From assembly GCA_016938195.1 (NCBI GenBank), contig JAFGVC010000037.1, positions 1 to 63,401 on the forward strand: 63,401 bases of DNA. Direction: 5' to 3'. The position numbers were made by a program, and so were the translations under genes. Source of the stretch: Tissierellales bacterium. Lineage in GTDB: Bacteria > Bacillota > Clostridia > Tissierellales > Dethiosulfatibacteraceae. The notes below the pieces were generated by a model. That model searched no databases. It saw nothing but the letters and a program-made list of their open reading frames with translations, and was not told the origin of the DNA. Below are positions 1 to 63,401 of the stretch, one piece after another (the stretch's first letter is position 1; each line of letters opens with the position of its first letter).

Positions 1-3000
1 TCGATGATATAGAAGTTTGATTGTTGTCTCAAGGAAATAATATTCAGTTCTTTACATATCGCTTTAATATGAGAAATTTTAATCAAATTTCTTACTTCCT
101 TAGGAATATCGCCAAATCTGTCGATAATTTCATCTGTAATATCAGTCACATCCTCCTCATTTTCAATAGATGATATCTTTTTATATATTTCTATTTTTTG
201 CTCTACATCGTCAATATATTCAGGAGAAATATATCCATCAACGTCTAATTCTATAACCGTTTCAATTTCTTGCTTTTGAGTTGTCTTTCCTGAACGTTGT
301 TTTAAGGTTCTCTCTATCATTTTGACGTATAAATCGTATCCAATTGCGGATAGGTGTCCTGATTGCTGAGATCCTAAAATATTCCCTGCACCTCTGATTT
401 CGAGATCTCTCATTGCAATTTTAAACCCAGACCCAAATTCGGTGAACTCCTTGACCGCCTTCAGTCTTTTTTCAGCTACTTCAGTCAGAACTTTGTTTTT
501 TTCATACATTAAATAGGCAAACGCCACCTTATTACTTCGTCCGACTCTGCCACGAAGCTGATATAACTGAGACAAACCAAATTTATCGGCATGATCTATA
601 ATCATCGTATTAACATTCGCAATATCCATTCCTGTTTCTATGATCGTCGTACATACAAGTACATCATACTCGCCGTGTACAAAATCTACCATGACATTTT
701 CAAGCTCTCTCTCTCCCATTTGCCCATGAGCTACTGTCACCCTGACATCGGGAAGCATTTCTTTAATTCTTGTTGCTTTGCTGTGAATATCATGCACTCT
801 GTTATGTACATAATAAACTTGACCTCCTCTTGACAACTCATTTACTATCGCGTCCTTTATGATACTTTCGTTATACGACATGACAAAAGTCTGGACGGAA
901 TATCTTTCTTTAGGCGGTTCTTCGATGATACTCATGTCTCTTATCCCTACCATAGACATGTTTAATGTTCTAGGAATGGGTGTCGCTGTCAAAGTAAGCA
1001 CATCTATATTTGTTTTGAGTCTTTTTATCATCTCCTTGTGTCTTACACCGAATCTCTGCTCTTCATCTATAACGAGCAACCCGATATCTTTAAAATGAAT
1101 CTCCTTTGACAAAAGCTTGTGTGTCCCAATCACAACGTCCAACAATCCTCTGTTTATGTCACTGATGATTTTACGTTGTTGACCCGGAGATCTAAATCGG
1201 CTAAGCATCTCAATTTTTATAGGATAATTAGAAAACCGCTGACTGATATTGGTGAAGTGTTGCTGTGCCAAAATGGTTGTAGGGACTAATATAGCCACTT
1301 GTTTACCATCCATGACCGCCTTGAATACTGCTCTCAGCGCCACCTCGGTTTTGCCAAAGCCAACGTCTCCACAGAGCAGTCTATCCATAGGAACTTCTTT
1401 CATCATGTCTCGTTTTATTTCTTCAGAGCTTCTAGCTTGATCTTCGGTTTCCTGATGCTCAAAGGCATTTTCAAATTCCTTTTGCCATTCTGTATCTTCA
1501 GAAAAAGCATATCCTTTTTCAGACAATCGCTGTGAATATAATTCAATGAGCTCATCAGCCATTTCATCAATCATTTTTTGTGCCTTAGCTTTTGCTTTTG
1601 TCCATTCGCTTCCGCTAAGTCGGTTGATTTTAGGCTTAACTGAATCTGAGCCTATGTATTTCTGTACTAATCCCATCTGATCAACGGGTACATACAATTT
1701 ATCGCCACCATTATAGTGAAGACTCAGATAATCCTTCTGAATGTTTCGAACAATTACTTTTTCAATTCCGGAATATACACCAATACCGTGATATTCGTGG
1801 ACAACATAATCTCCTGGCTTTAAATCGGTAAAGCTATCAATTTTAGAAGCTTTATATTTCTTTTTGGTTTTTTTTCTAATTGTCTGACTTCCAAATATTT
1901 CTTTAGAAGAAATGATTTTTATTTTCCAATCAGAAAATTCCAATCCTTTCTCGATTGTTCCTACAGAAACAGAAGCCTGACCCGAGAGCACCTCTTCTTT
2001 GCCCTCATACGACAAAGAGACTTGACAGTCTTTTTCATACAATTCTTGTTGTAGTTTTCTAGCACTTTCCTCTTGTGATGTCTCCAAAAAAATTTTGTAA
2101 CCTTTATATTTATATTTGTTGATTTCTTTAGCCAATTCATCTATTTTAGAATGATAAGGCGTATTCTCTCTAGATTTGATTGAGATTTCTTTTAATCTTC
2201 CAAAATTAGACTGTTTTTTATCTATTTGATTATAGACAATAAAGCTTAGTTTATTCTTAATATTTCTCACAACCGTTTCAAATTCATCAAATATCTTTTC
2301 ATGCTGTGACAGAACTTGACCAGATGCATATAATTCAGAGAACTTTTCAATAAATGCGCTTCTTTTGTTTTTTCTTGTCTCCGCAATCAAGTCAGGCTCA
2401 TAAATAATTACCGTGGAATTATCATTCAAATAATCACCTATATTATGAAGCTTTATCGGCAAATAAGGGGCATAGAATTGTACGTTGTCAATATAATCGC
2501 CACTATCAATAGCATTCGTCATGCTAGCTCTTAACTCATCTAGCTGATCTTCAATTTTGTGTTTATCCTGCAAATGACTTAACATGTCAAGACGCTTGTC
2601 TATCTCTTGACTTATTCTTAACTTTGTCTCTTTAGCCTCTTCGTCATTAATGATAATTTCACAGCATGGTATGACTCTGTAAGTCGTCATGTTTTCAATT
2701 GAGCGTTGACTCGTAACATCAAAGCTCCTCATTGAATCCACTTCATCATCGAAAAGCTCTATCCTACACGGCGTATCCATGGCCGGAGAAAAAACATCAA
2801 AAATGCCACCTCTAATGGAATATTGTCCTTTACCCTCAATATATGGCACCTTATGATATCCCAATTGTGTTAGCAATCTCGAAATATTTGTCAAATCTAT
2901 TGTAGAGTTGCTTTGAATTTCAAAACAATTTCCTATCAATCTCTCTTTATCCATCACGAAATCTGAATAGGCGTCTATCGAAGCAATGATAAGCATTGTC

Positions 3001-3335
3001 TCTCCGGTAATGATTCGATTAATAACTTCTAACCGGCTATTCATATTATCCCTGCTTAACGCATCCACACCGTATAAAGCCAATTGTTTTGCTTTTAAAT
3101 GAAAGGCTTTGTTGAAGTAGGCGCTAGCATTTCGGTGTAGCTTAATGGCTTTCATCTCATCAGGCACAAGAATAAGCACTTGCTTTTCTTCTACTGAGGA
3201 AAGCATTGAAGCTATCAGTGTCATTCCCTCTTCTTCCAAATGATGTAATAAGACGTTGTCGCGGTTCTTCAAGCTGTCGATCATCTGATTATATTCTTTA
3301 GTTTTTCTTATGCTCTTAAAATACGAACTCGTCAT
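1..3335 (-). CDS. mfd: Transcription-repair coupling factor Mfd (3' end cut by window edge)
   Basis: Mfd is an ATP-driven translocase that removes RNA polymerase stalled at DNA lesions and recruits UvrA. The frame reads from ATG at 3335 to the left edge without a stop, giving about 1111 codons; the family is usually 1150-1180, so only the last part of the C-terminal domain is missing. Visible parts are the UvrB-like N-terminal module with its GKGQYSIRGGIFDVF stretch, an RNA-polymerase-interaction region (DYVVHEYHGIGVY, near residue 500), Walker A GDVGFGKTE near 655, the DEEQRFG box near 750 and the helicase motif QLRGRVGRS. The start follows GGAGG with short spacing. It lies downstream of pth on the same strand. 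Confidence 0.96.
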   Translation of the reverse strand, partial: MTSSYFKSIRKTKEYNQMIDSLKNRDNVLLHHLEEEGMTLIASMLSSVEEKQVLILVPDEMKAIKLHRNASAYFNKAFHLKAKQLALYGVDALSRDNMNSRLEVINRIITGETMLIIASIDAYSDFVMDKERLIGNCFEIQSNSTIDLTNISRLLTQLGYHKVPYIEGKGQYSIRGGIFDVFSPAMDTPCRIELFDDEVDSMRSFDVTSQRSIENMTTYRVIPCCEIIINDEEAKETKLRISQEIDKRLDMLSHLQDKHKIEDQLDELRASMTNAIDSGDYIDNVQFYAPYLPIKLHNIGDYLNDNSTVIIYEPDLIAETRKNKRSAFIEKFSELYASGQVLSQHEKIFDEFETVVRNIKNKLSFIVYNQIDKKQSNFGRLKEISIKSRENTPYHSKIDELAKEINKYKYKGYKIFLETSQEESARKLQQELYEKDCQVSLSYEGKEEVLSGQASVSVGTIEKGLEFSDWKIKIISSKEIFGSQTIRKKTKKKYKASKIDSFTDLKPGDYVVHEYHGIGVYSGIEKVIVRNIQKDYLSLHYNGGDKLYVPVDQMGLVQKYIGSDSVKPKINRLSGSEWTKAKAKAQKMIDEMADELIELYSQRLSEKGYAFSEDTEWQKEFENAFEHQETEDQARSSEEIKRDMMKEVPMDRLLCGDVGFGKTEVALRAVFKAVMDGKQVAILVPTTILAQQHFTNISQRFSNYPIKIEMLSRFRSPGQQRKIISDINRGLLDVVIGTHKLLSKEIHFKDIGLLVIDEEQRFGVRHKEMIKRLKTNIDVLTLTATPIPRTLNMSMVGIRDMSIIEEPPKERYSVQTFVMSYNESIIKDAIVNELSRGGQVYYVHNRVHDIHSKATRIKEMLPDVRVTVAHGQMGERELENVMVDFVHGEYDVLVCTTIIETGMDIANVNTMIIDHADKFGLSQLYQLRGRVGRSNKVAFAYLMYEKNKVLTEVAEKRLKAVKEFTEFGSGFKIAMRDLEIRGAGNILGSQQSGHLSAIGYDLYVKMIERTLKQRSGKTTQKQEIETVIELDVDGYISPEYIDDVEQKIEIYKKISSIENEEDVTDITDEIIDRFGDIPKEVRNLIKISHIKAICKELNIISLRQQSNFYII

Positions 3336-3422
3336 AGCGCCTCCAAGTTTAGGTTTAAACATGCATACAAGCCCGGATATGATCTACCCGAGCACTGCTT
3401 CCCTTCATTTACATCATTTGAA

Positions 3423-3983
3423 TCATTTAATATTGAATTTGTTCATTGCTGAATCAATTCCCTTCAAAATAATCTCATCAATGGCATCAGCCGCAATTTT
3501 GATTGTATCTCTCAATACTATTTTTTCATCTTCTGAAAATGCTTGAAGAACGTAGTCAGCCAAGTCCATTTGAGGATTTTTACCGATTCCAATCCTGACT
3601 CTAGCAAATTCTTCCGACTGAAGCTGATAAATCACTGATTTCATACCATTATGAGTACCACTGCTGCCGCTTGGGCGAATTCTTAATTTTCCGGTATCTA
3701 AATCCACATCATCGTAAATGATAATCAAATTGTTTAATGATATTTTATAATAATTAAATAAATCCAATACCGCTTGTCCGCTTCTGTTCATAAATGTGAG
3801 CGGTTTAGCAATCAATACCTTATGCCCATCAAGAAAATATTCACCATATAAAGCGTTAAACTTTGATTTATCGCATTTGATTTTCTTTTGTTCGCAAAGA
3901 TAATCTATCACGTTAAATCCAATATTATGCCTAGTATTTGAATACTGTCTACCTGGATTCCCCAAACCTACTACTAAATACAC
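3423..3983 (-). CDS. pth: Peptidyl-tRNA hydrolase
   Basis: Pth releases tRNA from peptidyl-tRNAs dropped by ribosomes. At 186 residues it is normal for the family. The N-terminus has the GLGNPG loop, and the catalytic His is in NTRHNIGF at about residue 20; the FMNRSG and DDVDLDTGKLRIRPSGSSGTHNG segments match the substrate-binding core. The start codon is GTG, preceded by AAGGTGA. It begins 9 bases after the prs stop, so the two are probably co-transcribed, an order common in Firmicutes (glmU-prs-pth-mfd). Confidence 0.96.
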   Translation of the reverse strand: MYLVVGLGNPGRQYSNTRHNIGFNVIDYLCEQKKIKCDKSKFNALYGEYFLDGHKVLIAKPLTFMNRSGQAVLDLFNYYKISLNNLIIIYDDVDLDTGKLRIRPSGSSGTHNGMKSVIYQLQSEEFARVRIGIGKNPQMDLADYVLQAFSEDEKIVLRDTIKIAADAIDEIILKGIDSAMNKFNIK

Positions 3984-3992
3984 CTTATCACC

Positions 3993-4940
3993 TTATTCAA
4001 ACAATCTACTGACAGATCTGTTTTCAGTAATTCTTTTTATAGCTTCCGCAATTAACGGTGCCACACTTACAACAGATATTTTGTCAATTTTCATTTCATC
4101 CGTTAATGGAATCGTGTCTGTAATAACCAATTTTTCTATCACGGAATTTTTTATTCTTTCTATAGCCGGACCGGATAAAACACCATGAGTTGAACAAGCA
4201 AAAACTTTTTCGGCTCCAAAATCTTTTAATACCTTTGCAGCTTTCGTCAAAGAACCTGCTGTGTCCACGATATCATCTACTAAAATTACATCTTTGCCCT
4301 TGATATCTCCTACAACATTCATGACCTCTGAAACGTTAGCCTTTTGTCGTCTTTTTTCGATAATTGCTAAAGGTAAATCCAACATTGTTGCGAAATTTCT
4401 CGCTCTCAGAACCCCTCCTACATCCGGAGAAACAACAATGCTATTGGCTCCTACATATGGCGCAATATACTTAGCTAAAATAGGGCCTCCCAACAATTGG
4501 TCAACCGGCATATCAAAATATCCCTGAATCTGTCCTGCATGCAAATCTATTGTAATCACTCTATCGGCTCCGGCAGCTGTAATCATATCCGCCACAAGCT
4601 TTGAAGTAATGGGATCTCTCGCTCTGGTTTTTCTGTCTTGCCTTGCGTAGCCATAATATGGAATCACCGCATTGATTCTTCCAGCAGATGCACGTTTAAG
4701 CGCGTCAATAAATATCAATAGCTCCATTAAATTATCATTGACAGGTCTACAAGTAGGCTGAATCACAAAAACATCGGCACCTCTTACGGACTCCTTGATA
4801 TACATAGAGACCTCTCCATCACTAAAATTTGAAACTTCAGCATCTCCAAGCGGCAGTCCCAGCTCTTCGCATACTTTGTTGGCAAGGTCAATATTTGCAT
4901 TGCCGGAAAAGATTTTGATTTCAGAATACATGGTAAGCAT
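3993..4940 (-). CDS. prs: Ribose-phosphate pyrophosphokinase
   Basis: Prs makes PRPP from ribose 5-phosphate and ATP for nucleotide, His and Trp synthesis. I place the start at ATG 4940 (MLTMYSEIKIF), 315 residues, because GGAGGG lies just upstream and the length fits the family. The open frame reaches 5003, but that extension runs inside glmU. Key segments are NFSDGEVSMYIKESVRG, the flexible-loop region RQDRKTRARDPITSK, DLHAGQIQGYFDMPVD, and the PRPP loop VDDIVDTAGS. It follows glmU by 10 bases. PRPP is also the likely ligand of the nearby PurR. Confidence 0.97.
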   Translation of the reverse strand: MLTMYSEIKIFSGNANIDLANKVCEELGLPLGDAEVSNFSDGEVSMYIKESVRGADVFVIQPTCRPVNDNLMELLIFIDALKRASAGRINAVIPYYGYARQDRKTRARDPITSKLVADMITAAGADRVITIDLHAGQIQGYFDMPVDQLLGGPILAKYIAPYVGANSIVVSPDVGGVLRARNFATMLDLPLAIIEKRRQKANVSEVMNVVGDIKGKDVILVDDIVDTAGSLTKAAKVLKDFGAEKVFACSTHGVLSGPAIERIKNSVIEKLVITDTIPLTDEMKIDKISVVSVAPLIAEAIKRITENRSVSRLFE

Positions 4941-4950
4941 TAATACCCTC

Positions 4951-6321
4951 CTATTTACACTCTTTTTTCCAATTATTTTTATTGACTTGACGAGCTCTTG
5001 CAATAGCTAGCGCATTTTTTTCTACATTTTCTGTGATTGTAGAGCCACTAGCAACATAAGCACCTTCCTCAATAATGATGGGGGCTATTAAATTTGAATT
5101 GCTCCCAATAAAAGCATTATTGCCGATTTTTGTTATGTTTTTAGTTTGACCGTTATAGTTAGCAAAAATAACGCCACATCCAATATTAACATTCTCACCT
5201 ACGTCGCCATCTCCCAAATAAGCAAGATGGGAAGCCTTTGAATAATTGCCGATTTTAGTATTTTTAACCTCAACAAAATCGCCTATTTTCACATATTCTC
5301 CAAGTTCTGAAGCAGGTCTCAAATATGCATAAGGACCGACTGAAGTATGATTTCCAATAATAGAATCTAAGACATTTGAGTACTCAACTTTTACATTATT
5401 TCCAATAGAAGAATTTGAAATTCTTGTATCGGGTCCAATGACACTATCTTCGCCTATCAACGTAGAGCCTTCAAGGTATGAATTCGGAAATATAGTGACA
5501 TCCTTATGAATGATAACCTCATCATCAATATAAGTATGGTCCGGATCTAGAATAGTAACACCATTAAGCATATGCTTTTCATTAATCTGATTCCTCTTGA
5601 TTTTTTGCAATTGACTAAGCTGCAATCGATTGTTTACACCGCTTATTTCACTGCTATCTTCTGTTTTGAATCCCCCCGCTTTGCGGTTGATTTGTTTCAA
5701 AATAGCAACGGCGTCTGTAAGGTAATATTCCTTTTGCGCATTATCCGTTTTTAGATGTTCTAAAGCATATATTAATGCTTTTCCTTCAAAACAATAAATG
5801 CCGGAATTAATTTCTTTTATGGTCTTTTGAGCGTCAGTAGCATCTTTTTCTTCAACAATACCTTCAACCGACGAGTCACTATTTCTTATAATTCTTCCAT
5901 ATCCATAGGGATGTTCTAATTCTGCCGTTAATATTGAAACAGCATTTTTTTCAAGCTTATGGAATGCAATCAGAGACCTCAATGTTTTTTCTTTTATCAA
6001 AGGAACGTCTCCGCTTAAAATCACAACCGTATCATCGTCTTCAATATGTTTTTTGGACTGCATCACTGCAAATCCCGTCCCATAAGGAGCACCCTCGTAT
6101 ATAGGCTGCTTTTCAAACAAAAGGTGTTCTTCATCAAAGACTTGCTTTACCCTCTCCTCATTATGTCCCAGAATTAGGATGGTTTTCTCAATGCCTGCAT
6201 TTTTAGCTGTTTCAATCACATATTTTATCATTTCTTTTCCGCACAATTTATGCAATATTTTGGGCGTTTTAGACTTCATTCTTGTGCCTTCTCCAGCCGC
6301 AAGTATGACCGCAACATCCAT
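4951..6321 (-). CDS. glmU: Bifunctional UDP-N-acetylglucosamine pyrophosphorylase / GlcN-1-P acetyltransferase
   Basis: GlmU carries out the last two steps to UDP-GlcNAc, acetylating glucosamine 1-phosphate and then uridylylating it, for peptidoglycan precursors. The 456 residues match the usual length. Residues 1-230 are the nucleotidyltransferase domain, with LAAGEGTRMKSKTPK at the start and GDVPLI for the metal site. The rest is a left-handed beta-helix of hexapeptide repeats ending in the acetyltransferase site (HLAYLGDGDVG, GVIFANYNG). The start has a perfect AGGAGGT. A near-consensus promoter sits directly upstream, so it heads the glmU-prs-pth-mfd transcript. Confidence 0.97.
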   Translation of the reverse strand: MDVAVILAAGEGTRMKSKTPKILHKLCGKEMIKYVIETAKNAGIEKTILILGHNEERVKQVFDEEHLLFEKQPIYEGAPYGTGFAVMQSKKHIEDDDTVVILSGDVPLIKEKTLRSLIAFHKLEKNAVSILTAELEHPYGYGRIIRNSDSSVEGIVEEKDATDAQKTIKEINSGIYCFEGKALIYALEHLKTDNAQKEYYLTDAVAILKQINRKAGGFKTEDSSEISGVNNRLQLSQLQKIKRNQINEKHMLNGVTILDPDHTYIDDEVIIHKDVTIFPNSYLEGSTLIGEDSVIGPDTRISNSSIGNNVKVEYSNVLDSIIGNHTSVGPYAYLRPASELGEYVKIGDFVEVKNTKIGNYSKASHLAYLGDGDVGENVNIGCGVIFANYNGQTKNITKIGNNAFIGSNSNLIAPIIIEEGAYVASGSTITENVEKNALAIARARQVNKNNWKKECK

Positions 6322-6355
6322 ATCTTACCTCCTGTACTGCTTAATACCATCACAT

Positions 6356-6384
6356 ATTATATTATTAATGAAAAAAAATAACAA
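6356..6384 (-). promoter_or_regulatory. Sigma-A type promoter for glmU
   Basis: On the minus strand -35 TTGTTA (6384-6379) and -10 TATAAT (6361-6356) are separated by exactly 17 bases. It lies about 35 bases before the glmU start and just downstream of the spoVG terminator. Confidence 0.75.
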
Positions 6385-6416
6385 TAGGAGAAATAATATT
6401 TTTGTAATTTCGCAAT

Positions 6417-6438
6417 AAAAAAGGGTCTCCTAGACCCT
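6417..6438 (-). terminator. Rho-independent terminator after spoVG
   Basis: A 7-bp stem AGGGTCT/AGACCCT (6438-6432 and 6428-6422) with a 3-base loop is followed on the minus strand by a run of six T. It ends the spoVG transcript. Confidence 0.85.
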
Positions 6439-6457
6439 CCACGTTACAATATCATTA

Positions 6458-6742
6458 TTATTCCTCATTTTCTTCTTCATCTTCTTCAGATTGCTTCTCT
6501 TCGTAAGCTTTAAATACTGATTCTTGAATCAATGTTCTGGTTTTCGAATTAATCGGATGTGCTATATCCTTAAATTCACCATCAGGCATTTTTCTGCTTG
6601 GCATAGCAATAAAGGGTCCATTTTGTCCTTCTATAATCTTGATGTCGTGAACTACAAAACAATCATCAAAGGTAACAGATACAATAGCCTTCATTTTGCC
6701 TTCGGAGTTAATCTTTCTAACTCTTACATCTGTGATTTGCAT
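6458..6742 (-). CDS. spoVG: SpoVG family RNA-binding regulator
   Basis: SpoVG is a small conserved nucleic-acid-binding protein. In Bacillus it is needed for normal septation and cortex formation, and it also exists outside spore formers. The protein begins [10 protein letters not shown], the family's usual start, and runs 94 residues with an acidic tail ([12 protein letters not shown]). I take ATG 6742, preceded by AAGGTGG; the frame opens further to 6763, but that part lacks family similarity. The core [19 protein letters not shown] is the diagnostic family stretch. It has its own promoter and terminator, and lies between purR and glmU as in many Firmicutes. Confidence 0.96.
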
Positions 6743-6787
6743 GGTTTCACCACCTTCCCCCACTAAATTATGTCCAAATACAATATT

Positions 6788-6816
6788 ATTCTACTACATA
6801 TTTAAATAAAATGCAA
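6788..6816 (-). promoter_or_regulatory. Sigma-A type promoter for spoVG
   Basis: Minus strand -35 TTGCAT (6816-6811), 17-base spacer, -10 TAGAAT (6793-6788), about 45 bases before the start codon. In Bacillus this gene is served by sigma-H; the boxes here look like the vegetative type. Confidence 0.6.
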
Positions 6817-6837
6817 AAAATCTTTATTTATTTATTA

Positions 6838-7656
6838 TCACTTTATTTTTAAGTTTGGATAGATTAATATCTGCTTATTTTCCTCATCCACTTCTTCAAG
6901 AATCAATAAAGAGTTATAATCCTTAACTAGCTTATTTTCAGGTTCCTTGGTAGCTATAACAACATACGTACCCACAACTTCCGCGTTAAACTCAGCCATG
7001 AGATCCTTCACTCCCTTAGCCGTTCCTCCACCTTTCATAAAATCGTCCACTATCAAAACCTTTGAAGCTTCTTTTATTGCTCTTCTTGATAATGTCATCG
7101 ACTCAATTTTTTTTGTTGAGCCTGAAACATAATTAATGCTTAAAGTTGATCCTTCTGTAACCTTAGTATTTCTTCTTATAACCGCCAGCGGAACATCAAG
7201 CTCCTTGGCTGTCATCAGTGCGGTAGGGATTCCTTTGGTCTCAACTGTAACCACAATATCTACCTCTTTATTGGAATATTGTGACGCGATGATTTTCGAG
7301 ATTCGTGAAGAATAATAGGGCGAATTAAAGATATCAGTCATATAAATATACCCACCGGGGATAATTCGAGATGGATTTGAAAAAGCATTGCACAACTCAT
7401 TTAACAAACCTGATGTTTCTTTATCATTTAAACTTGGAATATAAATAACTCCACCGGATGCACCGGATATTGTTTCGATTTTTCCAAATTCAAGCTCGGT
7501 CACCAAGCCCTTTAGAATGACAATATCTTCGCTAATAGTTGATTTTGCTGCATTAAACAATTCCGAAAAATAATTATACGAAAATATATGATTAGGTCTT
7601 TCGGTAAAAATTTTCATAAGTGCGCCGACTCTTTGATTTCTTCTATATTTTTTCAT
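6838..7656 (-). CDS. purR: Purine operon repressor PurR
   Basis: PurR of Firmicutes represses purine synthesis and transport genes and is released by PRPP. It is unrelated to the LacI-type PurR of enterics. The 272 residues comprise an N-terminal winged-helix region (MKKYRRNQRVGALMKIF to about residue 70) and a phosphoribosyltransferase-fold domain whose PRPP-binding loop reads VLIVDDFMKGGGTAKG. The start has AAAGGTGG. Upstream lie a strong promoter and a pair of inverted ACGAAT half-sites, suggesting self-repression. Confidence 0.95.
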   Translation of the reverse strand: MKKYRRNQRVGALMKIFTERPNHIFSYNYFSELFNAAKSTISEDIVILKGLVTELEFGKIETISGASGGVIYIPSLNDKETSGLLNELCNAFSNPSRIIPGGYIYMTDIFNSPYYSSRISKIIASQYSNKEVDIVVTVETKGIPTALMTAKELDVPLAVIRRNTKVTEGSTLSINYVSGSTKKIESMTLSRRAIKEASKVLIVDDFMKGGGTAKGVKDLMAEFNAEVVGTYVVIATKEPENKLVKDYNSLLILEEVDEENKQILIYPNLKIK

Positions 7657-7673
7657 GAAAATCCACCTTTTTT

Positions 7674-7709
7674 ACGAATATTTATATTTATTATACACAT
7701 TTCATTCGT
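7674..7709. promoter_or_regulatory. Candidate PurBox pair over the purR promoter
   Basis: ACGAAT (7674-7679) and its inverse ATTCGT (7704-7709) have their central CG steps 32 bases apart, about three helix turns. In Bacillus PurR binds paired boxes with central CG separated by a similar distance. The sites flank the purR -10 box at 7690-7695. Inference only; the flanks match the known consensus loosely. Confidence 0.4.
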
Positions 7710-7718
7710 TAATCTCAA
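7690..7718 (-). promoter_or_regulatory. Sigma-A type promoter for purR
   Basis: Minus strand -35 TTGAGA (7718-7713), 17-base spacer, -10 TATAAT (7695-7690). It overlaps the putative PurR half-sites. Confidence 0.7.
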
Positions 7719-7730
7719 TAGATGTTTTTC

Positions 7731-7759
7731 TTTATTATCAACATTTTTATTGTTATAAT
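7731..7759 (+). promoter_or_regulatory. Possible promoter for murC
   Basis: A TATAAT at 7754-7759 lies about 34 bases before the murC start. The -35 position, 17 bases upstream, reads TTTATT and is weak. Confidence 0.4.
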
Positions 7760-7792
7760 GTATCATAAAATATTTTTTTGAAAGGTAATATG

Positions 7793-9151
7793 ATGTTGAA
7801 ATATAATTTTATACATTTTGTTGGCATTGGTGGCATTAGCATGAGCGGCTTAGCAGAAATTATGCTTAGTCGCGGATGTCGAATATCCGGATCAGACCTC
7901 CATCACTCCTCGTTGGTGGAGCATCTCGTAAAATTAGGTGCTGAAGTTCAAATAGGACACAGCGAACAAATCATTTCAAATCAAGATTTAATGGTTTTTT
8001 CTTCTGCTATTCATTCAGATAATCCGGAATATAAAAAAGCATTAGCAATTGGAATGAAAATTTTAGAGCGTGCTGATTTCTTAGGTGAACTTATGCAAGA
8101 ATATGAGCACGCTATTGCGGTTGCAGGAACCCATGGCAAAACAACCACGACTGGTTTTATGTCTTCTATCCTGCTCAAGGCTGATAAAGACCCTACAATC
8201 CTTTTAGGTGGCGAATTTGACCTAATTAATGGAAATTTAAGAATCGGAGGACATGAATTCTTATTGACAGAAGCTTGTGAATATAAAAGAAGCTTCGTCA
8301 AATTTAATCCTCAGTATGGTGTTGTACTGAACATTGAGGAGGACCACCTTGATTATTACAAAAACTTGGAGGATATTAAATCTGCTTTCCTTGAATTTGC
8401 CGAAAAAATAAGTGAATACGGCTATTTAATTTATAATCGAGACTGTAAACATTCTAAAGATTTATTTTTAGATTTAAAATGCAAAGCGATGACCTTTGGA
8501 CTTTCAAAAGAAGCTGATGTCTATGCCGGATCGGTCGTATTTTCTCCTTTTCCTCACTATGAATTGTTTGTCAATGGAAAACCAAAAGGAAAAATTACTC
8601 TTAAGGTACCGGGTTTACATAATGTATATAATTCTTTGGCAGCTGTCGCTTGTGCCTTGTGTATGAATCTTCCTTTGGACTCAATCATCGCAGGCATTGA
8701 AGGCTTTACAGGTACCAAGAGGCGTTTCGAATACAAAGGAACCTGTAAAGGTGCCATCGTAGTTGACGATTATGCCCACCATCCTACAGAGATTAAAGCC
8801 ACTCTTTCCGCTATTAATAACATGAATTACAATAACTGTCTTTGTGTTTTTCAGCCGCATACCTACACGAGAACACTGTCTTTGCTCGATGAATTTGCCT
8901 TATCATTCGAAGACGCAAATCTTGTTCTTATAGTAGACATTTATCCGGCGCGTGAAATTGATGATGGAAGCGTCCATGCCAAGGACTTGGTTGAAAAGCT
9001 CATTCAAAATAATGTCAACGCAATTTATTGTCATTCTTTTGAAGAGGCAGAATCATATTTTTTAGAACATGCGCAAAAAGATGATTTGATTCTGACAATG
9101 GGAGCGGGAGATGTTTATTTAATTGGAGAACACATTATAAAATCGCAATAA
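7793..9151 (+). CDS. murC: UDP-N-acetylmuramate--L-alanine ligase
   Basis: MurC adds the first amino acid of the peptidoglycan stem peptide, using ATP in the cytoplasm. The protein starts MLKYNFIHFVGIGGISMSGLAE, containing the UDP-binding glycine loop, and has the P-loop GTHGKTTTTG near residue 105, the central LTEACEYKRSF and EEDHLDYY segments, and DDYAHHPTEI for the third domain. The frame opens at a TTG (7778), but AAAGG at 7781-7785 points to ATG 7793 (452 residues); ATG 7790 is possible. It is transcribed away from purR and ends in a terminator shared with pyc. Confidence 0.95.
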   Translation: MLKYNFIHFVGIGGISMSGLAEIMLSRGCRISGSDLHHSSLVEHLVKLGAEVQIGHSEQIISNQDLMVFSSAIHSDNPEYKKALAIGMKILERADFLGELMQEYEHAIAVAGTHGKTTTTGFMSSILLKADKDPTILLGGEFDLINGNLRIGGHEFLLTEACEYKRSFVKFNPQYGVVLNIEEDHLDYYKNLEDIKSAFLEFAEKISEYGYLIYNRDCKHSKDLFLDLKCKAMTFGLSKEADVYAGSVVFSPFPHYELFVNGKPKGKITLKVPGLHNVYNSLAAVACALCMNLPLDSIIAGIEGFTGTKRRFEYKGTCKGAIVVDDYAHHPTEIKATLSAINNMNYNNCLCVFQPHTYTRTLSLLDEFALSFEDANLVLIVDIYPAREIDDGSVHAKDLVEKLIQNNVNAIYCHSFEEAESYFLEHAQKDDLILTMGAGDVYLIGEHIIKSQ

Positions 9152-9175
9152 AAAAGGGACCGAGCGTCCCTTTTA
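9152..9175. terminator. Bidirectional terminator between murC and pyc
   Basis: AAAAGGGAC (9152-9160) and GTCCCTTTT (9166-9174) form a 9-bp stem with a 5-base loop; the T and A runs serve both strands. It fills the space between the two convergent stop codons. Confidence 0.88.
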
Positions 9176-12100
9176 TTATTCAATTTTTGCAATTAACTCT
9201 CCAAGCTCAACTTGCTGACCCTCTTTGACATTAATCTCGGTTACAATCCCTTCACAAGTAGAAATAATACTAGTCTCCATTTTCATCGCTTCAACTACTG
9301 CAATTGAATCATTAATTTTAATCTTGTCCCCTTTAGATACATTAACCTTAATGATTGTACCCGGAATATTCGCACCGATGTCATGCTTAGAATCTGGATT
9401 CGCAAACATTTTTTGCGTGGTGCTTCTTTTGGCAAGAATACTTTTATCTCTTATCTTAATGACTCTTCTATTGCCATTGATTTCAAATACGACATCTCTA
9501 TCGCCATTTTCATCAGCTTTTCTAATTTCAACTAGTTTGACCACGATAAATCGACCTTCTCCTGTCTTAACCTCGCAAGTCTCTCCTTCCTCAAGACCAT
9601 GAAAAAAGATATCGCTACCCATCAACGTAAAGCTCCCATTGTCTTTGAGGTCTTTCAAATACTCCTCAAATACCTTGGGATAAAGCGCATAGCTTAAGCA
9701 ATCTTTCATGTCAGCATTCATTCCGTATTTACTTTGAAGATAAGCTTTAATTTCCTCGAAGTCCTCATCTTTTAATAGTTCTCCCGGCCTTACATAAATT
9801 GTTTCTTTCCCTTTTAGAACTAGTTTTCTTAAGTCCTCAGGAAATCCACCCATCGGTTGTCCCATCATGCCTTGAAAGTAGGTAACAACCGAATCCGGAA
9901 AGTCAAAATCTTTGGCCTTCTCATAGATGTTTTCAGGCGTTAAGTTGTTCTGGACCATAAAAATCGCCAAATCACCTACCACCTTTGATGTTGGGGTTAC
10001 TTTGACAATGTCCCCTAACATCATATTCACCGTTTTAAACATTTCCTTAACTTCTTTGAATCGATGACCAAGTCCAAAGCTTTCAACCTGTGGCTTAAGA
10101 TTTGAATATTGCCCTCCGGGAATTTCATATTTGTATATTTCTGCTGTGCCTGATTTTAATCCTGATTCAAAATTAGAATATACAGGCCTTACCGCATCCC
10201 AATAATCAGATATTTCTTGCATTTTATCTGAATCTAATCCTGTATCTCTTGCTGTATTTTCCAACGCAGCAATAATTGAATTGAGTGCAGGTTGACTTGT
10301 TAATCCTGCCATGCTACTATAAGCGGCGTCAGCTATATCAACCTCAGCCAGTGCAGCCATTAAAATTGTAGCTATACCGTTACCGCTGGTGTCATGTGTA
10401 TGAAGGTGAATCGGAATGCCTATTTCTTGTTTTAATGCTTTAATTAGCTTATGCGCTGCCATTGGCTTTAATAGACCCGACATGTCCTTGATACATAAAA
10501 TATGGCTCCCAGCCTTCTCTAATTGTTTTGCCATGTCAATATAATAGGACAGTGAATATTTAGTTTTAGTATCATCCAGAATATCACCCGTATAACAAAT
10601 ACACGCCTCAACAAGCTTGTTTTGCTTTAAAACTTCATCAATTGATACTTCCATACCTTTCATCCAATTGAGCGAATCAAAAATCCTAAATACATCGATA
10701 CCTGACAAAGCAGCTTGCTTAACAAATTCACGAATGACATTGTCCGGATAATTCTTATAACCCACTGCATTCGATCCTCTTAGCAACATCTGAAACAAAA
10801 TGTTTGGCACCTGTTTTCTTAATTCTTCCAACCGTTCCCAAGGAGATTCTTTTAGGAATCGATATGAAACATCAAAGGTTGCTCCACCCCAAATTTCCAT
10901 TGAAAATAAATCCTTGGCCATGCATGAAACTGCAGGCGCTATCTTAAGCATATCAATCGTTCTCATTCTTGTAGCCATAAGAGATTGATGCGCATCACGC
11001 ATGGTTGTATCCGTTAGCAATAGTTTCCTTTGGTCCTTAATCCATTCTATAAGTCCCTCGGGTCCCCTTTGATCTAACAACTGTTTTGTACCCAATCTTT
11101 CTTCGGTCATTTCGAACTTAGGGACTCTTGGAACATCAAATTGTGCCTTTACGCCTCTCGTTTCATTGACCACTATATTTCCAATATAATTTACAATTCT
11201 TTTTTCTTCGTCTGCTGTTCCTCTTACATCAAGTAATTCAGGATTTTCAAGAATAAAACCAGTATCACATAATCCACTCATGAAAGTTTTATGATTTAAA
11301 ACGTTCAACAAAAAAGTAATATTTGTTTTTACCCCTTGAATTTTAAATTCTTTAAGCGCGCGAGTAGATTTTTTTATTGCGTCGTCAAATGTTCTACCAT
11401 AGGAGGTCACTTTAACCAATAGGCTGTCATAATAAGGACTAATGACTGCACCTGTAAATCCATTGCCTCCATCAAGACGAATTCCTAGTCCCGAGCTAGA
11501 ACGATAAACATCGATTATACCCGTATCCGGAGCAAAATTATTGGTTGGGTCTTCTGTCGTTACCCTACATTGTATTGAATATCCCCTAGGAGAAATCTGT
11601 TCTTGTGAAGAAATCCCAATTTCTTTAGAATTCAAAGCATATCCTTGAGCAATTAAAATCTGCGATTGAACAATATCGATGCCTGTAACCATTTCCGTTA
11701 CAGTATGCTCAACTTGAATCCTTGGATTCATTTCTATGAAATAGTGTCTATTGTTTGAATCCACTAAGAATTCTACCGTTCCGGCACTTCTGTAATTAAC
11801 CGATTTTGCAATCTTAACCGCGTCAAGACAAATTGCATTTCGAAGCTCTTCAGATATACTAATAGCCGGTGTAAATTCTATGATTTTTTGATGTCTTCTC
11901 TGAATCGAACAGTCTCGTTCATAAAGATGGACCATATTTCCGTAAGCATCCCCTAAGACTTGAACTTCAATATGCTTAGGCTTTTCGATATATTTTTCTA
12001 TGAAAATATCGTCTATGCCAAAAGCTTTTTTTGCTTCATTTTTTGCGCTCCTAAATTCAGAAATCAGATCTTTTTCGTCTCTTACAATCCTCATACCCCT

Positions 12101-12607
12101 ACCTCCGCCTCCGGCGGCTGCTTTTAAAATCACAGGATATCCACAGTAATCTGCAAATGTTCTAGCATCGTCGTCGGAACGAACAGCTTTTTCAATCCCC
12201 GGAATTGTGGGTACACCCACCTCATTCGCGACAAGCTTAGATTTGATTTTATCTCCAAGCTTATCCATCATATAATGATCCGGACCAATAAATACAAGTC
12301 CTGACTCTTCACATTTTCTAGCAAATTCAACATTTTCAGCTAAAAATCCATAACCCGGGTGAATGGCATCCACTCCTTTGGCAACGGCTAAATGAATAAT
12401 TTCGTCAATGCTTAAATAGGCCTCAACCGGACCTTTGTTTTTTCCTATTCTATAAGATTCATCGGCTTTTGTTCTAAATAACGAGTTTTTATCTTCTTCA
12501 GAATAAATAGCGACCGATCTAATATCCAATTCTCTGCATGCCCTAAAAATTCTGATAGCAATTTCGCCACGGTTTGCAACTAAAATTCTTTTAAAATTTT
12601 TCATCAT
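9176..12607 (-). CDS. pyc: Pyruvate carboxylase
   Basis: Pyc carboxylates pyruvate to oxaloacetate with ATP and bicarbonate. The 1143-residue chain has all domains in order. The biotin carboxylase (1 to about 455) carries ILVANRGEIAIRI, the glycine-rich loop KAAAGGGGRGMR and EMNPRIQVEHTVTE. The carboxyltransferase (about 530-800) carries LLTDTTMRDAHQS, MEIWGGATFD and the metal-binding HLHTHDTSG. A conserved linker domain follows, then a C-terminal biotinyl domain with EAMKMET, placing the biotinylated Lys at 1109. Two adjacent ATG codons follow AAGGTGG; the second (12604) has better spacing. With the neighbouring Re-citrate synthase gene it would feed oxaloacetate and citrate for glutamate synthesis. 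Confidence 0.97.
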   Translation of the reverse strand: MMKNFKRILVANRGEIAIRIFRACRELDIRSVAIYSEEDKNSLFRTKADESYRIGKNKGPVEAYLSIDEIIHLAVAKGVDAIHPGYGFLAENVEFARKCEESGLVFIGPDHYMMDKLGDKIKSKLVANEVGVPTIPGIEKAVRSDDDARTFADYCGYPVILKAAAGGGGRGMRIVRDEKDLISEFRSAKNEAKKAFGIDDIFIEKYIEKPKHIEVQVLGDAYGNMVHLYERDCSIQRRHQKIIEFTPAISISEELRNAICLDAVKIAKSVNYRSAGTVEFLVDSNNRHYFIEMNPRIQVEHTVTEMVTGIDIVQSQILIAQGYALNSKEIGISSQEQISPRGYSIQCRVTTEDPTNNFAPDTGIIDVYRSSSGLGIRLDGGNGFTGAVISPYYDSLLVKVTSYGRTFDDAIKKSTRALKEFKIQGVKTNITFLLNVLNHKTFMSGLCDTGFILENPELLDVRGTADEEKRIVNYIGNIVVNETRGVKAQFDVPRVPKFEMTEERLGTKQLLDQRGPEGLIEWIKDQRKLLLTDTTMRDAHQSLMATRMRTIDMLKIAPAVSCMAKDLFSMEIWGGATFDVSYRFLKESPWERLEELRKQVPNILFQMLLRGSNAVGYKNYPDNVIREFVKQAALSGIDVFRIFDSLNWMKGMEVSIDEVLKQNKLVEACICYTGDILDDTKTKYSLSYYIDMAKQLEKAGSHILCIKDMSGLLKPMAAHKLIKALKQEIGIPIHLHTHDTSGNGIATILMAALAEVDIADAAYSSMAGLTSQPALNSIIAALENTARDTGLDSDKMQEISDYWDAVRPVYSNFESGLKSGTAEIYKYEIPGGQYSNLKPQVESFGLGHRFKEVKEMFKTVNMMLGDIVKVTPTSKVVGDLAIFMVQNNLTPENIYEKAKDFDFPDSVVTYFQGMMGQPMGGFPEDLRKLVLKGKETIYVRPGELLKDEDFEEIKAYLQSKYGMNADMKDCLSYALYPKVFEEYLKDLKDNGSFTLMGSDIFFHGLEEGETCEVKTGEGRFIVVKLVEIRKADENGDRDVVFEINGNRRVIKIRDKSILAKRSTTQKMFANPDSKHDIGANIPGTIIKVNVSKGDKIKINDSIAVVEAMKMETSIISTCEGIVTEINVKEGQQVELGELIAKIE

Positions 12608-12673
12608 TTATCCACCTTGTAACAAATATTATTTTAAATTTATGCAATATTATGCATTGATATAATTATAAAT

Positions 12674-12696
12674 AAAAATGGAGCCATAAACTCCAT
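12674..12696 (-). terminator. Terminator downstream of the Re-citrate synthase transcript
   Basis: ATGGAG/CTCCAT (12696-12691 and 12683-12678) with a 7-base loop is followed by TTTTTA on the minus strand. It separates this transcript from pyc. The rest of 12608-12765 is AT-rich; I saw no clear gene or pyc promoter there. Confidence 0.6.
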
Positions 12697-12765
12697 CAAT
12701 ATTATAATTATTATTGTAAATCATAGCAAAGTTTTATTAATTTTACAAGCATGATTTTTTATTTT

Positions 12766-12969
12766 TTAAATTATTTCTTCTTTAAACTTATTTGTATTTA
12801 GTTTTCTGTTATAGAAACACAAGTGTTTTTTAATTATGAACATATCTTGACTGCTGATTAGTGTATTTAATGCTTCGTCATACAAACCCAAATATTCATG
12901 CATCATACATCTTGTCAAAATAAACGGCATTGGTTTATGGGCTCTCTGATGTAATAATGTTATATTCAT
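12766..12969 (-). CDS. Small hypothetical protein coupled to the Re-citrate synthase gene
   Basis: The 67-codon frame starts with an ATG that overlaps the TGA of the preceding gene in an ATGA arrangement, typical of translational coupling, with GGAAA about 7 bases upstream. The product has no signal peptide or membrane segment. The stretch YLGLYDEALNTLISS resembles a tetratricopeptide-type helix, but one such match is weak. I do not recognise a family. It may be a real short gene or a chance frame; the coupling and the terminator downstream favour real. Confidence 0.4.
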   Translation of the reverse strand: MNITLLHQRAHKPMPFILTRCMMHEYLGLYDEALNTLISSQDMFIIKKHLCFYNRKLNTNKFKEEII

Positions 12970-14339
12970 AAAATTTCCATACTTTGTTTTTGATTTTCAT
13001 TCTTAAAGGGAAAACTATCCCCAAAAACCTTTAAAACCAACGTCATCATTTCATCATCACTGTATGAAAAAGTTCTTCCTGAATGATACGCCTCGTCAAT
13101 CAAATCTTTTATAGCAATAACTCGCTTATCTTTTTTTAAGATTTTTTCATCATCTTTAAGATTGAAGCTCAAGTTTATCCATCCGGAAATACCAGCCGTT
13201 CCAGAATACTCATTTATTTCAATTCTAATTTTTTTATTGAAAATTTCTCTACTGTCAAAAGAATTATAAACGTCTTCATTCTTCATGAGACCGTCTGCAT
13301 GGATTCCTGCCCTGGTAGAATTAAATTCTTTCCCAACAAAAGGCGTCTTAGAATGGATTTCATATCCAAACTCATTTTTAAAGAAAGCTACAATTTCATT
13401 TAGCTGATGAAAATTTATTTTATTTTCAGGCTTTTTAAGTTGATGATACTCAACTAGCATGGATTCCAAATGACAATTTCCAGTTCTTTCTCCGATTCCA
13501 AGCAATGTTGTGCTAACGGATGATGCACCATACATCCAAGCTGCTGTGGAATTGGCCGTACAGTAATGATAATCATTGTGTCCATGCCATTCCAGTTGAC
13601 ATGAATCAAGCATCGCAATGTTTTTAATGTAATATATCAACCCAGGGACACTTCTTGGCAATTTGTGACCATTAAAGGGTTTTCCTACGCCCAAGGTATC
13701 ACATAATCTAAATTTGATTTTTATATTCGCCTTTTTGCCTAAATCGTTAATCGCTTTCACCAATGGAATAACAAACCCAAAAATATCAGCTCTGGTTATA
13801 TCTTCCAAATGGCATCTAGGTATTATGCCATATTCAAGTGACTTCTCGATTGCACTCAAATACAAATTATACACTTGACTTCTTGTTTTATTGAGCTTGT
13901 GAAAAATATGATAATCAGAACATGACATTAGCATCCCTGTTTCATTGATACCGCATTCCTTAGCTAGCTTAATATCTTCTATATTCGGTCTAATCCATCC
14001 TGTAATCTCAGGAAAACTGTAGCCTAAGGATTGGCACTTCTCTAATGCTTCTCGGTCTCTATTGGAATACATAAAGAATTCTGATTGTCTTATTAATCCG
14101 TTTCCATTATCTAACACATGAAGCATTTTGAATATTTCGACAATCTGCTCCACTGTAAATGATTCCATAGATTGTTGTCCATCTCTAAAAGTGGTGTCCG
14201 TAATCCATATTTGTTTAGGTAAATCATATGGTAGAGTAACATTGTCGAATTGACTGATTGGAAACTCATGATAAGGAAATACATCTTTAAATAAATTCGG
14301 CTTAAGAACATCTAAAACTTTTGAATAATTATTATCCAT
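12966..14339 (-). CDS. Probable Re-citrate synthase (isopropylmalate/homocitrate synthase family)
   Basis: This 457-residue protein belongs to the DRE-TIM/HMGL-like Claisen-condensing family. It has WITDTTFRDGQQS near residue 45 (metal and base residues D, R, D), RCHLEDITRAD in the barrel, RLCDTLGVGKP, and the metal-binding HGHNDYH. Ordinary isopropylmalate synthases are longer and carry a regulatory LeuA domain, absent here. The length and sequence style match the Re-type citrate synthases of Clostridium kluyveri and relatives, which condense acetyl-CoA with oxaloacetate. Its neighbour, pyruvate carboxylase, makes oxaloacetate. Homocitrate synthase or a related activity cannot be excluded. 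It has its own promoter and a leader of about 110 bases. Confidence 0.78.
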   Translation of the reverse strand: MDNNYSKVLDVLKPNLFKDVFPYHEFPISQFDNVTLPYDLPKQIWITDTTFRDGQQSMESFTVEQIVEIFKMLHVLDNGNGLIRQSEFFMYSNRDREALEKCQSLGYSFPEITGWIRPNIEDIKLAKECGINETGMLMSCSDYHIFHKLNKTRSQVYNLYLSAIEKSLEYGIIPRCHLEDITRADIFGFVIPLVKAINDLGKKANIKIKFRLCDTLGVGKPFNGHKLPRSVPGLIYYIKNIAMLDSCQLEWHGHNDYHYCTANSTAAWMYGASSVSTTLLGIGERTGNCHLESMLVEYHQLKKPENKINFHQLNEIVAFFKNEFGYEIHSKTPFVGKEFNSTRAGIHADGLMKNEDVYNSFDSREIFNKKIRIEINEYSGTAGISGWINLSFNLKDDEKILKKDKRVIAIKDLIDEAYHSGRTFSYSDDEMMTLVLKVFGDSFPFKNENQKQSMEIL

Positions 14340-14358
14340 AACTTATAATCCTCCTTTA

Positions 14359-14520
14359 ATTGCAAGTAAGAAAAAATGTCCATCATAACCTTGTATAGTT
14401 TACAACGTAAAATATTTTTCATCGTATAACTTGCAATTTCATCTTAATTATGAGGCTATTTTAACAAATCTATTGTGTGAAGTCAACCTATTTTTGCAAG
14501 TTTTTATTATTTTCTTGCAT
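14359..14520. repeat. Four TTGCAAG/CTTGCAA motifs around the Re-citrate synthase promoter
   Basis: ATTGCAAGT (14359-14367) and its exact inverse ACTTGCAAT (14429-14437) lie in the leader. TTGCAAGT (14494-14501) and the partial CTTGCAT (14514-14520) lie just upstream of the -35 box. Repeats on both sides of a promoter suggest an operator; the inverted pair could also form an RNA hairpin near the ribosome site. No known regulator is assigned. Confidence 0.4.
14458..14486 (-). promoter_or_regulatory. Sigma-A type promoter for the Re-citrate synthase gene
   Basis: Minus strand -35 TTGACT (14486-14481), 17-base spacer, -10 TAAAAT (14463-14458). The start codon is about 110 bases downstream, with AAAGGAGG before it. 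Confidence 0.75.
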
Positions 14521-14560
14521 TTATTTCAAGCCAACTATTTCTTACTGTATTGCCTATATT

Positions 14561-14598
14561 AAAAAATCAGATGCACAATTCTTTTTAGCATCTGATTT
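14561..14598 (-). terminator. Terminator below mnmH and the chrA remnant
   Basis: AAATCAGATGC and GCATCTGATTT (14598-14588 and 14574-14564) form a perfect 11-bp stem with a 13-base loop. On the minus strand the stem runs into six T. Confidence 0.8.
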
Positions 14599-14635
14599 AT
14601 ATTGAAATTTCGTTTATATTATGAATGTGTGTGTG

Positions 14636-14773
14636 CTATCTGTAAAGGATGAAACCTAGTACACCTGCCGTAAACAAGACCTTAACAGGATCTATTTTAG
14701 CTTTAAAAAGGATAAACATCGTAAATGCAGCAATAAATAAAGTTCCTGCATCAAATATGGCTGTTTGGCATAT
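14636..14773 (-). pseudogene. Remnant of a chromate-transporter-like (ChrA) gene, C-terminal tail only
   Basis: About 45 codons ending in TAG at 14636 encode a hydrophobic stretch containing TAIFDAGTLFIAAFTMF and PVKVLFTAGVLGFILYR. This resembles the last membrane segments of ChrA-type transporters, which usually end in an alternating hydrophobic pattern with a Pro and a Gly in these positions. There is no start codon or ribosome site, and the upstream part is replaced by the end of mnmH. It sits directly before the terminator, so it looks like the tail of a decayed gene whose terminator is now used by mnmH. A chance hydrophobic frame is the alternative. Confidence 0.5.
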
Positions 14774-14774
14774 G

Positions 14775-15809
14775 TTAATATGTATTTTGATTCATCCACT
14801 CTAAAATACGCCGTGCAATTTCTTCTAACGTCATAGACAGTCCTGTTTTTAAATCGTATTTATAACTGTTTGATTTATTCATATATAGCGGATCATAATA
14901 ATTTAACATGAGAAATTCTATGACTTCTTCAACATTACCATATTCCAATTCTTCTACAAGCTCGTCAATTTTGGATTCAGGGATGTATTTGACTAATGTT
15001 TTAATGCCTTTAATTGATTCTTCCTTCCAATTTAGCTTCGAAGTGTAATCTTTCTTTATAATCTCAATTCTTTGTTTGATGTCTCTGTCTATGAAGATAT
15101 GTTTTCCCTTCTTCATTCGATCATGAATAGCCTGCGGAATCATTACATTGCCAATTCTTCGGCTTTCAGCTTCTACAAATATATGTGATGTCTTGAATTT
15201 ATCCATTTGATCATATAAATTGGATTCGAATTGTTTCTGAGATTCACAGTCACCCAACCCTATGCTTCCTAGCAAAGAACCTCTATGATTAGCAGCTCCC
15301 TCCAAATCTAAAACATCACAACCCATTTTTGATAATTCTGTTAATATTTCTGTTTTTCCTGTTCCGGTATTTCCATGTATTACAATATATTCCAAATGAT
15401 GATTGATCTCTATGAGCCTATTGATAACATGCTGACGATAGCTTTTATAACCACCTTCTAATTTTAAAACTCTTATACCAATAGAACTAAAGGCACTCGA
15501 AAAAAATGTGCTCCTATATCCGCCTCTTGCACAATAAGCGACGAGATGCTGCTGATGTTCTCCTCTCAATAATAATAACTTTTCAAATATTTCAGGCATT
15601 TTTTTCGATGCGTATTTTACACCAAGTCTCCTAGCCTCATCAACACAATTTTGTTTGTAAGCTGTGCCAATCTCTATTCTTTCATCATTCGTAAACAGAG
15701 GAATATTAATTGCGGAAGGAATATGAGATTCTAAGTATTCCTTTTCTGTTCTAACGTCAATAAATATACCCTTTTCCTTTAGTTGTTCATATGGTAGTGT
15801 AATAAACAT
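14775..15809 (-). CDS. mnmH: tRNA 2-selenouridine synthase
   Basis: MnmH replaces sulfur with selenium in the wobble 2-thiouridine of Lys, Glu and Gln tRNAs, using selenophosphate. I take ATG 15809 (MFITLPYEQ), 344 residues, preceded by GGAGGTGG. An N-terminal rhodanese domain (IFIDVRTEKEYLESHIPSA) carries the catalytic Cys at about residue 93 in AYCARGGYRS. The C-terminal part has a P-loop GNTGTGKT at about 146-153 and the LEGAANHRGS segment typical of MnmH. It implies selenophosphate synthase elsewhere in the genome and agrees with the YqeC/MocA genes at 58 kb. It lies just downstream of two rhodanese lipoproteins, separated from them by a terminator. Confidence 0.94.
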   Translation of the reverse strand: MFITLPYEQLKEKGIFIDVRTEKEYLESHIPSAINIPLFTNDERIEIGTAYKQNCVDEARRLGVKYASKKMPEIFEKLLLLRGEHQQHLVAYCARGGYRSTFFSSAFSSIGIRVLKLEGGYKSYRQHVINRLIEINHHLEYIVIHGNTGTGKTEILTELSKMGCDVLDLEGAANHRGSLLGSIGLGDCESQKQFESNLYDQMDKFKTSHIFVEAESRRIGNVMIPQAIHDRMKKGKHIFIDRDIKQRIEIIKKDYTSKLNWKEESIKGIKTLVKYIPESKIDELVEELEYGNVEEVIEFLMLNYYDPLYMNKSNSYKYDLKTGLSMTLEEIARRILEWMNQNTY

Positions 15810-15853
15810 TGGCCACCTCCTCTTTTTCAAAACGTATTATATCACATTCAAAG

Positions 15854-15883
15854 CAAAAATGCGGTGCAATTTCTGCACCGCAT
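15854..15883 (-). terminator. Terminator after the four-rhodanese lipoprotein gene
   Basis: A perfect 10-bp stem ATGCGGTGCA/TGCACCGCAT (15883-15874 and 15868-15859), 5-base loop, then TTTTTG on the minus strand. Confidence 0.88.
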
Positions 15884-15903
15884 CAATATTATGTTAAATT
15901 ACG

Positions 15904-17646
15904 TTATTGAACAACCTCATATCCTTCGTTCATCCAACCACTTGGTGCGGTTACATCTGTGCCCATACCACTCTTCAGTGAAACTGCATCATATCCCAAG
16001 AATCTAAGCACTGCAACGGCTTGCCCTGCTGTTTGTCCTGAATAACAATATGTCACAACCGTCTTATCTCTTGGTAATGTTTTAAATTGTTCTTGCATTC
16101 CTGCGCCAAAAGGAATATTGATTGCTGTAGGAATATGACCTGCGGCAAATGCATCCGCTTGTCTTGCAGAAAGAACGAATATAGTCTCATCCTTTGCTTC
16201 TAGTTTTCCATTCAAAGCCTCAGAACTGATAATATTGTTTTTGATTTCCGCAACAGCCATATCTGCAAAATATTTTATTACGCGATCCTTTATAGCCGGA
16301 GCTACCGTATTCACAGTATCCATAGCTAATTCATTGGCTTCTGTCTCTAAATAAGCATCTACACCCTCTGTCTTAGATATGCCCAGTGTATAACCATACT
16401 TGATTGATTGTGCATCAATGCCGGCCATTCTCAATACTGCCACTGCTTGACCTGCTGTTTGTCCTGTGTAGCAATTGACATATACAGGCTTATCCATTGG
16501 AAGGTACTCAACGATATTGCCTAGTTCTGCATTCCAAGGTGCATTAACTGCTCCTTTAAGATGTCCTTCAGCATATACATCAGCTTGTCTAATATCAAGA
16601 ATCATCATATCCGTTCCGGCGTCTATAGCTTCCATGACCACTGTTGTGTCAACGATATTGCTTCCAGCATATTCTGCAAAGTAAGCTGTAGCAGCTTCTT
16701 CGACGATATGTACCGGGTAACCTTGGTTCAGCCATCCCATTGGTGCATTGGCAGGCATACCCATTCCGCCATTAAGAGATACAGCATCATATCCTAACAT
16801 TCTAAGTCCTGCTGTCACTTGTGCTGCCGTTTGTCCTGTATAGCAATATACAACGATTGTCTTATCTTCAGGTAATGTGCCAAAGCTTTCTTGCATACCT
16901 TTGCCAAAAGGAATGTTTTCAGCGCCTATAATATGACCTGCTTCATAAGCGTCTGCTGCTCTAACTGATAAAATATATATGCTGTCATCATCTTCGTCAA
17001 TCATTTTTCTAAGGTCTAGCTCGGAAATCTTGTAATTTGCGTATACCGTTCCTTTTACATCAGCTAAACCGGCATAATAAGCACTAATCGCTTCTTGAAG
17101 CTCCGGTGCAACTTCATATTCGGTCGTTCCAAATTCAACGACTTCTGTAGAAGCTTCATATCCTTCTACTTTTGAAATCCCTAAATTGTATCCAAGATTT
17201 ACTGATCTAGCGTTTATTCCTGCTGCATTCAATGTCATAACAGCTTGACCGGCAGTCTGTCCAGTATAACAATAAATATATACTGGTTTGTCTTGTGGAA
17301 TGAATTTCAAATTTTCTGCAATTGCAGGTCCCCAAGGAGCATTAACTGCACCTTTGACGTGTCCTTCTGCATATACATCAGGCTGTCTGATGTCAAGGAT
17401 AAACATATCCTCTCCGTCAGCAACTTTTTGAAGGAATTCCGCTTGAGCAATCTTGTAAATGCTTTCAGGCATTTCTGCAAAATAAGCATTAGCCGCATCT
17501 GCAACTAGATTCTCTGATGAAACCTCTGTTGATGTTTCCGTTGGCGCTGCCGTTGTTGGTTGCGTTTTTGGTGCACAAGCAACCATACTGAAAACAAGTG
17601 CAAGAACTGTTAATAATACAAGAATTTTTTTGAAGAATTTATTCAT
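15904..17646 (-). CDS. Lipoprotein with four rhodanese domains in an A-B-A-B order
   Basis: The 580-residue protein has a lipoprotein signal with lipobox FSMVAC (lipidated Cys24) and a Thr/Ser-rich linker, so it is probably tethered outside the membrane. Four rhodanese (sulfurtransferase) domains follow, each with an active-site Cys: C126, C268 and C392 in CYTGQTA loops and C534 in CYSGQTA. Domains 1 and 3 resemble each other (LDIRQ.DVYAEGH, NAPW, GY.LGISK.EG), as do 2 and 4 (NIPFG.GMQE.F, LGYDAVSL, GWLNQGY/GWMNEGY), so a two-domain unit has duplicated. In domains 2 and 4 the usual Asp of the LDxR motif is Ser. It likely moves sulfane sulfur, for example from thiosulfate or polysulfide. It is 29 bases downstream of another rhodanese lipoprotein. 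Confidence 0.88.
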   Translation of the reverse strand: MNKFFKKILVLLTVLALVFSMVACAPKTQPTTAAPTETSTEVSSENLVADAANAYFAEMPESIYKIAQAEFLQKVADGEDMFILDIRQPDVYAEGHVKGAVNAPWGPAIAENLKFIPQDKPVYIYCYTGQTAGQAVMTLNAAGINARSVNLGYNLGISKVEGYEASTEVVEFGTTEYEVAPELQEAISAYYAGLADVKGTVYANYKISELDLRKMIDEDDDSIYILSVRAADAYEAGHIIGAENIPFGKGMQESFGTLPEDKTIVVYCYTGQTAAQVTAGLRMLGYDAVSLNGGMGMPANAPMGWLNQGYPVHIVEEAATAYFAEYAGSNIVDTTVVMEAIDAGTDMMILDIRQADVYAEGHLKGAVNAPWNAELGNIVEYLPMDKPVYVNCYTGQTAGQAVAVLRMAGIDAQSIKYGYTLGISKTEGVDAYLETEANELAMDTVNTVAPAIKDRVIKYFADMAVAEIKNNIISSEALNGKLEAKDETIFVLSARQADAFAAGHIPTAINIPFGAGMQEQFKTLPRDKTVVTYCYSGQTAGQAVAVLRFLGYDAVSLKSGMGTDVTAPSGWMNEGYEVVQ

Positions 17647-17675
17647 TTTTTTCCTCCTGATTTTTATATCATATA

Positions 17676-18596
17676 TTAACTATTGTCTTGTGGTGACGAA
17701 GTAACAGGTACATCATTTTCTGCCGGTGCATCTGAAGGTGCGTTTTCATCAGCACTCCATTCACTCCAAGCACCATCATATAATTTTAGGTTTCTGTATC
17801 CCGCGTTCCACAAAGCCACAAAAGTATTGGCCGCTCTAATAGAAGTCTTACAGTACATAATAGCCGTATTCTCCGGTTTTAATCCTTCTTCCAGATACAT
17901 GATTTGTATGTCCCTTGAAGATTTGAATGTACCGTCTTTATAAAGATTTTTAACATAATCTATATGCAATGAACCGGGGATTGTTCCTGCGCTATACTCT
18001 TCTATCGTTCTTGTATCTAAAAGACATACGTTTGGATCAGGTTCATTGACTTGTGCTTCAATATCAGCTTTATAAGCAATATAATTTGTATTCAAATCAG
18101 ATGCTGTAAAAGTAGTTTTAGATATTGACGGCACTTCTTTTGTTACATTTGCACCTTCAGATTTCAGTGACTTGAATCCTCCACTGATTACCTTGACATT
18201 ATCATGCCCATAAACCATTAAAGTCCACCATAATCTTGAAGCATCCATATTATTGGTATTATCATAAGCTATGACAAGCGTGTCATTAGAAATACCACTT
18301 TGACCCATCACTTCCTCGATAATTTCTTTTGGCGCCATCATATTGCTAAAAGGCTCATCTACGTTGATTGCACTTCTAGGTATATTGACAGCATTCTCGA
18401 TATGACCGTTTGCATAATCATCTTTGCTCTGCATGTCCACCAATACTGTGTTCGGTTGATTCATTAAGGCAATGGCTTCCTTCGCAGAGATAATGACCTG
18501 GTCCGTTTCGGCAAAATCATAGGCTGCACATCCGCTAAATATGACTGTCGAAATTAACGTCAAGCATAAAACCATAACTAACGATAACTTACGCAT
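17676..18596 (-). CDS. Rhodanese-like lipoprotein (two-domain thiosulfate sulfurtransferase type)
   Basis: The 306-residue product has a signal peptide with lipobox FSGC (lipidated Cys23). Two rhodanese-fold domains follow, as in thiosulfate and 3-mercaptopyruvate sulfurtransferases. The first (about 35-150; VLVDMQSKDDYANGHI) has no active-site Cys in its loop region (AYDNTNNMDASRLWW). The second (about 165-280; CLLDTRTIEEYSAGTIPGS) has C249 in MYCKTSIRA. This split of structural and catalytic domains is normal for the type. A Ser/Pro/Asp-rich tail ends the protein. It is first in an operon with the four-domain protein. The donor and acceptor are not shown by sequence. Confidence 0.86.
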   Translation of the reverse strand: MRKLSLVMVLCLTLISTVIFSGCAAYDFAETDQVIISAKEAIALMNQPNTVLVDMQSKDDYANGHIENAVNIPRSAINVDEPFSNMMAPKEIIEEVMGQSGISNDTLVIAYDNTNNMDASRLWWTLMVYGHDNVKVISGGFKSLKSEGANVTKEVPSISKTTFTASDLNTNYIAYKADIEAQVNEPDPNVCLLDTRTIEEYSAGTIPGSLHIDYVKNLYKDGTFKSSRDIQIMYLEEGLKPENTAIMYCKTSIRAANTFVALWNAGYRNLKLYDGAWSEWSADENAPSDAPAENDVPVTSSPQDNS

Positions 18597-18694
18597 TTGC
18601 TATCCTCCATTCCAAATATTGTTCGAATTTAATCTGTAGATTGTTACAAGATTGTAAGATTGTTAAATAATATACAATTATTATATGCGATAAT

Positions 18695-18707
18695 TCTAAA
18701 TTTTAGA
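18695..18707. promoter_or_regulatory. Palindrome in the rhodanese/GT39 divergent region
   Basis: TCTAAA and TTTAGA surround one central base, with a loose GATA/TATC extension outside. A TATAAT on the minus strand (18685-18680) lies just beyond it, with no convincing -35. A possible operator for the rhodanese operon. Confidence 0.3.
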
Positions 18708-18747
18708 TATCACTTTCTTTAATATTGCATTTGAATAAATTATACCA

Positions 18748-18776
18748 TTTATAAATTACTTTTTTTTTAGTATAAT
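18748..18776 (+). promoter_or_regulatory. Promoter for the GT39-like gene
   Basis: TATAAT (18771-18776) with a weak TTTATA 17 bases upstream (18748-18753). It lies about 42 bases before the chosen TTG start. Confidence 0.5.
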
Positions 18777-18817
18777 AGTAAAGTAGTCAACATATATTGC
18801 TAAGAGAGGCTAATCTA

Positions 18818-20356
18818 TTGAAATTTCAACGCGAAAAATTTATACATACAATAAACAACCCAATGTTTGTTTATCTCTTTATTTATTTTTTAGTAAATCT
18901 ACTGTTTCTTGATAAATTTCCATTTGTACATTCCGATGAAAGCTGGCTGAGCGGCTTGTCAAGAAATTATCTAATGACTGGTCGTTCAAATATTACCGAA
19001 ACTTTTTTTGACCTTTATCCTCGATTTCCACATGCCATCAAGATTATTTTTCACTGGTTACAAGCGTTCTTCATTTCGACACTTGGATATTCTGTTTTCA
19101 CCGTGAGATTAATCTCCCTTTCCTTTTCTTGTTTAACGCTTGTGGTTTTTTACAAGCTTGTTGAAATAACAACCAGAACCACGCATTTAGCTCTTTTCAT
19201 AACCATTTTATTTTCGTTGGATAGCCAATATATTTATGCTTCACATTTTGCCCGACAGGAAATCATCATGCTCTTCTTGCTATTGGTAGCTTTCTATTTT
19301 TATCATAAAAGTAGCCATGTATTTTATAAGCCGCTTATGCTTTCAATGATTACCGGTATTGCCGTCGGCATTCACCCAAATAGCTTTACAATTGCCGTGG
19401 TAATAGGTTGTTTATATATAATAGATATACTCCTAAAGAAAGAAGGTATTGGATCGCTTATAATGTATATTCTTTTTACCGGATTATTTGCGCTTATCTA
19501 TGTCAAGCTTAGTTTATATTTTGACCCTAATTTTATTGCTAACTATGCAGCCTTTGGCGACCAGTTTGGCGTTTTAGAATCAACCGGTTCTAAAACATTA
19601 CAAATTATCAATTATTATCTTAAATTATATTATGGTGTCAGTGGCACTTATTATACACCAAACATAAGATTCCAACTCATCCTATTTGCATTTCTAATTG
19701 TTGGTTCTATAATACGGATAATCAAAAAAGGAATAGATAGTAAGCTGATAAATTATTTAACATCCATTCTAGCTATCAATCTTTCTTACATCATAGTTGG
19801 TCGTTATAATCAAACAAGCATACTCTTTATTTTCCCATTTTGTTGGATAATTTTTGGTATATTGGTCAGCTCAACAAACATCAAAAGAACATTGACTATG
19901 ATTACCTTGACAATTGTTGCCGGAATGTCCTTGTATAATATCGTTCCTTTTTTGAATAATGATTACGATAATTATATTCGTCAAATTTCCTATTATGTAG
20001 CTCCAAGTGATATCGCACTTGCAAATCTTAACTCAGAATTTTACTTTGATAACGGCAGTCTTCTTGATTATCGCAATTTAGCTTTTCTAAAGGAAGCTAA
20101 CGTTGACTTTGAATCATATATAACTGCAAACCAAATCGATTATATCATTTATCCTCAGGAGATGGACTACATCTACAGTCATCGTCCGATATGGAATGGC
20201 ATCTACGGAAATCTATATTACTACTTTGACGATATGCATAATTTCATCAAAGAAAACTGTACACTAATCCATGAATTTGAGAGTCCTTATGCAATGAGAA
20301 TTGTTAGATTTATGTACACAAAGGAGTGGACCGTAAAAATTTACAAAGTACAATAA
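18818..20356 (+). CDS. GT39/ArnT-like multi-pass glycosyltransferase
   Basis: The 512-residue protein is a polytopic membrane protein with about ten hydrophobic segments through residue 395 and a hydrophilic C-terminal part. It matches the ArnT/PMT (GT39, GT-C fold) pattern: an early acidic motif HSDESWLSGLSRNYL in the first external loop, then LFSLDSQYIYASHFARQE. Such enzymes move a sugar from a polyprenyl-phosphate carrier onto an outer-surface acceptor. The start is TTG 18818 after GAGAGG; the frame opens slightly earlier at 18797. It is a single-gene unit with its own terminator. Acceptor and sugar are unknown; the GT2 gene at 26.3 kb could make a suitable donor. Confidence 0.7.
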   Translation: MKFQREKFIHTINNPMFVYLFIYFLVNLLFLDKFPFVHSDESWLSGLSRNYLMTGRSNITETFFDLYPRFPHAIKIIFHWLQAFFISTLGYSVFTVRLISLSFSCLTLVVFYKLVEITTRTTHLALFITILFSLDSQYIYASHFARQEIIMLFLLLVAFYFYHKSSHVFYKPLMLSMITGIAVGIHPNSFTIAVVIGCLYIIDILLKKEGIGSLIMYILFTGLFALIYVKLSLYFDPNFIANYAAFGDQFGVLESTGSKTLQIINYYLKLYYGVSGTYYTPNIRFQLILFAFLIVGSIIRIIKKGIDSKLINYLTSILAINLSYIIVGRYNQTSILFIFPFCWIIFGILVSSTNIKRTLTMITLTIVAGMSLYNIVPFLNNDYDNYIRQISYYVAPSDIALANLNSEFYFDNGSLLDYRNLAFLKEANVDFESYITANQIDYIIYPQEMDYIYSHRPIWNGIYGNLYYYFDDMHNFIKENCTLIHEFESPYAMRIVRFMYTKEWTVKIYKVQ

Positions 20357-20393
20357 AAAGAGGATTATTCCTTTATTAAGAATAATCCTCTTT
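20355..20393. terminator. Bidirectional terminator between the GT39-like gene and the TrxB fusion gene
   Basis: A perfect 14-bp inverted repeat (20357-20370 and 20380-20393) with a 9-base loop. The minus-strand T run is good, the plus-strand run short. Confidence 0.85.
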
Positions 20394-20409
20394 AAATTAA
20401 CTAAATTAT

Positions 20410-21636
20410 TTATTTAACCGCTTCCATAATCTTGTCAGCTTCTATAGTATCAATAAGCTCGGCAACTTTACCATTTTTAACGATAGCAACATACGGATAA
20501 ACTGTTTTGCCAAGTTTTCTTGCTATTCCGTCAGATTTATACACGTCTATTTTAGTGAAATGGAACTCATCACCGTGCTTAGCATTTAGTTCCTCGATCA
20601 TTGGTAATAGCTCTCTTTGAGCTTGCTCAATAGCGTTGTAAACATAGATAACGCCATTTTTATCTTTTTTCATTACTGTGTCTTCAAAGATTTCGGTTTC
20701 AGCAATAAATTTTTCTGCTGCGAATCCTGCAATAGCTCCATCTCCTACTGCTGTAGCAACCTGTTTAAGCCATTTTTCTCTGACATCGCCACACGCAAAC
20801 ACGCCATCTATATTTGTTTCCATTTTTTCATTTGTTAATATATAACCGTTTTTAGTCATGTCAATGATGCCCTTAAAAATCTCAGTATTTGGTAAGTAAC
20901 CGATAAATTCAAAGCAATTATCACATTTTACAGGTACAAGCTCATTTTTTTTGAGATCTTTAAGAACGACTGTATCTAAGTGACCTTCTCCTTCAAATGA
21001 ATCAACAACTGTATTCCAAACAAATTCCATTTTAGGATTTTTCAATGCTGCTTCTTTTGCGATCTCATTGCAGTCCATTTTGCCTTCGTCATGCATGACT
21101 GATACAATAACTTTTTTTGCAAATCTGGTCAAAAACATACCTTCTTCAATAGCTGCATCTCCACTACCAATAACAACAACTGTTTTGTCAGTATTTGCAG
21201 CAGCATCACAAGTGGCACAGAATGAAATTCCTTTGTCAAAAAGATAATTTTCTTCATTTTTAGCATTTGTTGTTCTTGGTCTTCCACCTGTGGCCAAAAT
21301 AACTGACTTTGCAATAAAAGTATTTCTGAATGTTTCGACTTTCTTTTCTTCTCCGGTAAAATCAACACTTTGAACCTCAGTTCCTTTAAAAATAGCACCC
21401 AGCTTCTTAGCTTGTTCTTTCATTAAATCGGTGATGTCTTCACCTTTTGGACTATTCGGAAAACCAGGATAATTTTCGATTTCATTTGTATAGGTGGCTA
21501 GACCTCCTACCAATGCTTTCTCCAAAATCAAAGTTTTCAATCTTGCTCTTCCGCAATAAATTGCGGCTGTCATGCCAGAAGCTCCCGCGCCTATAATCAC
21601 TACATCATAATGCTCAACCTTTTTCTCTCTTGCCAT
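20410..21636 (-). CDS. Thioredoxin reductase-like flavoprotein fused to a thioredoxin-like domain
   Basis: Residues 1-310 are a thioredoxin-reductase-type flavoprotein: the FAD loop VVIIGAGASGMTA at 12-24, the redox pair CATC at 140-143, the NADPH loop VIGSGDAA at 156-163 and the FAD motif VFACGDV. Residues 318-408 look like a thioredoxin fold (VIYVYNAIEQAQ, FHFTKIDVYKSDGIARKLGKTVYPYVAIVKNGK), but where thioredoxin has CxxC there is no Cys. The added domain is therefore probably for docking or substrate binding, not dithiol exchange. It is last in the probable YeeE-TusA-TusA-YeeE operon, suggesting that it reduces a sulfur species or a thiol carrier there. Confidence 0.86.
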   Translation of the reverse strand: MAREKKVEHYDVVIIGAGASGMTAAIYCGRARLKTLILEKALVGGLATYTNEIENYPGFPNSPKGEDITDLMKEQAKKLGAIFKGTEVQSVDFTGEEKKVETFRNTFIAKSVILATGGRPRTTNAKNEENYLFDKGISFCATCDAAANTDKTVVVIGSGDAAIEEGMFLTRFAKKVIVSVMHDEGKMDCNEIAKEAALKNPKMEFVWNTVVDSFEGEGHLDTVVLKDLKKNELVPVKCDNCFEFIGYLPNTEIFKGIIDMTKNGYILTNEKMETNIDGVFACGDVREKWLKQVATAVGDGAIAGFAAEKFIAETEIFEDTVMKKDKNGVIYVYNAIEQAQRELLPMIEELNAKHGDEFHFTKIDVYKSDGIARKLGKTVYPYVAIVKNGKVAELIDTIEADKIMEAVK

Positions 21637-21678
21637 TTATTTTTCCTCCGTTATATTTTTAACAATAACCCAAAACTA

Positions 21679-21736
21679 ATTATGCTTGCACCAATGCAAG
21701 CATAATCGATTACCCTAGATAGACTCTTCTGTCTAT
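21679..21736 (-). promoter_or_regulatory. Two tandem hairpins between the transporter half and the TrxB fusion gene
   Basis: A perfect 12-bp stem with a 4-base loop (21679-21690 and 21695-21706) and a 6-bp stem ATAGAC/GTCTAT (21719-21724 and 21731-21736). On the minus strand the larger one is followed only by TAGTTTTGG, so it may be a partial terminator or an RNA-processing or stability element rather than a full stop. Confidence 0.5.
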
Positions 21737-21760
21737 TTAAGATAAAATTTCTTAATAAAT

Positions 21761-22306
21761 CTACATAAAGTACTTCACCAAAAGCTTGCTGCCTACAACC
21801 GCTCCGAAAAACATGAAAAATGCGAATACCCACCCTGAAAATGACAAGGATACAATTCCTCCATAGAGAGCGCCAATATTACAGCCAAAAGCTATTCTTG
21901 CACCGTAACCCATCAACAAACCACCTAAAACTGCTGCGACAATTTGTCTTATGCTCTTAATCTTCTTGATTTTCAATTGAGACGCTAGCAATGAAGAAGC
22001 CAAAGCGCCAAAAATAATTCCTAGATTAAGAAGCGAAGCTCCATTATTAAGGAATCCACCTTCCAAGGTTGCTTGTGCTCCCGGCGAACTAAAGTAATAC
22101 CAATTGTCTACACTTCCACCTATCAATTGAAAGAGCCAGGCTCCCCAATTTGCAAAAGCTCCTGACACTCCCCAAGGATTGCCGGTTGTTGCAAGTATTG
22201 CGATTTGTAGTAATGAAAGCAGAATCGCTCCAGTGACATAAGAATAAGGTGCCTTAAACCATCTGCTGTAAAATGGATTATCTTTAAGCTTATTGAAAAA
22301 ATCCAA
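21761..22306 (-). CDS. YeeE/YedE family sulfur transporter subunit (C-terminal-half type)
   Basis: The 181-residue membrane protein has about five hydrophobic segments and the signature GYGARIAFGCNIGALYGGI of the YeeE/YedE (DUF395) family, whose Cys takes part in sulfur-compound passage in the thiosulfate importer TsuA. Full-length members have two such repeats; here the halves are separate genes, this and the one at 22870-23745, as in PmpA/PmpB-type pairs. Two tusA-like genes lie between the halves, the usual partners that accept sulfur inside the cell. Substrate could be thiosulfate or another sulfur (or selenium) species. The start follows TAGGAGGTGTAAC. Confidence 0.85.
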   Translation of the reverse strand: MDFFNKLKDNPFYSRWFKAPYSYVTGAILLSLLQIAILATTGNPWGVSGAFANWGAWLFQLIGGSVDNWYYFSSPGAQATLEGGFLNNGASLLNLGIIFGALASSLLASQLKIKKIKSIRQIVAAVLGGLLMGYGARIAFGCNIGALYGGIVSLSFSGWVFAFFMFFGAVVGSKLLVKYFM

Positions 22307-22335
22307 TGTTACACCTCCTAAAAGTTTCCTTTTAT

Positions 22336-22566
22336 TTATTTAGCTTTTTCTATGATGATTTCCCACTCGCCATCATCTACTTCTTCAATATCTACAAAAT
22401 GACCTTCTTTTCTTGCCCATTCGGGTACATTTTTCATCGCACAGCTATGATCAACTTGAACTACAAGGACATCACCAACTTCTAGTTCTTTTAAAGAGTT
22501 TTCTGCTTTTACCAATGGAATCGGACATGCCTCTCCCATACAATCTAAAATTACTTCTTTTGCCAT
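22336..22566 (-). CDS. TusA-like sulfur carrier protein, copy 1
   Basis: The 76-residue protein has the TusA/SirA fold: start AKEVILDCMGEACPIPLVKA with the sulfur-carrying Cys in CPIP, and a later Cys in DHSCAMKNVPEW. TusA proteins carry a persulfide between sulfurtransferases. The encoded protein is identical to that of the next gene upstream, although the DNA differs at a few silent sites. It sits between the two transporter halves, which points to a role in receiving imported sulfur. Confidence 0.9.
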   Translation of the reverse strand: MAKEVILDCMGEACPIPLVKAENSLKELEVGDVLVVQVDHSCAMKNVPEWARKEGHFVDIEEVDDGEWEIIIEKAK

Positions 22567-22824
22567 CTTATTTATCCTCCTATTTAGCTTTTTCTATGAT
22601 GATTTCCCACTCGCCATCATCTACTTCTTCGATATCTACAAAATGACCTTCTTTTCTTGCCCATTCGGGTACATTTTTCATCGCACAGCTATGATCAACT
22701 TGAACTACAAGAACATCACCAACTTCTAGTTCTTTTAATGAGTTTTCTGCTTTTACCAATGGAATCGGACATGCCTCTCCCATACAATCTAAAATTACTT
22801 CTTTTGCCATCTTATTCATCCTCC
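22337..22824 (-). repeat. Tandem 244-bp duplication carrying the two TusA genes
   Basis: Units 22337-22580 and 22581-22824 are direct copies covering the whole gene and its ribosome site. I count four base differences; three are synonymous within the coding sequence and one lies in the leader. Protein identity is complete, so the duplication is recent or kept under selection. Confidence 0.92.
22580..22810 (-). CDS. TusA-like sulfur carrier protein, copy 2
   Basis: The product has the same 76 residues as copy 1, with CPIP and DHSC cysteines. I start at ATG 22810 (MAKEVILD) to match copy 1; the frame opens three codons earlier (MNK). Two copies could raise carrier dose or serve different partners through expression only, since the proteins do not differ. 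It follows the N-terminal transporter half by about 60 bases in the same direction. Confidence 0.88.
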   Translation of the reverse strand: MAKEVILDCMGEACPIPLVKAENSLKELEVGDVLVVQVDHSCAMKNVPEWARKEGHFVDIEEVDDGEWEIIIEKAK

Positions 22825-22869
22825 ATTATTTTTTACTTAAATATATGTTCTTTTTTCTTTAACTTAATC

Positions 22870-23745
22870 TTAATGTCCTGCGGCACCTTTTCTGTTCTCC
22901 CACTTTTCTGCTATAATGTAAAGGACAATGATAATTAACAAGTTGACCATTAGTCCTCCGAACCATCCAAACACATCCGGAAGAAAAACTTTTTTACCGG
23001 CGAGCATGAAATTTCTTTTCCAAAATCCAAAATCATGTGCTCCCCAAAGGGATCCTACCACAAAGAAAAATAGTGATAAAATTTGCATTTGGAAGCCTTC
23101 TCCAACTCTCATCAAAGTACCTGATGCACAACCACCGGCAATGACCATACCTATACCGAATAGAAAAGCACCTACACCTGTTGCGACACTAATCGGAACA
23201 ACGTATCCCATACCAGGAATCGGCATTCCTACTCTGAAAAACCCATATTTAATAGCTGTAAAAGCTATTGAAGTAAAGGCAAAAGCTATCAATACGGCTC
23301 TCGTTACTGTCGTTGACCCTGTCATATAAGGATCTCTCATAGATGCTGTGAAGCAAAATCTAGATCTTTGTAGTATGAATCCAAATCCTATTCCCAGTAT
23401 CCAGTTTAAAGCAACATTTGAGCTTCTTGAATTAAGATATAATCCAAAAACAATGATTGCCAACACAATTGCAAATCCATAAGGCATCTGATTTGGCTTT
23501 TTCTTCTTGCTTCCAGCTCTGGAAGAGCTTCTTCTAGGACTTCTTTCAGCATCGCTTGCTTTTGACGCATCATCAGATGTCGTCCTAGACGGTCTTCTTG
23601 GAACTCTTTCTCCTTCAGAAGTTGGCTCGATTTTGGTATTATCGGCTGCCGTTGTTTCAGTGGCAGGTTCAGCTACTCTTGATGGTCTGCGCGGTTTCCT
23701 TTGTTCTTGAGTTACGTTTTCCTGGTTATTGTTTACCTCAGTCAT
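22870..23745 (-). CDS. YeeE/YedE family sulfur transporter subunit with a basic N-terminal extension
   Basis: The membrane part (about residue 90 on) has the N-half signature GFGFILQRSRFCFTASMRD and the pore-type GGCASGTLMRVGEG, each with a Cys as in the TsuA-type family. Before it lies about 85 residues of disordered, charged sequence in which an RRPSR-like element occurs three times (PRRPSR, PRRPSR, PRRSSSR). That tail should be cytoplasmic and is unusual for the family. I start at ATG 23745 after GAGAGGTG; the frame opens at 23760. It heads the operon transporter-TusA-TusA-transporter-TrxB fusion and is divergent from the LysR gene. Confidence 0.85.
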   Translation of the reverse strand: MTEVNNNQENVTQEQRKPRRPSRVAEPATETTAADNTKIEPTSEGERVPRRPSRTTSDDASKASDAERSPRRSSSRAGSKKKKPNQMPYGFAIVLAIIVFGLYLNSRSSNVALNWILGIGFGFILQRSRFCFTASMRDPYMTGSTTVTRAVLIAFAFTSIAFTAIKYGFFRVGMPIPGMGYVVPISVATGVGAFLFGIGMVIAGGCASGTLMRVGEGFQMQILSLFFFVVGSLWGAHDFGFWKRNFMLAGKKVFLPDVFGWFGGLMVNLLIIIVLYIIAEKWENRKGAAGH

Positions 23746-23813
23746 CGTTTCACCTCTCAATGGATATTAAAAATGATATATTATTAACAATCTTGTTTAT
23801 ATTTTAACATGGT

Positions 23814-23864
23814 TTGTGTTTTTTGTTTTATTTGATATAATAATATAGTATCAGATTATATTAT
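23814..23864. promoter_or_regulatory. lysR promoter and T-N11-A LysR-type operator
   Basis: Arms ATAATAT (23840-23846) and ATATTAT (23858-23864) are exact inverses separated by 11 bases, the classic T-N11-A layout of LysR-family operators. The lysR -10 TATAAT (23836-23841) overlaps the left arm; a TTGTGT (23814-23819) is 16 bases upstream. Binding would explain self-control and activation of the divergent transporter operon. Confidence 0.6.
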
Positions 23865-23882
23865 ACCAAAAGGAGATCTTAT

Positions 23883-24779
23883 ATGCATATCGAATATTTT
23901 GACTACTTCTACCAAGTCGCTAAAATTAAAAGCATCTCTAAGGTTGCAAAGCAAATTCATATTTCTCAATCTGCACTCAGTCAACAACTGCAAAAGCTTG
24001 AAGACAGTCTAGGTTACAAGCTTCTAGAACGAAGCAACAAAGGTGTTATTTTGACAGAAATGGGAGAAATCGTTCTTAAATATTCGGAAAACCTTACAAA
24101 CATTTACAATAAAATGCTTCTTGAGCTAGATCATGGCAGCGATGAATCAAACAGTGTTCTTATGGAGGCCTGTCCTTCCATATCAAATTATGCCCTTCCT
24201 TGCTCACTTTATAAAATGAAAGAAAAGTTTCCTTCACATAAATATCAGCTTATCACCAATGTTTCGAGAAATATTAAGTCGAATGTTATTAACGATATTT
24301 CTGATATAGGATTTGTTTATGGTAAATCAAACGAATCTGCCTTAAGCTATTATGAAATCGGGAAAAATAAGTTTGTCCTGACATCCTCATATTACTATGA
24401 TGTCCCCAAAAGCATCGATCTTGAGGATTTATTCAAATATCCCTTAATTTCAATGACAATACAAGATGAGGTAAGAGACAAAATTGATGTTTTACTCAAA
24501 AGCAATGGGTATTCTTATGATGATTTGAAGGTATTGTTTATCTTAGATACTATTGAGGCGGTTAAATCTTCACTCCATAAAAATTACGGCCTTGCCTTTT
24601 TGCCATATATTGCTATTAAAGAAGAATTATATCATAAGCAATTCAAAATTATTAACGTTGATAAATTTAATGTCGACATGGATGTATATATGATAGGCAA
24701 AAAAAACAGCCCAAAATCAAAGGCTGTACAAGATTTTATTGATTATTTTAAAATTATTGGAGAAAAAAGCTTTTGCTAG
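23883..24779 (+). CDS. LysR-family regulator, probably of the sulfur transporter operon
   Basis: The 298-residue protein has the LysR winged helix-turn-helix at the N-terminus (IHISQSALSQQLQKLEDSLGYKLLER) and a periplasmic-binding-protein-like effector domain. It starts 7 bases after GGAG and is divergent from the YeeE/TusA operon, with a T-N11-A dyad between them. The co-inducer cannot be read from sequence; by position a sulfur compound or O-acetylserine-like metabolite is plausible. Its 3' end overlaps the stop region of the convergent third TusA gene by 4 bases. Confidence 0.9.
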   Translation: MHIEYFDYFYQVAKIKSISKVAKQIHISQSALSQQLQKLEDSLGYKLLERSNKGVILTEMGEIVLKYSENLTNIYNKMLLELDHGSDESNSVLMEACPSISNYALPCSLYKMKEKFPSHKYQLITNVSRNIKSNVINDISDIGFVYGKSNESALSYYEIGKNKFVLTSSYYYDVPKSIDLEDLFKYPLISMTIQDEVRDKIDVLLKSNGYSYDDLKVLFILDTIEAVKSSLHKNYGLAFLPYIAIKEELYHKQFKIINVDKFNVDMDVYMIGKKNSPKSKAVQDFIDYFKIIGEKSFC

Positions 24780-24988
24780 TTTTTTGTGATTCTTATCTCC
24801 CAGACACCATTTAGGACTTCATCAATATCAACGGTGTAGTTTTTATACTGATGCTTAATGGATTCTACCACACAACTATGATCACAAACAACCTCTATCG
24901 TTTCGCCTTTTTTTAGCTTCGGAATTTCTTCGTTTATCCTAAGGACTGGTACCGGACAAATATCTCCGAAGCAGTTTATTTTTTTCAT
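24776..24988 (-). CDS. TusA-like sulfur carrier protein, third divergent copy
   Basis: A 70-residue TusA/SirA-fold protein with the carrier Cys in CPVP (INCFGDICPVPVLRINEEI) and a second conserved Cys in CDHSCVVESI. It is clearly different from the two identical copies at 22.3-22.8 kb. I choose ATG 24988 because AAAGGAG is 8 bases upstream; an in-frame ATG at 24997 is too close to it. It has its own promoter and is convergent with lysR, so it may be expressed separately from the transporter operon. Confidence 0.88.
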   Translation of the reverse strand: MKKINCFGDICPVPVLRINEEIPKLKKGETIEVVCDHSCVVESIKHQYKNYTVDIDEVLNGVWEIRITKN

Positions 24989-25030
24989 CCATCCCACTCC
25001 TTTGTTAATTTTATTATTATTCTTTATGTT

Positions 25031-25059
25031 ATTATAATAGTTAATCCTGTATAAGTAAA
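25031..25059 (-). promoter_or_regulatory. Promoter for the third TusA gene
   Basis: Minus strand -35 TTTACT (25059-25054), 17-base spacer, -10 TATAAT (25036-25031). Confidence 0.6.
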
Positions 25060-25063
25060 TACT

Positions 25064-25092
25064 TTGACTTTTTTTCTGCAGAAATATATAAA
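25064..25092 (+). promoter_or_regulatory. Promoter for the aminotransferase-GT2-ATP-grasp operon
   Basis: -35 TTGACT (25064-25069), 17-base spacer, -10 TATAAA (25087-25092). Transcription would begin near 25099, past the ATG at 25093, which supports the 25114 start. Confidence 0.7.
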
Positions 25093-25113
25093 ATGTTTAA
25101 CGGAGATGACTTA

Positions 25114-26247
25114 ATGATAATTCCTTTTAATAAGGCTGATTTTAATCTATCAACAGTGATGGAGTTGCAGGATTTATTCCCTTCTAAGGGAGAAAATCAT
25201 TACCTATATCAAGTTTCAAACTTTATCAAAGATAAATTTAATATTTTAGAATTTATTCCGATGACCTCTGGCACACATGCTTTAGAGGCCGCTGTTATTC
25301 TGTCAAAAATTCAGCCCACTCAATATGTGATTACGCCATCATTTGCATTCCCTTCAACCGGCAATGCAATCTTGCTAAGAAACGCGCATATTACGTTTTG
25401 TGAAATTAACGAACATACCTTGTGCATCGATGAAAATGACTGTTTGAACCGGATAGTTCCTTCAACAAAATGTATCATGCCTGTTCATTATGGTGGTGTT
25501 TCTTGCGATATGGACCCCATCATTGATGCATGTCAACAAAAAAACATCTTCTTAATCGAAGATGCCGCCCAATCCATCAACGCAAAGTACAAAGATCGTT
25601 TTCTAGGAACGCTTGGTGATATAGGTTGCTACAGTTTTCACTCTACTAAAAATATCCAGTGTGGGGAAGGTGGCGGGCTTTGCATCAACACTCCCGGCGC
25701 ATTGATTGATGAGGCCTATAAAGTTGTAAATAAAGGCACTGATCGCCATCTTTTTTTGAATGGTCTCGTAGATAAATACACTTGGAAGAGTTTGGGTTCA
25801 AGCTATTTGCCTGCTGATTTGTTGATGGCCGTTTTATTATCACAATTATTTGAACTGGAAAACCTAGAATATAAAAGAAAGATGATATATGACACCTATT
25901 ACCATGAATTGAAAAAAATATCCGGGTACAAGGGGATTCGTCATATTTCAGAAATTCCCTCTTATTCAAAATCAAATTATCACATTTTTTACGTTCTTTT
26001 TGAAACGGAAGAGCTGAGAAATTCAGCCATTAATAAACTGAAACAACGGCACATCAGTTCATATTTTCATTATTTACCTCTTCATTCTTCTGATATGGGG
26101 AAAAAATTGGGTTATAAAGAAGGTGATTTTCCTGTAACCGAGCGCGTGTCAAAAACAATTCTGCGTCTTCCAATATATAACTCAATGACAATGAAAGAAT
26201 GTTCTTATGTTCTGGACCATTTTTACGACGTATTGAAGGAGCTCTAG
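25114..26247 (+). CDS. Sugar-nucleotide aminotransferase, WecE/RffA-like (DegT/DnrJ/EryC1/StrS family)
   Basis: The protein starts MIIPFNKADFN at ATG 25114 (377 residues) after GGAG. It is a PLP-dependent aminotransferase of the sugar type: TSGTHALEAA near residue 52, ITPSFAFPSTGNA, EDAAQSINAKY, and the PLP Lys at about 179 in FHSTKNIQCGEGGG. These stretches are closest to WecE/RffA, which makes dTDP-4-amino-4,6-dideoxygalactose from the 4-keto sugar. It is the first gene of a three-gene operon with a GT2 transferase and an ATP-grasp ligase. No genes for making the dTDP-keto sugar are in the window. The exact sugar is an inference. Confidence 0.82.
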   Translation: MIIPFNKADFNLSTVMELQDLFPSKGENHYLYQVSNFIKDKFNILEFIPMTSGTHALEAAVILSKIQPTQYVITPSFAFPSTGNAILLRNAHITFCEINEHTLCIDENDCLNRIVPSTKCIMPVHYGGVSCDMDPIIDACQQKNIFLIEDAAQSINAKYKDRFLGTLGDIGCYSFHSTKNIQCGEGGGLCINTPGALIDEAYKVVNKGTDRHLFLNGLVDKYTWKSLGSSYLPADLLMAVLLSQLFELENLEYKRKMIYDTYYHELKKISGYKGIRHISEIPSYSKSNYHIFYVLFETEELRNSAINKLKQRHISSYFHYLPLHSSDMGKKLGYKEGDFPVTERVSKTILRLPIYNSMTMKECSYVLDHFYDVLKEL

Positions 26248-26250
26248 TTT

Positions 26251-26982
26251 ATGTTATCTGTGGTCATACCTGTATATAACGGTTCTGATTCCTTGAGGGA
26301 ATTATGTGAATCTTTAAAATTATTATTTAGCTTAAATCAATGGGATTATGAAATCATATTGGTAGATGACGGCTCTACTGACAATTCTAGGCAAACTATG
26401 TCAGTATTATCTGCAGAAGATCCACACATTATCTCAATATTTTTAGATAAAAATTACGGACAACAGAACGCCATTTTTTGTGGACTGAATTTTGCTAGGG
26501 GAGAATTGATTCTTAATATGGACGATGATCTACAGCACCCGGTTCATGTCATACCGAGTCTGCTTCATAAAATGAGCGAGGGCTATGATATTGTATATGC
26601 AATTAGTCCTGTCAAATACAAAAAACGCTACCGCAATTTAGGTTCAAAAATGACTGATCGAATTTTTACTTGGTTCTTAAAAAAACCAGCCGGTAAAAGA
26701 ATCAGCTCTTACAGAATAATTAGAAAAAGTATAGTCGATAAAATTATTTCTGAAAACTATCGATATGTTTATATTTCAGCTTCTGTGATGAAACACACAA
26801 AAAATATAGCTAACGTTGAATATGAAAAACCCTCGAGAAAATTCGGCAATTCCAATTATAATTTTCTTAAGCAGGTTAAAATATTTGCAAGAATTATTTT
26901 ATATTACACTCATTTTAAGCCTTTTCAGAGATTTCGAAAAAAAGGTGGGCAATATGGCATTTCAAATATAATCAACAGGTGA
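26251..26982 (+). CDS. GT2 family glycosyltransferase (ArnC/DPM1-like, soluble)
   Basis: The 243-residue GT-A enzyme begins MLSVVIPVYNGSDSL, has VDDGSTDNS for nucleotide binding and MDDDLQHP for the metal, as in enzymes that load a sugar onto polyprenyl phosphate. ArnC and GtrB relatives usually carry two C-terminal membrane helices; this one ends in a basic amphipathic segment (VKIFARIILYYTHFKPFQRFRKK) without clear membrane spans, so it may bind the membrane surface. It starts 3 bases after the aminotransferase stop. Likely job: transfer of the amino sugar, perhaps to undecaprenyl phosphate. Confidence 0.8.
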   Translation: MLSVVIPVYNGSDSLRELCESLKLLFSLNQWDYEIILVDDGSTDNSRQTMSVLSAEDPHIISIFLDKNYGQQNAIFCGLNFARGELILNMDDDLQHPVHVIPSLLHKMSEGYDIVYAISPVKYKKRYRNLGSKMTDRIFTWFLKKPAGKRISSYRIIRKSIVDKIISENYRYVYISASVMKHTKNIANVEYEKPSRKFGNSNYNFLKQVKIFARIILYYTHFKPFQRFRKKGGQYGISNIINR

Positions 26983-26986
26983 TGAA

Positions 26987-28222
26987 ATGAAATTTATTGT
27001 ATTAGGCGGTGGCAATTGTCAGTTATCTTTAATAAAAGGACTGAAAAAACGAGGCCATGAAGTCATACTGGTAGACTATCTACCCAATCCGATAGGTAAA
27101 AAAATTGCTGATTTTCATGAGACGGTTTCAACCTTTGACGTGGAAGGCATATGTAGCGTCGTGAAAAAATATAATGTGGCGGGTATTTTTACTGCAGGAA
27201 CTGACCAACCTGTCTTGGCGGGTGCTTTAGCTTCCGAAAAACATGGCCTTTCCTATTATATCCCTTCTTCCAAAGCTAAAGAACTAACCCATAAGCGATT
27301 TATGAAAGACATCTTTGTCAAACATCATATTCCAACGGTGAAGCATCGTTATCTTCAAAGGGATTTCTCTTTTGCAGATATTTCCGGACTTCAATTTCCG
27401 GCAGTCATCAAACCCTTTGATAGTCAAGGACAGCGAGGCGTCCTCAAGGTTAATCGTCCGGAGGATTTAAGAGTTATGATTGGTGAAACTTTTTCATTTA
27501 CAGAAGAATCTGAAATCCTTATTGAAGAATTTTACCCCAATGATGAAATTACTGTTTCAGGATGGGTCATTGAAGGCCATACTCACATCCTTTCCGTCAC
27601 TGACCGAATAACTTACGACACTGAGCCTCACATCGGAATCTGCACAGCTCATCATTTTCCTTCTAAGTATTATGCGCTCCATAAAACTAAAATCGTTGAA
27701 TTAACAAAAAAAATCGTATCAGCATTTGACATAAAATCCGGGCCCATCTATTTTCAAATGCTTGTAGGTATAAATGGAATTCTGGTCAATGAAACTGCAG
27801 CGAGAATCGGTGGTGCATTTGAAGATGTTTTTATCAATTATCTAACGGGTGTCGATTTACATGATTTATTGATAAATGATGTGCTCAAAGTAAAGAATCA
27901 TCTATTGCATGATAACTATATGGATGTGACTCATCAATCCCTTTCAGTAGAACTATTTTTTGCACGGCCGGGGAAAATAAAATCAATCAAAGGGATAAAT
28001 CAAATGATTCAAGATAATATCATTATTGATGGTGCCTTTAATTTTCTTCCCGGCGAAATTATCGGTGAAATAAAAAATGCCACTGAACGTGCAGGGCATT
28101 TTATTGTTTCTGCTAATAATATAGATGAACTATATTCAAAATTGAAGTATGCTTATTCTAATATTGAAATTTTAGATATGGAAGGCCATAATTTAGTTAT
28201 CCTCCCAAATTCTATTTTTTAA
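26987..28222 (+). CDS. ATP-grasp ligase of unknown substrate
   Basis: The 411-residue protein has the ATP-grasp layout of the carbamoyl-phosphate-synthase/biotin-carboxylase group: an N-terminal Rossmann-like part (FIVLGGGNCQLSLIKGLKKRGHEV), an ATP-binding lid (FPAVIKPFDSQGQRGV; ILIEEFYPNDEITVSGW) and the metal-binding NETAARIGGAFEDV. Such enzymes join a carboxylate to an amine or other nucleophile. In an operon with a sugar aminotransferase and a glycosyltransferase, it may acylate the amino sugar with an amino acid or other acid. Its 3' end overlaps the convergent lipoprotein gene by 11 bases. Confidence 0.8.
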   Translation: MKFIVLGGGNCQLSLIKGLKKRGHEVILVDYLPNPIGKKIADFHETVSTFDVEGICSVVKKYNVAGIFTAGTDQPVLAGALASEKHGLSYYIPSSKAKELTHKRFMKDIFVKHHIPTVKHRYLQRDFSFADISGLQFPAVIKPFDSQGQRGVLKVNRPEDLRVMIGETFSFTEESEILIEEFYPNDEITVSGWVIEGHTHILSVTDRITYDTEPHIGICTAHHFPSKYYALHKTKIVELTKKIVSAFDIKSGPIYFQMLVGINGILVNETAARIGGAFEDVFINYLTGVDLHDLLINDVLKVKNHLLHDNYMDVTHQSLSVELFFARPGKIKSIKGINQMIQDNIIIDGAFNFLPGEIIGEIKNATERAGHFIVSANNIDELYSKLKYAYSNIEILDMEGHNLVILPNSIF

Positions 28223-29162
28223 TAGCAGCGATGATTTGAGCATACAACTCTTCCTTACCCTGTTCAACCCTATACCAAAGATTTAAGCCTGTGTCATTTC
28301 TGTAAATATGAATATAATTATTATAAACATCCATCCTATAAGCTATCGCCTGATGGTATACCTTGAACTCTCCTAGAGGATAGCTATTGATGTTATCGCT
28401 CAACAATGGGCTGTTTTCCATTTTTTTAGTGATGTTGAGTATTGCCGTAGCGATATCTCTGACAAGCATTCCATCTGCATAGTATAAATATTGATAGTTG
28501 GAGCTCCTTTTATACGTTCCATCTTCATAAATAACAAGAGAGTTATATTTTTTTCTGACAGCAAAGGTACTTTGATATATTTTATCTACAATCTCCTTCG
28601 GGTCATAAATATAAGCATGCTCAATAACAGCTTTTCCTAAGGAAGCGGCATTTATAGATGATTGGTATCTTTGTCCGTTAATTTCAATGATATTCTGAGC
28701 TAATACATTTATTTTATAGTCATCCTGTCCTTTTTTAAATAAATAGGTGTAGTCATTCAATCCCATATCTTCAGAAATATCTGCCTTAGCTAACGGCGTT
28801 AACATTCCAATCAACGACTGTGGTACTATTTTCAATATTTCTTCTTCGGTTATGCTTCGAAAGGACTTGTTTAAATCACTGTTTGCATAGACCACAACTT
28901 CATCCCAAGAAGATTCTTTTAGCCATTGCAATGTATCATCAAAGACTACATCGTCTGTCTTTTCATCTTCCGATAACTCTCCTTGCTCAGTTGACACACT
29001 GTCAATAAATTCTCGCAATCCTTGATTCTCTGCTTCTAATGCCTCTATCCTCATCTCCAAATTCTCAATCTGACTCATGTATGGTGTCAAGTCAATTTCT
29101 TCTCTTTTACAGGATACGAATATCAAAGCCAAAACAATAAATAACGGTAATATTTTTTTCAT
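28212..29162 (-). CDS. Lipoprotein with coiled-coil, unknown function
   Basis: The 316-residue product has a lipoprotein signal (LIFVSC, Cys18), then a short predicted coiled coil (about 28-60; ENLEMRIEALEAENQGLREF), an acidic linker and a C-terminal globular region rich in Tyr. I recognise no known family. It begins about 30 bases after the 29196 gene, so they may be co-transcribed. Role is likely envelope-related but is not shown. Confidence 0.75.
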   Translation of the reverse strand: MKKILPLFIVLALIFVSCKREEIDLTPYMSQIENLEMRIEALEAENQGLREFIDSVSTEQGELSEDEKTDDVVFDDTLQWLKESSWDEVVVYANSDLNKSFRSITEEEILKIVPQSLIGMLTPLAKADISEDMGLNDYTYLFKKGQDDYKINVLAQNIIEINGQRYQSSINAASLGKAVIEHAYIYDPKEIVDKIYQSTFAVRKKYNSLVIYEDGTYKRSSNYQYLYYADGMLVRDIATAILNITKKMENSPLLSDNINSYPLGEFKVYHQAIAYRMDVYNNYIHIYRNDTGLNLWYRVEQGKEELYAQIIAAIKK

Positions 29163-29195
29163 CTTCTTTTACCATCTCCTCATGAAGTCAGTCCA

Positions 29196-29942
29196 TTATA
29201 TCCGCCAAGATTTTACAATCTCCTCTGTCGGTGAAAAAATATAATATATAACAGTTGTATGTTTATCATACGCTACTAGCTTAATTTTTGAATATAGTAT
29301 AATTGGAAAAAAATCTTCTTTACCTTGAAGCACAATGTAAGGTTTTCCATATTGTAAATAATTCTGATTGTATTTCGAATATTGATGGTAAATACTGTTT
29401 GTTTTGAGAATAAGTTCATAGGTCACTTCTGTTTGTTCAATATTTTGCGCCACTATATCGTACTCCAATTGATAGCCTGACTCGCTCAAGCCAAGAGCAG
29501 ATCCAACCAAATACTTGAAATCGAATTCCGGAATAACCATCATTTCACTGAAATTGGGTTGCATATCTTCAGTAAATCCATAGTACCCCCTATTATCCTT
29601 CACAACATAATATCCATAAAAACTATTAAACAACTCGTTTTTAGGGTCAAATAAAACAGAGCTGCCATTAGAAAAATTACCGAAAGAATAATATATCGCC
29701 AAAGAAACCTCGCGATCCAGTCCATAGGAAAAATGATTGACGCAAAATAAATTCATCAGCGGATACCAGTCCCCTTCAGGTTTAGATATTTCAATTTCTA
29801 TGTTTGAGAGATTAATATCTGAAGCGTGTCTATTTATTTCATTGTAGATTTTCATGACCGATAAACTAACTAGAAATCCGTTATTTAGGATAATGATGGA
29901 AATAAATGCCATCAGTAGCGCCTCTTTTATTTTTTCTAGCAT
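29196..29942 (-). CDS. Membrane-anchored or secreted protein of unknown function
   Basis: The 248-residue protein has one N-terminal hydrophobic segment (about 9-30; LLMAFISIIILNNGFLVSLSV) acting as signal or anchor, followed by an external domain rich in Tyr, Asn and Phe with no recognised motif. It overlaps the end of the DMT exporter gene by 7 bases, which implies translational coupling in one operon with the exporter and the lipoprotein downstream. Confidence 0.7.
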   Translation of the reverse strand: MLEKIKEALLMAFISIIILNNGFLVSLSVMKIYNEINRHASDINLSNIEIEISKPEGDWYPLMNLFCVNHFSYGLDREVSLAIYYSFGNFSNGSSVLFDPKNELFNSFYGYYVVKDNRGYYGFTEDMQPNFSEMMVIPEFDFKYLVGSALGLSESGYQLEYDIVAQNIEQTEVTYELILKTNSIYHQYSKYNQNYLQYGKPYIVLQGKEDFFPIILYSKIKLVAYDKHTTVIYYIFSPTEEIVKSWRI

Positions 29943-30820
29943 TTCCCCTCCAACCGATTATTCGGTCGTGTTAAATAGATATATAGTCCTATCACTACCA
30001 CCGCCCCTCCCAAAATGATTTGTAAAGAAGGTATCTCAGATAAAACGAAAAATACTAGTAAAGAGGCTACTACCGGTTCACCCAAGGTAACCGTTGCGAC
30101 AGATGTTGAACTAATGTATTGCAGAATCCAGTTGTAAGTCGTATGACCAAAGCCCGAACATACAATGCCATGTAAAAGCATCAAAATCAGATTTTTAGAT
30201 GATGAAATATTTAGATTTGTATTTGTGAGAACGGCAATCAATAGCAAGCTCAGTGTTGCTGAGGTATATGTTATAAAAACATAGTTAACCAGTTGCATTC
30301 TACTTCGAACTTTTTTGCCGGCTAATAAATAACCGGCAACAAAAATAGCACCCGAAAAAGCTAAAAAATCTCCAAAAAATGCCTCTCTTGATAATGAAAA
30401 ATCTCCTTGTGATATGATGATAGCTCCAATTAAAGCCGTGAGGATTCCTATGACTTGGAATCGATTTATTTTTTCCTTTAAAACAGTATAGTTAAAGATC
30501 GCCACAAAAATAGGACTTAATGACACGAGAACCGTTGAACTGGCAACCGTTGTATATTTTAATGAGCTAATCCAGGTTCCAAAATGACCTGCAAGCAAAA
30601 TACCACTAAAAATCGAAAGCCTAATATCACTAAAGTCTAACTTTTGATTCTGCTTTTTTTGTGCTATCAAAAATGGTGCCAAGAAAAACATCGATGCCGC
30701 CAACAGTCTATAAAAGGCAATCGCCAACGGTTGCGCATCTATCAGCCTAATAAATAGAGAAGATGTCGAAGTAAATAAAAGTCCAAGAAACACTAAATAT
30801 TTTGATGGCCCTTGTGTCAT
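29936..30820 (-). CDS. EamA/DMT family transporter
   Basis: The 294-residue protein has ten hydrophobic segments in two EamA repeats (first beginning YLVFLGLLFTSTSSLFIRL, second LAFSGAIFVAGYLLAGKKV), the layout of drug/metabolite exporters. Conserved spots include TVASSTVLVSLSPIF and TLGEPVVASLLVFFVLSE, the second-repeat signature. Substrates of this family range from amino acids to metabolites and cannot be set here. It begins about 45 bases after the UPF0210 gene. Confidence 0.87.
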   Translation of the reverse strand: MTQGPSKYLVFLGLLFTSTSSLFIRLIDAQPLAIAFYRLLAASMFFLAPFLIAQKKQNQKLDFSDIRLSIFSGILLAGHFGTWISSLKYTTVASSTVLVSLSPIFVAIFNYTVLKEKINRFQVIGILTALIGAIIISQGDFSLSREAFFGDFLAFSGAIFVAGYLLAGKKVRSRMQLVNYVFITYTSATLSLLLIAVLTNTNLNISSSKNLILMLLHGIVCSGFGHTTYNWILQYISSTSVATVTLGEPVVASLLVFFVLSEIPSLQIILGGAVVVIGLYIYLTRPNNRLEGKC

Positions 30821-30865
30821 ATTTCCTCCTGCATGATTAGCTTATTGAAATTATATCATACTTTA

Positions 30866-32224
30866 CTAGTTCTTGAAACTATGGACCGGTGCAGGAATCC
30901 TACCTCCCCTTTTAATAAAGGCTTCACTAGAAAACTTATTCACAGCCATAATAGGAGCCCTGCCTAGCAGCCCTCCGAACTCAGCTTCCTCACCAATTCC
31001 TTTGCCATATACCGGTATAATCCTTACCGCAGTAGATTTATTGTTGATGACTCCTATGGCACATTCATCTGCAATAATAGCCGATAATGTGCTTGCAGAA
31101 GTATCTCCGGGAACAGCAATCATGTCAAGACCGACTGAACATACACAGGTCATTGCTTCTAATTTATCTAAGGTGATGGCTCCTTTTTTTACCGCCTCAA
31201 TCATCCCTTCATCCTCACTGACCGGTATAAAAGCACCACTTAATCCTCCAACATGTGAAGAAGCCATGATACCTCCTTTTTTTACCGCGTCATTAAGCAA
31301 TGCTAAAGCTGCTGTGGTGCCATGAGTGCCGCATCTTTCTAATCCCATTTCCTCTAAAATTCTTGCAACGCTGTCTCCAATCTCAGGTGTTGGTGCAAGA
31401 GAAAGATCCATGATATTAAAAGGGACGTTCAATCTTCTGGATACTTCTTTTACCAAAAGCTCTCCTGCTCTTGTTATTTTAAATGCCGTCTTTTTAATCA
31501 CCTCAGATACAACATCAAAAGATTCTCCCCTTACGCCTTCAAGTGCAGCTTTTACAACACCCGGTCCACTGACTCCGACACTAAGAGATGTTTCATATTC
31601 CCCTACTCCATGAAACGCACCCGCCATAAAAGGATTGTCCTCGACTGAATTTGCAAAAATAACCAATTTTGCACATCCCAAGCTGTCTTTTTCTCTTGTC
31701 AAATAAGCTGTATGCTTAATAATATCCCCCATTATTTTAACAGCATCCATATTGATGCCTACCTTGCTGTTTGCAACATTCACGGAAGAACATACTTTTT
31801 TTGTAACTGCCAACGCTTCAGGGATAGAATGAATTAAAATCTCATCGCCTTTTGTAAAACCTTTGTGCACTAGGGCAGAAAAACCTCCTAGAAAATCAAT
31901 CCCTACAGCTTCAGCTGCCAAATCAAGTATTTTGGCATATTCCACGTAGCTACTGTCGCCGCTAGAGCCTGCAATAATTGAAATAGGTGTGACTGATATT
32001 CTTTTATTAATAATGGGAATGCCATATTCCTTTTCCACGGCTTCAACCGTTTTAACCAAATGCTCTGATTTTTTAGTAATTTTATCGTAAATTTTTTGTC
32101 TTGACCTCTTACCGTCTTCACTTGCACAGTCTAACAGAGAAATTCCCATCGTAATCGTTCTAATATCAAATTTATTTTTTTCAACCATGCCAATGGTTTC
32201 CATTATGTAATCGCGGTTAATCAT
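30866..32224 (-). CDS. UPF0210 (PFL family) protein
   Basis: A 452-residue protein of the conserved UPF0210/DUF711 family, recognised by [14 protein letters not shown] near the start, [30 protein letters not shown] and [27 protein letters not shown]. The family has structural ties to glycyl-radical enzymes but no settled reaction. It is 9 bases downstream of an ACT-domain gene; this pair is widespread in Firmicutes. Here both lie under a glycine riboswitch, linking the pair to glycine levels. Confidence 0.9.
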
Positions 32225-32233
32225 GACTGCCTC

Positions 32234-32503
32234 CTAAATTTCATGCATTTTTTTGAATATATCTTCTCTTTGTACTCTGATGGACAAGCCTAAGTCTTTT
32301 CCGGCTTCATTCAATTGCTCATTCAATTTGTCTATGGATACATTCATCTTTTGAATATCCACCAACATAATCATAGTAAAATATTCCCTCATAACCGTCT
32401 GATTGATATCAAGAATATTCACATTAGCTTCAGACAGCACTGAGGATGTCCTTGCAATAATTCCTACCTTATCTTCTCCGATAATTGTGACAATAGCTTT
32501 CAT
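32234..32503 (-). CDS. ACT domain protein (UPF0237)
   Basis: An 89-residue protein starting MKAIVTIIGEDKVGIIARTSSVLSEANVNILDI, a single ACT domain with the glycine-binding turn typical of amino-acid sensors (GcvR-like). I use ATG 32503, right after GGAGG. The frame opens to 32560, but that part overlaps the riboswitch expression platform. It is the first gene of the riboswitch-controlled transcript, followed by UPF0210. Confidence 0.92.
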   Translation of the reverse strand: MKAIVTIIGEDKVGIIARTSSVLSEANVNILDINQTVMREYFTMIMLVDIQKMNVSIDKLNEQLNEAGKDLGLSIRVQREDIFKKMHEI

Positions 32504-32513
32504 AAATCCTCCT

Positions 32514-32548
32514 TCATATAAAAATGCGAGCTCAAAGGCCCGCAAATT
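32514..32548 (-). terminator. Expression-platform hairpin of the glycine riboswitch
   Basis: Minus strand GCGGGC and GCTCGC pair (one wobble) around a short loop, extended imperfectly by flanking A/T, and are followed by TTTTT just before the ribosome site. A ligand-controlled intrinsic terminator is likely. Confidence 0.55.
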
Positions 32549-32560
32549 TTTAAAATTCAT

Positions 32561-32632
32561 CTTCTGTCCTTTTACCTGAGAGCTTCGCCTTTCGGCTTTC
32601 CCCTTCGGTGCTCATATGAGTCTCTCCAGAAG
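32561..32632 (-). ncRNA. Glycine riboswitch aptamer
   Basis: Read on the minus strand, the element has the gcvT-type core: CTTCTGGAGAG, then GCACCGAAGGGG, then GCTCTCAGGTAAAAGGACAG. The ends CTTCTG and CAGAAG pair as P1, with GAGAG/CTCTC inside. Upstream (32636-32674) a CCGG-bounded hairpin may be a degenerate partner aptamer, as in singlet glycine riboswitches. It controls the ACT/UPF0210 transcript. Confidence 0.9.
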
Positions 32633-32708
32633 TTTGTCCAGCACCGGTTACCTTTGTTTCCGGAGCCTTCAACCAAGTATATTTAATATTTAATATTTAA
32701 CAGTTATC

Positions 32709-32737
32709 AGTATATGCCAATTAATAGCAAAAAACAA
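32709..32737 (-). promoter_or_regulatory. Promoter for the riboswitch transcript
   Basis: Minus strand -35 TTGTTT (32737-32732), 17-base spacer, -10 TATACT (32714-32709). Confidence 0.5.
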
Positions 32738-32739
32738 GC

Positions 32740-33351
32740 TTAAAATAATTGGACAACAATTCCTTGCACAATACCAATCATAAAACCGAGTACCCCTCCA
32801 AGAACTTCAATATGACGAAGTTCTTTTCGCGCTATCTCATAAACGAGCTCCTCAATTTTTCCTAAATCAAGTGCATTTATTTTTTCCTCAACGATTTGAC
32901 TAATATTGACCTCGCTTTTAATATGATTAATGTGCTCTTCCAAAAGCCTACGAACTTGTTCTTCGCCTTCATGGTCCATCATCTCATCAAAGTATTTAAT
33001 AATCATTCCTTTAAAGCCTGACAACAAAGGAAACTCTGCAATTTTTTTTTCGATAATTGTCCTAACCTTATCCTTAATGACAATCATCAAATTTCTAATT
33101 TTTTTTTCAGTGACAATACCCTGTAAAATGTCATCCATACTTATGAGCTCAATCGCCACAATGTCACCAATGCTTTTTGCAATGTCATTTTGCCTCATAG
33201 GAATAAGCCCTTGGATGCTGAATCCAATAAAAGGAATTTTAATAGCTTTATATGGTTTAAACAATAATTTTATCGCTATCACGTTTGTCACATAACCAAT
33301 AATTGAGCCAATCACGGCCAGTAACATAATTTTCAAAAGAATTATTGACAT
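32740..33351 (-). CDS. DUF445 family membrane protein
   Basis: A 203-residue protein with hydrophobic helices at both ends: LLKIMLLAVIGSIIGYVTNVIAIKLLFKPY at the start and VLGGVLGFMIGIVQGIVVQLF at the end. The latter pair of glycine-rich motifs marks the DUF445/YheB family. The middle is a charged helical region. It is shorter than full-length members (near 400), as in other clostridial short forms. Function is unknown. Confidence 0.83.
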   Translation of the reverse strand: MSIILLKIMLLAVIGSIIGYVTNVIAIKLLFKPYKAIKIPFIGFSIQGLIPMRQNDIAKSIGDIVAIELISMDDILQGIVTEKKIRNLMIVIKDKVRTIIEKKIAEFPLLSGFKGMIIKYFDEMMDHEGEEQVRRLLEEHINHIKSEVNISQIVEEKINALDLGKIEELVYEIARKELRHIEVLGGVLGFMIGIVQGIVVQLF

Positions 33352-33376
33352 ATTTTTCCCTCATGCGTAAATAATC

Positions 33377-34168
33377 TTAGAGTCTTACCAAATGGGGTAT
33401 CCTTTTCCGATAAATGGAAATGGTCATAAATCCCATTTTCTTTAAAGTGTTAATGACTGATTTATGCTTATATCCTATTAAGTCAGGTTTGTGCGCGTCT
33501 GAACCAATAATGATTCTTTCTCCCCCTAATCTTTTGTACATTGTAAGAATTTCCATTTTAGGATAAGGGCGTCCTACTATTGAATGGTATCCTGATGTAT
33601 TTATTTCCAAAGCCTTATCGCGTTTAATTATTTCTTTCAAAATATCAGATACTATTTTCTTGTATTTCGAAAACTCCAAATCTACGTAGTACCTATCCTT
33701 AAACTTATCAATGAGGTCCAAATGTCCTACAACATCGAAATTATCAAAATTTTTAATGTTCTCCAATATTTCGGCATAATATTCTTCATATATCATTAAC
33801 GTTTGTTTTTCTGAATAAAACTTTTCATCACTCAAGTAAATACCCTTCACCCTGTGTGTTGAAAGAATGATCATGTCAAGAGGGGTGTTCTTGATGATTT
33901 GGTTGAATCTTTCAAATTGACTATTATCCAAACCAAGCTCAAGTCCCGAAAGGATTTCAACACCCTTTAGCTTACGGTTTACGCGTTGAATCTCTTTTTT
34001 ATAATCATCAAGATTAAAAGTCATGTCTTCGTGATTGATTTGATTCAGTTCGAAGTGATCCGCAACATAAATTAATTTAATTTTTCTTTTAATGGCTTCA
34101 TTAGCCATTTTTTCTATGTCATATCTACAATCCGGAGAATAAATCGAATGCACATGAAAATCATACAT
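33377..34168 (-). CDS. PHP-domain phosphoesterase, histidinol-phosphatase-like
   Basis: The protein begins MYDFHVHSIYSPDC, the PHP signature with metal-binding HxH, at ATG 34168 (263 residues) after GGGAG. Further metal residues are ADHFE, LSTHRV, VVGHLDL and GSDAHKP. This set is shared with histidinol phosphatase HisK, but no other his genes are nearby, so the substrate could be another phosphate ester. Its ribosome site directly follows a structured RNA ending in a terminator-like hairpin, so expression may depend on read-through. Confidence 0.82.
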   Translation of the reverse strand: MYDFHVHSIYSPDCRYDIEKMANEAIKRKIKLIYVADHFELNQINHEDMTFNLDDYKKEIQRVNRKLKGVEILSGLELGLDNSQFERFNQIIKNTPLDMIILSTHRVKGIYLSDEKFYSEKQTLMIYEEYYAEILENIKNFDNFDVVGHLDLIDKFKDRYYVDLEFSKYKKIVSDILKEIIKRDKALEINTSGYHSIVGRPYPKMEILTMYKRLGGERIIIGSDAHKPDLIGYKHKSVINTLKKMGFMTISIYRKRIPHLVRL

Positions 34169-34181
34169 ATTGTCTCCCATT

Positions 34182-34365
34182 AAAAACCCGCTCTGCCGTG
34201 GCTCATATAATTCAATACCCGCCTCACAGCAGGTGGGTGTTCTGTCTTAAGTTTTGATCTCCTGTCTAGCAGGCTCATCATCCCTTTAAGAACTTGAACT
34301 CCCGTATCAATCATGTCGGTTGAATTAAATGAAACCTCGAACATTGCAGGCCAATTTTCTTTCTT
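34182..34365 (-). ncRNA. Structured RNA of about 184 nt: 6S-like RNA or attenuator leader of the PHP gene
   Basis: A near-consensus promoter starts an RNA ending in GGG plus five U, 14 bases before the PHP start. Fold A: 34331-34320 pairs with 34215-34204 (11 of 12 pairs), extended outward by CTGC/GCAG, with a 3'-side hairpin (34238-34217) and a distal stem capped by CCTG/CAGG. A rod with a central bubble and a side hairpin, at this length, is what 6S RNA looks like. Fold B: 34237-34225 pairs with 34200-34187 as a terminator and excludes the side hairpin of fold A. A 54-codon frame also crosses it but lacks a ribosome site. The identity is an inference. Confidence 0.55.
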
Positions 34366-34371
34366 TTTCTC

Positions 34372-34400
34372 ATTATAATCTAAAAACTACAATTTATCAA
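34372..34400 (-). promoter_or_regulatory. Strong promoter of the structured RNA
   Basis: Minus strand -35 TTGATA (34400-34395), 17-base spacer, -10 TATAAT (34377-34372). About 60 AT-rich bases separate it from the addA stop. Confidence 0.75.
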
Positions 34401-34461
34401 ATCATATAGCAAGGTATATTGCATATTGTATTATAAACAACGACATTTATATTGTAAAGAC

Positions 34462-37400
34462 TTATTTAATTTGAATCGCTTTTGATAAGCTTAATAAGTA
34501 TAGATAACTTTCCTTGACTCTATGACCGGTTAGCTTTTCCAGAGCCTCTCTATATTCTAAAATCTGAGGCGAATAATAATCCGTCAGAATTTTTATTTTA
34601 TCATCCGGAACCTTATCTGTTTTATAATCGATTAATACAATTTCATCATTTTCATAAAAATAACAATCTATAATCCCTTGAAGCAATACTTCCTTCGAAG
34701 AATTTATAAGTTTATTTTCTAATGTTAATGAAATGATTTTCTTGAGAATAAAAGGTTGCTCCCTTTTAATGGCTTCAGCTTTAAGCAATCGTAGCCCTAA
34801 TGAAGAATGGTAAAAATTATAAATATGATTTATATTGATTGTCTCTGCTTCTTCAAGTGTAAGATGTTTCTTTTCAATCATTGAAGAAATAGATTTTTCG
34901 ATGTATTCTTTACTCATATCCTGTTGCAATTCAATGATTTGTAAAACCGTATGCATAATCGTTCCTATTTCCGCCGCTGTAAAAGTCGCGCTTTTGCTTT
35001 TAAATATTGGAATTTCTCTTAATCCCGGCATTTTATATCGAATTGATTTCGCAGAATCATGTTTTAATTCCTTCATCTCTGTAACTGTTATTTTGTCAGG
35101 TATTATAGATGACTCGAGATTAGGATAATTAAAATTAAATTTTTGATTAATTTTAAATACATTAAGCTCTTCATCAGAATGGATTGTTGCCTTTATGGAT
35201 TCTATGGCTCTACGTGCTTTTGCTAAATCAGTCTTTGCTTCTCCCAGCTCATTAATTATAATTTTATTCAAAGAATAATGACAATTTTCTTTTGCCAAAA
35301 CTAATCCGATCCAATCTAAAAAACTGGCTTTAGTAAAAATATTATAATAATTTACTTCTTCTCTTGACATGCTCTCAAACCATTTATCAAAATCGTTAAC
35401 CGTACCGACTAAAATGAGCTGGTCAATAGCTCTTGTCATGGCAACGTATAAAACCCTCATCTCCTCAGCTGTATTTTCTCTCGCAATTTGAATGCGAGAA
35501 GCATATCGAGGCATCGTTTCTTTGTAAATGCGTTGAGATGCATCGACAAATTTTGGTGCTACACCGCAAATTTTATTTAGAATAATGTCTTTCCTTAAAT
35601 CAGTTTGATTAAATTTCTTTTTAAGTCCGGCACAAATTACAACAGGAAACTCTAAGCCTTTGCTTTTATGTACAGTCATCAAACGCACTACATCATCATT
35701 TTCACCCAAAAGCTTAGCCGTGCTAAAATCTCCTGATGCTTTCTTAACTCTCTCTAAATAGTCGAGGAAATCAGAGATGCTTTTAAAACCTTCATTTTCA
35801 AAATCAAATGCCCTATCCGATAAGAGTCTTAAATTTCCTTGACGGATATTGCCATTCGGTAATGCCCCGTTAAAATAATAATAATCTGTTTCAACTAATA
35901 TTTCCCAAATAAGCTTACTTAAACTGGTATTTCTTGTTCTTAGTCTCCATTCTTCAATACGGGTAATGAAATATTTGATTTTTTCCGCTAATTCATCTTG
36001 AAAATTTTCTGCATAGCTCATCAACGATTCATAATAAAGCTTATGACCTGTTTCCGTTTTAATTTTAAGCATTTCATCAATTGAAAATTTGCCGATTGCC
36101 GAACGCATAACGCTCATCAACGGAATATCCTGACGCATATTATCAATTAATCTAAGGAGGTTCGTCATAATTTTTATCTCTATCGTTTCTAAATAACTAC
36201 CTGTAATATCTGAATAAAACGGTATACCCGCTTCATAAAAAACATCCTCAAAAGTATTGGCCCAATTTACTGCAGACCTTAATAAAATGACAATATCGCG
36301 ATATTGAATTTTTCTATAAGCATTGAATTTTTGATCAAAATAATCCTCGTGTATGATTTGTTTGATTTTTTTTGCAATATACCTTGCTTCAATCTCATTT
36401 GTTTTTAGCTCTAGTAAATCCTCATCCATTTCTTCGTCTAAATCCTGATCAATTTTTTTGTCAATAATATTGATTTCGACGCTGTCCTCTTTTTTTTGAA
36501 ACTCTAGGCCCTTTTTTAATGAAGCATCATCATCATAATTGATCTCACCAAGTTCTTCCTTCATTAAATGGTTAAAGATATAATTTACAAAATCAAGTAT
36601 CTCTCCTCTGCTTCGATAGTTTTGATTTAATAAAATCAGTTTGTTTATATCCGAGGTCTTGTAGTCATGGTATTTGGCAATGAATAGAGTTGGGTCAGCT
36701 TGTCTAAATCTATAAATGCTTTGCTTAACATCTCCCACCATAAAAAGATTATTGCCTCTGGAAACACGACTAATTATTTCTTCCTGAACTGCATTACTGT
36801 CCTGATACTCGTCAATATAGATGTATTTAAATTTTTCCTTGTAATATTTAATGGCATCATCTTTAGATAATATTTCAAGTGCTAAGTGCTCTGCATCACT
36901 AAAATCAAGAGATTTTTTTGCTTTTTTTCGCATTAATAGTTCTTTATGCACTTTTGTCACGACATCAAGCAATGCACTCATTGGTACGTATGCCCTATTC
37001 ATGTCGAGAGCCAGTTCGGTTATGTCTTTAAGCGGATAAAAATTTTTAAGCTTGCCGAGTGAATCTTTATACTGCACACGCAAAAGTTTTATTTGTTCTG
37101 CTATCTCAACACCATACTCTTCTTTGTCCTTTTTTTTGATAGCATTGAGCTTTTGGTGTTCAAGATGAATAAGCTTTGAAACAAATGCCTCATGACCTTG
37201 TTCTAAGCCATTTATCAATTCGTTTACGTTCATCCAATCTGATTGAAGAGTTGTATAATAAGACATTTCTTCGGGACAATTTTCTATAGCTAGTTCAATT
37301 TGACGCCTTGCAAAATCAACGTATCTTTTAGCTTCATTAGATAAAAGTTCCATCCATATTGAATGATTAATCTCTTCAGCGTTGTTTTTTAATTTGTCAA

Positions 37401-37980
37401 TCGAAGATGCCAACCATCCGATTGGATCCGGATAGCTTAGGATGTAATGATAAGTTTCTTTTATAATGTTGATGATTTTATCATCGCCTCTATTTTCTGC
37501 ATACTCATCCACGAAGGATTTGAAGGCCGTGTTCATACTGCCGTACTCTTGTTCAAGTACACCTGTAATGACTTCTTCGAGCAATAATTGCACCTCATTT
37601 AAATCCATGATTTTAAAATCCGGATCAATATCAATTAAATGAAAATATTTTCTGATCACGTTAAAACAAAAGGAATGAATGGTAGAAATATAACTTCTTC
37701 CCAATAAATTTAGTTGTTTTTTCAAGAATACTCTATTGTCCTTATCCTGTGATATTCTATTAATCATTTCGCTCTGGATTTTATCTTTCATCCCCGATGC
37801 AGCGGCGTTGGTAAATGTCACTACAAGTAAACAATCAATATCTGTTTTTTCATCAATGACGGTACGTATGATTCGCTCTACTAAAACAGCCGTTTTACCG
37901 GATCCGGCTGCGGCTGAAACTAAAAGATTTGTATCTCTTGCCGAAATAGCTTCTTCTTGTTGTGGCGTCCAATTAATCAT
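34462..37980 (-). CDS. addA: ATP-dependent helicase/nuclease subunit A
   Basis: AddA is the UvrD-type helicase and nuclease half of AddAB, the Firmicute counterpart of RecBCD, which resects double-strand breaks for recombination. The 1172 residues start MINWTPQQEEAISA, with Walker A SAAAGSGKT (22-30), the EYQDSN helicase II motif, QNYRSR, VMTVHKSKGLEFP-like motif V and VAMTRA. The C-terminal RecB-type nuclease has LIDYKTDK near residue 1115. It overlaps addB by 8 bases and is last in a four-gene operon. Confidence 0.97.
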   Translation of the reverse strand: MINWTPQQEEAISARDTNLLVSAAAGSGKTAVLVERIIRTVIDEKTDIDCLLVVTFTNAAASGMKDKIQSEMINRISQDKDNRVFLKKQLNLLGRSYISTIHSFCFNVIRKYFHLIDIDPDFKIMDLNEVQLLLEEVITGVLEQEYGSMNTAFKSFVDEYAENRGDDKIINIIKETYHYILSYPDPIGWLASSIDKLKNNAEEINHSIWMELLSNEAKRYVDFARRQIELAIENCPEEMSYYTTLQSDWMNVNELINGLEQGHEAFVSKLIHLEHQKLNAIKKKDKEEYGVEIAEQIKLLRVQYKDSLGKLKNFYPLKDITELALDMNRAYVPMSALLDVVTKVHKELLMRKKAKKSLDFSDAEHLALEILSKDDAIKYYKEKFKYIYIDEYQDSNAVQEEIISRVSRGNNLFMVGDVKQSIYRFRQADPTLFIAKYHDYKTSDINKLILLNQNYRSRGEILDFVNYIFNHLMKEELGEINYDDDASLKKGLEFQKKEDSVEINIIDKKIDQDLDEEMDEDLLELKTNEIEARYIAKKIKQIIHEDYFDQKFNAYRKIQYRDIVILLRSAVNWANTFEDVFYEAGIPFYSDITGSYLETIEIKIMTNLLRLIDNMRQDIPLMSVMRSAIGKFSIDEMLKIKTETGHKLYYESLMSYAENFQDELAEKIKYFITRIEEWRLRTRNTSLSKLIWEILVETDYYYFNGALPNGNIRQGNLRLLSDRAFDFENEGFKSISDFLDYLERVKKASGDFSTAKLLGENDDVVRLMTVHKSKGLEFPVVICAGLKKKFNQTDLRKDIILNKICGVAPKFVDASQRIYKETMPRYASRIQIARENTAEEMRVLYVAMTRAIDQLILVGTVNDFDKWFESMSREEVNYYNIFTKASFLDWIGLVLAKENCHYSLNKIIINELGEAKTDLAKARRAIESIKATIHSDEELNVFKINQKFNFNYPNLESSIIPDKITVTEMKELKHDSAKSIRYKMPGLREIPIFKSKSATFTAAEIGTIMHTVLQIIELQQDMSKEYIEKSISSMIEKKHLTLEEAETININHIYNFYHSSLGLRLLKAEAIKREQPFILKKIISLTLENKLINSSKEVLLQGIIDCYFYENDEIVLIDYKTDKVPDDKIKILTDYYSPQILEYREALEKLTGHRVKESYLYLLSLSKAIQIK

Positions 37981-40900
37981 TTATGTCCTCCTCGGAAAGG
38001 ATTTCAATTATATCTTTGTCCTTATACTCACTTAGCTTTCTATATTTGTTAGTATGCAGAGTATTGTCAAATTGACATACGCTAATGTATTTACAATAAG
38101 TACACGGTTTTTTATTTTTGTAAGAATATGGGCTTATCTCAATTTTTCCATTGAGGATATCTGAAGCAGCGTCTTTAATGTTTTTTTCTATCCTAAGACA
38201 TAAATTTTCAACTGCATTTCGATTTATCACGCGTGATGTCGCGGCAAATTCTTCTTGACCCTTAAGCTTCATTCCTTTAATAAGCTCTGAAGCCTTGTTG
38301 TCGGAAAAATCAGTATCCATTTTTTTAACAACCTCAAGATCATCAATGACATATCCTTGAAGAGAATATCTTTTAGTAAGTGCCTTCTTAAGCTCCATAC
38401 CATTGTATTGATCTCCGTCTACCAATTGATCATTGATATGAAAGTAAAATGCCCCCCCAAACAATCCTTTGTTTTCAAAAAGTTTGCTATTATTTTTTAA
38501 TAAAGCGTCCATATACAAAAATAATTGGATTTGTATACCGTTATATGCGTCAGATAAGCTGACGCTTTTTTCTGAAGATTTGTAATCAATAATATTGACA
38601 TAGAAAGCATCTCCAATTTTACATATATCTATGCGATCAATCACACCTCTTAAAAAAACTGTTTTATCTCGATCAATAGGAATTGCTATTGCATTTATAT
38701 CCTGTTCGTTGATTCCAAATCCGAGTTCCTTGTACATCGGTCTGAATTCACTCTTCTGTAGTTGTAGTACAAGATTTAAAGCCGATTGCTTTGCCATTTC
38801 TTTAATTCTTGTCCAAATATATTTACTTCTTTCATTCTCCTCAAAAACACCTAAATTTTCTGAATCTTGGGTTAAAGAAGCTTCAACAAATCGTTCCGCA
38901 GCTTCTAAAATTTTATCGTTTTCTAGAAAGATAAAGCTGTTGTCATTGATAATCTCTTCTGTCAACTGCTCCATAGCTTGATGAAAAATAGTTCCCATGT
39001 TTTTAAACTCAATTTTGTACTCTGGCCTCTCCCTTAATTTAAGACCATACTCCAAGAAGAATTTAAAGGGACAGCTGTTGAAGCTTTCTATTGAATAAGG
39101 TGACATATTCAAATTTTTCCCATATAACCGGTCTAAATATTTCAATTCATTAATTTCTGCTTTATTTTCGTAGTTGATGGACTTACTTAGAAGCTCAAAG
39201 AAATCTTTTTGTTCACGTTCTAACCATTGATAGATTATTAAGTCGGTGTTTTCAAAATCCTTGCCGTTTAAGTAATTTCTAACGGCTTCCGCCATGTAAT
39301 TAAATAAGGGTTTGATTCTTTCCGGAATTTCTTTTTTTTGAATCACCCCTCCATCTATGATTAAATGAGGGAACATCGTTTTAATTCTATTCATATAGAT
39401 TGAGGGTCTTAAAGCCTTGCCTTCTTTGTCAGCTAAAGACCAGGAAAAAGAAATTTTCCTTCCAGAATGGGCCAATATAGTGCCAAATTTATATTTTTCA
39501 TTCATGATATAATGAGCTGTTTTCTTTAAAAAAGCTCCTTTTTCTCTTAAAATCTCTCTCTCTTCATCGTGAAGAATTCCTTTATCACGATAGACAGAGG
39601 GCATTAATCCCTCGTTTAACCCTAAAAAATAAACACTTTCCAATGTGCCCGAAAAAAAGCTATTGATTGTGCCGACGAAAACACTATCCTCGGAAGGTGG
39701 AATAATGCGAATTGTATATGATTCAAAACCTGCTTTAAGAACATCTCTGAATTCCATCAAATTTAATTCCATATCTCCGGAAATGTTAATTAATTGTTCA
39801 AAGATTTCCATGGTAGCATTCCAAACTTGAGAATTTTCAAAAGCTTTCTCATGCATATCTTTCTTTTTTAATTGGCTGCTTTCCTGACGAATATTATCGT
39901 AAACATTCAATCCGTTTAAAAAATCCGTAAGAATGATGACCTTTTCAGATACCGTACCCTTATCTTTTAATGAGTCGACCTTCTTTAATAAGTCCATCGT
40001 ATATCTTCTTGCATTTTCTTCTAATTGATGGTTTGCTTTATCATTAGCTCTAAATTCTCTTTTCCACTTATAGCCCTTAATCCCGTATTTAATGGCAAAA
40101 TTTTCTAATTCTTCAATTTCATTCCAAGTTAGCTCTGTATAGCCACACTTCAAAAATCTTGTGACATCATTCTGTTGATAATGCCATAATACAATATCAA
40201 TAATCGACAAAATCATAACAATAAGAGGATGATTCTTTATATCTCTTGTCGAATTAAAAAAGTATGGTATTTCATATTCTGAAAACACCCTTTCAATTTC
40301 ATGCTTATATACGGTTTCTTCACTTAATACAACGGCGATGTCTTTCCATTGAAGACCTAGATCTCTAACATCCCTAATAATATTATTGGATGTTTTTTCA
40401 ACCTCTTCATTGGGATTAAGGCAATAAATCATATTAATGTTGTTAGGTTTATTTTCATACACATTTGAAGCATAGTCGAAAAAATATTCAGAAAGAAATC
40501 CAATGTCGTTCATTGTTTTTTCTGTATAATCTAAGAATTTAACCCGTGGTGCTTTCCCTTCATTTGTCAATCGTTTGATCAGATCATCCAGCAAAAATTT
40601 GCTTATTTCATATTCCTCCTTATCTTCTTTCGGAGATAAAGCAACGGAAACATAAATTTGATTCGCGTATTCAGATAATTCTTTAATAAAATCTTTTTCG
40701 GCAACACTCATTTCCTCAAATCCGTCAATAACGATTAAGGCATCCTTTACATATTTTGAATCTTTCATTCGTTTGGTGCTTAAAGACAAAATGTCCTCAT
40801 CGTCAAGAAAATTTTCTTCCAAATAAACGTTTAAAGCTTCAAATATAAGTTTAATATCATTAATTTTATCAGAAAATAAATTCTCTTGTTTCATATTACT

Positions 40901-41329
40901 GTTAATCGCCTCAAGAAATTCAGGAGAAATACCGCCTGACTTAAATTCATTAATGAGTTGATTCATCTCTTTTAGGAGTCCTTGCTGTTGATAACTTTTT
41001 TGATATAGCTTAAGCTGTTCTTTATTTGATGATAAAATTCTACGTATGAGCATCATTTTACCATAATCATTAATGGCCGGTTTCTTTAAGCCCCCTACTT
41101 CTGATAAAATAATATAGGCTAATCGGCGCAAAGAAAGCACCTGAATATTGATGATACCATCTTTATCCAAATGCTTAATCAATTTTTTTTCATGGTAAAA
41201 GGTTGTTTGGTCCGGTACTATTAATATGCTTTCATTTTTGAGATTTAAGGAATGTTTTTTAATCCTATCATAAAGAAACGTCGTTTTCCCCGTATTATGT
41301 GCGCCCACTATGATTTCAATGTTCAACAC
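37973..41329 (-). CDS. addB: ATP-dependent helicase/nuclease subunit B
   Basis: AddB is the partner of AddA and recognises Chi-type sites. The protein has Walker A VGAHNTGKTT at the N-terminus, a helicase-like fold, a C-terminal nuclease with IIDYKSSEK, and an iron-sulfur cluster formed by one Cys in FNSCPFKFFLEYG and three in CTYCKYISVC. The start is GTG 41329 or TTG 41326, after AAAGGGGG; the frame opens to 41344. The length (about 1118) is normal. Confidence 0.96.
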   Translation of the reverse strand: MLNIEIIVGAHNTGKTTFLYDRIKKHSLNLKNESILIVPDQTTFYHEKKLIKHLDKDGIINIQVLSLRRLAYIILSEVGGLKKPAINDYGKMMLIRRILSSNKEQLKLYQKSYQQQGLLKEMNQLINEFKSGGISPEFLEAINSNMKQENLFSDKINDIKLIFEALNVYLEENFLDDEDILSLSTKRMKDSKYVKDALIVIDGFEEMSVAEKDFIKELSEYANQIYVSVALSPKEDKEEYEISKFLLDDLIKRLTNEGKAPRVKFLDYTEKTMNDIGFLSEYFFDYASNVYENKPNNINMIYCLNPNEEVEKTSNNIIRDVRDLGLQWKDIAVVLSEETVYKHEIERVFSEYEIPYFFNSTRDIKNHPLIVMILSIIDIVLWHYQQNDVTRFLKCGYTELTWNEIEELENFAIKYGIKGYKWKREFRANDKANHQLEENARRYTMDLLKKVDSLKDKGTVSEKVIILTDFLNGLNVYDNIRQESSQLKKKDMHEKAFENSQVWNATMEIFEQLINISGDMELNLMEFRDVLKAGFESYTIRIIPPSEDSVFVGTINSFFSGTLESVYFLGLNEGLMPSVYRDKGILHDEEREILREKGAFLKKTAHYIMNEKYKFGTILAHSGRKISFSWSLADKEGKALRPSIYMNRIKTMFPHLIIDGGVIQKKEIPERIKPLFNYMAEAVRNYLNGKDFENTDLIIYQWLEREQKDFFELLSKSINYENKAEINELKYLDRLYGKNLNMSPYSIESFNSCPFKFFLEYGLKLRERPEYKIEFKNMGTIFHQAMEQLTEEIINDNSFIFLENDKILEAAERFVEASLTQDSENLGVFEENERSKYIWTRIKEMAKQSALNLVLQLQKSEFRPMYKELGFGINEQDINAIAIPIDRDKTVFLRGVIDRIDICKIGDAFYVNIIDYKSSEKSVSLSDAYNGIQIQLFLYMDALLKNNSKLFENKGLFGGAFYFHINDQLVDGDQYNGMELKKALTKRYSLQGYVIDDLEVVKKMDTDFSDNKASELIKGMKLKGQEEFAATSRVINRNAVENLCLRIEKNIKDAASDILNGKIEISPYSYKNKKPCTYCKYISVCQFDNTLHTNKYRKLSEYKDKDIIEILSEEDIND

Positions 41330-41355
41330 GTCCCCCCCTTTCAAGTGATTGAATT

Positions 41356-42306
41356 CTAAAATGTGGATTTATATATGTTTCTATTATCCAAAACATAAAT
41401 TCTGTCGGAAAATTCACCCGGCTTGACTTTATCAGATGCGTTCTCAAAATCATAAACCCTAGCATCAATGATATCTAAATAATGAAGTAATTCTGCCTCC
41501 AAAAACATAGGCTTCTTCGGACTGCCATATTCAGGATAATAGTGATGAGACAAAAGCATATGCTCTAGCATGACTGTGATTTCCTTGTCAATTTCCAATT
41601 GATTGCCCGTTTGCTCAATTAATTTTATACCCATAATAATGTGTCCCAGGAGTTTACCTTCCATCGTGTAATCCGATACTATTCCCATTTCATTCGAATC
41701 CATCTCTTCAATTTTACAAATGTCATGAAGGAGTATGCCGGAATATAAAAGGTCCATATTGATATTGTTATAAACCGTTCCGATTGCTTCGGCCGCTCGA
41801 AGCATTCTTAAAAGATGATATAATAGACCACTTTTGAAGGAATGATGATTTGACTTCGCTGCAGGATAATACATCAATTTTTCCTTGTAACCGGCCAGGA
41901 TTTCAATAATTAATTTTCTAATGTCTTTATGGTTAATCTTATTAATATATATTTTTATTTCTTTCAACATGTCTTCTGCTTTGATAGGTGCTGCAGAAAT
42001 GAAATCCAATATGTCAATATTGTCCTCGATGGTATGTAAATCAATTGTATTTGCATTAAAATTTAGCGTGCCATTATACTCTTTAATGACTCCGGTAATT
42101 CTATAGATTTCGCCTATTTTGCTTTTATCAATTTCATCTTCAGAAGCTCTGAATTTTCTACATATAAGGCTACCTGAATAATCACCGACAACCATATCTA
42201 AATAATCGTTGCCATTTTTATCCGTCTTAACTTCGATAGCTTTTATCATAAATAATTCATCTACTTTATCTCCGGAAGCAAGCTCATTAATATAAATACT
42301 CTTCAT
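41356..42306 (-). CDS. yhaM: YhaM-type 3'-5' exoribonuclease
   Basis: The 316-residue protein has an N-terminal OB-fold (about 15-95; DYLDMVVGDYSGSLICRKF) and an HD domain (from about 155) with metal ligands in HHSFKSGLLYHLLRM and LLHDICKIEE, plus the later HMLLSHH. This order is that of YhaM/CBF1, which trims RNA and degrades single-stranded DNA. It starts 7 bases after AGGAGG and overlaps the end of the upstream gene by 20 bases; addB follows, so it is in one operon with the recombination nuclease. Confidence 0.92.
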   Translation of the reverse strand: MKSIYINELASGDKVDELFMIKAIEVKTDKNGNDYLDMVVGDYSGSLICRKFRASEDEIDKSKIGEIYRITGVIKEYNGTLNFNANTIDLHTIEDNIDILDFISAAPIKAEDMLKEIKIYINKINHKDIRKLIIEILAGYKEKLMYYPAAKSNHHSFKSGLLYHLLRMLRAAEAIGTVYNNINMDLLYSGILLHDICKIEEMDSNEMGIVSDYTMEGKLLGHIIMGIKLIEQTGNQLEIDKEITVMLEHMLLSHHYYPEYGSPKKPMFLEAELLHYLDIIDARVYDFENASDKVKPGEFSDRIYVLDNRNIYKSTF

Positions 42307-43033
42307 TTATTCCTCCTGTATTAAACATAAAAAGTGTGCCGTAATCATATAGTCTATCTTTTGAAAGCTGAATCAATTCAATTTTCTTTTTATCTAAAAA
42401 TTCAATTACTCTTTGTTGATCAGAAAACCATTCAAGACTGCCCGTAAGATAAAGCTTGCCATTAAGATATCCTGATGTTCCTCCGATGAATCCGTTTTCG
42501 TATCCCCTCAAATCAACTTGCCCTTCCTTCACAAGAAGGCTGTCTATTCCATTATCCAAGCATGCCCTATAAATTCCTTTGTCAGCAGTAATAATACCAT
42601 TTTCTTCTAAATTAATGACTGAACACTTGGAATAAGCTTGTTTAACGTCAATCGTCTTCAATTTGCGTTCATCAATGAACTCTAAAATAGAAGGATCAGT
42701 ATATTTAAGGTTGTGGATATAATATTGGCCTGTACGCAAGCCATTATAAAAAGTATCTTTAGGATAATGCCCCTCCGGGATGTTTGTTCCTTTTAGCAAC
42801 GAAATATGATAAGGTTCTAGCCATTTCTGATAATAATCATAATGCTTAGGGCTAATAAGCAAAGTATTGGTATCTAATTTAGACATCACTACGTCTGGGT
42901 GCCCATCAATAGGGTTCTCATCGTAAAATGCCTTATTTGTCAAAATAACCTCAATTTCAAGGCTCTTTAAAAAGCCTATTATATTCTCACTAGCTCTATA
43001 GTCAATGATACATAAAATTTTATCTTCACACAT
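42287..43033 (-). CDS. DUF6873-like GME-fold protein
   Basis: The 248-residue protein has motifs reminiscent of the guanidino-group-modifying (GME) fold: NIPEGHYPKDTFYNGLRTGQYYIHN, then KQAYSKCSVINLEENGIITADKGI, and near the end GGTSGYLNGKLYLTGSL. I associate it with the clostridial DUF6873 family from memory. It is not a clear amidinotransferase or deiminase. It is first in the yhaM-addB-addA operon. Function unknown. Confidence 0.55.
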   Translation of the reverse strand: MCEDKILCIIDYRASENIIGFLKSLEIEVILTNKAFYDENPIDGHPDVVMSKLDTNTLLISPKHYDYYQKWLEPYHISLLKGTNIPEGHYPKDTFYNGLRTGQYYIHNLKYTDPSILEFIDERKLKTIDVKQAYSKCSVINLEENGIITADKGIYRACLDNGIDSLLVKEGQVDLRGYENGFIGGTSGYLNGKLYLTGSLEWFSDQQRVIEFLDKKKIELIQLSKDRLYDYGTLFMFNTGGINEEYLY

Positions 43034-43073
43034 AAGTAAAATTATAACATAGATTGGTCATGTTTGAAACGCT

Positions 43074-43964
43074 TCAATTTATCGTTTTATGAGACTGCTT
43101 AATAATATCCTGAAGCTCATCCTCTAAAAATAAATATTTTTTGTTGCAAAAATGGCACTGTATTTCTGCTTTTTTATCCGTATAGATGATATCCCCTAAT
43201 TCTTTCTCTCCCAATGAAGTGAGTATTTCTTTCATCCTATCTCTCGAGCAGTCGCATTGATAAGATACGGGAATTTTTTCACTAATAAGCAATTCAAAAT
43301 CCGGAAGCAGCTCTTGTACTATCAATTCAATGTCCTTGTCTTGTTCAAAACAAGAAGATACACTCGGTATTTTTGCAATGGCCTTTTCAATCTTTATTAT
43401 TTCATCTTCGGAAAGATGCGGCATCAATTGCAACATAAATCCGCCGGCACTTTTTATACTATAATCCACATCAACTAGCACACCAAGTCCGACTACTGTA
43501 GGTTGCTGTTCAGAATAAAAAAAATAAGATGCAATATCTTCACCAATTTCTCCGGTTACTAGCTTAGAACTGCTAGAATATGGCTTTTTCAACCCATTAT
43601 CTTTAATAACCTGAACAGCACCTTCTTTCCCAACCGCAAGTCCCACATCCAACTTTCCGTCCTCCCTAAGAGGAAGCACAACTTCAGGGTGATCTATATA
43701 ACCTTTTACATGTCCTATATTATCCGCTGTCACAAGAATCGTTCCTAAAGGACCTTTTCCATTGATTTTGATTGTTATTCTATCTTCTTTATTCTTTAAG
43801 GTATAACCCATCATTAATCCCGCCGTTAATGTTCTTCCCAAAGCTGCTGAAGCCAAAGGACTAGTGGCGTGGAATTGTCTAGCCTGCTCAACTGTATCTC
43901 TTGCATCTACTGCAAAAAATCGAAAGGTTAACTCCTTGTCGACACCTCTTATCATGTATCCCAT
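43074..43964 (-). CDS. hslO: Hsp33 redox-regulated chaperone
   Basis: Hsp33 is a holdase switched on by oxidative unfolding. The 296-residue protein has the core start MGYMIRGVDKELTFRFFAVDARDTVEQA, the ATSPLASAALGR segment and a C-terminal zinc site made by CDC (in YQCDCSRDRM) and CHFC, all four Cys present. I start at ATG 43964, which overlaps the TGA of the methyltransferase gene by one base, after AGGAGG. It is last in the deacetylase-small protein-methyltransferase-hslO operon. Confidence 0.96.
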   Translation of the reverse strand: MGYMIRGVDKELTFRFFAVDARDTVEQARQFHATSPLASAALGRTLTAGLMMGYTLKNKEDRITIKINGKGPLGTILVTADNIGHVKGYIDHPEVVLPLREDGKLDVGLAVGKEGAVQVIKDNGLKKPYSSSSKLVTGEIGEDIASYFFYSEQQPTVVGLGVLVDVDYSIKSAGGFMLQLMPHLSEDEIIKIEKAIAKIPSVSSCFEQDKDIELIVQELLPDFELLISEKIPVSYQCDCSRDRMKEILTSLGEKELGDIIYTDKKAEIQCHFCNKKYLFLEDELQDIIKQSHKTIN

Positions 43965-44695
43965 CAATCATTCCTCCTGCAAACCACTACGGTTCTTTGA
44001 CGCATGTCATTCAAATCTTCATCAGAATACCCTTCATAAAATTCAAGATTAGAAAAGCCCGACTTCAATAGGCTCTCCTGAATATATTCTGGTTTGAAGG
44101 TTCTTTGTTTCTGATATTCGATGATTCTTCTATAGCAATCCCCTGCGTCCTTGCAAAAGAAATTGATTTCCATTTCACATATTAGACTCTCTTCGTCGAA
44201 GCTATTCTCCCAAATCATAAAAACATTGTCTTCTTCGCTTACAATAGTTTGATTCCCTAGAAATGTTTCGAATTTGTAAAGATTACTATAATCAAAAATA
44301 AAAATACCGTTTTTATTTAAATGATTAAACACATTTTGAAAAAATCGACTGACATCCACCTCTTCTATCAAGTAATTTATGCCATCACAACAGCATATAG
44401 CCGCATCGAAGGTTCTAGACAATTTGAAATCCTTCATATCAAGATTCAGCAATTCAACATTGGCTTGTTTTCTGAGCTTCTCATGGGCTTTGACAAGCAT
44501 GTCAGTTGATAAATCAAAGGCCGTAATCTTATAATCCTCAGTGGCTAAATATTTTGTTACATTGCCTGTACCACAAGCCGCCTCAAGTATACTTGTTTGT
44601 TTGCCAATCTTGTTCATTATAAAATCAGCCCACTTCTCATACGGAATATCTTGCATCAACTGATCATATATTTCCGAAAATTCATAGTAACTCAT
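43964..44695 (-). CDS. Class I SAM-dependent methyltransferase
   Basis: The 243-residue protein is a Rossmann-type methyltransferase: motif I ILEAACGTGNVTKYLA at about 35-50, an acidic residue ending strand 2 (ITAFDLSTDML), then LNLDMKDF and FDAAICCCDGINYL for the next motifs. It starts MSYYEFSEIYDQLMQDIPYEKW, typical of small-molecule methyltransferases of this group. Substrate unknown. Its start lies inside the last codons of the 48-codon gene upstream. Confidence 0.86.
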   Translation of the reverse strand: MSYYEFSEIYDQLMQDIPYEKWADFIMNKIGKQTSILEAACGTGNVTKYLATEDYKITAFDLSTDMLVKAHEKLRKQANVELLNLDMKDFKLSRTFDAAICCCDGINYLIEEVDVSRFFQNVFNHLNKNGIFIFDYSNLYKFETFLGNQTIVSEEDNVFMIWENSFDEESLICEMEINFFCKDAGDCYRRIIEYQKQRTFKPEYIQESLLKSGFSNLEFYEGYSDEDLNDMRQRTVVVCRRND

Positions 44696-44828
44696 CTTTT
44701 CCGTTTTCCCTCTTAATCCTTAATAATCTTTTAATATCTCTTATCTCATTTAAGATTTTATTCAAAGTATACTGCAAGCTGACCAGAATAACAAAAAAAA
44801 CGAAAATGAGTATAATCCGATAATCCAT
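44682..44828 (-). CDS. 48-residue single-pass membrane protein
   Basis: The frame begins at ATG 44828, 8 bases after GAGGAG, which is encoded by the last Glu-Glu codons of the deacetylase gene. The product starts MDYRIILIFVFFVILV, one membrane helix, followed by a charged helix (YTLNKILNEIRDIKRLLRIKREN) that may coil with itself. It ends in TGA inside the methyltransferase start region (14-base overlap), so it fills the gap of this operon exactly. No family recognised; small DUF-like membrane adaptors of this shape are common in Clostridia. Confidence 0.65.
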   Translation of the reverse strand: MDYRIILIFVFFVILVSLQYTLNKILNEIRDIKRLLRIKRENGKDELL

Positions 44829-44833
44829 TCATA

Positions 44834-45937
44834 TCACTCCTCATAAATATATAATCGCTTTTCTCCCAATAATTCTTCATCAATCAAATCTGCCATGCTT
44901 GTAGGCGCCGTCACTATATCACTATACCCGTCACTTACAAATTTAAGCTCAGGCTTTTCTTCAAAATATTTAAACCATTCCTCTGATTCAGAATGATCCG
45001 CCGTTTGACTTGCTCTTATTCGTGGCAATGAATGTGCTGAAAATCTTGAATCAAAGCATGAATAAGCCGGATTCCACCCTACCTCTACCGCTACAATATG
45101 ATTATACGAAATTCCTTCAAACTCGCCCTGTAACATATAAGGTTTTAAATCTTCAGTCGGATGAATCCCATAAGGAATTGAAAAAGACTCTATCTTATAA
45201 TCCGGCAAGGTTTCCTTAAAGAAATTATTCATTTTTCCTAATTCTTCTTGTATTTCCTCAGAAGATTGCAGTTGATTCAAATAAATATGGTGATAAGTAT
45301 GATTTCCAATGTCGTATCCACTGTCTATCAGATATCTCAGCTTGTAATCATAAAGCTTCTGCTGCCTAAAGGGATTGGTCCCAAATACAAAAAAAGTTGC
45401 AGTTATATTAAAGTCTTCATATTTTTGGTTATAGGCCTGCATAATTCCAACGGCACAATCCGGATCTATCTTTAGATTTTCTTTGTCATCGAATATATTG
45501 AAATTATTTCGATTTCCATCATCGAAGGTTAATACAACCGGTGTATATCCTGCAGGAACATTTATTTCTCCCCGAACATAATCTTTTAAAGCAATAGGTC
45601 TATAATTATTTTGGTATAGGTATTCCAGATCCTCTCTGAATGCTTGTGGTGTAATTTCCCAGGCGCTATTTTCCTGGCCTATGCTATGATACATTAAAAT
45701 CATAATTTTGCCCGCTTCATTAGGTTTTAATGAAACATCAACCTCTATTTCATCTATAGATGTCGTTTCATCTACATAAATTTCTGTTGCGTCTGTTGTT
45801 TCTGTTGTTTTTGTTTCGTCCGACATTTCCGTCATCTCAATGTCCGATCCGGTCAAAGTTAAATCTTTTTGCGTGTCATTTCCACATCCTGTCAATAATA
45901 GTATGATTAAAAGCATACTATAAAAAGCACTTCTCAA
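44834..45937 (-). CDS. Polysaccharide deacetylase lipoprotein
   Basis: The 367-residue protein has a lipoprotein signal (LLTGC, Cys18), a Thr/Glu-rich linker to about residue 65 and a NodB-type carbohydrate esterase domain: LMYHSIG, the catalytic TFDDGNRNN, and HTYHH for zinc. It probably removes acetyl groups from peptidoglycan or another envelope polymer outside the cell. The insertion between TFDDG and the zinc motif (about 55 residues) is larger than in the minimal domain. It begins an operon divergent from DUF4364-rnhA. Confidence 0.88.
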   Translation of the reverse strand: MRSAFYSMLLIILLLTGCGNDTQKDLTLTGSDIEMTEMSDETKTTETTDATEIYVDETTSIDEIEVDVSLKPNEAGKIMILMYHSIGQENSAWEITPQAFREDLEYLYQNNYRPIALKDYVRGEINVPAGYTPVVLTFDDGNRNNFNIFDDKENLKIDPDCAVGIMQAYNQKYEDFNITATFFVFGTNPFRQQKLYDYKLRYLIDSGYDIGNHTYHHIYLNQLQSSEEIQEELGKMNNFFKETLPDYKIESFSIPYGIHPTEDLKPYMLQGEFEGISYNHIVAVEVGWNPAYSCFDSRFSAHSLPRIRASQTADHSESEEWFKYFEEKPELKFVSDGYSDIVTAPTSMADLIDEELLGEKRLYIYEE

Positions 45938-46064
45938 ATTATCACCTCAAGCTATTGTATAATATTTCAGTCAACATTTCTATAGTTAAGTCTTATTTGT
46001 GAATTTTTTATTATAGCAACAGCTTACTTAAAATGATATAATACTTTTCAGGTGGTGATATGTA

Positions 46065-46589
46065 TTGTTGGAGAAAGGTAGCAGACTTGCTCAAATTAAG
46101 CTTAAAATCCTTTATATCTTAAAATATTTAAATACCCCGGTCAACAATATGGATTTGACTCGATTTGTTCTTGAAACAAACCACATGGACTATTTTACGT
46201 TGCAACAAAATCTAATGGAGCTTGAAAAAGATACTTTTATCATTTATCTTGATAACTTTAACAGCAGTGGTTACGTCGTAACTGATCTTGGGTCTGAATC
46301 TGTGGAGATGTTCAAGAATAAAATACCCCAAGGCTTTATCTTGGAAATCGAAGAGTCTTTAAAGAATTTGCGTAAGGAAATTAAAAAAAATCGCGAACTC
46401 GTTTCGCATTATTTTCAAAGAAAAGATAAGGATTTCACCGTCATCCTACAAGTTTTTGAAGACACAATTACTGTCTTCAGCTTATCTATCAATGTACCTA
46501 CGGAAAAATTAGCCATTAAAATTGTGCAAAGGTGGAAATCTGATCCTGAAACGGTCTATTCTGAGATTATCAATACAATTATGAGGTAA
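46065..46589 (+). CDS. DUF4364 family protein
   Basis: A 174-residue protein with an N-terminal winged-helix-like start (LAQIKLKILYILKYLNTPVNNMDLTRFVLE, YFTLQQNLMELEK) matching the clostridial DUF4364 family, suggesting a DNA-binding or regulatory role, not proven. The start is TTG, 46065 or 46068, after AGGTGG. It is followed after 4 bases by rnhA. Confidence 0.8.
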   Translation: MLEKGSRLAQIKLKILYILKYLNTPVNNMDLTRFVLETNHMDYFTLQQNLMELEKDTFIIYLDNFNSSGYVVTDLGSESVEMFKNKIPQGFILEIEESLKNLRKEIKKNRELVSHYFQRKDKDFTVILQVFEDTITVFSLSINVPTEKLAIKIVQRWKSDPETVYSEIINTIMR

Positions 46590-46593
46590 TTCA

Positions 46594-47049
46594 ATGCAAA
46601 AAAAAATAATTATTTATACCGACGGGGCCTGCTCGAATAATCAAAGCACTGAAAATACCGGCGGATACGGTGCGGTACTATTATACGGCAGTCATGAAAA
46701 AGAAATATTCGGCGGAGAAAAAAACACTACCAACAACATCATGGAGCTAAAGGCTGTAATCGAAGCTTTAAAACTTGTTAAAAACAAATCAATCCCGATT
46801 GAAATCTACACTGATTCAGCCTATATCGCAAACTGCATTCATCAAAAATGGTATGTAAACTGGCAGAAAAACGGATGGAAAAATTCAAAAAAAGAAGCCG
46901 TAAAAAACAAAGAGCTTTGGATAGCTTTATTGGAATTAATAGAAGAATTCAAAGATATTTCCGTCATCAAAGTAAAAGGACATTCGGGAGTAGAATTAAA
47001 CGAACGCGCTGACGCTTTGGCAAACAAAGGTATAGAAAGCATAAAATAG
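46594..47049 (+). CDS. rnhA: Ribonuclease HI
   Basis: RnhA cuts the RNA strand of RNA-DNA hybrids. The 151-residue protein has the four catalytic acids in IIIYTDGAC (Asp10), NNIMELKAV (Glu), YTDSAYI (Asp) and NERADALAN (Asp), plus the VKGHSG handle near the C-terminus. It is co-transcribed with the DUF4364 gene and ends in a strong terminator. Confidence 0.96.
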   Translation: MQKKIIIYTDGACSNNQSTENTGGYGAVLLYGSHEKEIFGGEKNTTNNIMELKAVIEALKLVKNKSIPIEIYTDSAYIANCIHQKWYVNWQKNGWKNSKKEAVKNKELWIALLELIEEFKDISVIKVKGHSGVELNERADALANKGIESIK

Positions 47050-47067
47050 TTTTCTATACCTTTGTTT
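47022..47067. terminator. Bidirectional terminator between rnhA and thiI
   Basis: A perfect 17-bp stem (47022-47038 and 47051-47067) with a 12-base loop, overlapping the last rnhA codons. A/T-rich ends serve both directions. Confidence 0.85.
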
Positions 47068-47087
47068 TATTGCGGCTGCTCTTAGTC

Positions 47088-48251
47088 TTACAACTTAAAT
47101 GTTTCCTTCTCTAACGTTTGTAATGCTTCTTCAATAAGCGTCATATCATTCAAAACCGTTTCGGACTCTAGAATTTTATCTTTTTTAGGTTGAGTGACAG
47201 GATGAAGTGGTGAGAACACAGAGCAACAATCTTCATAAGGCAATATGGATGTTTCATAGGTCCCAATACGCCTTGCGATTTCAATTATTTCCGTTTTATC
47301 CATACCAATTACGGGACGAAGGATCGGAATAGATACTGCAGCATCTATCACTCCAAGAGCTTTTGAAGTTTGACTGGCTACTTGGCCCAAGCTTTCACCG
47401 GTAATTAAAAAATCGTACTGTTTTTCAAGAGCAATTTCTTCTGCGATTTTCATCATGAATCTTCTAGCTATGATAGTAGATTCATCTTCAGGGCATTTCT
47501 TTTTTATTTCTTGATAGATATTTAATAGGTTAATTGAATACAAAGTTGATTCAATACAATAAGTGGTCAACAAATCTACAAGCTGTCTAACCTTATCCTT
47601 TGCCCACTCACTCGTAAAAGGATAGGCATGAAAGGTCAGAAATGAAACTCTGACACCTCTTCTTGCCATCATATATGCGGCGACCGGGCTATCAATTCCG
47701 CCTGATAATAACACTAAGCCCTTACCATTGGTACCCATTGGTAATCCACCGACACCTTTTATTTTTTGTGACGCAACATAGCAAAAGCTTCTAATATCAA
47801 CATAAACTATCATGTCAGGTTGATGCACATCGACTCGGATATCAGGAAAGTGATTTAAAACCTCTCCCCCTAGCCATCTGTTCATTTCCATCGAATCCAC
47901 CGGGTATTTTTTATTTGCCCTACTCGTCATAATCTTAAAAGTATTAATTTGCTTCTCTTTTCTATTATAAGATATTGTTTCAATCACAGCATTTCTTATC
48001 TCTTCACGTTCCAAAGTTGTCTTGATACAAGGTGATATCATAACAATGCCAAATATATTACTTATCTCTTTAATGATACCTTCAGTATCCTCCATTGTAT
48101 CAATAAATATTTTCCCTCGGTCTCTATAAAGTTTTAACTCTTTTTCTTTAAGCACCCTCTTTATTTGCAAATCTAATTTTTGCTCGAATTGCCCTCTGTT
48201 TTTTCCTTTCAAAACTAGCTCTCCAAGACTGATACTAATAGCATTATACAT
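47088..48251 (-). CDS. thiI: tRNA 4-thiouridine synthase
   Basis: ThiI makes 4-thiouridine at tRNA position 8 and can supply sulfur for thiamin. The 387-residue protein has an N-terminal ferredoxin-like/THUMP part (ISISLGELVLKGKNRG) and an ATP-pyrophosphatase domain with SGGIDSPVAAYM, and the conserved catalytic-type Cys in LPYEDCCSVF. It lacks the C-terminal rhodanese domain of the enteric enzyme, so a dedicated desulfurase should deliver the sulfur. That desulfurase gene is directly upstream and overlaps by 8 bases. Confidence 0.96.
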   Translation of the reverse strand: MYNAISISLGELVLKGKNRGQFEQKLDLQIKRVLKEKELKLYRDRGKIFIDTMEDTEGIIKEISNIFGIVMISPCIKTTLEREEIRNAVIETISYNRKEKQINTFKIMTSRANKKYPVDSMEMNRWLGGEVLNHFPDIRVDVHQPDMIVYVDIRSFCYVASQKIKGVGGLPMGTNGKGLVLLSGGIDSPVAAYMMARRGVRVSFLTFHAYPFTSEWAKDKVRQLVDLLTTYCIESTLYSINLLNIYQEIKKKCPEDESTIIARRFMMKIAEEIALEKQYDFLITGESLGQVASQTSKALGVIDAAVSIPILRPVIGMDKTEIIEIARRIGTYETSILPYEDCCSVFSPLHPVTQPKKDKILESETVLNDMTLIEEALQTLEKETFKL

Positions 48252-49404
48252 TTACATCTCCTCCTTTAATCACTTTTCTGATTGCATTTGCATAAATAAT
48301 TATTTTTTCAGCAATGATTAAAGCCTCATCGCGGTTATTATCCATTCCAATGCTAATTCTGACGCTTCCCTCAACATCCTTTTGGTCTCTTCCCAGTCGT
48401 TCAATCACACTTCTCTTTTGATGCTTTTTCGTTGAACAAGCCGACCCCGTTGAAATATAGATTTCTTCTGATTCTAAATAGCGCACCAATATTTCTCCTT
48501 TTATATCTCTGATTGAAATATTGATTATGTATGGTGACGCGTTGGAACAAGAATTGATTATAATATTTGGCAAATTAGCCTTTAGATGATTGATTAATAG
48601 CTCTTTGCATTCTATCATTCTATCATATTCATCTTCCATAATGTCATTTCTAATCTTTACAGCCTGAGCAAAAGCCATGGCAGCGGGTAAATCTTCCGTT
48701 CCGGGTCTCAGACCCCTTTCTTGTAAACCACCATAAAATAAGGGCTTAATTGAGCTTCCCTTCCTTATAAAAAGGCCTCCAATGCCCTTCGGTCCGTGGA
48801 TCTTATGACCAGAAAAACTAATCGAATCAGCTTTAGTCTTTTGCAAATCTATTCTAATCTTGCCGAAAGATTGTACACAATCTAAATGGATATGTGTCTT
48901 TATATTTTTCTTTTTAATTGTATTACATATCATTTCAATGTTTTGTATTGTTCCGATCTCACTGTTAACATGTGTGAATACAGCCAACACTGTTCGATTA
49001 TTAATTCTCTTTTCTAAATCTTCTGAGTCTATGAAGCCATATTGGTCTGTTTTAATATGAATAATTTGATATCCTTTTTTAGTTTGAATCTTGATGGGTT
49101 CCATCACCGAAGGATGCTCTATATTTGTTTGAAGAATCTCTAATCCTTCTGCTTCCCTTGCACATACACCGGAAATGATTAAATTATTGCTTTCTGTCCC
49201 CCCGGAAGTAAAGTAAATTTCTTCAGAATGGCATTTTAGAAATCTGGCCATTTCAAATCTTGTGTTTTCAAGATTGACCTGACAGATATGTCCAAAGGCA
49301 TGAGAGGAAGAAGGATTGGCATAGAAATTTCCGCATGCTTCTATATATGCTTGTAAGGATTTGGCATGTATCTTTGTAGTCGCAGCATTATCTGCATAAA
49401 TCAT
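48244..49404 (-). CDS. Cysteine desulfurase (NifS/NifZ-like), partner of ThiI
   Basis: The 386-residue PLP enzyme takes sulfur from Cys to form a persulfide. It has YADNAATTKIH at the start, FTSGGTESNN, the PLP Lys in SFSGHKIHGPKG, LRPGTED and the mobile active-site Cys in STGSACSTKK. Paired with thiI as in Bacillus (nifZ-thiI), it is probably a dedicated sulfur donor for tRNA thiolation, not the general Fe-S assembly enzyme. AGGAGG precedes the start. Confidence 0.93.
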   Translation of the reverse strand: MIYADNAATTKIHAKSLQAYIEACGNFYANPSSSHAFGHICQVNLENTRFEMARFLKCHSEEIYFTSGGTESNNLIISGVCAREAEGLEILQTNIEHPSVMEPIKIQTKKGYQIIHIKTDQYGFIDSEDLEKRINNRTVLAVFTHVNSEIGTIQNIEMICNTIKKKNIKTHIHLDCVQSFGKIRIDLQKTKADSISFSGHKIHGPKGIGGLFIRKGSSIKPLFYGGLQERGLRPGTEDLPAAMAFAQAVKIRNDIMEDEYDRMIECKELLINHLKANLPNIIINSCSNASPYIINISIRDIKGEILVRYLESEEIYISTGSACSTKKHQKRSVIERLGRDQKDVEGSVRISIGMDNNRDEALIIAEKIIIYANAIRKVIKGGDVNV

Positions 49405-49476
49405 AAGGCACTCCTCCTAAGTTTATTAGGTTATATTAGTTGTAAAATTAATCCGCTATTTTTATTTATTTTTATG

Positions 49477-49505
49477 TTGCGATAAAAACATTCATATGCT
49501 ATAAT
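49477..49505 (+). promoter_or_regulatory. Promoter of the C-rich small RNA
   Basis: Plus strand -35 TTGCGA (49477-49482), 17-base spacer, -10 TATAAT (49500-49505). Nothing protein-coding on the plus strand follows it, which points to an RNA gene. Confidence 0.75.
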
Positions 49506-49511
49506 TAAGTT

Positions 49512-49606
49512 GGTTATCCCCCCGATAGCCAATATATATTCCCAATACCCCTTTTAAGCATTTATGCTTAGGACAAAACGACCTGGAAAGGTCGTTTTGT
49601 CTTTTT
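49512..49606 (+). ncRNA. Candidate C-rich small RNA with its own promoter and terminator
   Basis: About 95 nt. From the 5' end: a 7-bp hairpin (49512-49518 and 49524-49530) with a loop of five C; a single-stranded part with UUCCCAAUACCCCUUUU; a 5-bp hairpin (49556-49560 and 49565-49569); and a perfect 12-bp terminator (49572-49583 and 49590-49601) followed by five T. The T run is only on the plus strand, so the terminator serves this RNA and not the minus-strand genes. Exposed C-rich segments are typical of Gram-positive small RNAs that pair with ribosome binding sites. No family assigned. Confidence 0.7.
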
Positions 49607-49613
49607 GTTTATA

Positions 49614-50453
49614 TTATTTTTTAAACTGATTAATATAGGATTTTTTCTCTTTTTCATATTCCCTCATAAGTGATTCAACAATTCTGTTGACTGAAGAATG
49701 ATAAACAATAGATCCAATCAAATTAATGGGCATTACGTCTATTGAAGTCCCCGTTGCAAAAACAGCGTCAAAAATTGGTAAATCTTCTACGCGAATCGTT
49801 TTTTTGTGTATCGCTATTCTTTTTTGATGGCATATCTCTTCAATTTTCTTTCTGGTTGTCCCAAGCAATACTTCTTGATCCGGAGCGGTAACCACGGAAT
49901 TTCCTTTTATGAAAAATATATTTGTTCTGCTTCCTTCAAGAACTTCTCCATATTCAGATACGTAAATACACTCATCCGCCTTTTCCTCTTCAAGAATATT
50001 ACTTATAATTTCTTTTAAATCATTGTTTAAAACTTTAGCATTTGGGTTTTCTCTTTCTTCATATAGCAATACAGCTTTATAACCCGCTATGATTTTATTT
50101 CTATCGGGATATTGAGATTTCGTATAGTAACCTAAGAGAAAAATCTTGTCTTCAATTTTAGAATAAGTGATTTTAATATTATTGTTTTTTTGATTTTGAT
50201 GAAAAATTAGCGTATTAATTAAATCAATAATCTCTTCTCTTGTATAACTATCCGCTTCTCCTATTAAATTAATGCTATTATTGAATCGTGTAATATGATC
50301 TTCTAAAAACAAAGGTTTCCCATCTATCAATCTGATAACCTCATAAACAGTTTTACCGGATTTTTCAATCGTCTCAAAAATTTCTTCTATCGAAACAAAT
50401 AGATCATTCATTACACCAGACGCCAAAATATTATCTCTTATCATCTTTATCAT
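49614..50453 (-). CDS. Class IV aminotransferase (branched-chain / D-amino-acid / ADC lyase type)
   Basis: A 279-residue PLP enzyme of fold IV. It has the TVYEVIRLIDGKPLFLEDHITRF start, the PLP Lys in NAKVLNNDLKE, EYGEVLEGSRTNIFFIKG and TGTSIDVMPI. These motifs do not separate branched-chain transaminase, D-alanine transaminase and aminodeoxychorismate lyase. The start overlaps the helicase gene by 23 bases. It has no amino-acid synthesis neighbours. Confidence 0.82.
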   Translation of the reverse strand: MIKMIRDNILASGVMNDLFVSIEEIFETIEKSGKTVYEVIRLIDGKPLFLEDHITRFNNSINLIGEADSYTREEIIDLINTLIFHQNQKNNNIKITYSKIEDKIFLLGYYTKSQYPDRNKIIAGYKAVLLYEERENPNAKVLNNDLKEIISNILEEEKADECIYVSEYGEVLEGSRTNIFFIKGNSVVTAPDQEVLLGTTRKKIEEICHQKRIAIHKKTIRVEDLPIFDAVFATGTSIDVMPINLIGSIVYHSSVNRIVESLMREYEKEKKSYINQFKK

Positions 50454-52773
50454 TCTCCCGCCAGAAATTATTTATTTTTGTTTCCAATTGATTCATGTTA
50501 TCTACCCTGTCAAAGTTTTTCCAGTTTTCAGGAAATAAGGATTGATATTTATGATCCAACAACCTATCATCTACCAATAGGACACATCCAACATCTTCTT
50601 CAGTTCTAATGACCCTTCCTGCAGCCTGCAATAATTTATTAAATCCTGGAAATCGATAAGCAAAATCAAATCCGGCTTTATATTTTTTTTCATAATGTTG
50701 CATAATTAAATCTCGTTGAAAGTTTATCATAGGTATGCCTGTCCCCAATATCATCGCACCAATCAATTTTTCCTCCTTAAGGTCTATTCCCTCCGAAAAA
50801 GACCCTCCTAGAACAACAAAGACAACGGCATCATTTCTTTCAGAAAAGATAGAAAGCATTTGTGATTGTTCTTCTTCTGACATGTTTGCCTTTTGAATAA
50901 AAAGACTATCACTATTATAGCCTTCTATGTAATATTCGTAAACACTTTCCATAAATTGATAGGATGGAAAAAAAATTAAGTAATTACCTTTTTTGCTATT
51001 TACAAAGCAATTGATAACCTCACAAATTCGGTCCAAATGATTATTTCTATCTTTATACTTGATTGAAATAGAGATGTCTACCAGTAATTTAAATTTTTTC
51101 CGAGAAAAAGGCGAAGAAAATTTTATAACATGATCTTTTTCTCCCATTCCAAATATATTTTTGTAATATTTTAATGGAATCAGTGTCCCTGAAAAAAAGA
51201 CTACCGTCCGAACCTTCTCATCAATACTTCTAATCATTTCTGATGGATTGATGCATGAAATTTTAATCTTTACACCATTTTCCTTATTTATTATGAAACT
51301 AAAATCTTCGCTATAAAGCTCTGATATTTTTATAAAAGAAGTGGCTTTGAAATATAACTCTAGGATAACCTTATAATGCTCATTCCTTCTGCTCTTCACT
51401 AGCCATTCGTCCATGATTTGAGTCATTTTTTTTAACTCACGTATGAAAGATTCAGGCTTGTCAGCAATCACAAATAATGTTTCATCCTTTTGCTTTGAGA
51501 GCGAAAGCAATGCTGCGGCAACTTTTCTGATTGATTTATATTCTTTTACAAAACTGTTTTTTAATAAAACGCTCACTTCTAAAAAATCTTTCCTCGTTAA
51601 TTCTGATGAATACATTTCCCTAACTCTGTCAGGTAAATTATGGGCTTCATCGACTAGAACAACCTGTTGATTGTTTTCTTCCGAAAAGGCCCTTTTAAGA
51701 AAGGCCCTTGGGTCATAAAAGTAGTTGTAATCGCAAATTACTAAATCACTCATTTCGGCAAGATCAAGCGTTAATTCAAATGGGCAAACCTTATTCTCTC
51801 GCGCGATTTTTTCTATGACGCTTCTGGAAAATAAATCATAACTTGAGAATGCTTTAAAAAGAACATCATTTATTTTATCATAATACTCCTCTGCATATAA
51901 ACAATTCTCCTTATCGCAAATACATTCCTGCATAAAACATATTTTTTCTTTTGCGGTAATAATCACTGTTTTAAGTCTGATTCCTTTGTCATGCATTTGA
52001 CAAGCTGCATTTGATGTCATATCTTTAGTGGTGGATTTCGATGTCAGATAATATATCTTTTCAAGCCCTTTATGTCCCATGTAGCTAACCGTTGGGTACA
52101 AAGTCGACATTGTTTTACCTATTCCCGTAGGAGCATGCATTAATAAATTATTTTTCTCCTGAATCGATTGATATACAGCTACTGCCATCTCTCTTTGACC
52201 TTTTCGATAAACTGTAAAAGGAAATTTACTGCTTTTGATGGAATTTCTTTTAGCTATTTGCCATTCTATTTTCAGTTGAGCCCACAAGTAATAGGTCTCA
52301 AGGGTAGTATAAACAACCTCCTGTAATTCATCAAGAGATAGATGCTTTATGAATTCAATCGTTTCAAAAGTTTGAACTTGGCAATAGCGTAATCGAATGC
52401 CCACTTGGTTTAATTCTTTTGTATGACAAAGCATATACGCATAAAAAATAGCCTGTCCCCAATGCGTTTGATTTGTTTCACCGATTTCATCAACACTTAA
52501 ATGGGTTGATTTAATTTCATCGACATAAAATAATTCTCCTACAGAGTAAATACCATCTGCCCTACCTTCAATCACAAAATTAATGTCTCTATAAGGAATC
52601 TCACATTTGAGATGAACCTCCTTCTTATAGTGTTCATTTTCTGCCCCTTGAAGTTTCTTGTGAATATCGATGCCTTCCAACGCTCGGTTGTTGCCCATAT
52701 ATGAATTTTCAATGCTTCCGCTTTTACTTACGTGTTCAATTAATTTTCTTACCGAAATATAAATATGACGCAT
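50431..52773 (-). CDS. DinG/XPD-like helicase with an N-terminal RecB-type nuclease domain
   Basis: The 780-residue protein (ATG 52773, after GAGG) joins two modules. Residues about 60-130 carry a PD-(D/E)xK nuclease pattern: D73 in EGRAD, E86 and K88 in DEIKS, and the RecB-type QAIFY motif. From about 195 a superfamily 2 helicase follows, with Walker A APTGIGKT at 214-221, an iron-sulfur Cys set (about 279, 284/286, 291 and 330), the DEAH box at 375-378 and QAAGRVIR near the C-terminus. This is the 5'-3' XPD/DinG group acting on DNA forks, loops or R-loops. Nuclease fusions of this kind are less usual than plain DinG. Confidence 0.88.
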   Translation of the reverse strand: MRHIYISVRKLIEHVSKSGSIENSYMGNNRALEGIDIHKKLQGAENEHYKKEVHLKCEIPYRDINFVIEGRADGIYSVGELFYVDEIKSTHLSVDEIGETNQTHWGQAIFYAYMLCHTKELNQVGIRLRYCQVQTFETIEFIKHLSLDELQEVVYTTLETYYLWAQLKIEWQIAKRNSIKSSKFPFTVYRKGQREMAVAVYQSIQEKNNLLMHAPTGIGKTMSTLYPTVSYMGHKGLEKIYYLTSKSTTKDMTSNAACQMHDKGIRLKTVIITAKEKICFMQECICDKENCLYAEEYYDKINDVLFKAFSSYDLFSRSVIEKIARENKVCPFELTLDLAEMSDLVICDYNYFYDPRAFLKRAFSEENNQQVVLVDEAHNLPDRVREMYSSELTRKDFLEVSVLLKNSFVKEYKSIRKVAAALLSLSKQKDETLFVIADKPESFIRELKKMTQIMDEWLVKSRRNEHYKVILELYFKATSFIKISELYSEDFSFIINKENGVKIKISCINPSEMIRSIDEKVRTVVFFSGTLIPLKYYKNIFGMGEKDHVIKFSSPFSRKKFKLLVDISISIKYKDRNNHLDRICEVINCFVNSKKGNYLIFFPSYQFMESVYEYYIEGYNSDSLFIQKANMSEEEQSQMLSIFSERNDAVVFVVLGGSFSEGIDLKEEKLIGAMILGTGIPMINFQRDLIMQHYEKKYKAGFDFAYRFPGFNKLLQAAGRVIRTEEDVGCVLLVDDRLLDHKYQSLFPENWKNFDRVDNMNQLETKINNFWRENDKDDKR

Positions 52774-52814
52774 GCAGTCCTCATTCATTAATTTAATTAT
52801 AAGAATTATACCAT

Positions 52815-52837
52815 AAAAAAAGCCGACTTAAGTCGGC
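52815..52837 (-). terminator. Terminator after the RsbW-like gene
   Basis: GCCGAC and GTCGGC (52837-52832 and 52827-52822) around TTAA, followed by seven T on the minus strand. It also lies just before the helicase gene. Confidence 0.85.
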
Positions 52838-52870
52838 AAATTAATGATTCTATCTTTAAAACATTTTAAT

Positions 52871-53254
52871 TTATGCTAATTTTTTCATCACCTTTACTGT
52901 ATGTCCAATGATATTAAAATCATCACTCAATCCTTTTACGATAACTAAACCCCTACCATGGTTTTTCATTTCGTTTTTAATATAATCCGGAACAGAGCCA
53001 ATACCTTCTCCTTCATCACTTACAGAAATCTCTATGGTTTCAGAATCAATCAATAATACCAAGCTTACAAGCTTATCCTCAATGTTCAAATTGCCATGAA
53101 TGATACTATTGCAAATCAGTTCATTAAGTATAAGTCTCAAGTCAAAAAGATTGTCTTCATCAAGATTTCCATTGATGCGTTCAAGAATATCTTTAATCAC
53201 ACTTTGAGCGACATTTATGTTGCTTATGAATTTTTCTCTGAATTCAAATTCCAT
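52871..53254 (-). CDS. RsbW/SpoIIAB-like ATP-binding anti-sigma-type kinase
   Basis: The 127-residue protein has a GHKL ATPase fold: N-box LRLILNELICNSIIHGN, G1 SVSDEGEGIGSVP and G2 NHGRGLVIVKGL. I start at ATG 53254 after AGAGG; the frame opens earlier at 53302 without family similarity. Such proteins bind and phosphorylate an anti-sigma antagonist or hold a sigma factor. No STAS-domain antagonist or sigma gene is nearby, so its partner is elsewhere, or it works in a two-component-like PP2C relay. Confidence 0.85.
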   Translation of the reverse strand: MEFEFREKFISNINVAQSVIKDILERINGNLDEDNLFDLRLILNELICNSIIHGNLNIEDKLVSLVLLIDSETIEISVSDEGEGIGSVPDYIKNEMKNHGRGLVIVKGLSDDFNIIGHTVKVMKKLA

Positions 53255-53325
53255 AGTATCTACCTCTTTGTAGATATACCCATTTTTCAGAATTTTAAAC
53301 ATCGAATCAGAAAAATATTTAATTT

Positions 53326-55950
53326 TTATTTGTTCTTTAGACTTGCTTGAGCAGCGGCTAATCTGGCTATAGGTATTCTAAAAGGTGAACAACTTACATA
53401 GTCAAGTCCGGCACGATGGAAAAAGTCAATAGATGCAGGGTCTCCTCCATGCTCACCACAAACGCCAATCTTCAGCTTTGGATTGGTTTGTCTGCCAAGG
53501 TCTACTCCCATCTGCACTAACTTACCTATGCCTGTTTGATCAATGCTCTGGAATGGATCTATCTCCATAATTTCTTTATTTACATATTCTCCAATAAATT
53601 TCCCCGCATCATCTCTTGAAAATCCATAACCCATTTGTGTCAAATCATTCGTGCCAAAGGAGAAAAATTCAGAAATTTCAGCAATTTCATTGGCTGTTAG
53701 AGCCGCTCTAGGAACTTCAATCATTGTTCCGATCAGATAATCAACAGTATATTCTTTTTCCTTAAATACTTCTTCAATCGTAGAAACAACAATTTTCTTG
53801 ATATACTCAAGCTCCTTTTTCATCCCCACAAGCGGAATCATAATTTCAGGCTTGATTTTTATGTTTTCCTCTATCTCTGTTTCAATGGCTGCTTCAATAA
53901 TTGCTCTTGCTTGCATGCTTGCAATTTCAGGGAACGTGACCGCTAATCTACATCCTCTATGACCGAGCATAGGATTGAATTCATGTAAAGAATTAATAAC
54001 TTCTTTTATCTTAATCAGAGAAATATCCATATCCTTTGCTAAAGCTATAATATCTTCTTCCTCAACAGGAAGAAATTCATGAAGAGGCGGGTCTAGCAAT
54101 CTGATAGTTACCGGCCTTTCTCCCATAGCTTTATAGATGCCCTTAAAATCACCTTTTTGCATCGGAAGAAGAAGATCCAATGCTTTCATTCTCTGTTCCA
54201 ATGTTTCTGACAATATCATTTTTCTGACTACAGGTATTCTGGATTCCTCAAAAAACATATGCTCTGTTCTGCAAAGTCCTATTCCTTCTGCTCCAAACTT
54301 CACTGCTGTTTCAGCATCTTTAGGGGTATCCGCATTTGTTCTAACTCCTAGTTTTCTTGCTTCATCCGCCCATTGCATTAGCTTGCCAAAGTCTCCTGAC
54401 AAACTAGGCTCTACTGTTTTAATGCTACCTTTATAGACCTTTCCAGTACTACCATCTAGAGATATCGTATCTCCCTCAACAAATTTTTCAGACTTTACAG
54501 TAAATATTTTTTGTTCCTCATCTACACGAATATCATCGCATCCTGCAACACAACACTTACCCATTCCTCTAGCAACCACTGCTGCATGCGAAGTCATGCC
54601 CCCTCTTGCCGTTAAAATACCATTTGAAACATGCATCCCTTCAATATCCTCCGGAGACGTTTCTTTTCTAACTAAAATGACAGGTTCTCCTTTTGCTACC
54701 GCAGCAACAGCTTCAGCCGCTGTAAAATATACTTTCCCAGACGCCGCTCCCGGAGATGCCGGAAGCCCTTTAGCTATTGGCTCGGCATTCTTCATCGTTT
54801 CCAAATCAAAGGTAGGATGTAGCAGTTGATCCAATGACGATGGCTTTATTCTCAATAAAGCCTCATTTTTGGTAATCAAGCCTTCTCCCGCCATTTCGAC
54901 AGCAGCCCTCAACGCCGCTTCAGCAGTTCTGTTGCCTGTCCTGGTCTGCAATATATACAACTTTCCTTGTTCGATAGTAAATTCAATATCTTGCATATCT
55001 TTATAATGCAATTCTAATTTTTCTGAAATTTGATTGAATTGTTCATATATTTCAGGCATTACTGTCCCTAGCTCATCAATCGTTTGAGGTGTTCTAATAC
55101 CCGCTACAACGTCTTCGCCTTGGGCATTAATTAAAAACTCTCCGTAAAGCTTTTTCTCACCCGTGGCTGGATTTCTGCTAAATGCAACCCCGGTCCCTGA
55201 ATCATTTCCCATATTTCCAAATACCATAGACTGCACATTGACAGCTGTTCCCATTTTATGAGAAAGTCCATGAATGTTACGGTATGTAATCGCCCTTTTG
55301 TTATTCCAAGACGCAAAAACAGCTTCTATGGCCATTTCCAACTGTGTAAACGGATCTTGAGGAAAATCTTTCCCTATTTCTTTTTTATATATTTTTTTAT
55401 ATTCATCAACAATAAGCTTTAAATCATCTTTTGTTAGATCTGTATCTATTTTGTAACCATTTTTTTCCTTTTGATCATCCAAAACATGTTCAAATAAATA
55501 CTTAGGGATAGATAGCACCACATCGCTAAACATTTGAATAAATCTTCTGTAGCTGTCATAAGCAAATCTCTCATTTCCCGTCTTAGCAGCAAGGGCACTG
55601 ACAGAATCATCATTAAGTCCCAAATTTAGAATGGTATCCATCATTCCAGGCATGGATACAGCTGCTCCTGAACGTACAGAAACAAGCAGTGGGTCTTTGT
55701 TATCTCCAAATTTTTTATGGCTTTGAGATTCAACTGTTTGTAAAGCATCATGAATTTGAGAAATGATTTCTTCGCTGATTTTATTGCCCTGATCATAAAA
55801 ATCAATACAGGCCTCCGTAGTAACAATCATTCCGGGCGGTACAGGCAATCCAATGTTTGTCATTTCTGCTAGGTTTGCACCTTTTCCTCCAAGCAAGGAT
55901 CTCATTGAAGAATTTCCTTCCTTAAATAAATAAACCCACTTTTTACTCAT
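53326..55950 (-). CDS. ppdK: Pyruvate, phosphate dikinase
   Basis: PPDK interconverts pyruvate + ATP + Pi and phosphoenolpyruvate + AMP + PPi. The 874-residue protein (MSKKWVYLFKEG, ATG 55950 after AGGAGG) has the N-terminal ATP-grasp domain (SLLGGKGANLAEM), the swivelling phosphohistidine domain with GGMTSHAAVVARGMGK (His at about 455), and the C-terminal PEP barrel with MLGHRGCRL and CGEHGGDP. The frame opens to 56052 inside the regulator gene. Its regulator follows the usual upstream order. With pyc it covers the pyruvate-PEP-oxaloacetate node. Confidence 0.97.
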   Translation of the reverse strand: MSKKWVYLFKEGNSSMRSLLGGKGANLAEMTNIGLPVPPGMIVTTEACIDFYDQGNKISEEIISQIHDALQTVESQSHKKFGDNKDPLLVSVRSGAAVSMPGMMDTILNLGLNDDSVSALAAKTGNERFAYDSYRRFIQMFSDVVLSIPKYLFEHVLDDQKEKNGYKIDTDLTKDDLKLIVDEYKKIYKKEIGKDFPQDPFTQLEMAIEAVFASWNNKRAITYRNIHGLSHKMGTAVNVQSMVFGNMGNDSGTGVAFSRNPATGEKKLYGEFLINAQGEDVVAGIRTPQTIDELGTVMPEIYEQFNQISEKLELHYKDMQDIEFTIEQGKLYILQTRTGNRTAEAALRAAVEMAGEGLITKNEALLRIKPSSLDQLLHPTFDLETMKNAEPIAKGLPASPGAASGKVYFTAAEAVAAVAKGEPVILVRKETSPEDIEGMHVSNGILTARGGMTSHAAVVARGMGKCCVAGCDDIRVDEEQKIFTVKSEKFVEGDTISLDGSTGKVYKGSIKTVEPSLSGDFGKLMQWADEARKLGVRTNADTPKDAETAVKFGAEGIGLCRTEHMFFEESRIPVVRKMILSETLEQRMKALDLLLPMQKGDFKGIYKAMGERPVTIRLLDPPLHEFLPVEEEDIIALAKDMDISLIKIKEVINSLHEFNPMLGHRGCRLAVTFPEIASMQARAIIEAAIETEIEENIKIKPEIMIPLVGMKKELEYIKKIVVSTIEEVFKEKEYTVDYLIGTMIEVPRAALTANEIAEISEFFSFGTNDLTQMGYGFSRDDAGKFIGEYVNKEIMEIDPFQSIDQTGIGKLVQMGVDLGRQTNPKLKIGVCGEHGGDPASIDFFHRAGLDYVSCSPFRIPIARLAAAQASLKNK

Positions 55951-55981
55951 CATCTTTCCTCCTAAAATTCTGTATCTTTTT

Positions 55982-56797
55982 CTATCTAATATTTGAGATG
56001 ATTGAAACAATAATACTTGCCGTTTCTTCAATGGCTCGTTGAGAAACGTCAATAACCGGACATCTTAATCGACTAAATATTTTATCGGCGTATTCTAGCT
56101 CTTGAATGATTCTATCCAGATCGGCATAAACCGAATCGTGCTTTACTCCCATATCCTTGAGTCTTTCTCTTCGTATAGTATTTAAAATTTCAGGACTGTT
56201 TGTCAGTCCAATAATTTTTTTAGGAGATATCTTGAACAACTCTTCTGATGGTTCAACCTCAGGCACAAGAGGAAGATTTGCAACTTTCAGATTTTTATTC
56301 GCAAGATACATGCTCAAGGGTGTTTTAGAAGTCCTCGATACGCCGATCAATACAACATCGGCTTTTCTAAATCCTCTTGGGTCTTTACCGTCATCATATT
56401 TAACTGCAAATTCTATAGCCTCTATTTTATCAAAATAATAGGATGTCAATCTTCTGTTTAATCCAGCTTCTCTCTTAGGGACCACTCCTGTCAATATTTC
56501 AAGCTTCTTAATAATAGGTCCGAGCAAATCAATGGCGATAATATTATTGTCTTCCGCAGCCTTTTTAAAATAGAGCTTTTCCTCACTCATAACGAGTGTA
56601 TATAGGATTAAACATTTTTTTCCTTTTGCCATTTCAATTATTTCATCCATTTGATCCGTATCAAGTACAAAAGAAAATTTTCTGATTTCTGTGATTGTAT
56701 CATTGAATTGAATCTTTGCTGCTTGTGCAACTAACTCAGCCGTCTCACCTATTGAATCCGAGACAACAAATATTTCAGCTTTGTTGTTTTCTAGCAT
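55982..56797 (-). CDS. PPDK regulatory protein (kinase/pyrophosphorylase)
   Basis: The 271-residue protein of the DUF299/PSRP family switches PPDK off by ADP-dependent Thr phosphorylation and on by Pi-dependent dephosphorylation. It has IFVVSDSIGETAELV near the start, the P-loop-like IGVSRTSKTPLSMYLA around residue 150 and RLTSYYFDKIEAIEFAVKYDDG. It starts after GGGAG and precedes ppdK by about 30 bases, the normal pairing. Confidence 0.95.
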   Translation of the reverse strand: MLENNKAEIFVVSDSIGETAELVAQAAKIQFNDTITEIRKFSFVLDTDQMDEIIEMAKGKKCLILYTLVMSEEKLYFKKAAEDNNIIAIDLLGPIIKKLEILTGVVPKREAGLNRRLTSYYFDKIEAIEFAVKYDDGKDPRGFRKADVVLIGVSRTSKTPLSMYLANKNLKVANLPLVPEVEPSEELFKISPKKIIGLTNSPEILNTIRRERLKDMGVKHDSVYADLDRIIQELEYADKIFSRLRCPVIDVSQRAIEETASIIVSIISNIR

Positions 56798-56974
56798 ATT
56801 TCACGCTCCCTCATTGTGATACGCTAATAGCTTTAAAACAAGTATTAGTATAACACAAACAATATATTTATGGCTATTATTTTTTTTAAAATTTATTTAT
56901 TCTTATTATTATTTTATCCTTGAAGTTATTCATTTTCAATATATTTTATTTAATTAAGATATAACTACAATTTA

Positions 56975-57004
56975 TTGTCATTTTGCAGTGAGATGGTGTA
57001 AAAT
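56975..57004 (+). promoter_or_regulatory. Promoter for the VTT-domain gene
   Basis: -35 TTGTCA (56975-56980), 18-base spacer, -10 TAAAAT (56999-57004). It supports the 57021 start rather than 56988. The rest of 56798-56974 is AT-rich and holds nothing I recognise. Confidence 0.6.
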
Positions 57005-57020
57005 TAATTTAGGTGATTGC

Positions 57021-57647
57021 ATGCAGAACGAAATATTATTAAAATATCTTTCTCAGGAAAACATTGATCTTTTAATGCAATTTGTTGACAAATTTGGAAT
57101 CATAGCCGGCATTTTACTTCCCGTTATTGAAACCTTTGTACCTTTTTTGCCGCTTGTTGCCTTTGTATCTCTAAATGTATTTTTCTTTGGATTTGGCTTA
57201 GGTTATTTTCTTTCTTGGTTAGGAAACTGCCTGGGTTCATTTCTGTTGTTTATGTTTATTCGCTATATCAGAATAAAAAAAGACCTCGTTAGTATTCATA
57301 CTCAATCAAAATATCAAAAACTAAAGGATAGAATCAATAAAAATGATTTTACTTTTTTATTTGTTTTATTGTCTTTTCCTTTTACCCCCTCTTTCGTCGT
57401 CACCTCTTTAGCAGCGGCGTCAGATATAAAAATAGAGCATTTTATGATTGCCCTACTGCCTTCAAAGCTTATTATGATTTTAACCTTATCCTTTATCGGT
57501 TATAATTTCTATTCCTTTTGGGAGCATCCGGAAAGGTCCATCATCATCATCGCAATGATACTCCTGTTGAATTATTTCGGCAAAAAAATGCTTCGACTTT
57601 TTGATGAAAAAATTGAGCTTAAAAAACCCCCTTCAGAAAACAATTGA
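57021..57647 (+). CDS. VTT/DedA-TVP38 family membrane protein
   Basis: A 208-residue protein with about five membrane segments. The segment ETFVPFLPLVAFVSLNVFFFGFGLGY is the VTT-domain signature, followed by FPFTPSFVVTSLAAASDI, where the family has a Pro-rich re-entrant region. DedA/VTT proteins are linked to lipid scrambling such as undecaprenyl phosphate recycling. I start at ATG 57021 (MQNEILLKY) after AGGTGA. It is convergent with mocA. Confidence 0.86.
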   Translation: MQNEILLKYLSQENIDLLMQFVDKFGIIAGILLPVIETFVPFLPLVAFVSLNVFFFGFGLGYFLSWLGNCLGSFLLFMFIRYIRIKKDLVSIHTQSKYQKLKDRINKNDFTFLFVLLSFPFTPSFVVTSLAAASDIKIEHFMIALLPSKLIMILTLSFIGYNFYSFWEHPERSIIIIAMILLLNYFGKKMLRLFDEKIELKKPPSENN

Positions 57648-57655
57648 GTCAAATT

Positions 57656-58219
57656 TTATAACAACTTCTGCAAGTCTTCCTCACTGTCAATATCTATTAA
57701 CTGTCGTTCGTCAAATTCAATAAATATTTTTTGATTTAATGGGTCATCAACAATCATTCTCCCACCTTGATCACCTGTAATTTCTAATAATGCCTTGTAA
57801 TATACAGAAGGGAAAATAACCGGTGTTCTTCTGATTCCCTTGCCGGATGCTACGGTTATCATTTTTTCTCGTTTATATACTGCAATCATTTTGTTGATAT
57901 GCATCGTCTCAAAATAAGGTTGATCTCCCATCAAAATCATACAAGCTTCTGAATTTAAATTTAGATGCTGAATGCCAAGCTTCATACTTTCAGACATGCC
58001 TTTTTCAGCACTTATATTCCTAACCATCTTTAATTGATAATGTTCGAGCAATTGTTTTATTTCTTCCTTCCTATACACGACAACAATTTCATCTAACTCT
58101 GAATTTACACAATGATTGATAATTGTTTCAATGATTGTCTTTGTATCTATTTTTTGCAAAAGCTTATCTTTGCCATATCTTCTGGAAAACCCTGAAGCCA
58201 AAACAATTCCTGAAATCAT
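57656..58219 (-). CDS. MocA-like molybdenum cofactor cytidylyltransferase
   Basis: A 187-residue MobA-type nucleotidyltransferase: ISGIVLASGFSRRYGKDKLL, ILMGDQPYFE for metal, and the VVVYRKEEI segment. It follows yqeC, overlapping it by 4 bases, a pair typical of selenium-dependent molybdenum hydroxylase maturation, where the cytidine form of the cofactor is made. No hydroxylase gene is in the window. A general MobA-type role is less likely given the neighbour. Confidence 0.84.
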   Translation of the reverse strand: MISGIVLASGFSRRYGKDKLLQKIDTKTIIETIINHCVNSELDEIVVVYRKEEIKQLLEHYQLKMVRNISAEKGMSESMKLGIQHLNLNSEACMILMGDQPYFETMHINKMIAVYKREKMITVASGKGIRRTPVIFPSVYYKALLEITGDQGGRMIVDDPLNQKIFIEFDERQLIDIDSEEDLQKLL

Positions 58220-58938
58220 TTTTTTTCTAATCTCCCCTCTATGCCATCAATAAAAACAGCTTCTTGCAATAACCTGTTTTTCATATATTTAAAATTTTGA
58301 AAGTTACCTTCATTTAGTTGATTAAATATTAAATAGTTTTTCTTGCATCTGATTTTAAAATATCCTTCACTATGTATTATGATGTCAACCATATCATCAG
58401 AACTGATTTTCCGGTTCATTTCTTTCTTGATTCTGTGGATGAAATCATTCACTCTGTGAACATTTTTTGCGTTGATTTCTTGATTCAAAGCGTTTAAACC
58501 CATTACAGCAATCAGAAGGTCTGAATAATCGGGAACGACAGGCTCGTAATCACGATGCGCTTTGATAGGTCTACCGGCAGATCCATCACCTTCAATGAAG
58601 ATAAAATCAATACAAGGATTCTGACATATTTTGTTAAGGTCTTGATTGCAAAATCCTGTTAATTTTTCAAAATTGCTGTCTAATCTACCCCCATAAATAA
58701 TTGAGGGCTTTTTAGGGCGGATTTCCTCTAAAATAATGCCGTTGAAAATCGTTAATGCATTATTGTCTTTCGGTATATAAATTTTAGTTGTTGTCATAAT
58801 CAATGCTGTTTTACCATTTTTAACCGCTTCTTGAGCCATTTCAGATATAACAGTTGTTTTTCCACCAGAACCAATGACCGTTATAATCGTTTTTTTATCA
58901 ACATCTAATCCTAGGAACTCAAAGTAGCTATTAATCAT
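58216..58938 (-). CDS. yqeC: Selenium cofactor biosynthesis protein YqeC
   Basis: A 240-residue P-loop protein of the YqeC family: VIGSGGKTTVISEMAQEA near residue 21, MTTTKIYIP and FIEGDGSAGRPIKAH, the DGSAGRPxKAH stretch being diagnostic. YqeC is required for selenium-dependent molybdenum hydroxylases in other bacteria and its exact reaction is not settled. With mocA next to it and mnmH at 15 kb, the organism appears to use selenium in both tRNA and labile-selenium enzymes. Confidence 0.88.
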   Translation of the reverse strand: MINSYFEFLGLDVDKKTIITVIGSGGKTTVISEMAQEAVKNGKTALIMTTTKIYIPKDNNALTIFNGIILEEIRPKKPSIIYGGRLDSNFEKLTGFCNQDLNKICQNPCIDFIFIEGDGSAGRPIKAHRDYEPVVPDYSDLLIAVMGLNALNQEINAKNVHRVNDFIHRIKKEMNRKISSDDMVDIIIHSEGYFKIRCKKNYLIFNQLNEGNFQNFKYMKNRLLQEAVFIDGIEGRLEKK

Positions 58939-58939
58939 T

Positions 58940-59650
58940 TTATCTTCTCAGCGCTAAGAATTTTTTTAGTTTGTCTTTTGATTGAGTAATAACCAATTCT
59001 TCCGGAAAACCAACCCTGTCAAAAATTTTATATATTTTCTCAAAATCTCCAAGCCTATAATGAATATGCGCATCACTTCCCGTTGTAACCCATGCGCCCA
59101 AATCTTTAGCAATTTGAGCAATAGAAACGCAATTATCCCAACTATCCGCGCGATTTCCACTGAATGATCCGCTGTTGATTTCAATAGCTACGTGATTATC
59201 CTTTGCTGCTTTTACAAATTCAAATTGGTCAATTTCATAAGTTGTATTACCGGGATGACCAATGATATCGACCTTTCCACTTTTTATGACATTAATTAAA
59301 GCCGTGGTGTTTTCTTCAACCGTACCTGGTTCAATGCAAGGCAAATGTAAACTCGCAATGATTAAATCCAACCGTTTAAGATAACCGTCCGAAATATCTA
59401 TGCCGCCAAATCTGTCGACAATGTTTGCTTCAGCTCCTTTTAATATCTCCACCCCATCTACAATTGAAGGAATCTCCTTTTGATTAGCGAGGTGCCATAT
59501 ATGAGAAGCTCCCGGCATTGCAGGACCATGGTCGGTTAGTGCAAACATCTCAAGTCCAATTTCTATCGCCCTCTTCAAATAATCACTGAAAACACTATAT
59601 GCGTGACCGCTTGCAATCGTGTGTACATGAGTATCTATCCTAATGTTCAT
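58940..59650 (-). CDS. PHP-domain phosphatase YcdX-like
   Basis: A 236-residue PHP protein with the YcdX-type metal residues: RIDTHVHTIASGHAY, LTDHGPAMPGAS, GAEANIVD, ASLHLP, IGHPGN and GSDAHIHYRLGDF. The family acts on phosphoesters with three zinc ions. It starts one base after the yqeC region on the same strand, between yqeC and another PHP gene. Confidence 0.9.
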   Translation of the reverse strand: MNIRIDTHVHTIASGHAYSVFSDYLKRAIEIGLEMFALTDHGPAMPGASHIWHLANQKEIPSIVDGVEILKGAEANIVDRFGGIDISDGYLKRLDLIIASLHLPCIEPGTVEENTTALINVIKSGKVDIIGHPGNTTYEIDQFEFVKAAKDNHVAIEINSGSFSGNRADSWDNCVSIAQIAKDLGAWVTTGSDAHIHYRLGDFEKIYKIFDRVGFPEELVITQSKDKLKKFLALRR

Positions 59651-59665
59651 TTAAACCGCCCTTTC

Positions 59666-60535
59666 CTAAATAATATTTGGTATTTTTCTTTTTTTAAGCT
59701 GAGCCTCCAACAACGAATTGATTCTTATATCTTGTAGTTCAATATAGGGATATCCCAATTCTCTCTTTAAAAAATCACCATGGCAATCTGAGCCTCCAGA
59801 AATCATAAGATGATGTGAGTTGCAAAAATTCTTATAGTATTGAATCTGATCTTCTTGATCGGCATATGGAGTAATGCATTCTATCCCGTCTATACCTTTT
59901 TCTTTCCAATACATCAGTTCTATCTCCGGCATCACAGAACCTCGATAATAATAAGAGGGGTGAGCTAAAAAAACGTGTGCACCTGATTTTTTCAATATTT
60001 CTATGGCTTCCTCCGGTTCCTTGAAGCTTAGTGTCAAATCTGTCCTATTCAAGGCTTGAAAATATTCCTCTTTAGTCCTGTAGATTCCTTTGTCCAACAA
60101 ATAGTTGAGTGATTTCCATCCACCTTTTGTTCTATCTTCTTGATAATCGTCCATATACTCACTAAGACTGATGTTGTGATGCTCTTTTGCTTTTAACTCA
60201 ATAAATTTTACATTGTATTCTAATCTTGTCAAATCGTTCCATCTGATTAAATTCATAAATTCGTTCGTTTTCTGATAATCATAAACCGTTAGATGATACT
60301 CTCTTTTTTGATAGGTGACCGCAACCTCGACTCCTTTAATAAAAGTCATATTCTGATCCAGAGTTAACTGAGCCATCTCTTCTGAAGACTTTATCTCATC
60401 ATGATCCGTAATCGAAAATATTTTAATACCCTTCTCTCTTATTTTTTCTAATAGCTCTTCCGGTCGCCACGTCCCGTCGGACGCCCAAGTATGAATATGT
60501 AAGTCTGTCCTGTTCAAAATAATCCTCCTCATCAT
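59666..60535 (-). CDS. PHP-domain phosphoesterase (TrpH/RNase AM-like)
   Basis: A 289-residue protein with TDLHIHTWASDGTW, ITDHDEI, VFLAHPSYYY and GGSDCHGD for metals, as in the TrpH group that includes nucleotide phosphoesterases and RNase AM. Compared with those it has a longer middle region. It overlaps the asparaginase gene by 4 bases. Substrate not known. Confidence 0.82.
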   Translation of the reverse strand: MMRRIILNRTDLHIHTWASDGTWRPEELLEKIREKGIKIFSITDHDEIKSSEEMAQLTLDQNMTFIKGVEVAVTYQKREYHLTVYDYQKTNEFMNLIRWNDLTRLEYNVKFIELKAKEHHNISLSEYMDDYQEDRTKGGWKSLNYLLDKGIYRTKEEYFQALNRTDLTLSFKEPEEAIEILKKSGAHVFLAHPSYYYRGSVMPEIELMYWKEKGIDGIECITPYADQEDQIQYYKNFCNSHHLMISGGSDCHGDFLKRELGYPYIELQDIRINSLLEAQLKKRKIPNII

Positions 60536-61536
60536 TCATCATAAAGCATGATGTCATAGTTGATTCGTTTATAAAACAATTCTTTGACCTTATCGTAGTC
60601 CTTGGTCATTCCCATAATCCACATCAGCTTGGTCAAAGCACTCTCTATCGTCATGTCGAACGATTCTAATATTTTGTGATTTTTTAGCGTTCTGATGCCA
60701 ATTTCATAGAGTGACATGTCGCTCCCTTCATTCATCACTTGGGATGCAATCACAATAATTCTTCCTTTTTCAACTAAAGATTCCATTTTTTTTAGGAAAT
60801 TCCTTCTATCTTCAAAAGGAAGCCCTCCGACACCGTAGCTTTCAATAACGATTCCTTCATATTTTTCACTGATATAATCCAAGACATCCGGTTGCATTCC
60901 CGGAGCTAATTTTAATAAAAAAACATTGGGATATATACTGGAATAAAATGTTTCCTGACCAGCCTTGTCATCATGCATAACATATCTTGCAACCCTTTTG
61001 CCATCAATAAACGCAGCTACCGGATAATTTATGCTATCAAAGGCGTCAAAGCTTTTTGTCTTTGTCTTTCGAGCCCGAGTGCCTATGATTGCTTTTCCGT
61101 CAAAAACAATATATACACCACTTACGTTTTTCCAAAGTGCATAGGTAAACGCGTCTTTGAGATTCTTTCTGCCGTCGGATATATCTTCTACAATAGGAAT
61201 TTGTGAGCCGGTAATAATCACGGGTTTTTTAATGCCTTGCATGAGATAAGATAATGCCGATGCAGTATATGCCATTGTATCTGTGCCATGAGTAATCACA
61301 AACCCATCATAATGATGATACTGAGATTGAATATAAGTCGAAATTTCAATCCAATGCTCCGGTTGAATGTTTGAACTATCTATATTTAAAAGGGAATGTG
61401 CGTGAATACTACATTTTTCTTGGAAATCCGAAAGATATTTGATGAAATCTTCAGGATTTAGACCCGGAGAAATTCCATTTATTGTGTTTGTTCCGGCTAT
61501 GGTTCCGCCGGTGGTAATCAATAGAATCTTTTTCAT
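60532..61536 (-). CDS. ansA: Type I L-asparaginase
   Basis: The 334-residue enzyme hydrolyses Asn to Asp and ammonia. Catalytic Thr residues are in LITTGGTIAGT (near residue 12) and in ITHGTDTMAYTA with the adjacent Asp; the Lys motif is in SQIPIVEDISDGRKNLKDAF. It lacks a signal peptide, so it is cytoplasmic. It is followed by the PHP gene with a 4-base overlap. Confidence 0.93.
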   Translation of the reverse strand: MKKILLITTGGTIAGTNTINGISPGLNPEDFIKYLSDFQEKCSIHAHSLLNIDSSNIQPEHWIEISTYIQSQYHHYDGFVITHGTDTMAYTASALSYLMQGIKKPVIITGSQIPIVEDISDGRKNLKDAFTYALWKNVSGVYIVFDGKAIIGTRARKTKTKSFDAFDSINYPVAAFIDGKRVARYVMHDDKAGQETFYSSIYPNVFLLKLAPGMQPDVLDYISEKYEGIVIESYGVGGLPFEDRRNFLKKMESLVEKGRIIVIASQVMNEGSDMSLYEIGIRTLKNHKILESFDMTIESALTKLMWIMGMTKDYDKVKELFYKRINYDIMLYDE

Positions 61537-61548
61537 TAATTGGCTCCT

Positions 61549-62421
61549 CTATTCAAATAATATAGACATGTCTCGTGGTACTTCTGTTGTAAGTAATAGT
61601 GTTTCTCGAGTTCTGGGATGATTGATTTCAATGCTTATACAATGTAATGCCTGTCTAGAAATCAACTCCGTTGGTTTTCCGTAAAGAGCGTCTCCTAGAA
61701 CCGGATGACCTAAATGCTCAAAATGGACTCTTATTTGATGTGTCCTACCCGTTTCTAATTTAACCTCAACCATCGATAATCCATTATTTTCTTTAATAAC
61801 CTTGTAATGAGTAATGCATGCCTTCCCTGATTCATCTACTTCTCTCTTGAGACAGTCATCCAATCTTGCAATTCGCTGATTAATGATCCCTGATTTTTGT
61901 TCAAAAATCCCTTCAACAACCGCGACATATTGCTTATCGACTTTATTGTTTCTCATATCCTGTGAAATCATATGATGGGCATGCGGATTTTTGGCAATTA
62001 TTAAAACGCCTGTTGTGTTCATGTCAAGTCTATTGACAAATCTGACTTTTCTATTTATCTGATGCTTCATAAAATAATAAGCTACGGCATTTGCCGTTGT
62101 ATCTATCTGATGTCTTCTGCTCGGATGTACCACTCGAAAAGGTCTTTTGTTCAAGACCAACAAATCTAAATCCTCATATAGGATATCAATGGGCATTTCA
62201 ACTTTCTCATATTCATCCTCTTCATCTAAAAAATCAATTCCAATTATATCTCCATTGTAAGCCATCTTATTTAATTTTATTATTTGGTCATTTAAATAGA
62301 TGGATTGATGAAGCTCAAGCCTATTTAATAGATTTTTTGAAAAACCATGCTTTAATTCTAATAGATTTCGAATTCTAGTGCCGTCATAGCTGTTGTGAAT
62401 AATATACGCGTCTTCTTTCAT
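61549..62421 (-). CDS. RluA-family pseudouridine synthase
   Basis: The 290-residue protein makes pseudouridine in rRNA or tRNA. It has an S4-like N-terminus (GFSKNLLNRLELHQSIYLND), the catalytic Asp in RFVNRLDMNTTGVLII, and ETGRTHQIRVHFEHLGHPVLGD. The exact RNA site is not fixed by sequence. It ends 12 bases before the asparaginase start and is divergent from nadK. Confidence 0.94.
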   Translation of the reverse strand: MKEDAYIIHNSYDGTRIRNLLELKHGFSKNLLNRLELHQSIYLNDQIIKLNKMAYNGDIIGIDFLDEEDEYEKVEMPIDILYEDLDLLVLNKRPFRVVHPSRRHQIDTTANAVAYYFMKHQINRKVRFVNRLDMNTTGVLIIAKNPHAHHMISQDMRNNKVDKQYVAVVEGIFEQKSGIINQRIARLDDCLKREVDESGKACITHYKVIKENNGLSMVEVKLETGRTHQIRVHFEHLGHPVLGDALYGKPTELISRQALHCISIEINHPRTRETLLLTTEVPRDMSILFE

Positions 62422-62435
62422 TTAATACCTCATTA

Positions 62436-62464
62436 TTGATATTTGCTCAATTATACTATATTAT
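62436..62464 (+). promoter_or_regulatory. Promoter for nadK
   Basis: -35 TTGATA (62436-62441), 17-base spacer, -10 TATTAT (62459-62464), about 50 bases before the start. Confidence 0.6.
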
Positions 62465-62515
62465 ATACCTATATACGTTCAATGATAAGTTAAGATTTTA
62501 TTATTTGGAGATTTT

Positions 62516-63319
62516 ATGAAAAACAAACTTATTAATATTATAGCTAATACCAACAAGTTTTCAAAAGAAATTTACTTACAACTGAAGCAAGAGCTTGAAA
62601 ATCATGACTATTTCATTCCGGATGAATATCACCCTGAGGCTGAATTGAATATCTCAATAGGTGGAGATGGGTCTTTCTTGAGATGTCTTCGTCACAATGA
62701 TTTTCCGCAAATTCCTATTATTGGTATGAATACAGGCAATCTTGGATTTTATCCGGAGCTTTCTCCTAAAGACATTTCAAGCTTTGCTATTGAGTATAGC
62801 CAAGGTCATTACTCTATTAATAAAATCAATTTATTGCAATGCGAAATTTATTCAGAAAAAGAGACTTATACCGTCTATGCTTTAAATGATATTGCTATCA
62901 AAGGTGATAAGACGAAAACGATTCATTTGGATATTTTCATTGATTACAATCATCTACAAACGGTCAGTGGCGATGGTATCATTGTTTCTACTCCCTTTGG
63001 AAGCTCTGCGTATAATTATTCCGCTGGAGGAAGTTTAGTGTATCCTTCTCTTAATGCTATCCAAATTACCCCTATTGCTCCCTTAAACTCAAATGCTTAT
63101 CGATGTCTTTCCTCAAGCATTGTGTTACCGCCTGAGCTCAATGTTGTCATCGTACCCGAATACAAATACATTGAAAATGTTGTTTTCAGTGTAGATGGTG
63201 AGCAATACAATTTTGATAAAGTCAATCACGCTAATTTTTTCATTTCTCAAAGTCATATCAATATGCTTTCCATGGGATCCTTCAATTATTGGAAGGTTAT
63301 TCGCGAGAAATTTCTTTAA
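62516..63319 (+). CDS. nadK: NAD kinase
   Basis: The 267-residue enzyme makes NADP from NAD and ATP or polyphosphate. It has ISIGGDGSFLRCLR, the GMNTGNLGFYPEL stretch, the conserved VSGDGIIVSTPFGSSAYNYSAGG and IAPLNSNAYR. TTTGGAG precedes the ATG. The sequence is more divergent than usual in the first 50 residues but all core motifs are present. Confidence 0.94.
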   Translation: MKNKLINIIANTNKFSKEIYLQLKQELENHDYFIPDEYHPEAELNISIGGDGSFLRCLRHNDFPQIPIIGMNTGNLGFYPELSPKDISSFAIEYSQGHYSINKINLLQCEIYSEKETYTVYALNDIAIKGDKTKTIHLDIFIDYNHLQTVSGDGIIVSTPFGSSAYNYSAGGSLVYPSLNAIQITPIAPLNSNAYRCLSSSIVLPPELNVVIVPEYKYIENVVFSVDGEQYNFDKVNHANFFISQSHINMLSMGSFNYWKVIREKFL

Positions 63320-63350
63320 AAGGGGCTGTCGGGAAATAGGTCTTTAGACA

Positions 63351-63388
63351 AAACAGGATTCTCGTAATGAAGGGTCCTGTTTTTTTAC
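63351..63388 (+). terminator. Terminator after nadK
   Basis: AAAACAGGA (63351-63359) and TCCTGTTTT (63376-63384) pair around a 16-base loop and run into T residues. Confidence 0.75.
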
Positions 63389-63401
63389 AAAAAAAAGAGA
63401 A

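Follow-up and report, generated by a model that had tools for sequence, protein, structure and literature searches.

RsaE/RoxS, found in Staphylococcus and Bacillus, is a small RNA (sRNA) of about 100 nt whose C-rich motifs pair with G-rich ribosome sites, and CsfG is a small RNA conserved in endospore formers. RoxS is the subject of dedicated studies (PMC4409812, PMC8216469). SpoY, an sRNA of C. difficile, binds G-rich ribosome sites, represses spo0A at the ribosome-binding site of that gene and is most abundant in exponential phase; it is derived from a 5' UTR, shares its start site with CDIF630_00827, and its nt 30-41 are protected by spo0A (PMC10267692). The same work lists eight more C. 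difficile sRNAs with a spo0A chimera profile similar to that of SpoY (PMC10267692).

The locus considered here lies on the plus strand at positions 49477-49606 of the window, which is the whole 63,401-nt stretch of DNA that was analysed. Direct reading of the sequence gives the complete layout of an sRNA gene, running from promoter through hairpin, open strand and a further hairpin to terminator. The features of the gene and its neighbours are as follows:

49477-49505, plus strand: sigma-A promoter TTGCGA-17-TATAAT with an extended -10 (TGC), read from the sequence, the same element standing in 107/110 related loci
49477-49482, plus strand: -35 element TTGCGA, with a 17-nt spacer to the -10
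49500-49505, plus strand: -10 element TATAAT, with TGC directly before it (extended -10)
49512-49606, plus strand: predicted sRNA transcript of ~95 nt, from its fold (z = -7.1) and homologues
49512-49530, plus strand: 5' hairpin GGUUAUC-CCCCC-GAUAGCC, from the fold and from covariation on both sides at 6/7 pairs
49519-49523, plus strand: C-rich loop CCCCC of the 5' hairpin, from the fold
49531-49554, plus strand: open C-rich region AAUAUAUAUUCCCAAUACCCCUUU, containing UUCCCAAUACCCC, from fold and conservation; the best-conserved segment of the sRNA family
49555-49570, plus strand: small hairpin UAAGCAUUUAUGCUUA, from the fold; lineage-specific, with other sequence in its place in other families
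49571-49606, plus strand: intrinsic terminator of 14 pairs (49571-49602) plus a T run to 49606, from the fold and related loci; conserved in position, not in sequence
47088-48251, minus strand: thiI-like gene, member of the same divergent pair as nifS
48244-49404, minus strand: nifS-type cysteine desulfurase, the divergent neighbour, with synteny kept in Tissierellales and Peptostreptococcales
49614-50453, minus strand: class IV aminotransferase, the convergent neighbour of the sRNA

The predicted fold has a minimum free energy of -35.3 kcal/mol (z = -7.1 versus 200 dinucleotide shuffles), and the gene is present in one copy in the window's genome. The original prediction had described a TTGCGA/TATAAT promoter with 17-base spacing, a 5' hairpin with a CCCCC loop, an open C-rich region and a small hairpin, all of which are borne out by the sequence and the fold. 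It had also stated that no plus-strand gene follows; indeed, both neighbours are on the minus strand, and no plus-strand gene was found downstream of the locus in the window. The proposed terminator with its T run is present as well, although the stem has 14-15 pairs and not the 12 given. In contrast, the suggested kinship with RsaE/RoxS or CsfG is unsupported: at gathering thresholds, none of the sRNA families of Rfam 15, RsaE and CsfG included, matched this locus or any of 23 related loci, and a relaxed-threshold scan gave only sub-threshold noise, nothing of it relevant. Elsewhere on the minus strand of the window, Rfam marks a 6S RNA (34181-34355), a glycine riboswitch (32554-32639) and a single CRISPR-DR25 match (45160-45184) that is barely above threshold.

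Lack of conservation in related genomes had been named as a finding that would speak against an sRNA here; conservation was looked for and seen. Homologues occur in 7/8 genomes of the window's family, and an initial search, run over 60 related genomes, gave copies with 87-92% identity within that family and the conserved core in many others. A pattern scan matched at least 117 stretches in named genomes, the matches listed including Sedimentibacter, Dethiosulfatibacter, Tissierella, Anaerosalibacter, Alkaliphilus and Natronincola, as well as Romboutsia, Tepidibacter, Emergencia, Anaerovorax and many MAGs. At the least, the same RNA is present in more than 100 named Clostridia genomes of the Tissierellales, Peptostreptococcales and 'Family XIII'. 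The covariance model matched in the majority of the order's families and also in several others of the class; a large family of small genomes (f3) was nearly devoid of the sRNA, and a second family carried it in 95/119 genomes. Among the further families is the Clostridiaceae-like f58, taken as Clostridiaceae from its gene content. Its form, GGUUAUUGACCAUAUAACCUCUCAUAAAUUCUCAAUACCCUUUUAUAC, scores only 25-30 bits, yet the layout is identical in ten genomes, and it is probably a diverged homologue. No members were found outside the class in a sample of the phylum. Weak covariance-model matches elsewhere were rejected: most of them fell by coincidence in coding sequence, above all on the YNPNTPFE codons of an ABC-type ATPase. 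Two or three copies per genome were seen in L113, L129, L073, G587 and G602, often in tandem about 200 nt apart (three such copies in L113, two in L129).

Across 110 loci the sRNA has a median length of 86 nt. A TTG/TATAAT promoter stands 6-9 nt before the hairpin in 107/110 of them, compared to 1.1% in shuffles, with a spacer of exactly 17 nt in 103 of 110, and a terminator is likewise present in 107/110. In AT-rich DNA the promoter pattern alone is not above chance (4 found versus 10.3 expected in 2 kb), so it is the comparative evidence rather than the single-site match that makes the promoter significant. Among 54 distinct sequences, 6/7 pairs of the stem were altered on both sides, with 19 such cells against 4.5 in shuffles, in an alignment that was fitted to the model and hence leans towards structure, the slid controls nonetheless reaching only 8 at most. 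An earlier count in a pattern-selected set had seen no covariation, as the 5' arm was held constant by the pattern used for the search; in the free-arm set it is clear. The open strand AUCUCUAnUCCCAAUACCCCUUUU is nearly invariant across the family, whereas the C-rich loop is swapped for UGACC in Clostridiaceae and for GNRA-like loops in a few others. In L319, L320 and L324, for instance, a GNRA-like or CAAU loop replaces it and the single strand is unchanged. This makes the strand the core of the family, with the loop as a second element that is common. The five-C loop of the original prediction is indeed present in the window, but the invariant element is rather the CAAUACCCC single strand.

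The surroundings of the gene differ between lineages. In Tissierellales/Peptostreptococcales-type loci with enough sequence, nifS or thiI is divergent upstream in 34/35; in Family XIII-type loci this holds for 0/35, and the gene after the sRNA is exonuclease-like. The neighbours in f58 are Veg-like and spore-associated genes (named from sequence by eye). Three contexts with one RNA imply that the sRNA most likely acts in trans, independently of the neighbouring genes, and its own promoter and terminator, found irrespective of the neighbours, are what is expected of a trans-acting sRNA. Conservation thus supports the view that the locus is very likely a genuine stand-alone sRNA gene with its own housekeeping promoter and terminator, from which we infer transcription. 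The original reading, a complete C-rich sRNA encoded in trans, has strong support from the promoter, the covarying 5' hairpin, the near-invariant C-rich strand, the terminator and the independence of context.

The mode of action that we consider probable is that of a conserved trans-acting sRNA whose C-rich stretches pair with G-rich ribosome sites, with spo0A as a target and feedback by Spo0A in sporulating relatives and with other targets in the window's family. The short 5' hairpin would present the C-rich loop, the near-invariant strand would stay open, and both could plausibly pair with the G-rich Shine-Dalgarno regions of several mRNAs, thereby blocking translation. In sporulating relatives, spo0A would be a likely target, and Spo0A in turn would repress the sRNA through a TGTCG element between -35 and -10, so that the two would form a double-negative switch. 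In the window's family, which has neither spo0A nor the box, the sRNA would serve other targets. The window's genome has Hfq, whereas a search of six Family XIII-type genomes that keep the sRNA found it in none of them.

GGGGG occurs in the ribosome site of spo0A in 15/20 genomes, compared to 7% of 723 other genes, and the computed pairing of the hairpin loop to spo0A is in the top 10% of ribosome sites in 14/20. For one Sedimentibacter, for Clostridiaceae and for 2/3 Family XIII genomes, only weak pairing of the loop is computed. Since spo0A ranks high but does not stand alone, as many other G-rich sites match well too, it plausibly belongs to a regulon and is not the only target. In the spo0A leaders L299-L318, the ribosome sites are long G runs (AGGGGGGU), unusual among adjacent genes.

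The consensus of the Spo0A box is TTTGTCGAA. The Spo0A-box-like TGTCG lies between -35 and -10 in 30/44 genomes with spo0A and in 2/15 without detected spo0A, a difference with Fisher p = 0.0003 that is uncorrected for kinship among phylogenetically non-independent genomes. The two box-bearing genomes without detected spo0A may be incomplete drafts. In Sedimentibacter and many members of Family XIII, spo0A is present without the TGTCG box, and neither spo0A nor the box was found in 6/6 tested genomes of the window's family. Together with the G-rich spo0A ribosome sites, this distribution suggests a double-negative loop between the sRNA and Spo0A in spore formers that would have been lost together with spo0A in the window's family. 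As this family lost both spo0A and the box yet keeps the RNA, the RNA must serve other targets there.

One candidate lies in the window's own genome, where a long complement, GAAAAGGGGTATTGGGAATATTgttttGGGGGGaaGGGGGGATAA, is found 50-95 nt upstream of cas9 (G000:C21:5280-5325; L179:980-1026). It is colinear with both C-rich elements of the sRNA, and the computed duplex reaches -59 kcal/mol versus -29 +/- 4 kcal/mol in shuffles. The site may be targeted by the sRNA, or it may be what is left of an antisense copy of the sRNA gene that has decayed; the sequence upstream of it resembles that upstream of the sRNA gene with p of about 0.02-0.04. This complement was not found in the other 247 genomes searched, and across all 248 genomes there was little in the way of long complements beyond the sRNA loci and background. 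A 22-nt complement with one mismatch was observed at G625:C13:734-755 (L271), upstream of a short gene (MPKRNGTGPVGMGP...). A more far-reaching scenario, which we put forward only tentatively, is an ancient class-wide sRNA in a mutual-repression switch with Spo0A: in growing cells the sRNA would keep spo0A from being translated, Spo0A would silence the sRNA through a box within its promoter, and lineages without spo0A would have rewired the sRNA to other targets, such as cas9. Judged on sequence, transcription is very likely; the proposed mode of action is likely and the spo0A loop possible.

The rarity of long complements elsewhere is also what would be expected if the invariant C-rich strand titrated or guided an RNA-binding protein, with mRNA pairing being secondary. 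Pairing with changing targets would be expected to leave the open strand less constant across a class than it is, and the sRNA persists in genomes without Hfq or Spo0A. However, known seed regions of Firmicutes are C-rich as well, the strand would also be frozen by pairing with many similar ribosome sites, and a long complement does lie upstream of cas9 in the same genome; a protein-binding role is rather unlikely.

Pairing with G-rich ribosome sites is shared with SpoY (nc020), and the sRNA might be its orthologue in C. difficile with spo0A repression as the main job. The comparison runs through G351, apparently a C. difficile genome to judge by its pilin, which matches the solved structure 4ixj, C. 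difficile PilJ. In G351 the sRNA stands beside nifS-thiI, and by our own estimate, scaling from the locus tag of the gene next to SpoY leads to about the same genome region; the peak of SpoY in exponential phase would fit as well. However, SpoY is derived from a 5' UTR with a downstream gene, and in G351 no plus-strand ORF of at least 20 aa was found between the sRNA and the convergent transporter gene. Moreover, nt 30-41 of the G351 RNA, numbered from the predicted start site, read AAUAUAUCUAUU, which is not C-rich and has no C run, whereas spo0A protects that site in SpoY. Orthology with SpoY is accordingly quite improbable and identity with it unlikely; the sRNA may belong to the eight further C. 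difficile sRNAs with a SpoY-like spo0A profile. Another candidate, RCd6, was rejected; it lies at CD0469-CD0470.

Dual-function sRNAs exist, and the locus might be a short peptide gene instead of a noncoding RNA. Against this, the core has no conserved start codon with a ribosome site, differs in length between loci by non-multiples of three and is soon followed by the terminator, which makes a peptide gene very improbable. The idea that promoter, hairpin and terminator came together between two genes by chance, which the unremarkable promoter match taken alone might suggest, is refuted by the class-wide conservation, the covariation and the recurrence of promoter and terminator, each in 107/110 loci, and has a negligible probability.

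If the favoured reading as a trans-acting sRNA is correct, this RNA is among the more widely conserved ones of that type in Clostridia, yet it is without an Rfam family. Its presence in an apparent C. difficile genome makes the role checkable at once, as target-mapping data exist for that organism, and its survival in spo0A-less lineages makes other targets a direct question. Should the spo0A link be true, the sRNA would be a conserved post-transcriptional gate on the sporulation decision.

Compared with the known systems, CsfG is likewise a conserved small RNA, of endospore formers; the window sRNA differs by having no Rfam match and a housekeeping-type promoter and by occurring in spo0A-less lineages. 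SpoY is clostridial too, but its nt 30-41 site and 5'-UTR origin misfit with the window sRNA, and conservation as a family is not described in the SpoY paper (PMC10267692). In the article texts searched, no description of the sRNA as a family was found. With RsaE/RoxS it shares the size of ~100 nt and exposed, conserved C-rich seeds, here the loop and the open strand. This likeness is an analogy only, as the window sRNA matches none of Rfam's models and differs in host class, layout and context. Overall, the sRNA is of a known kind, the trans-acting C-rich sRNA of Firmicutes, and appears to represent a new family of it, not in Rfam.
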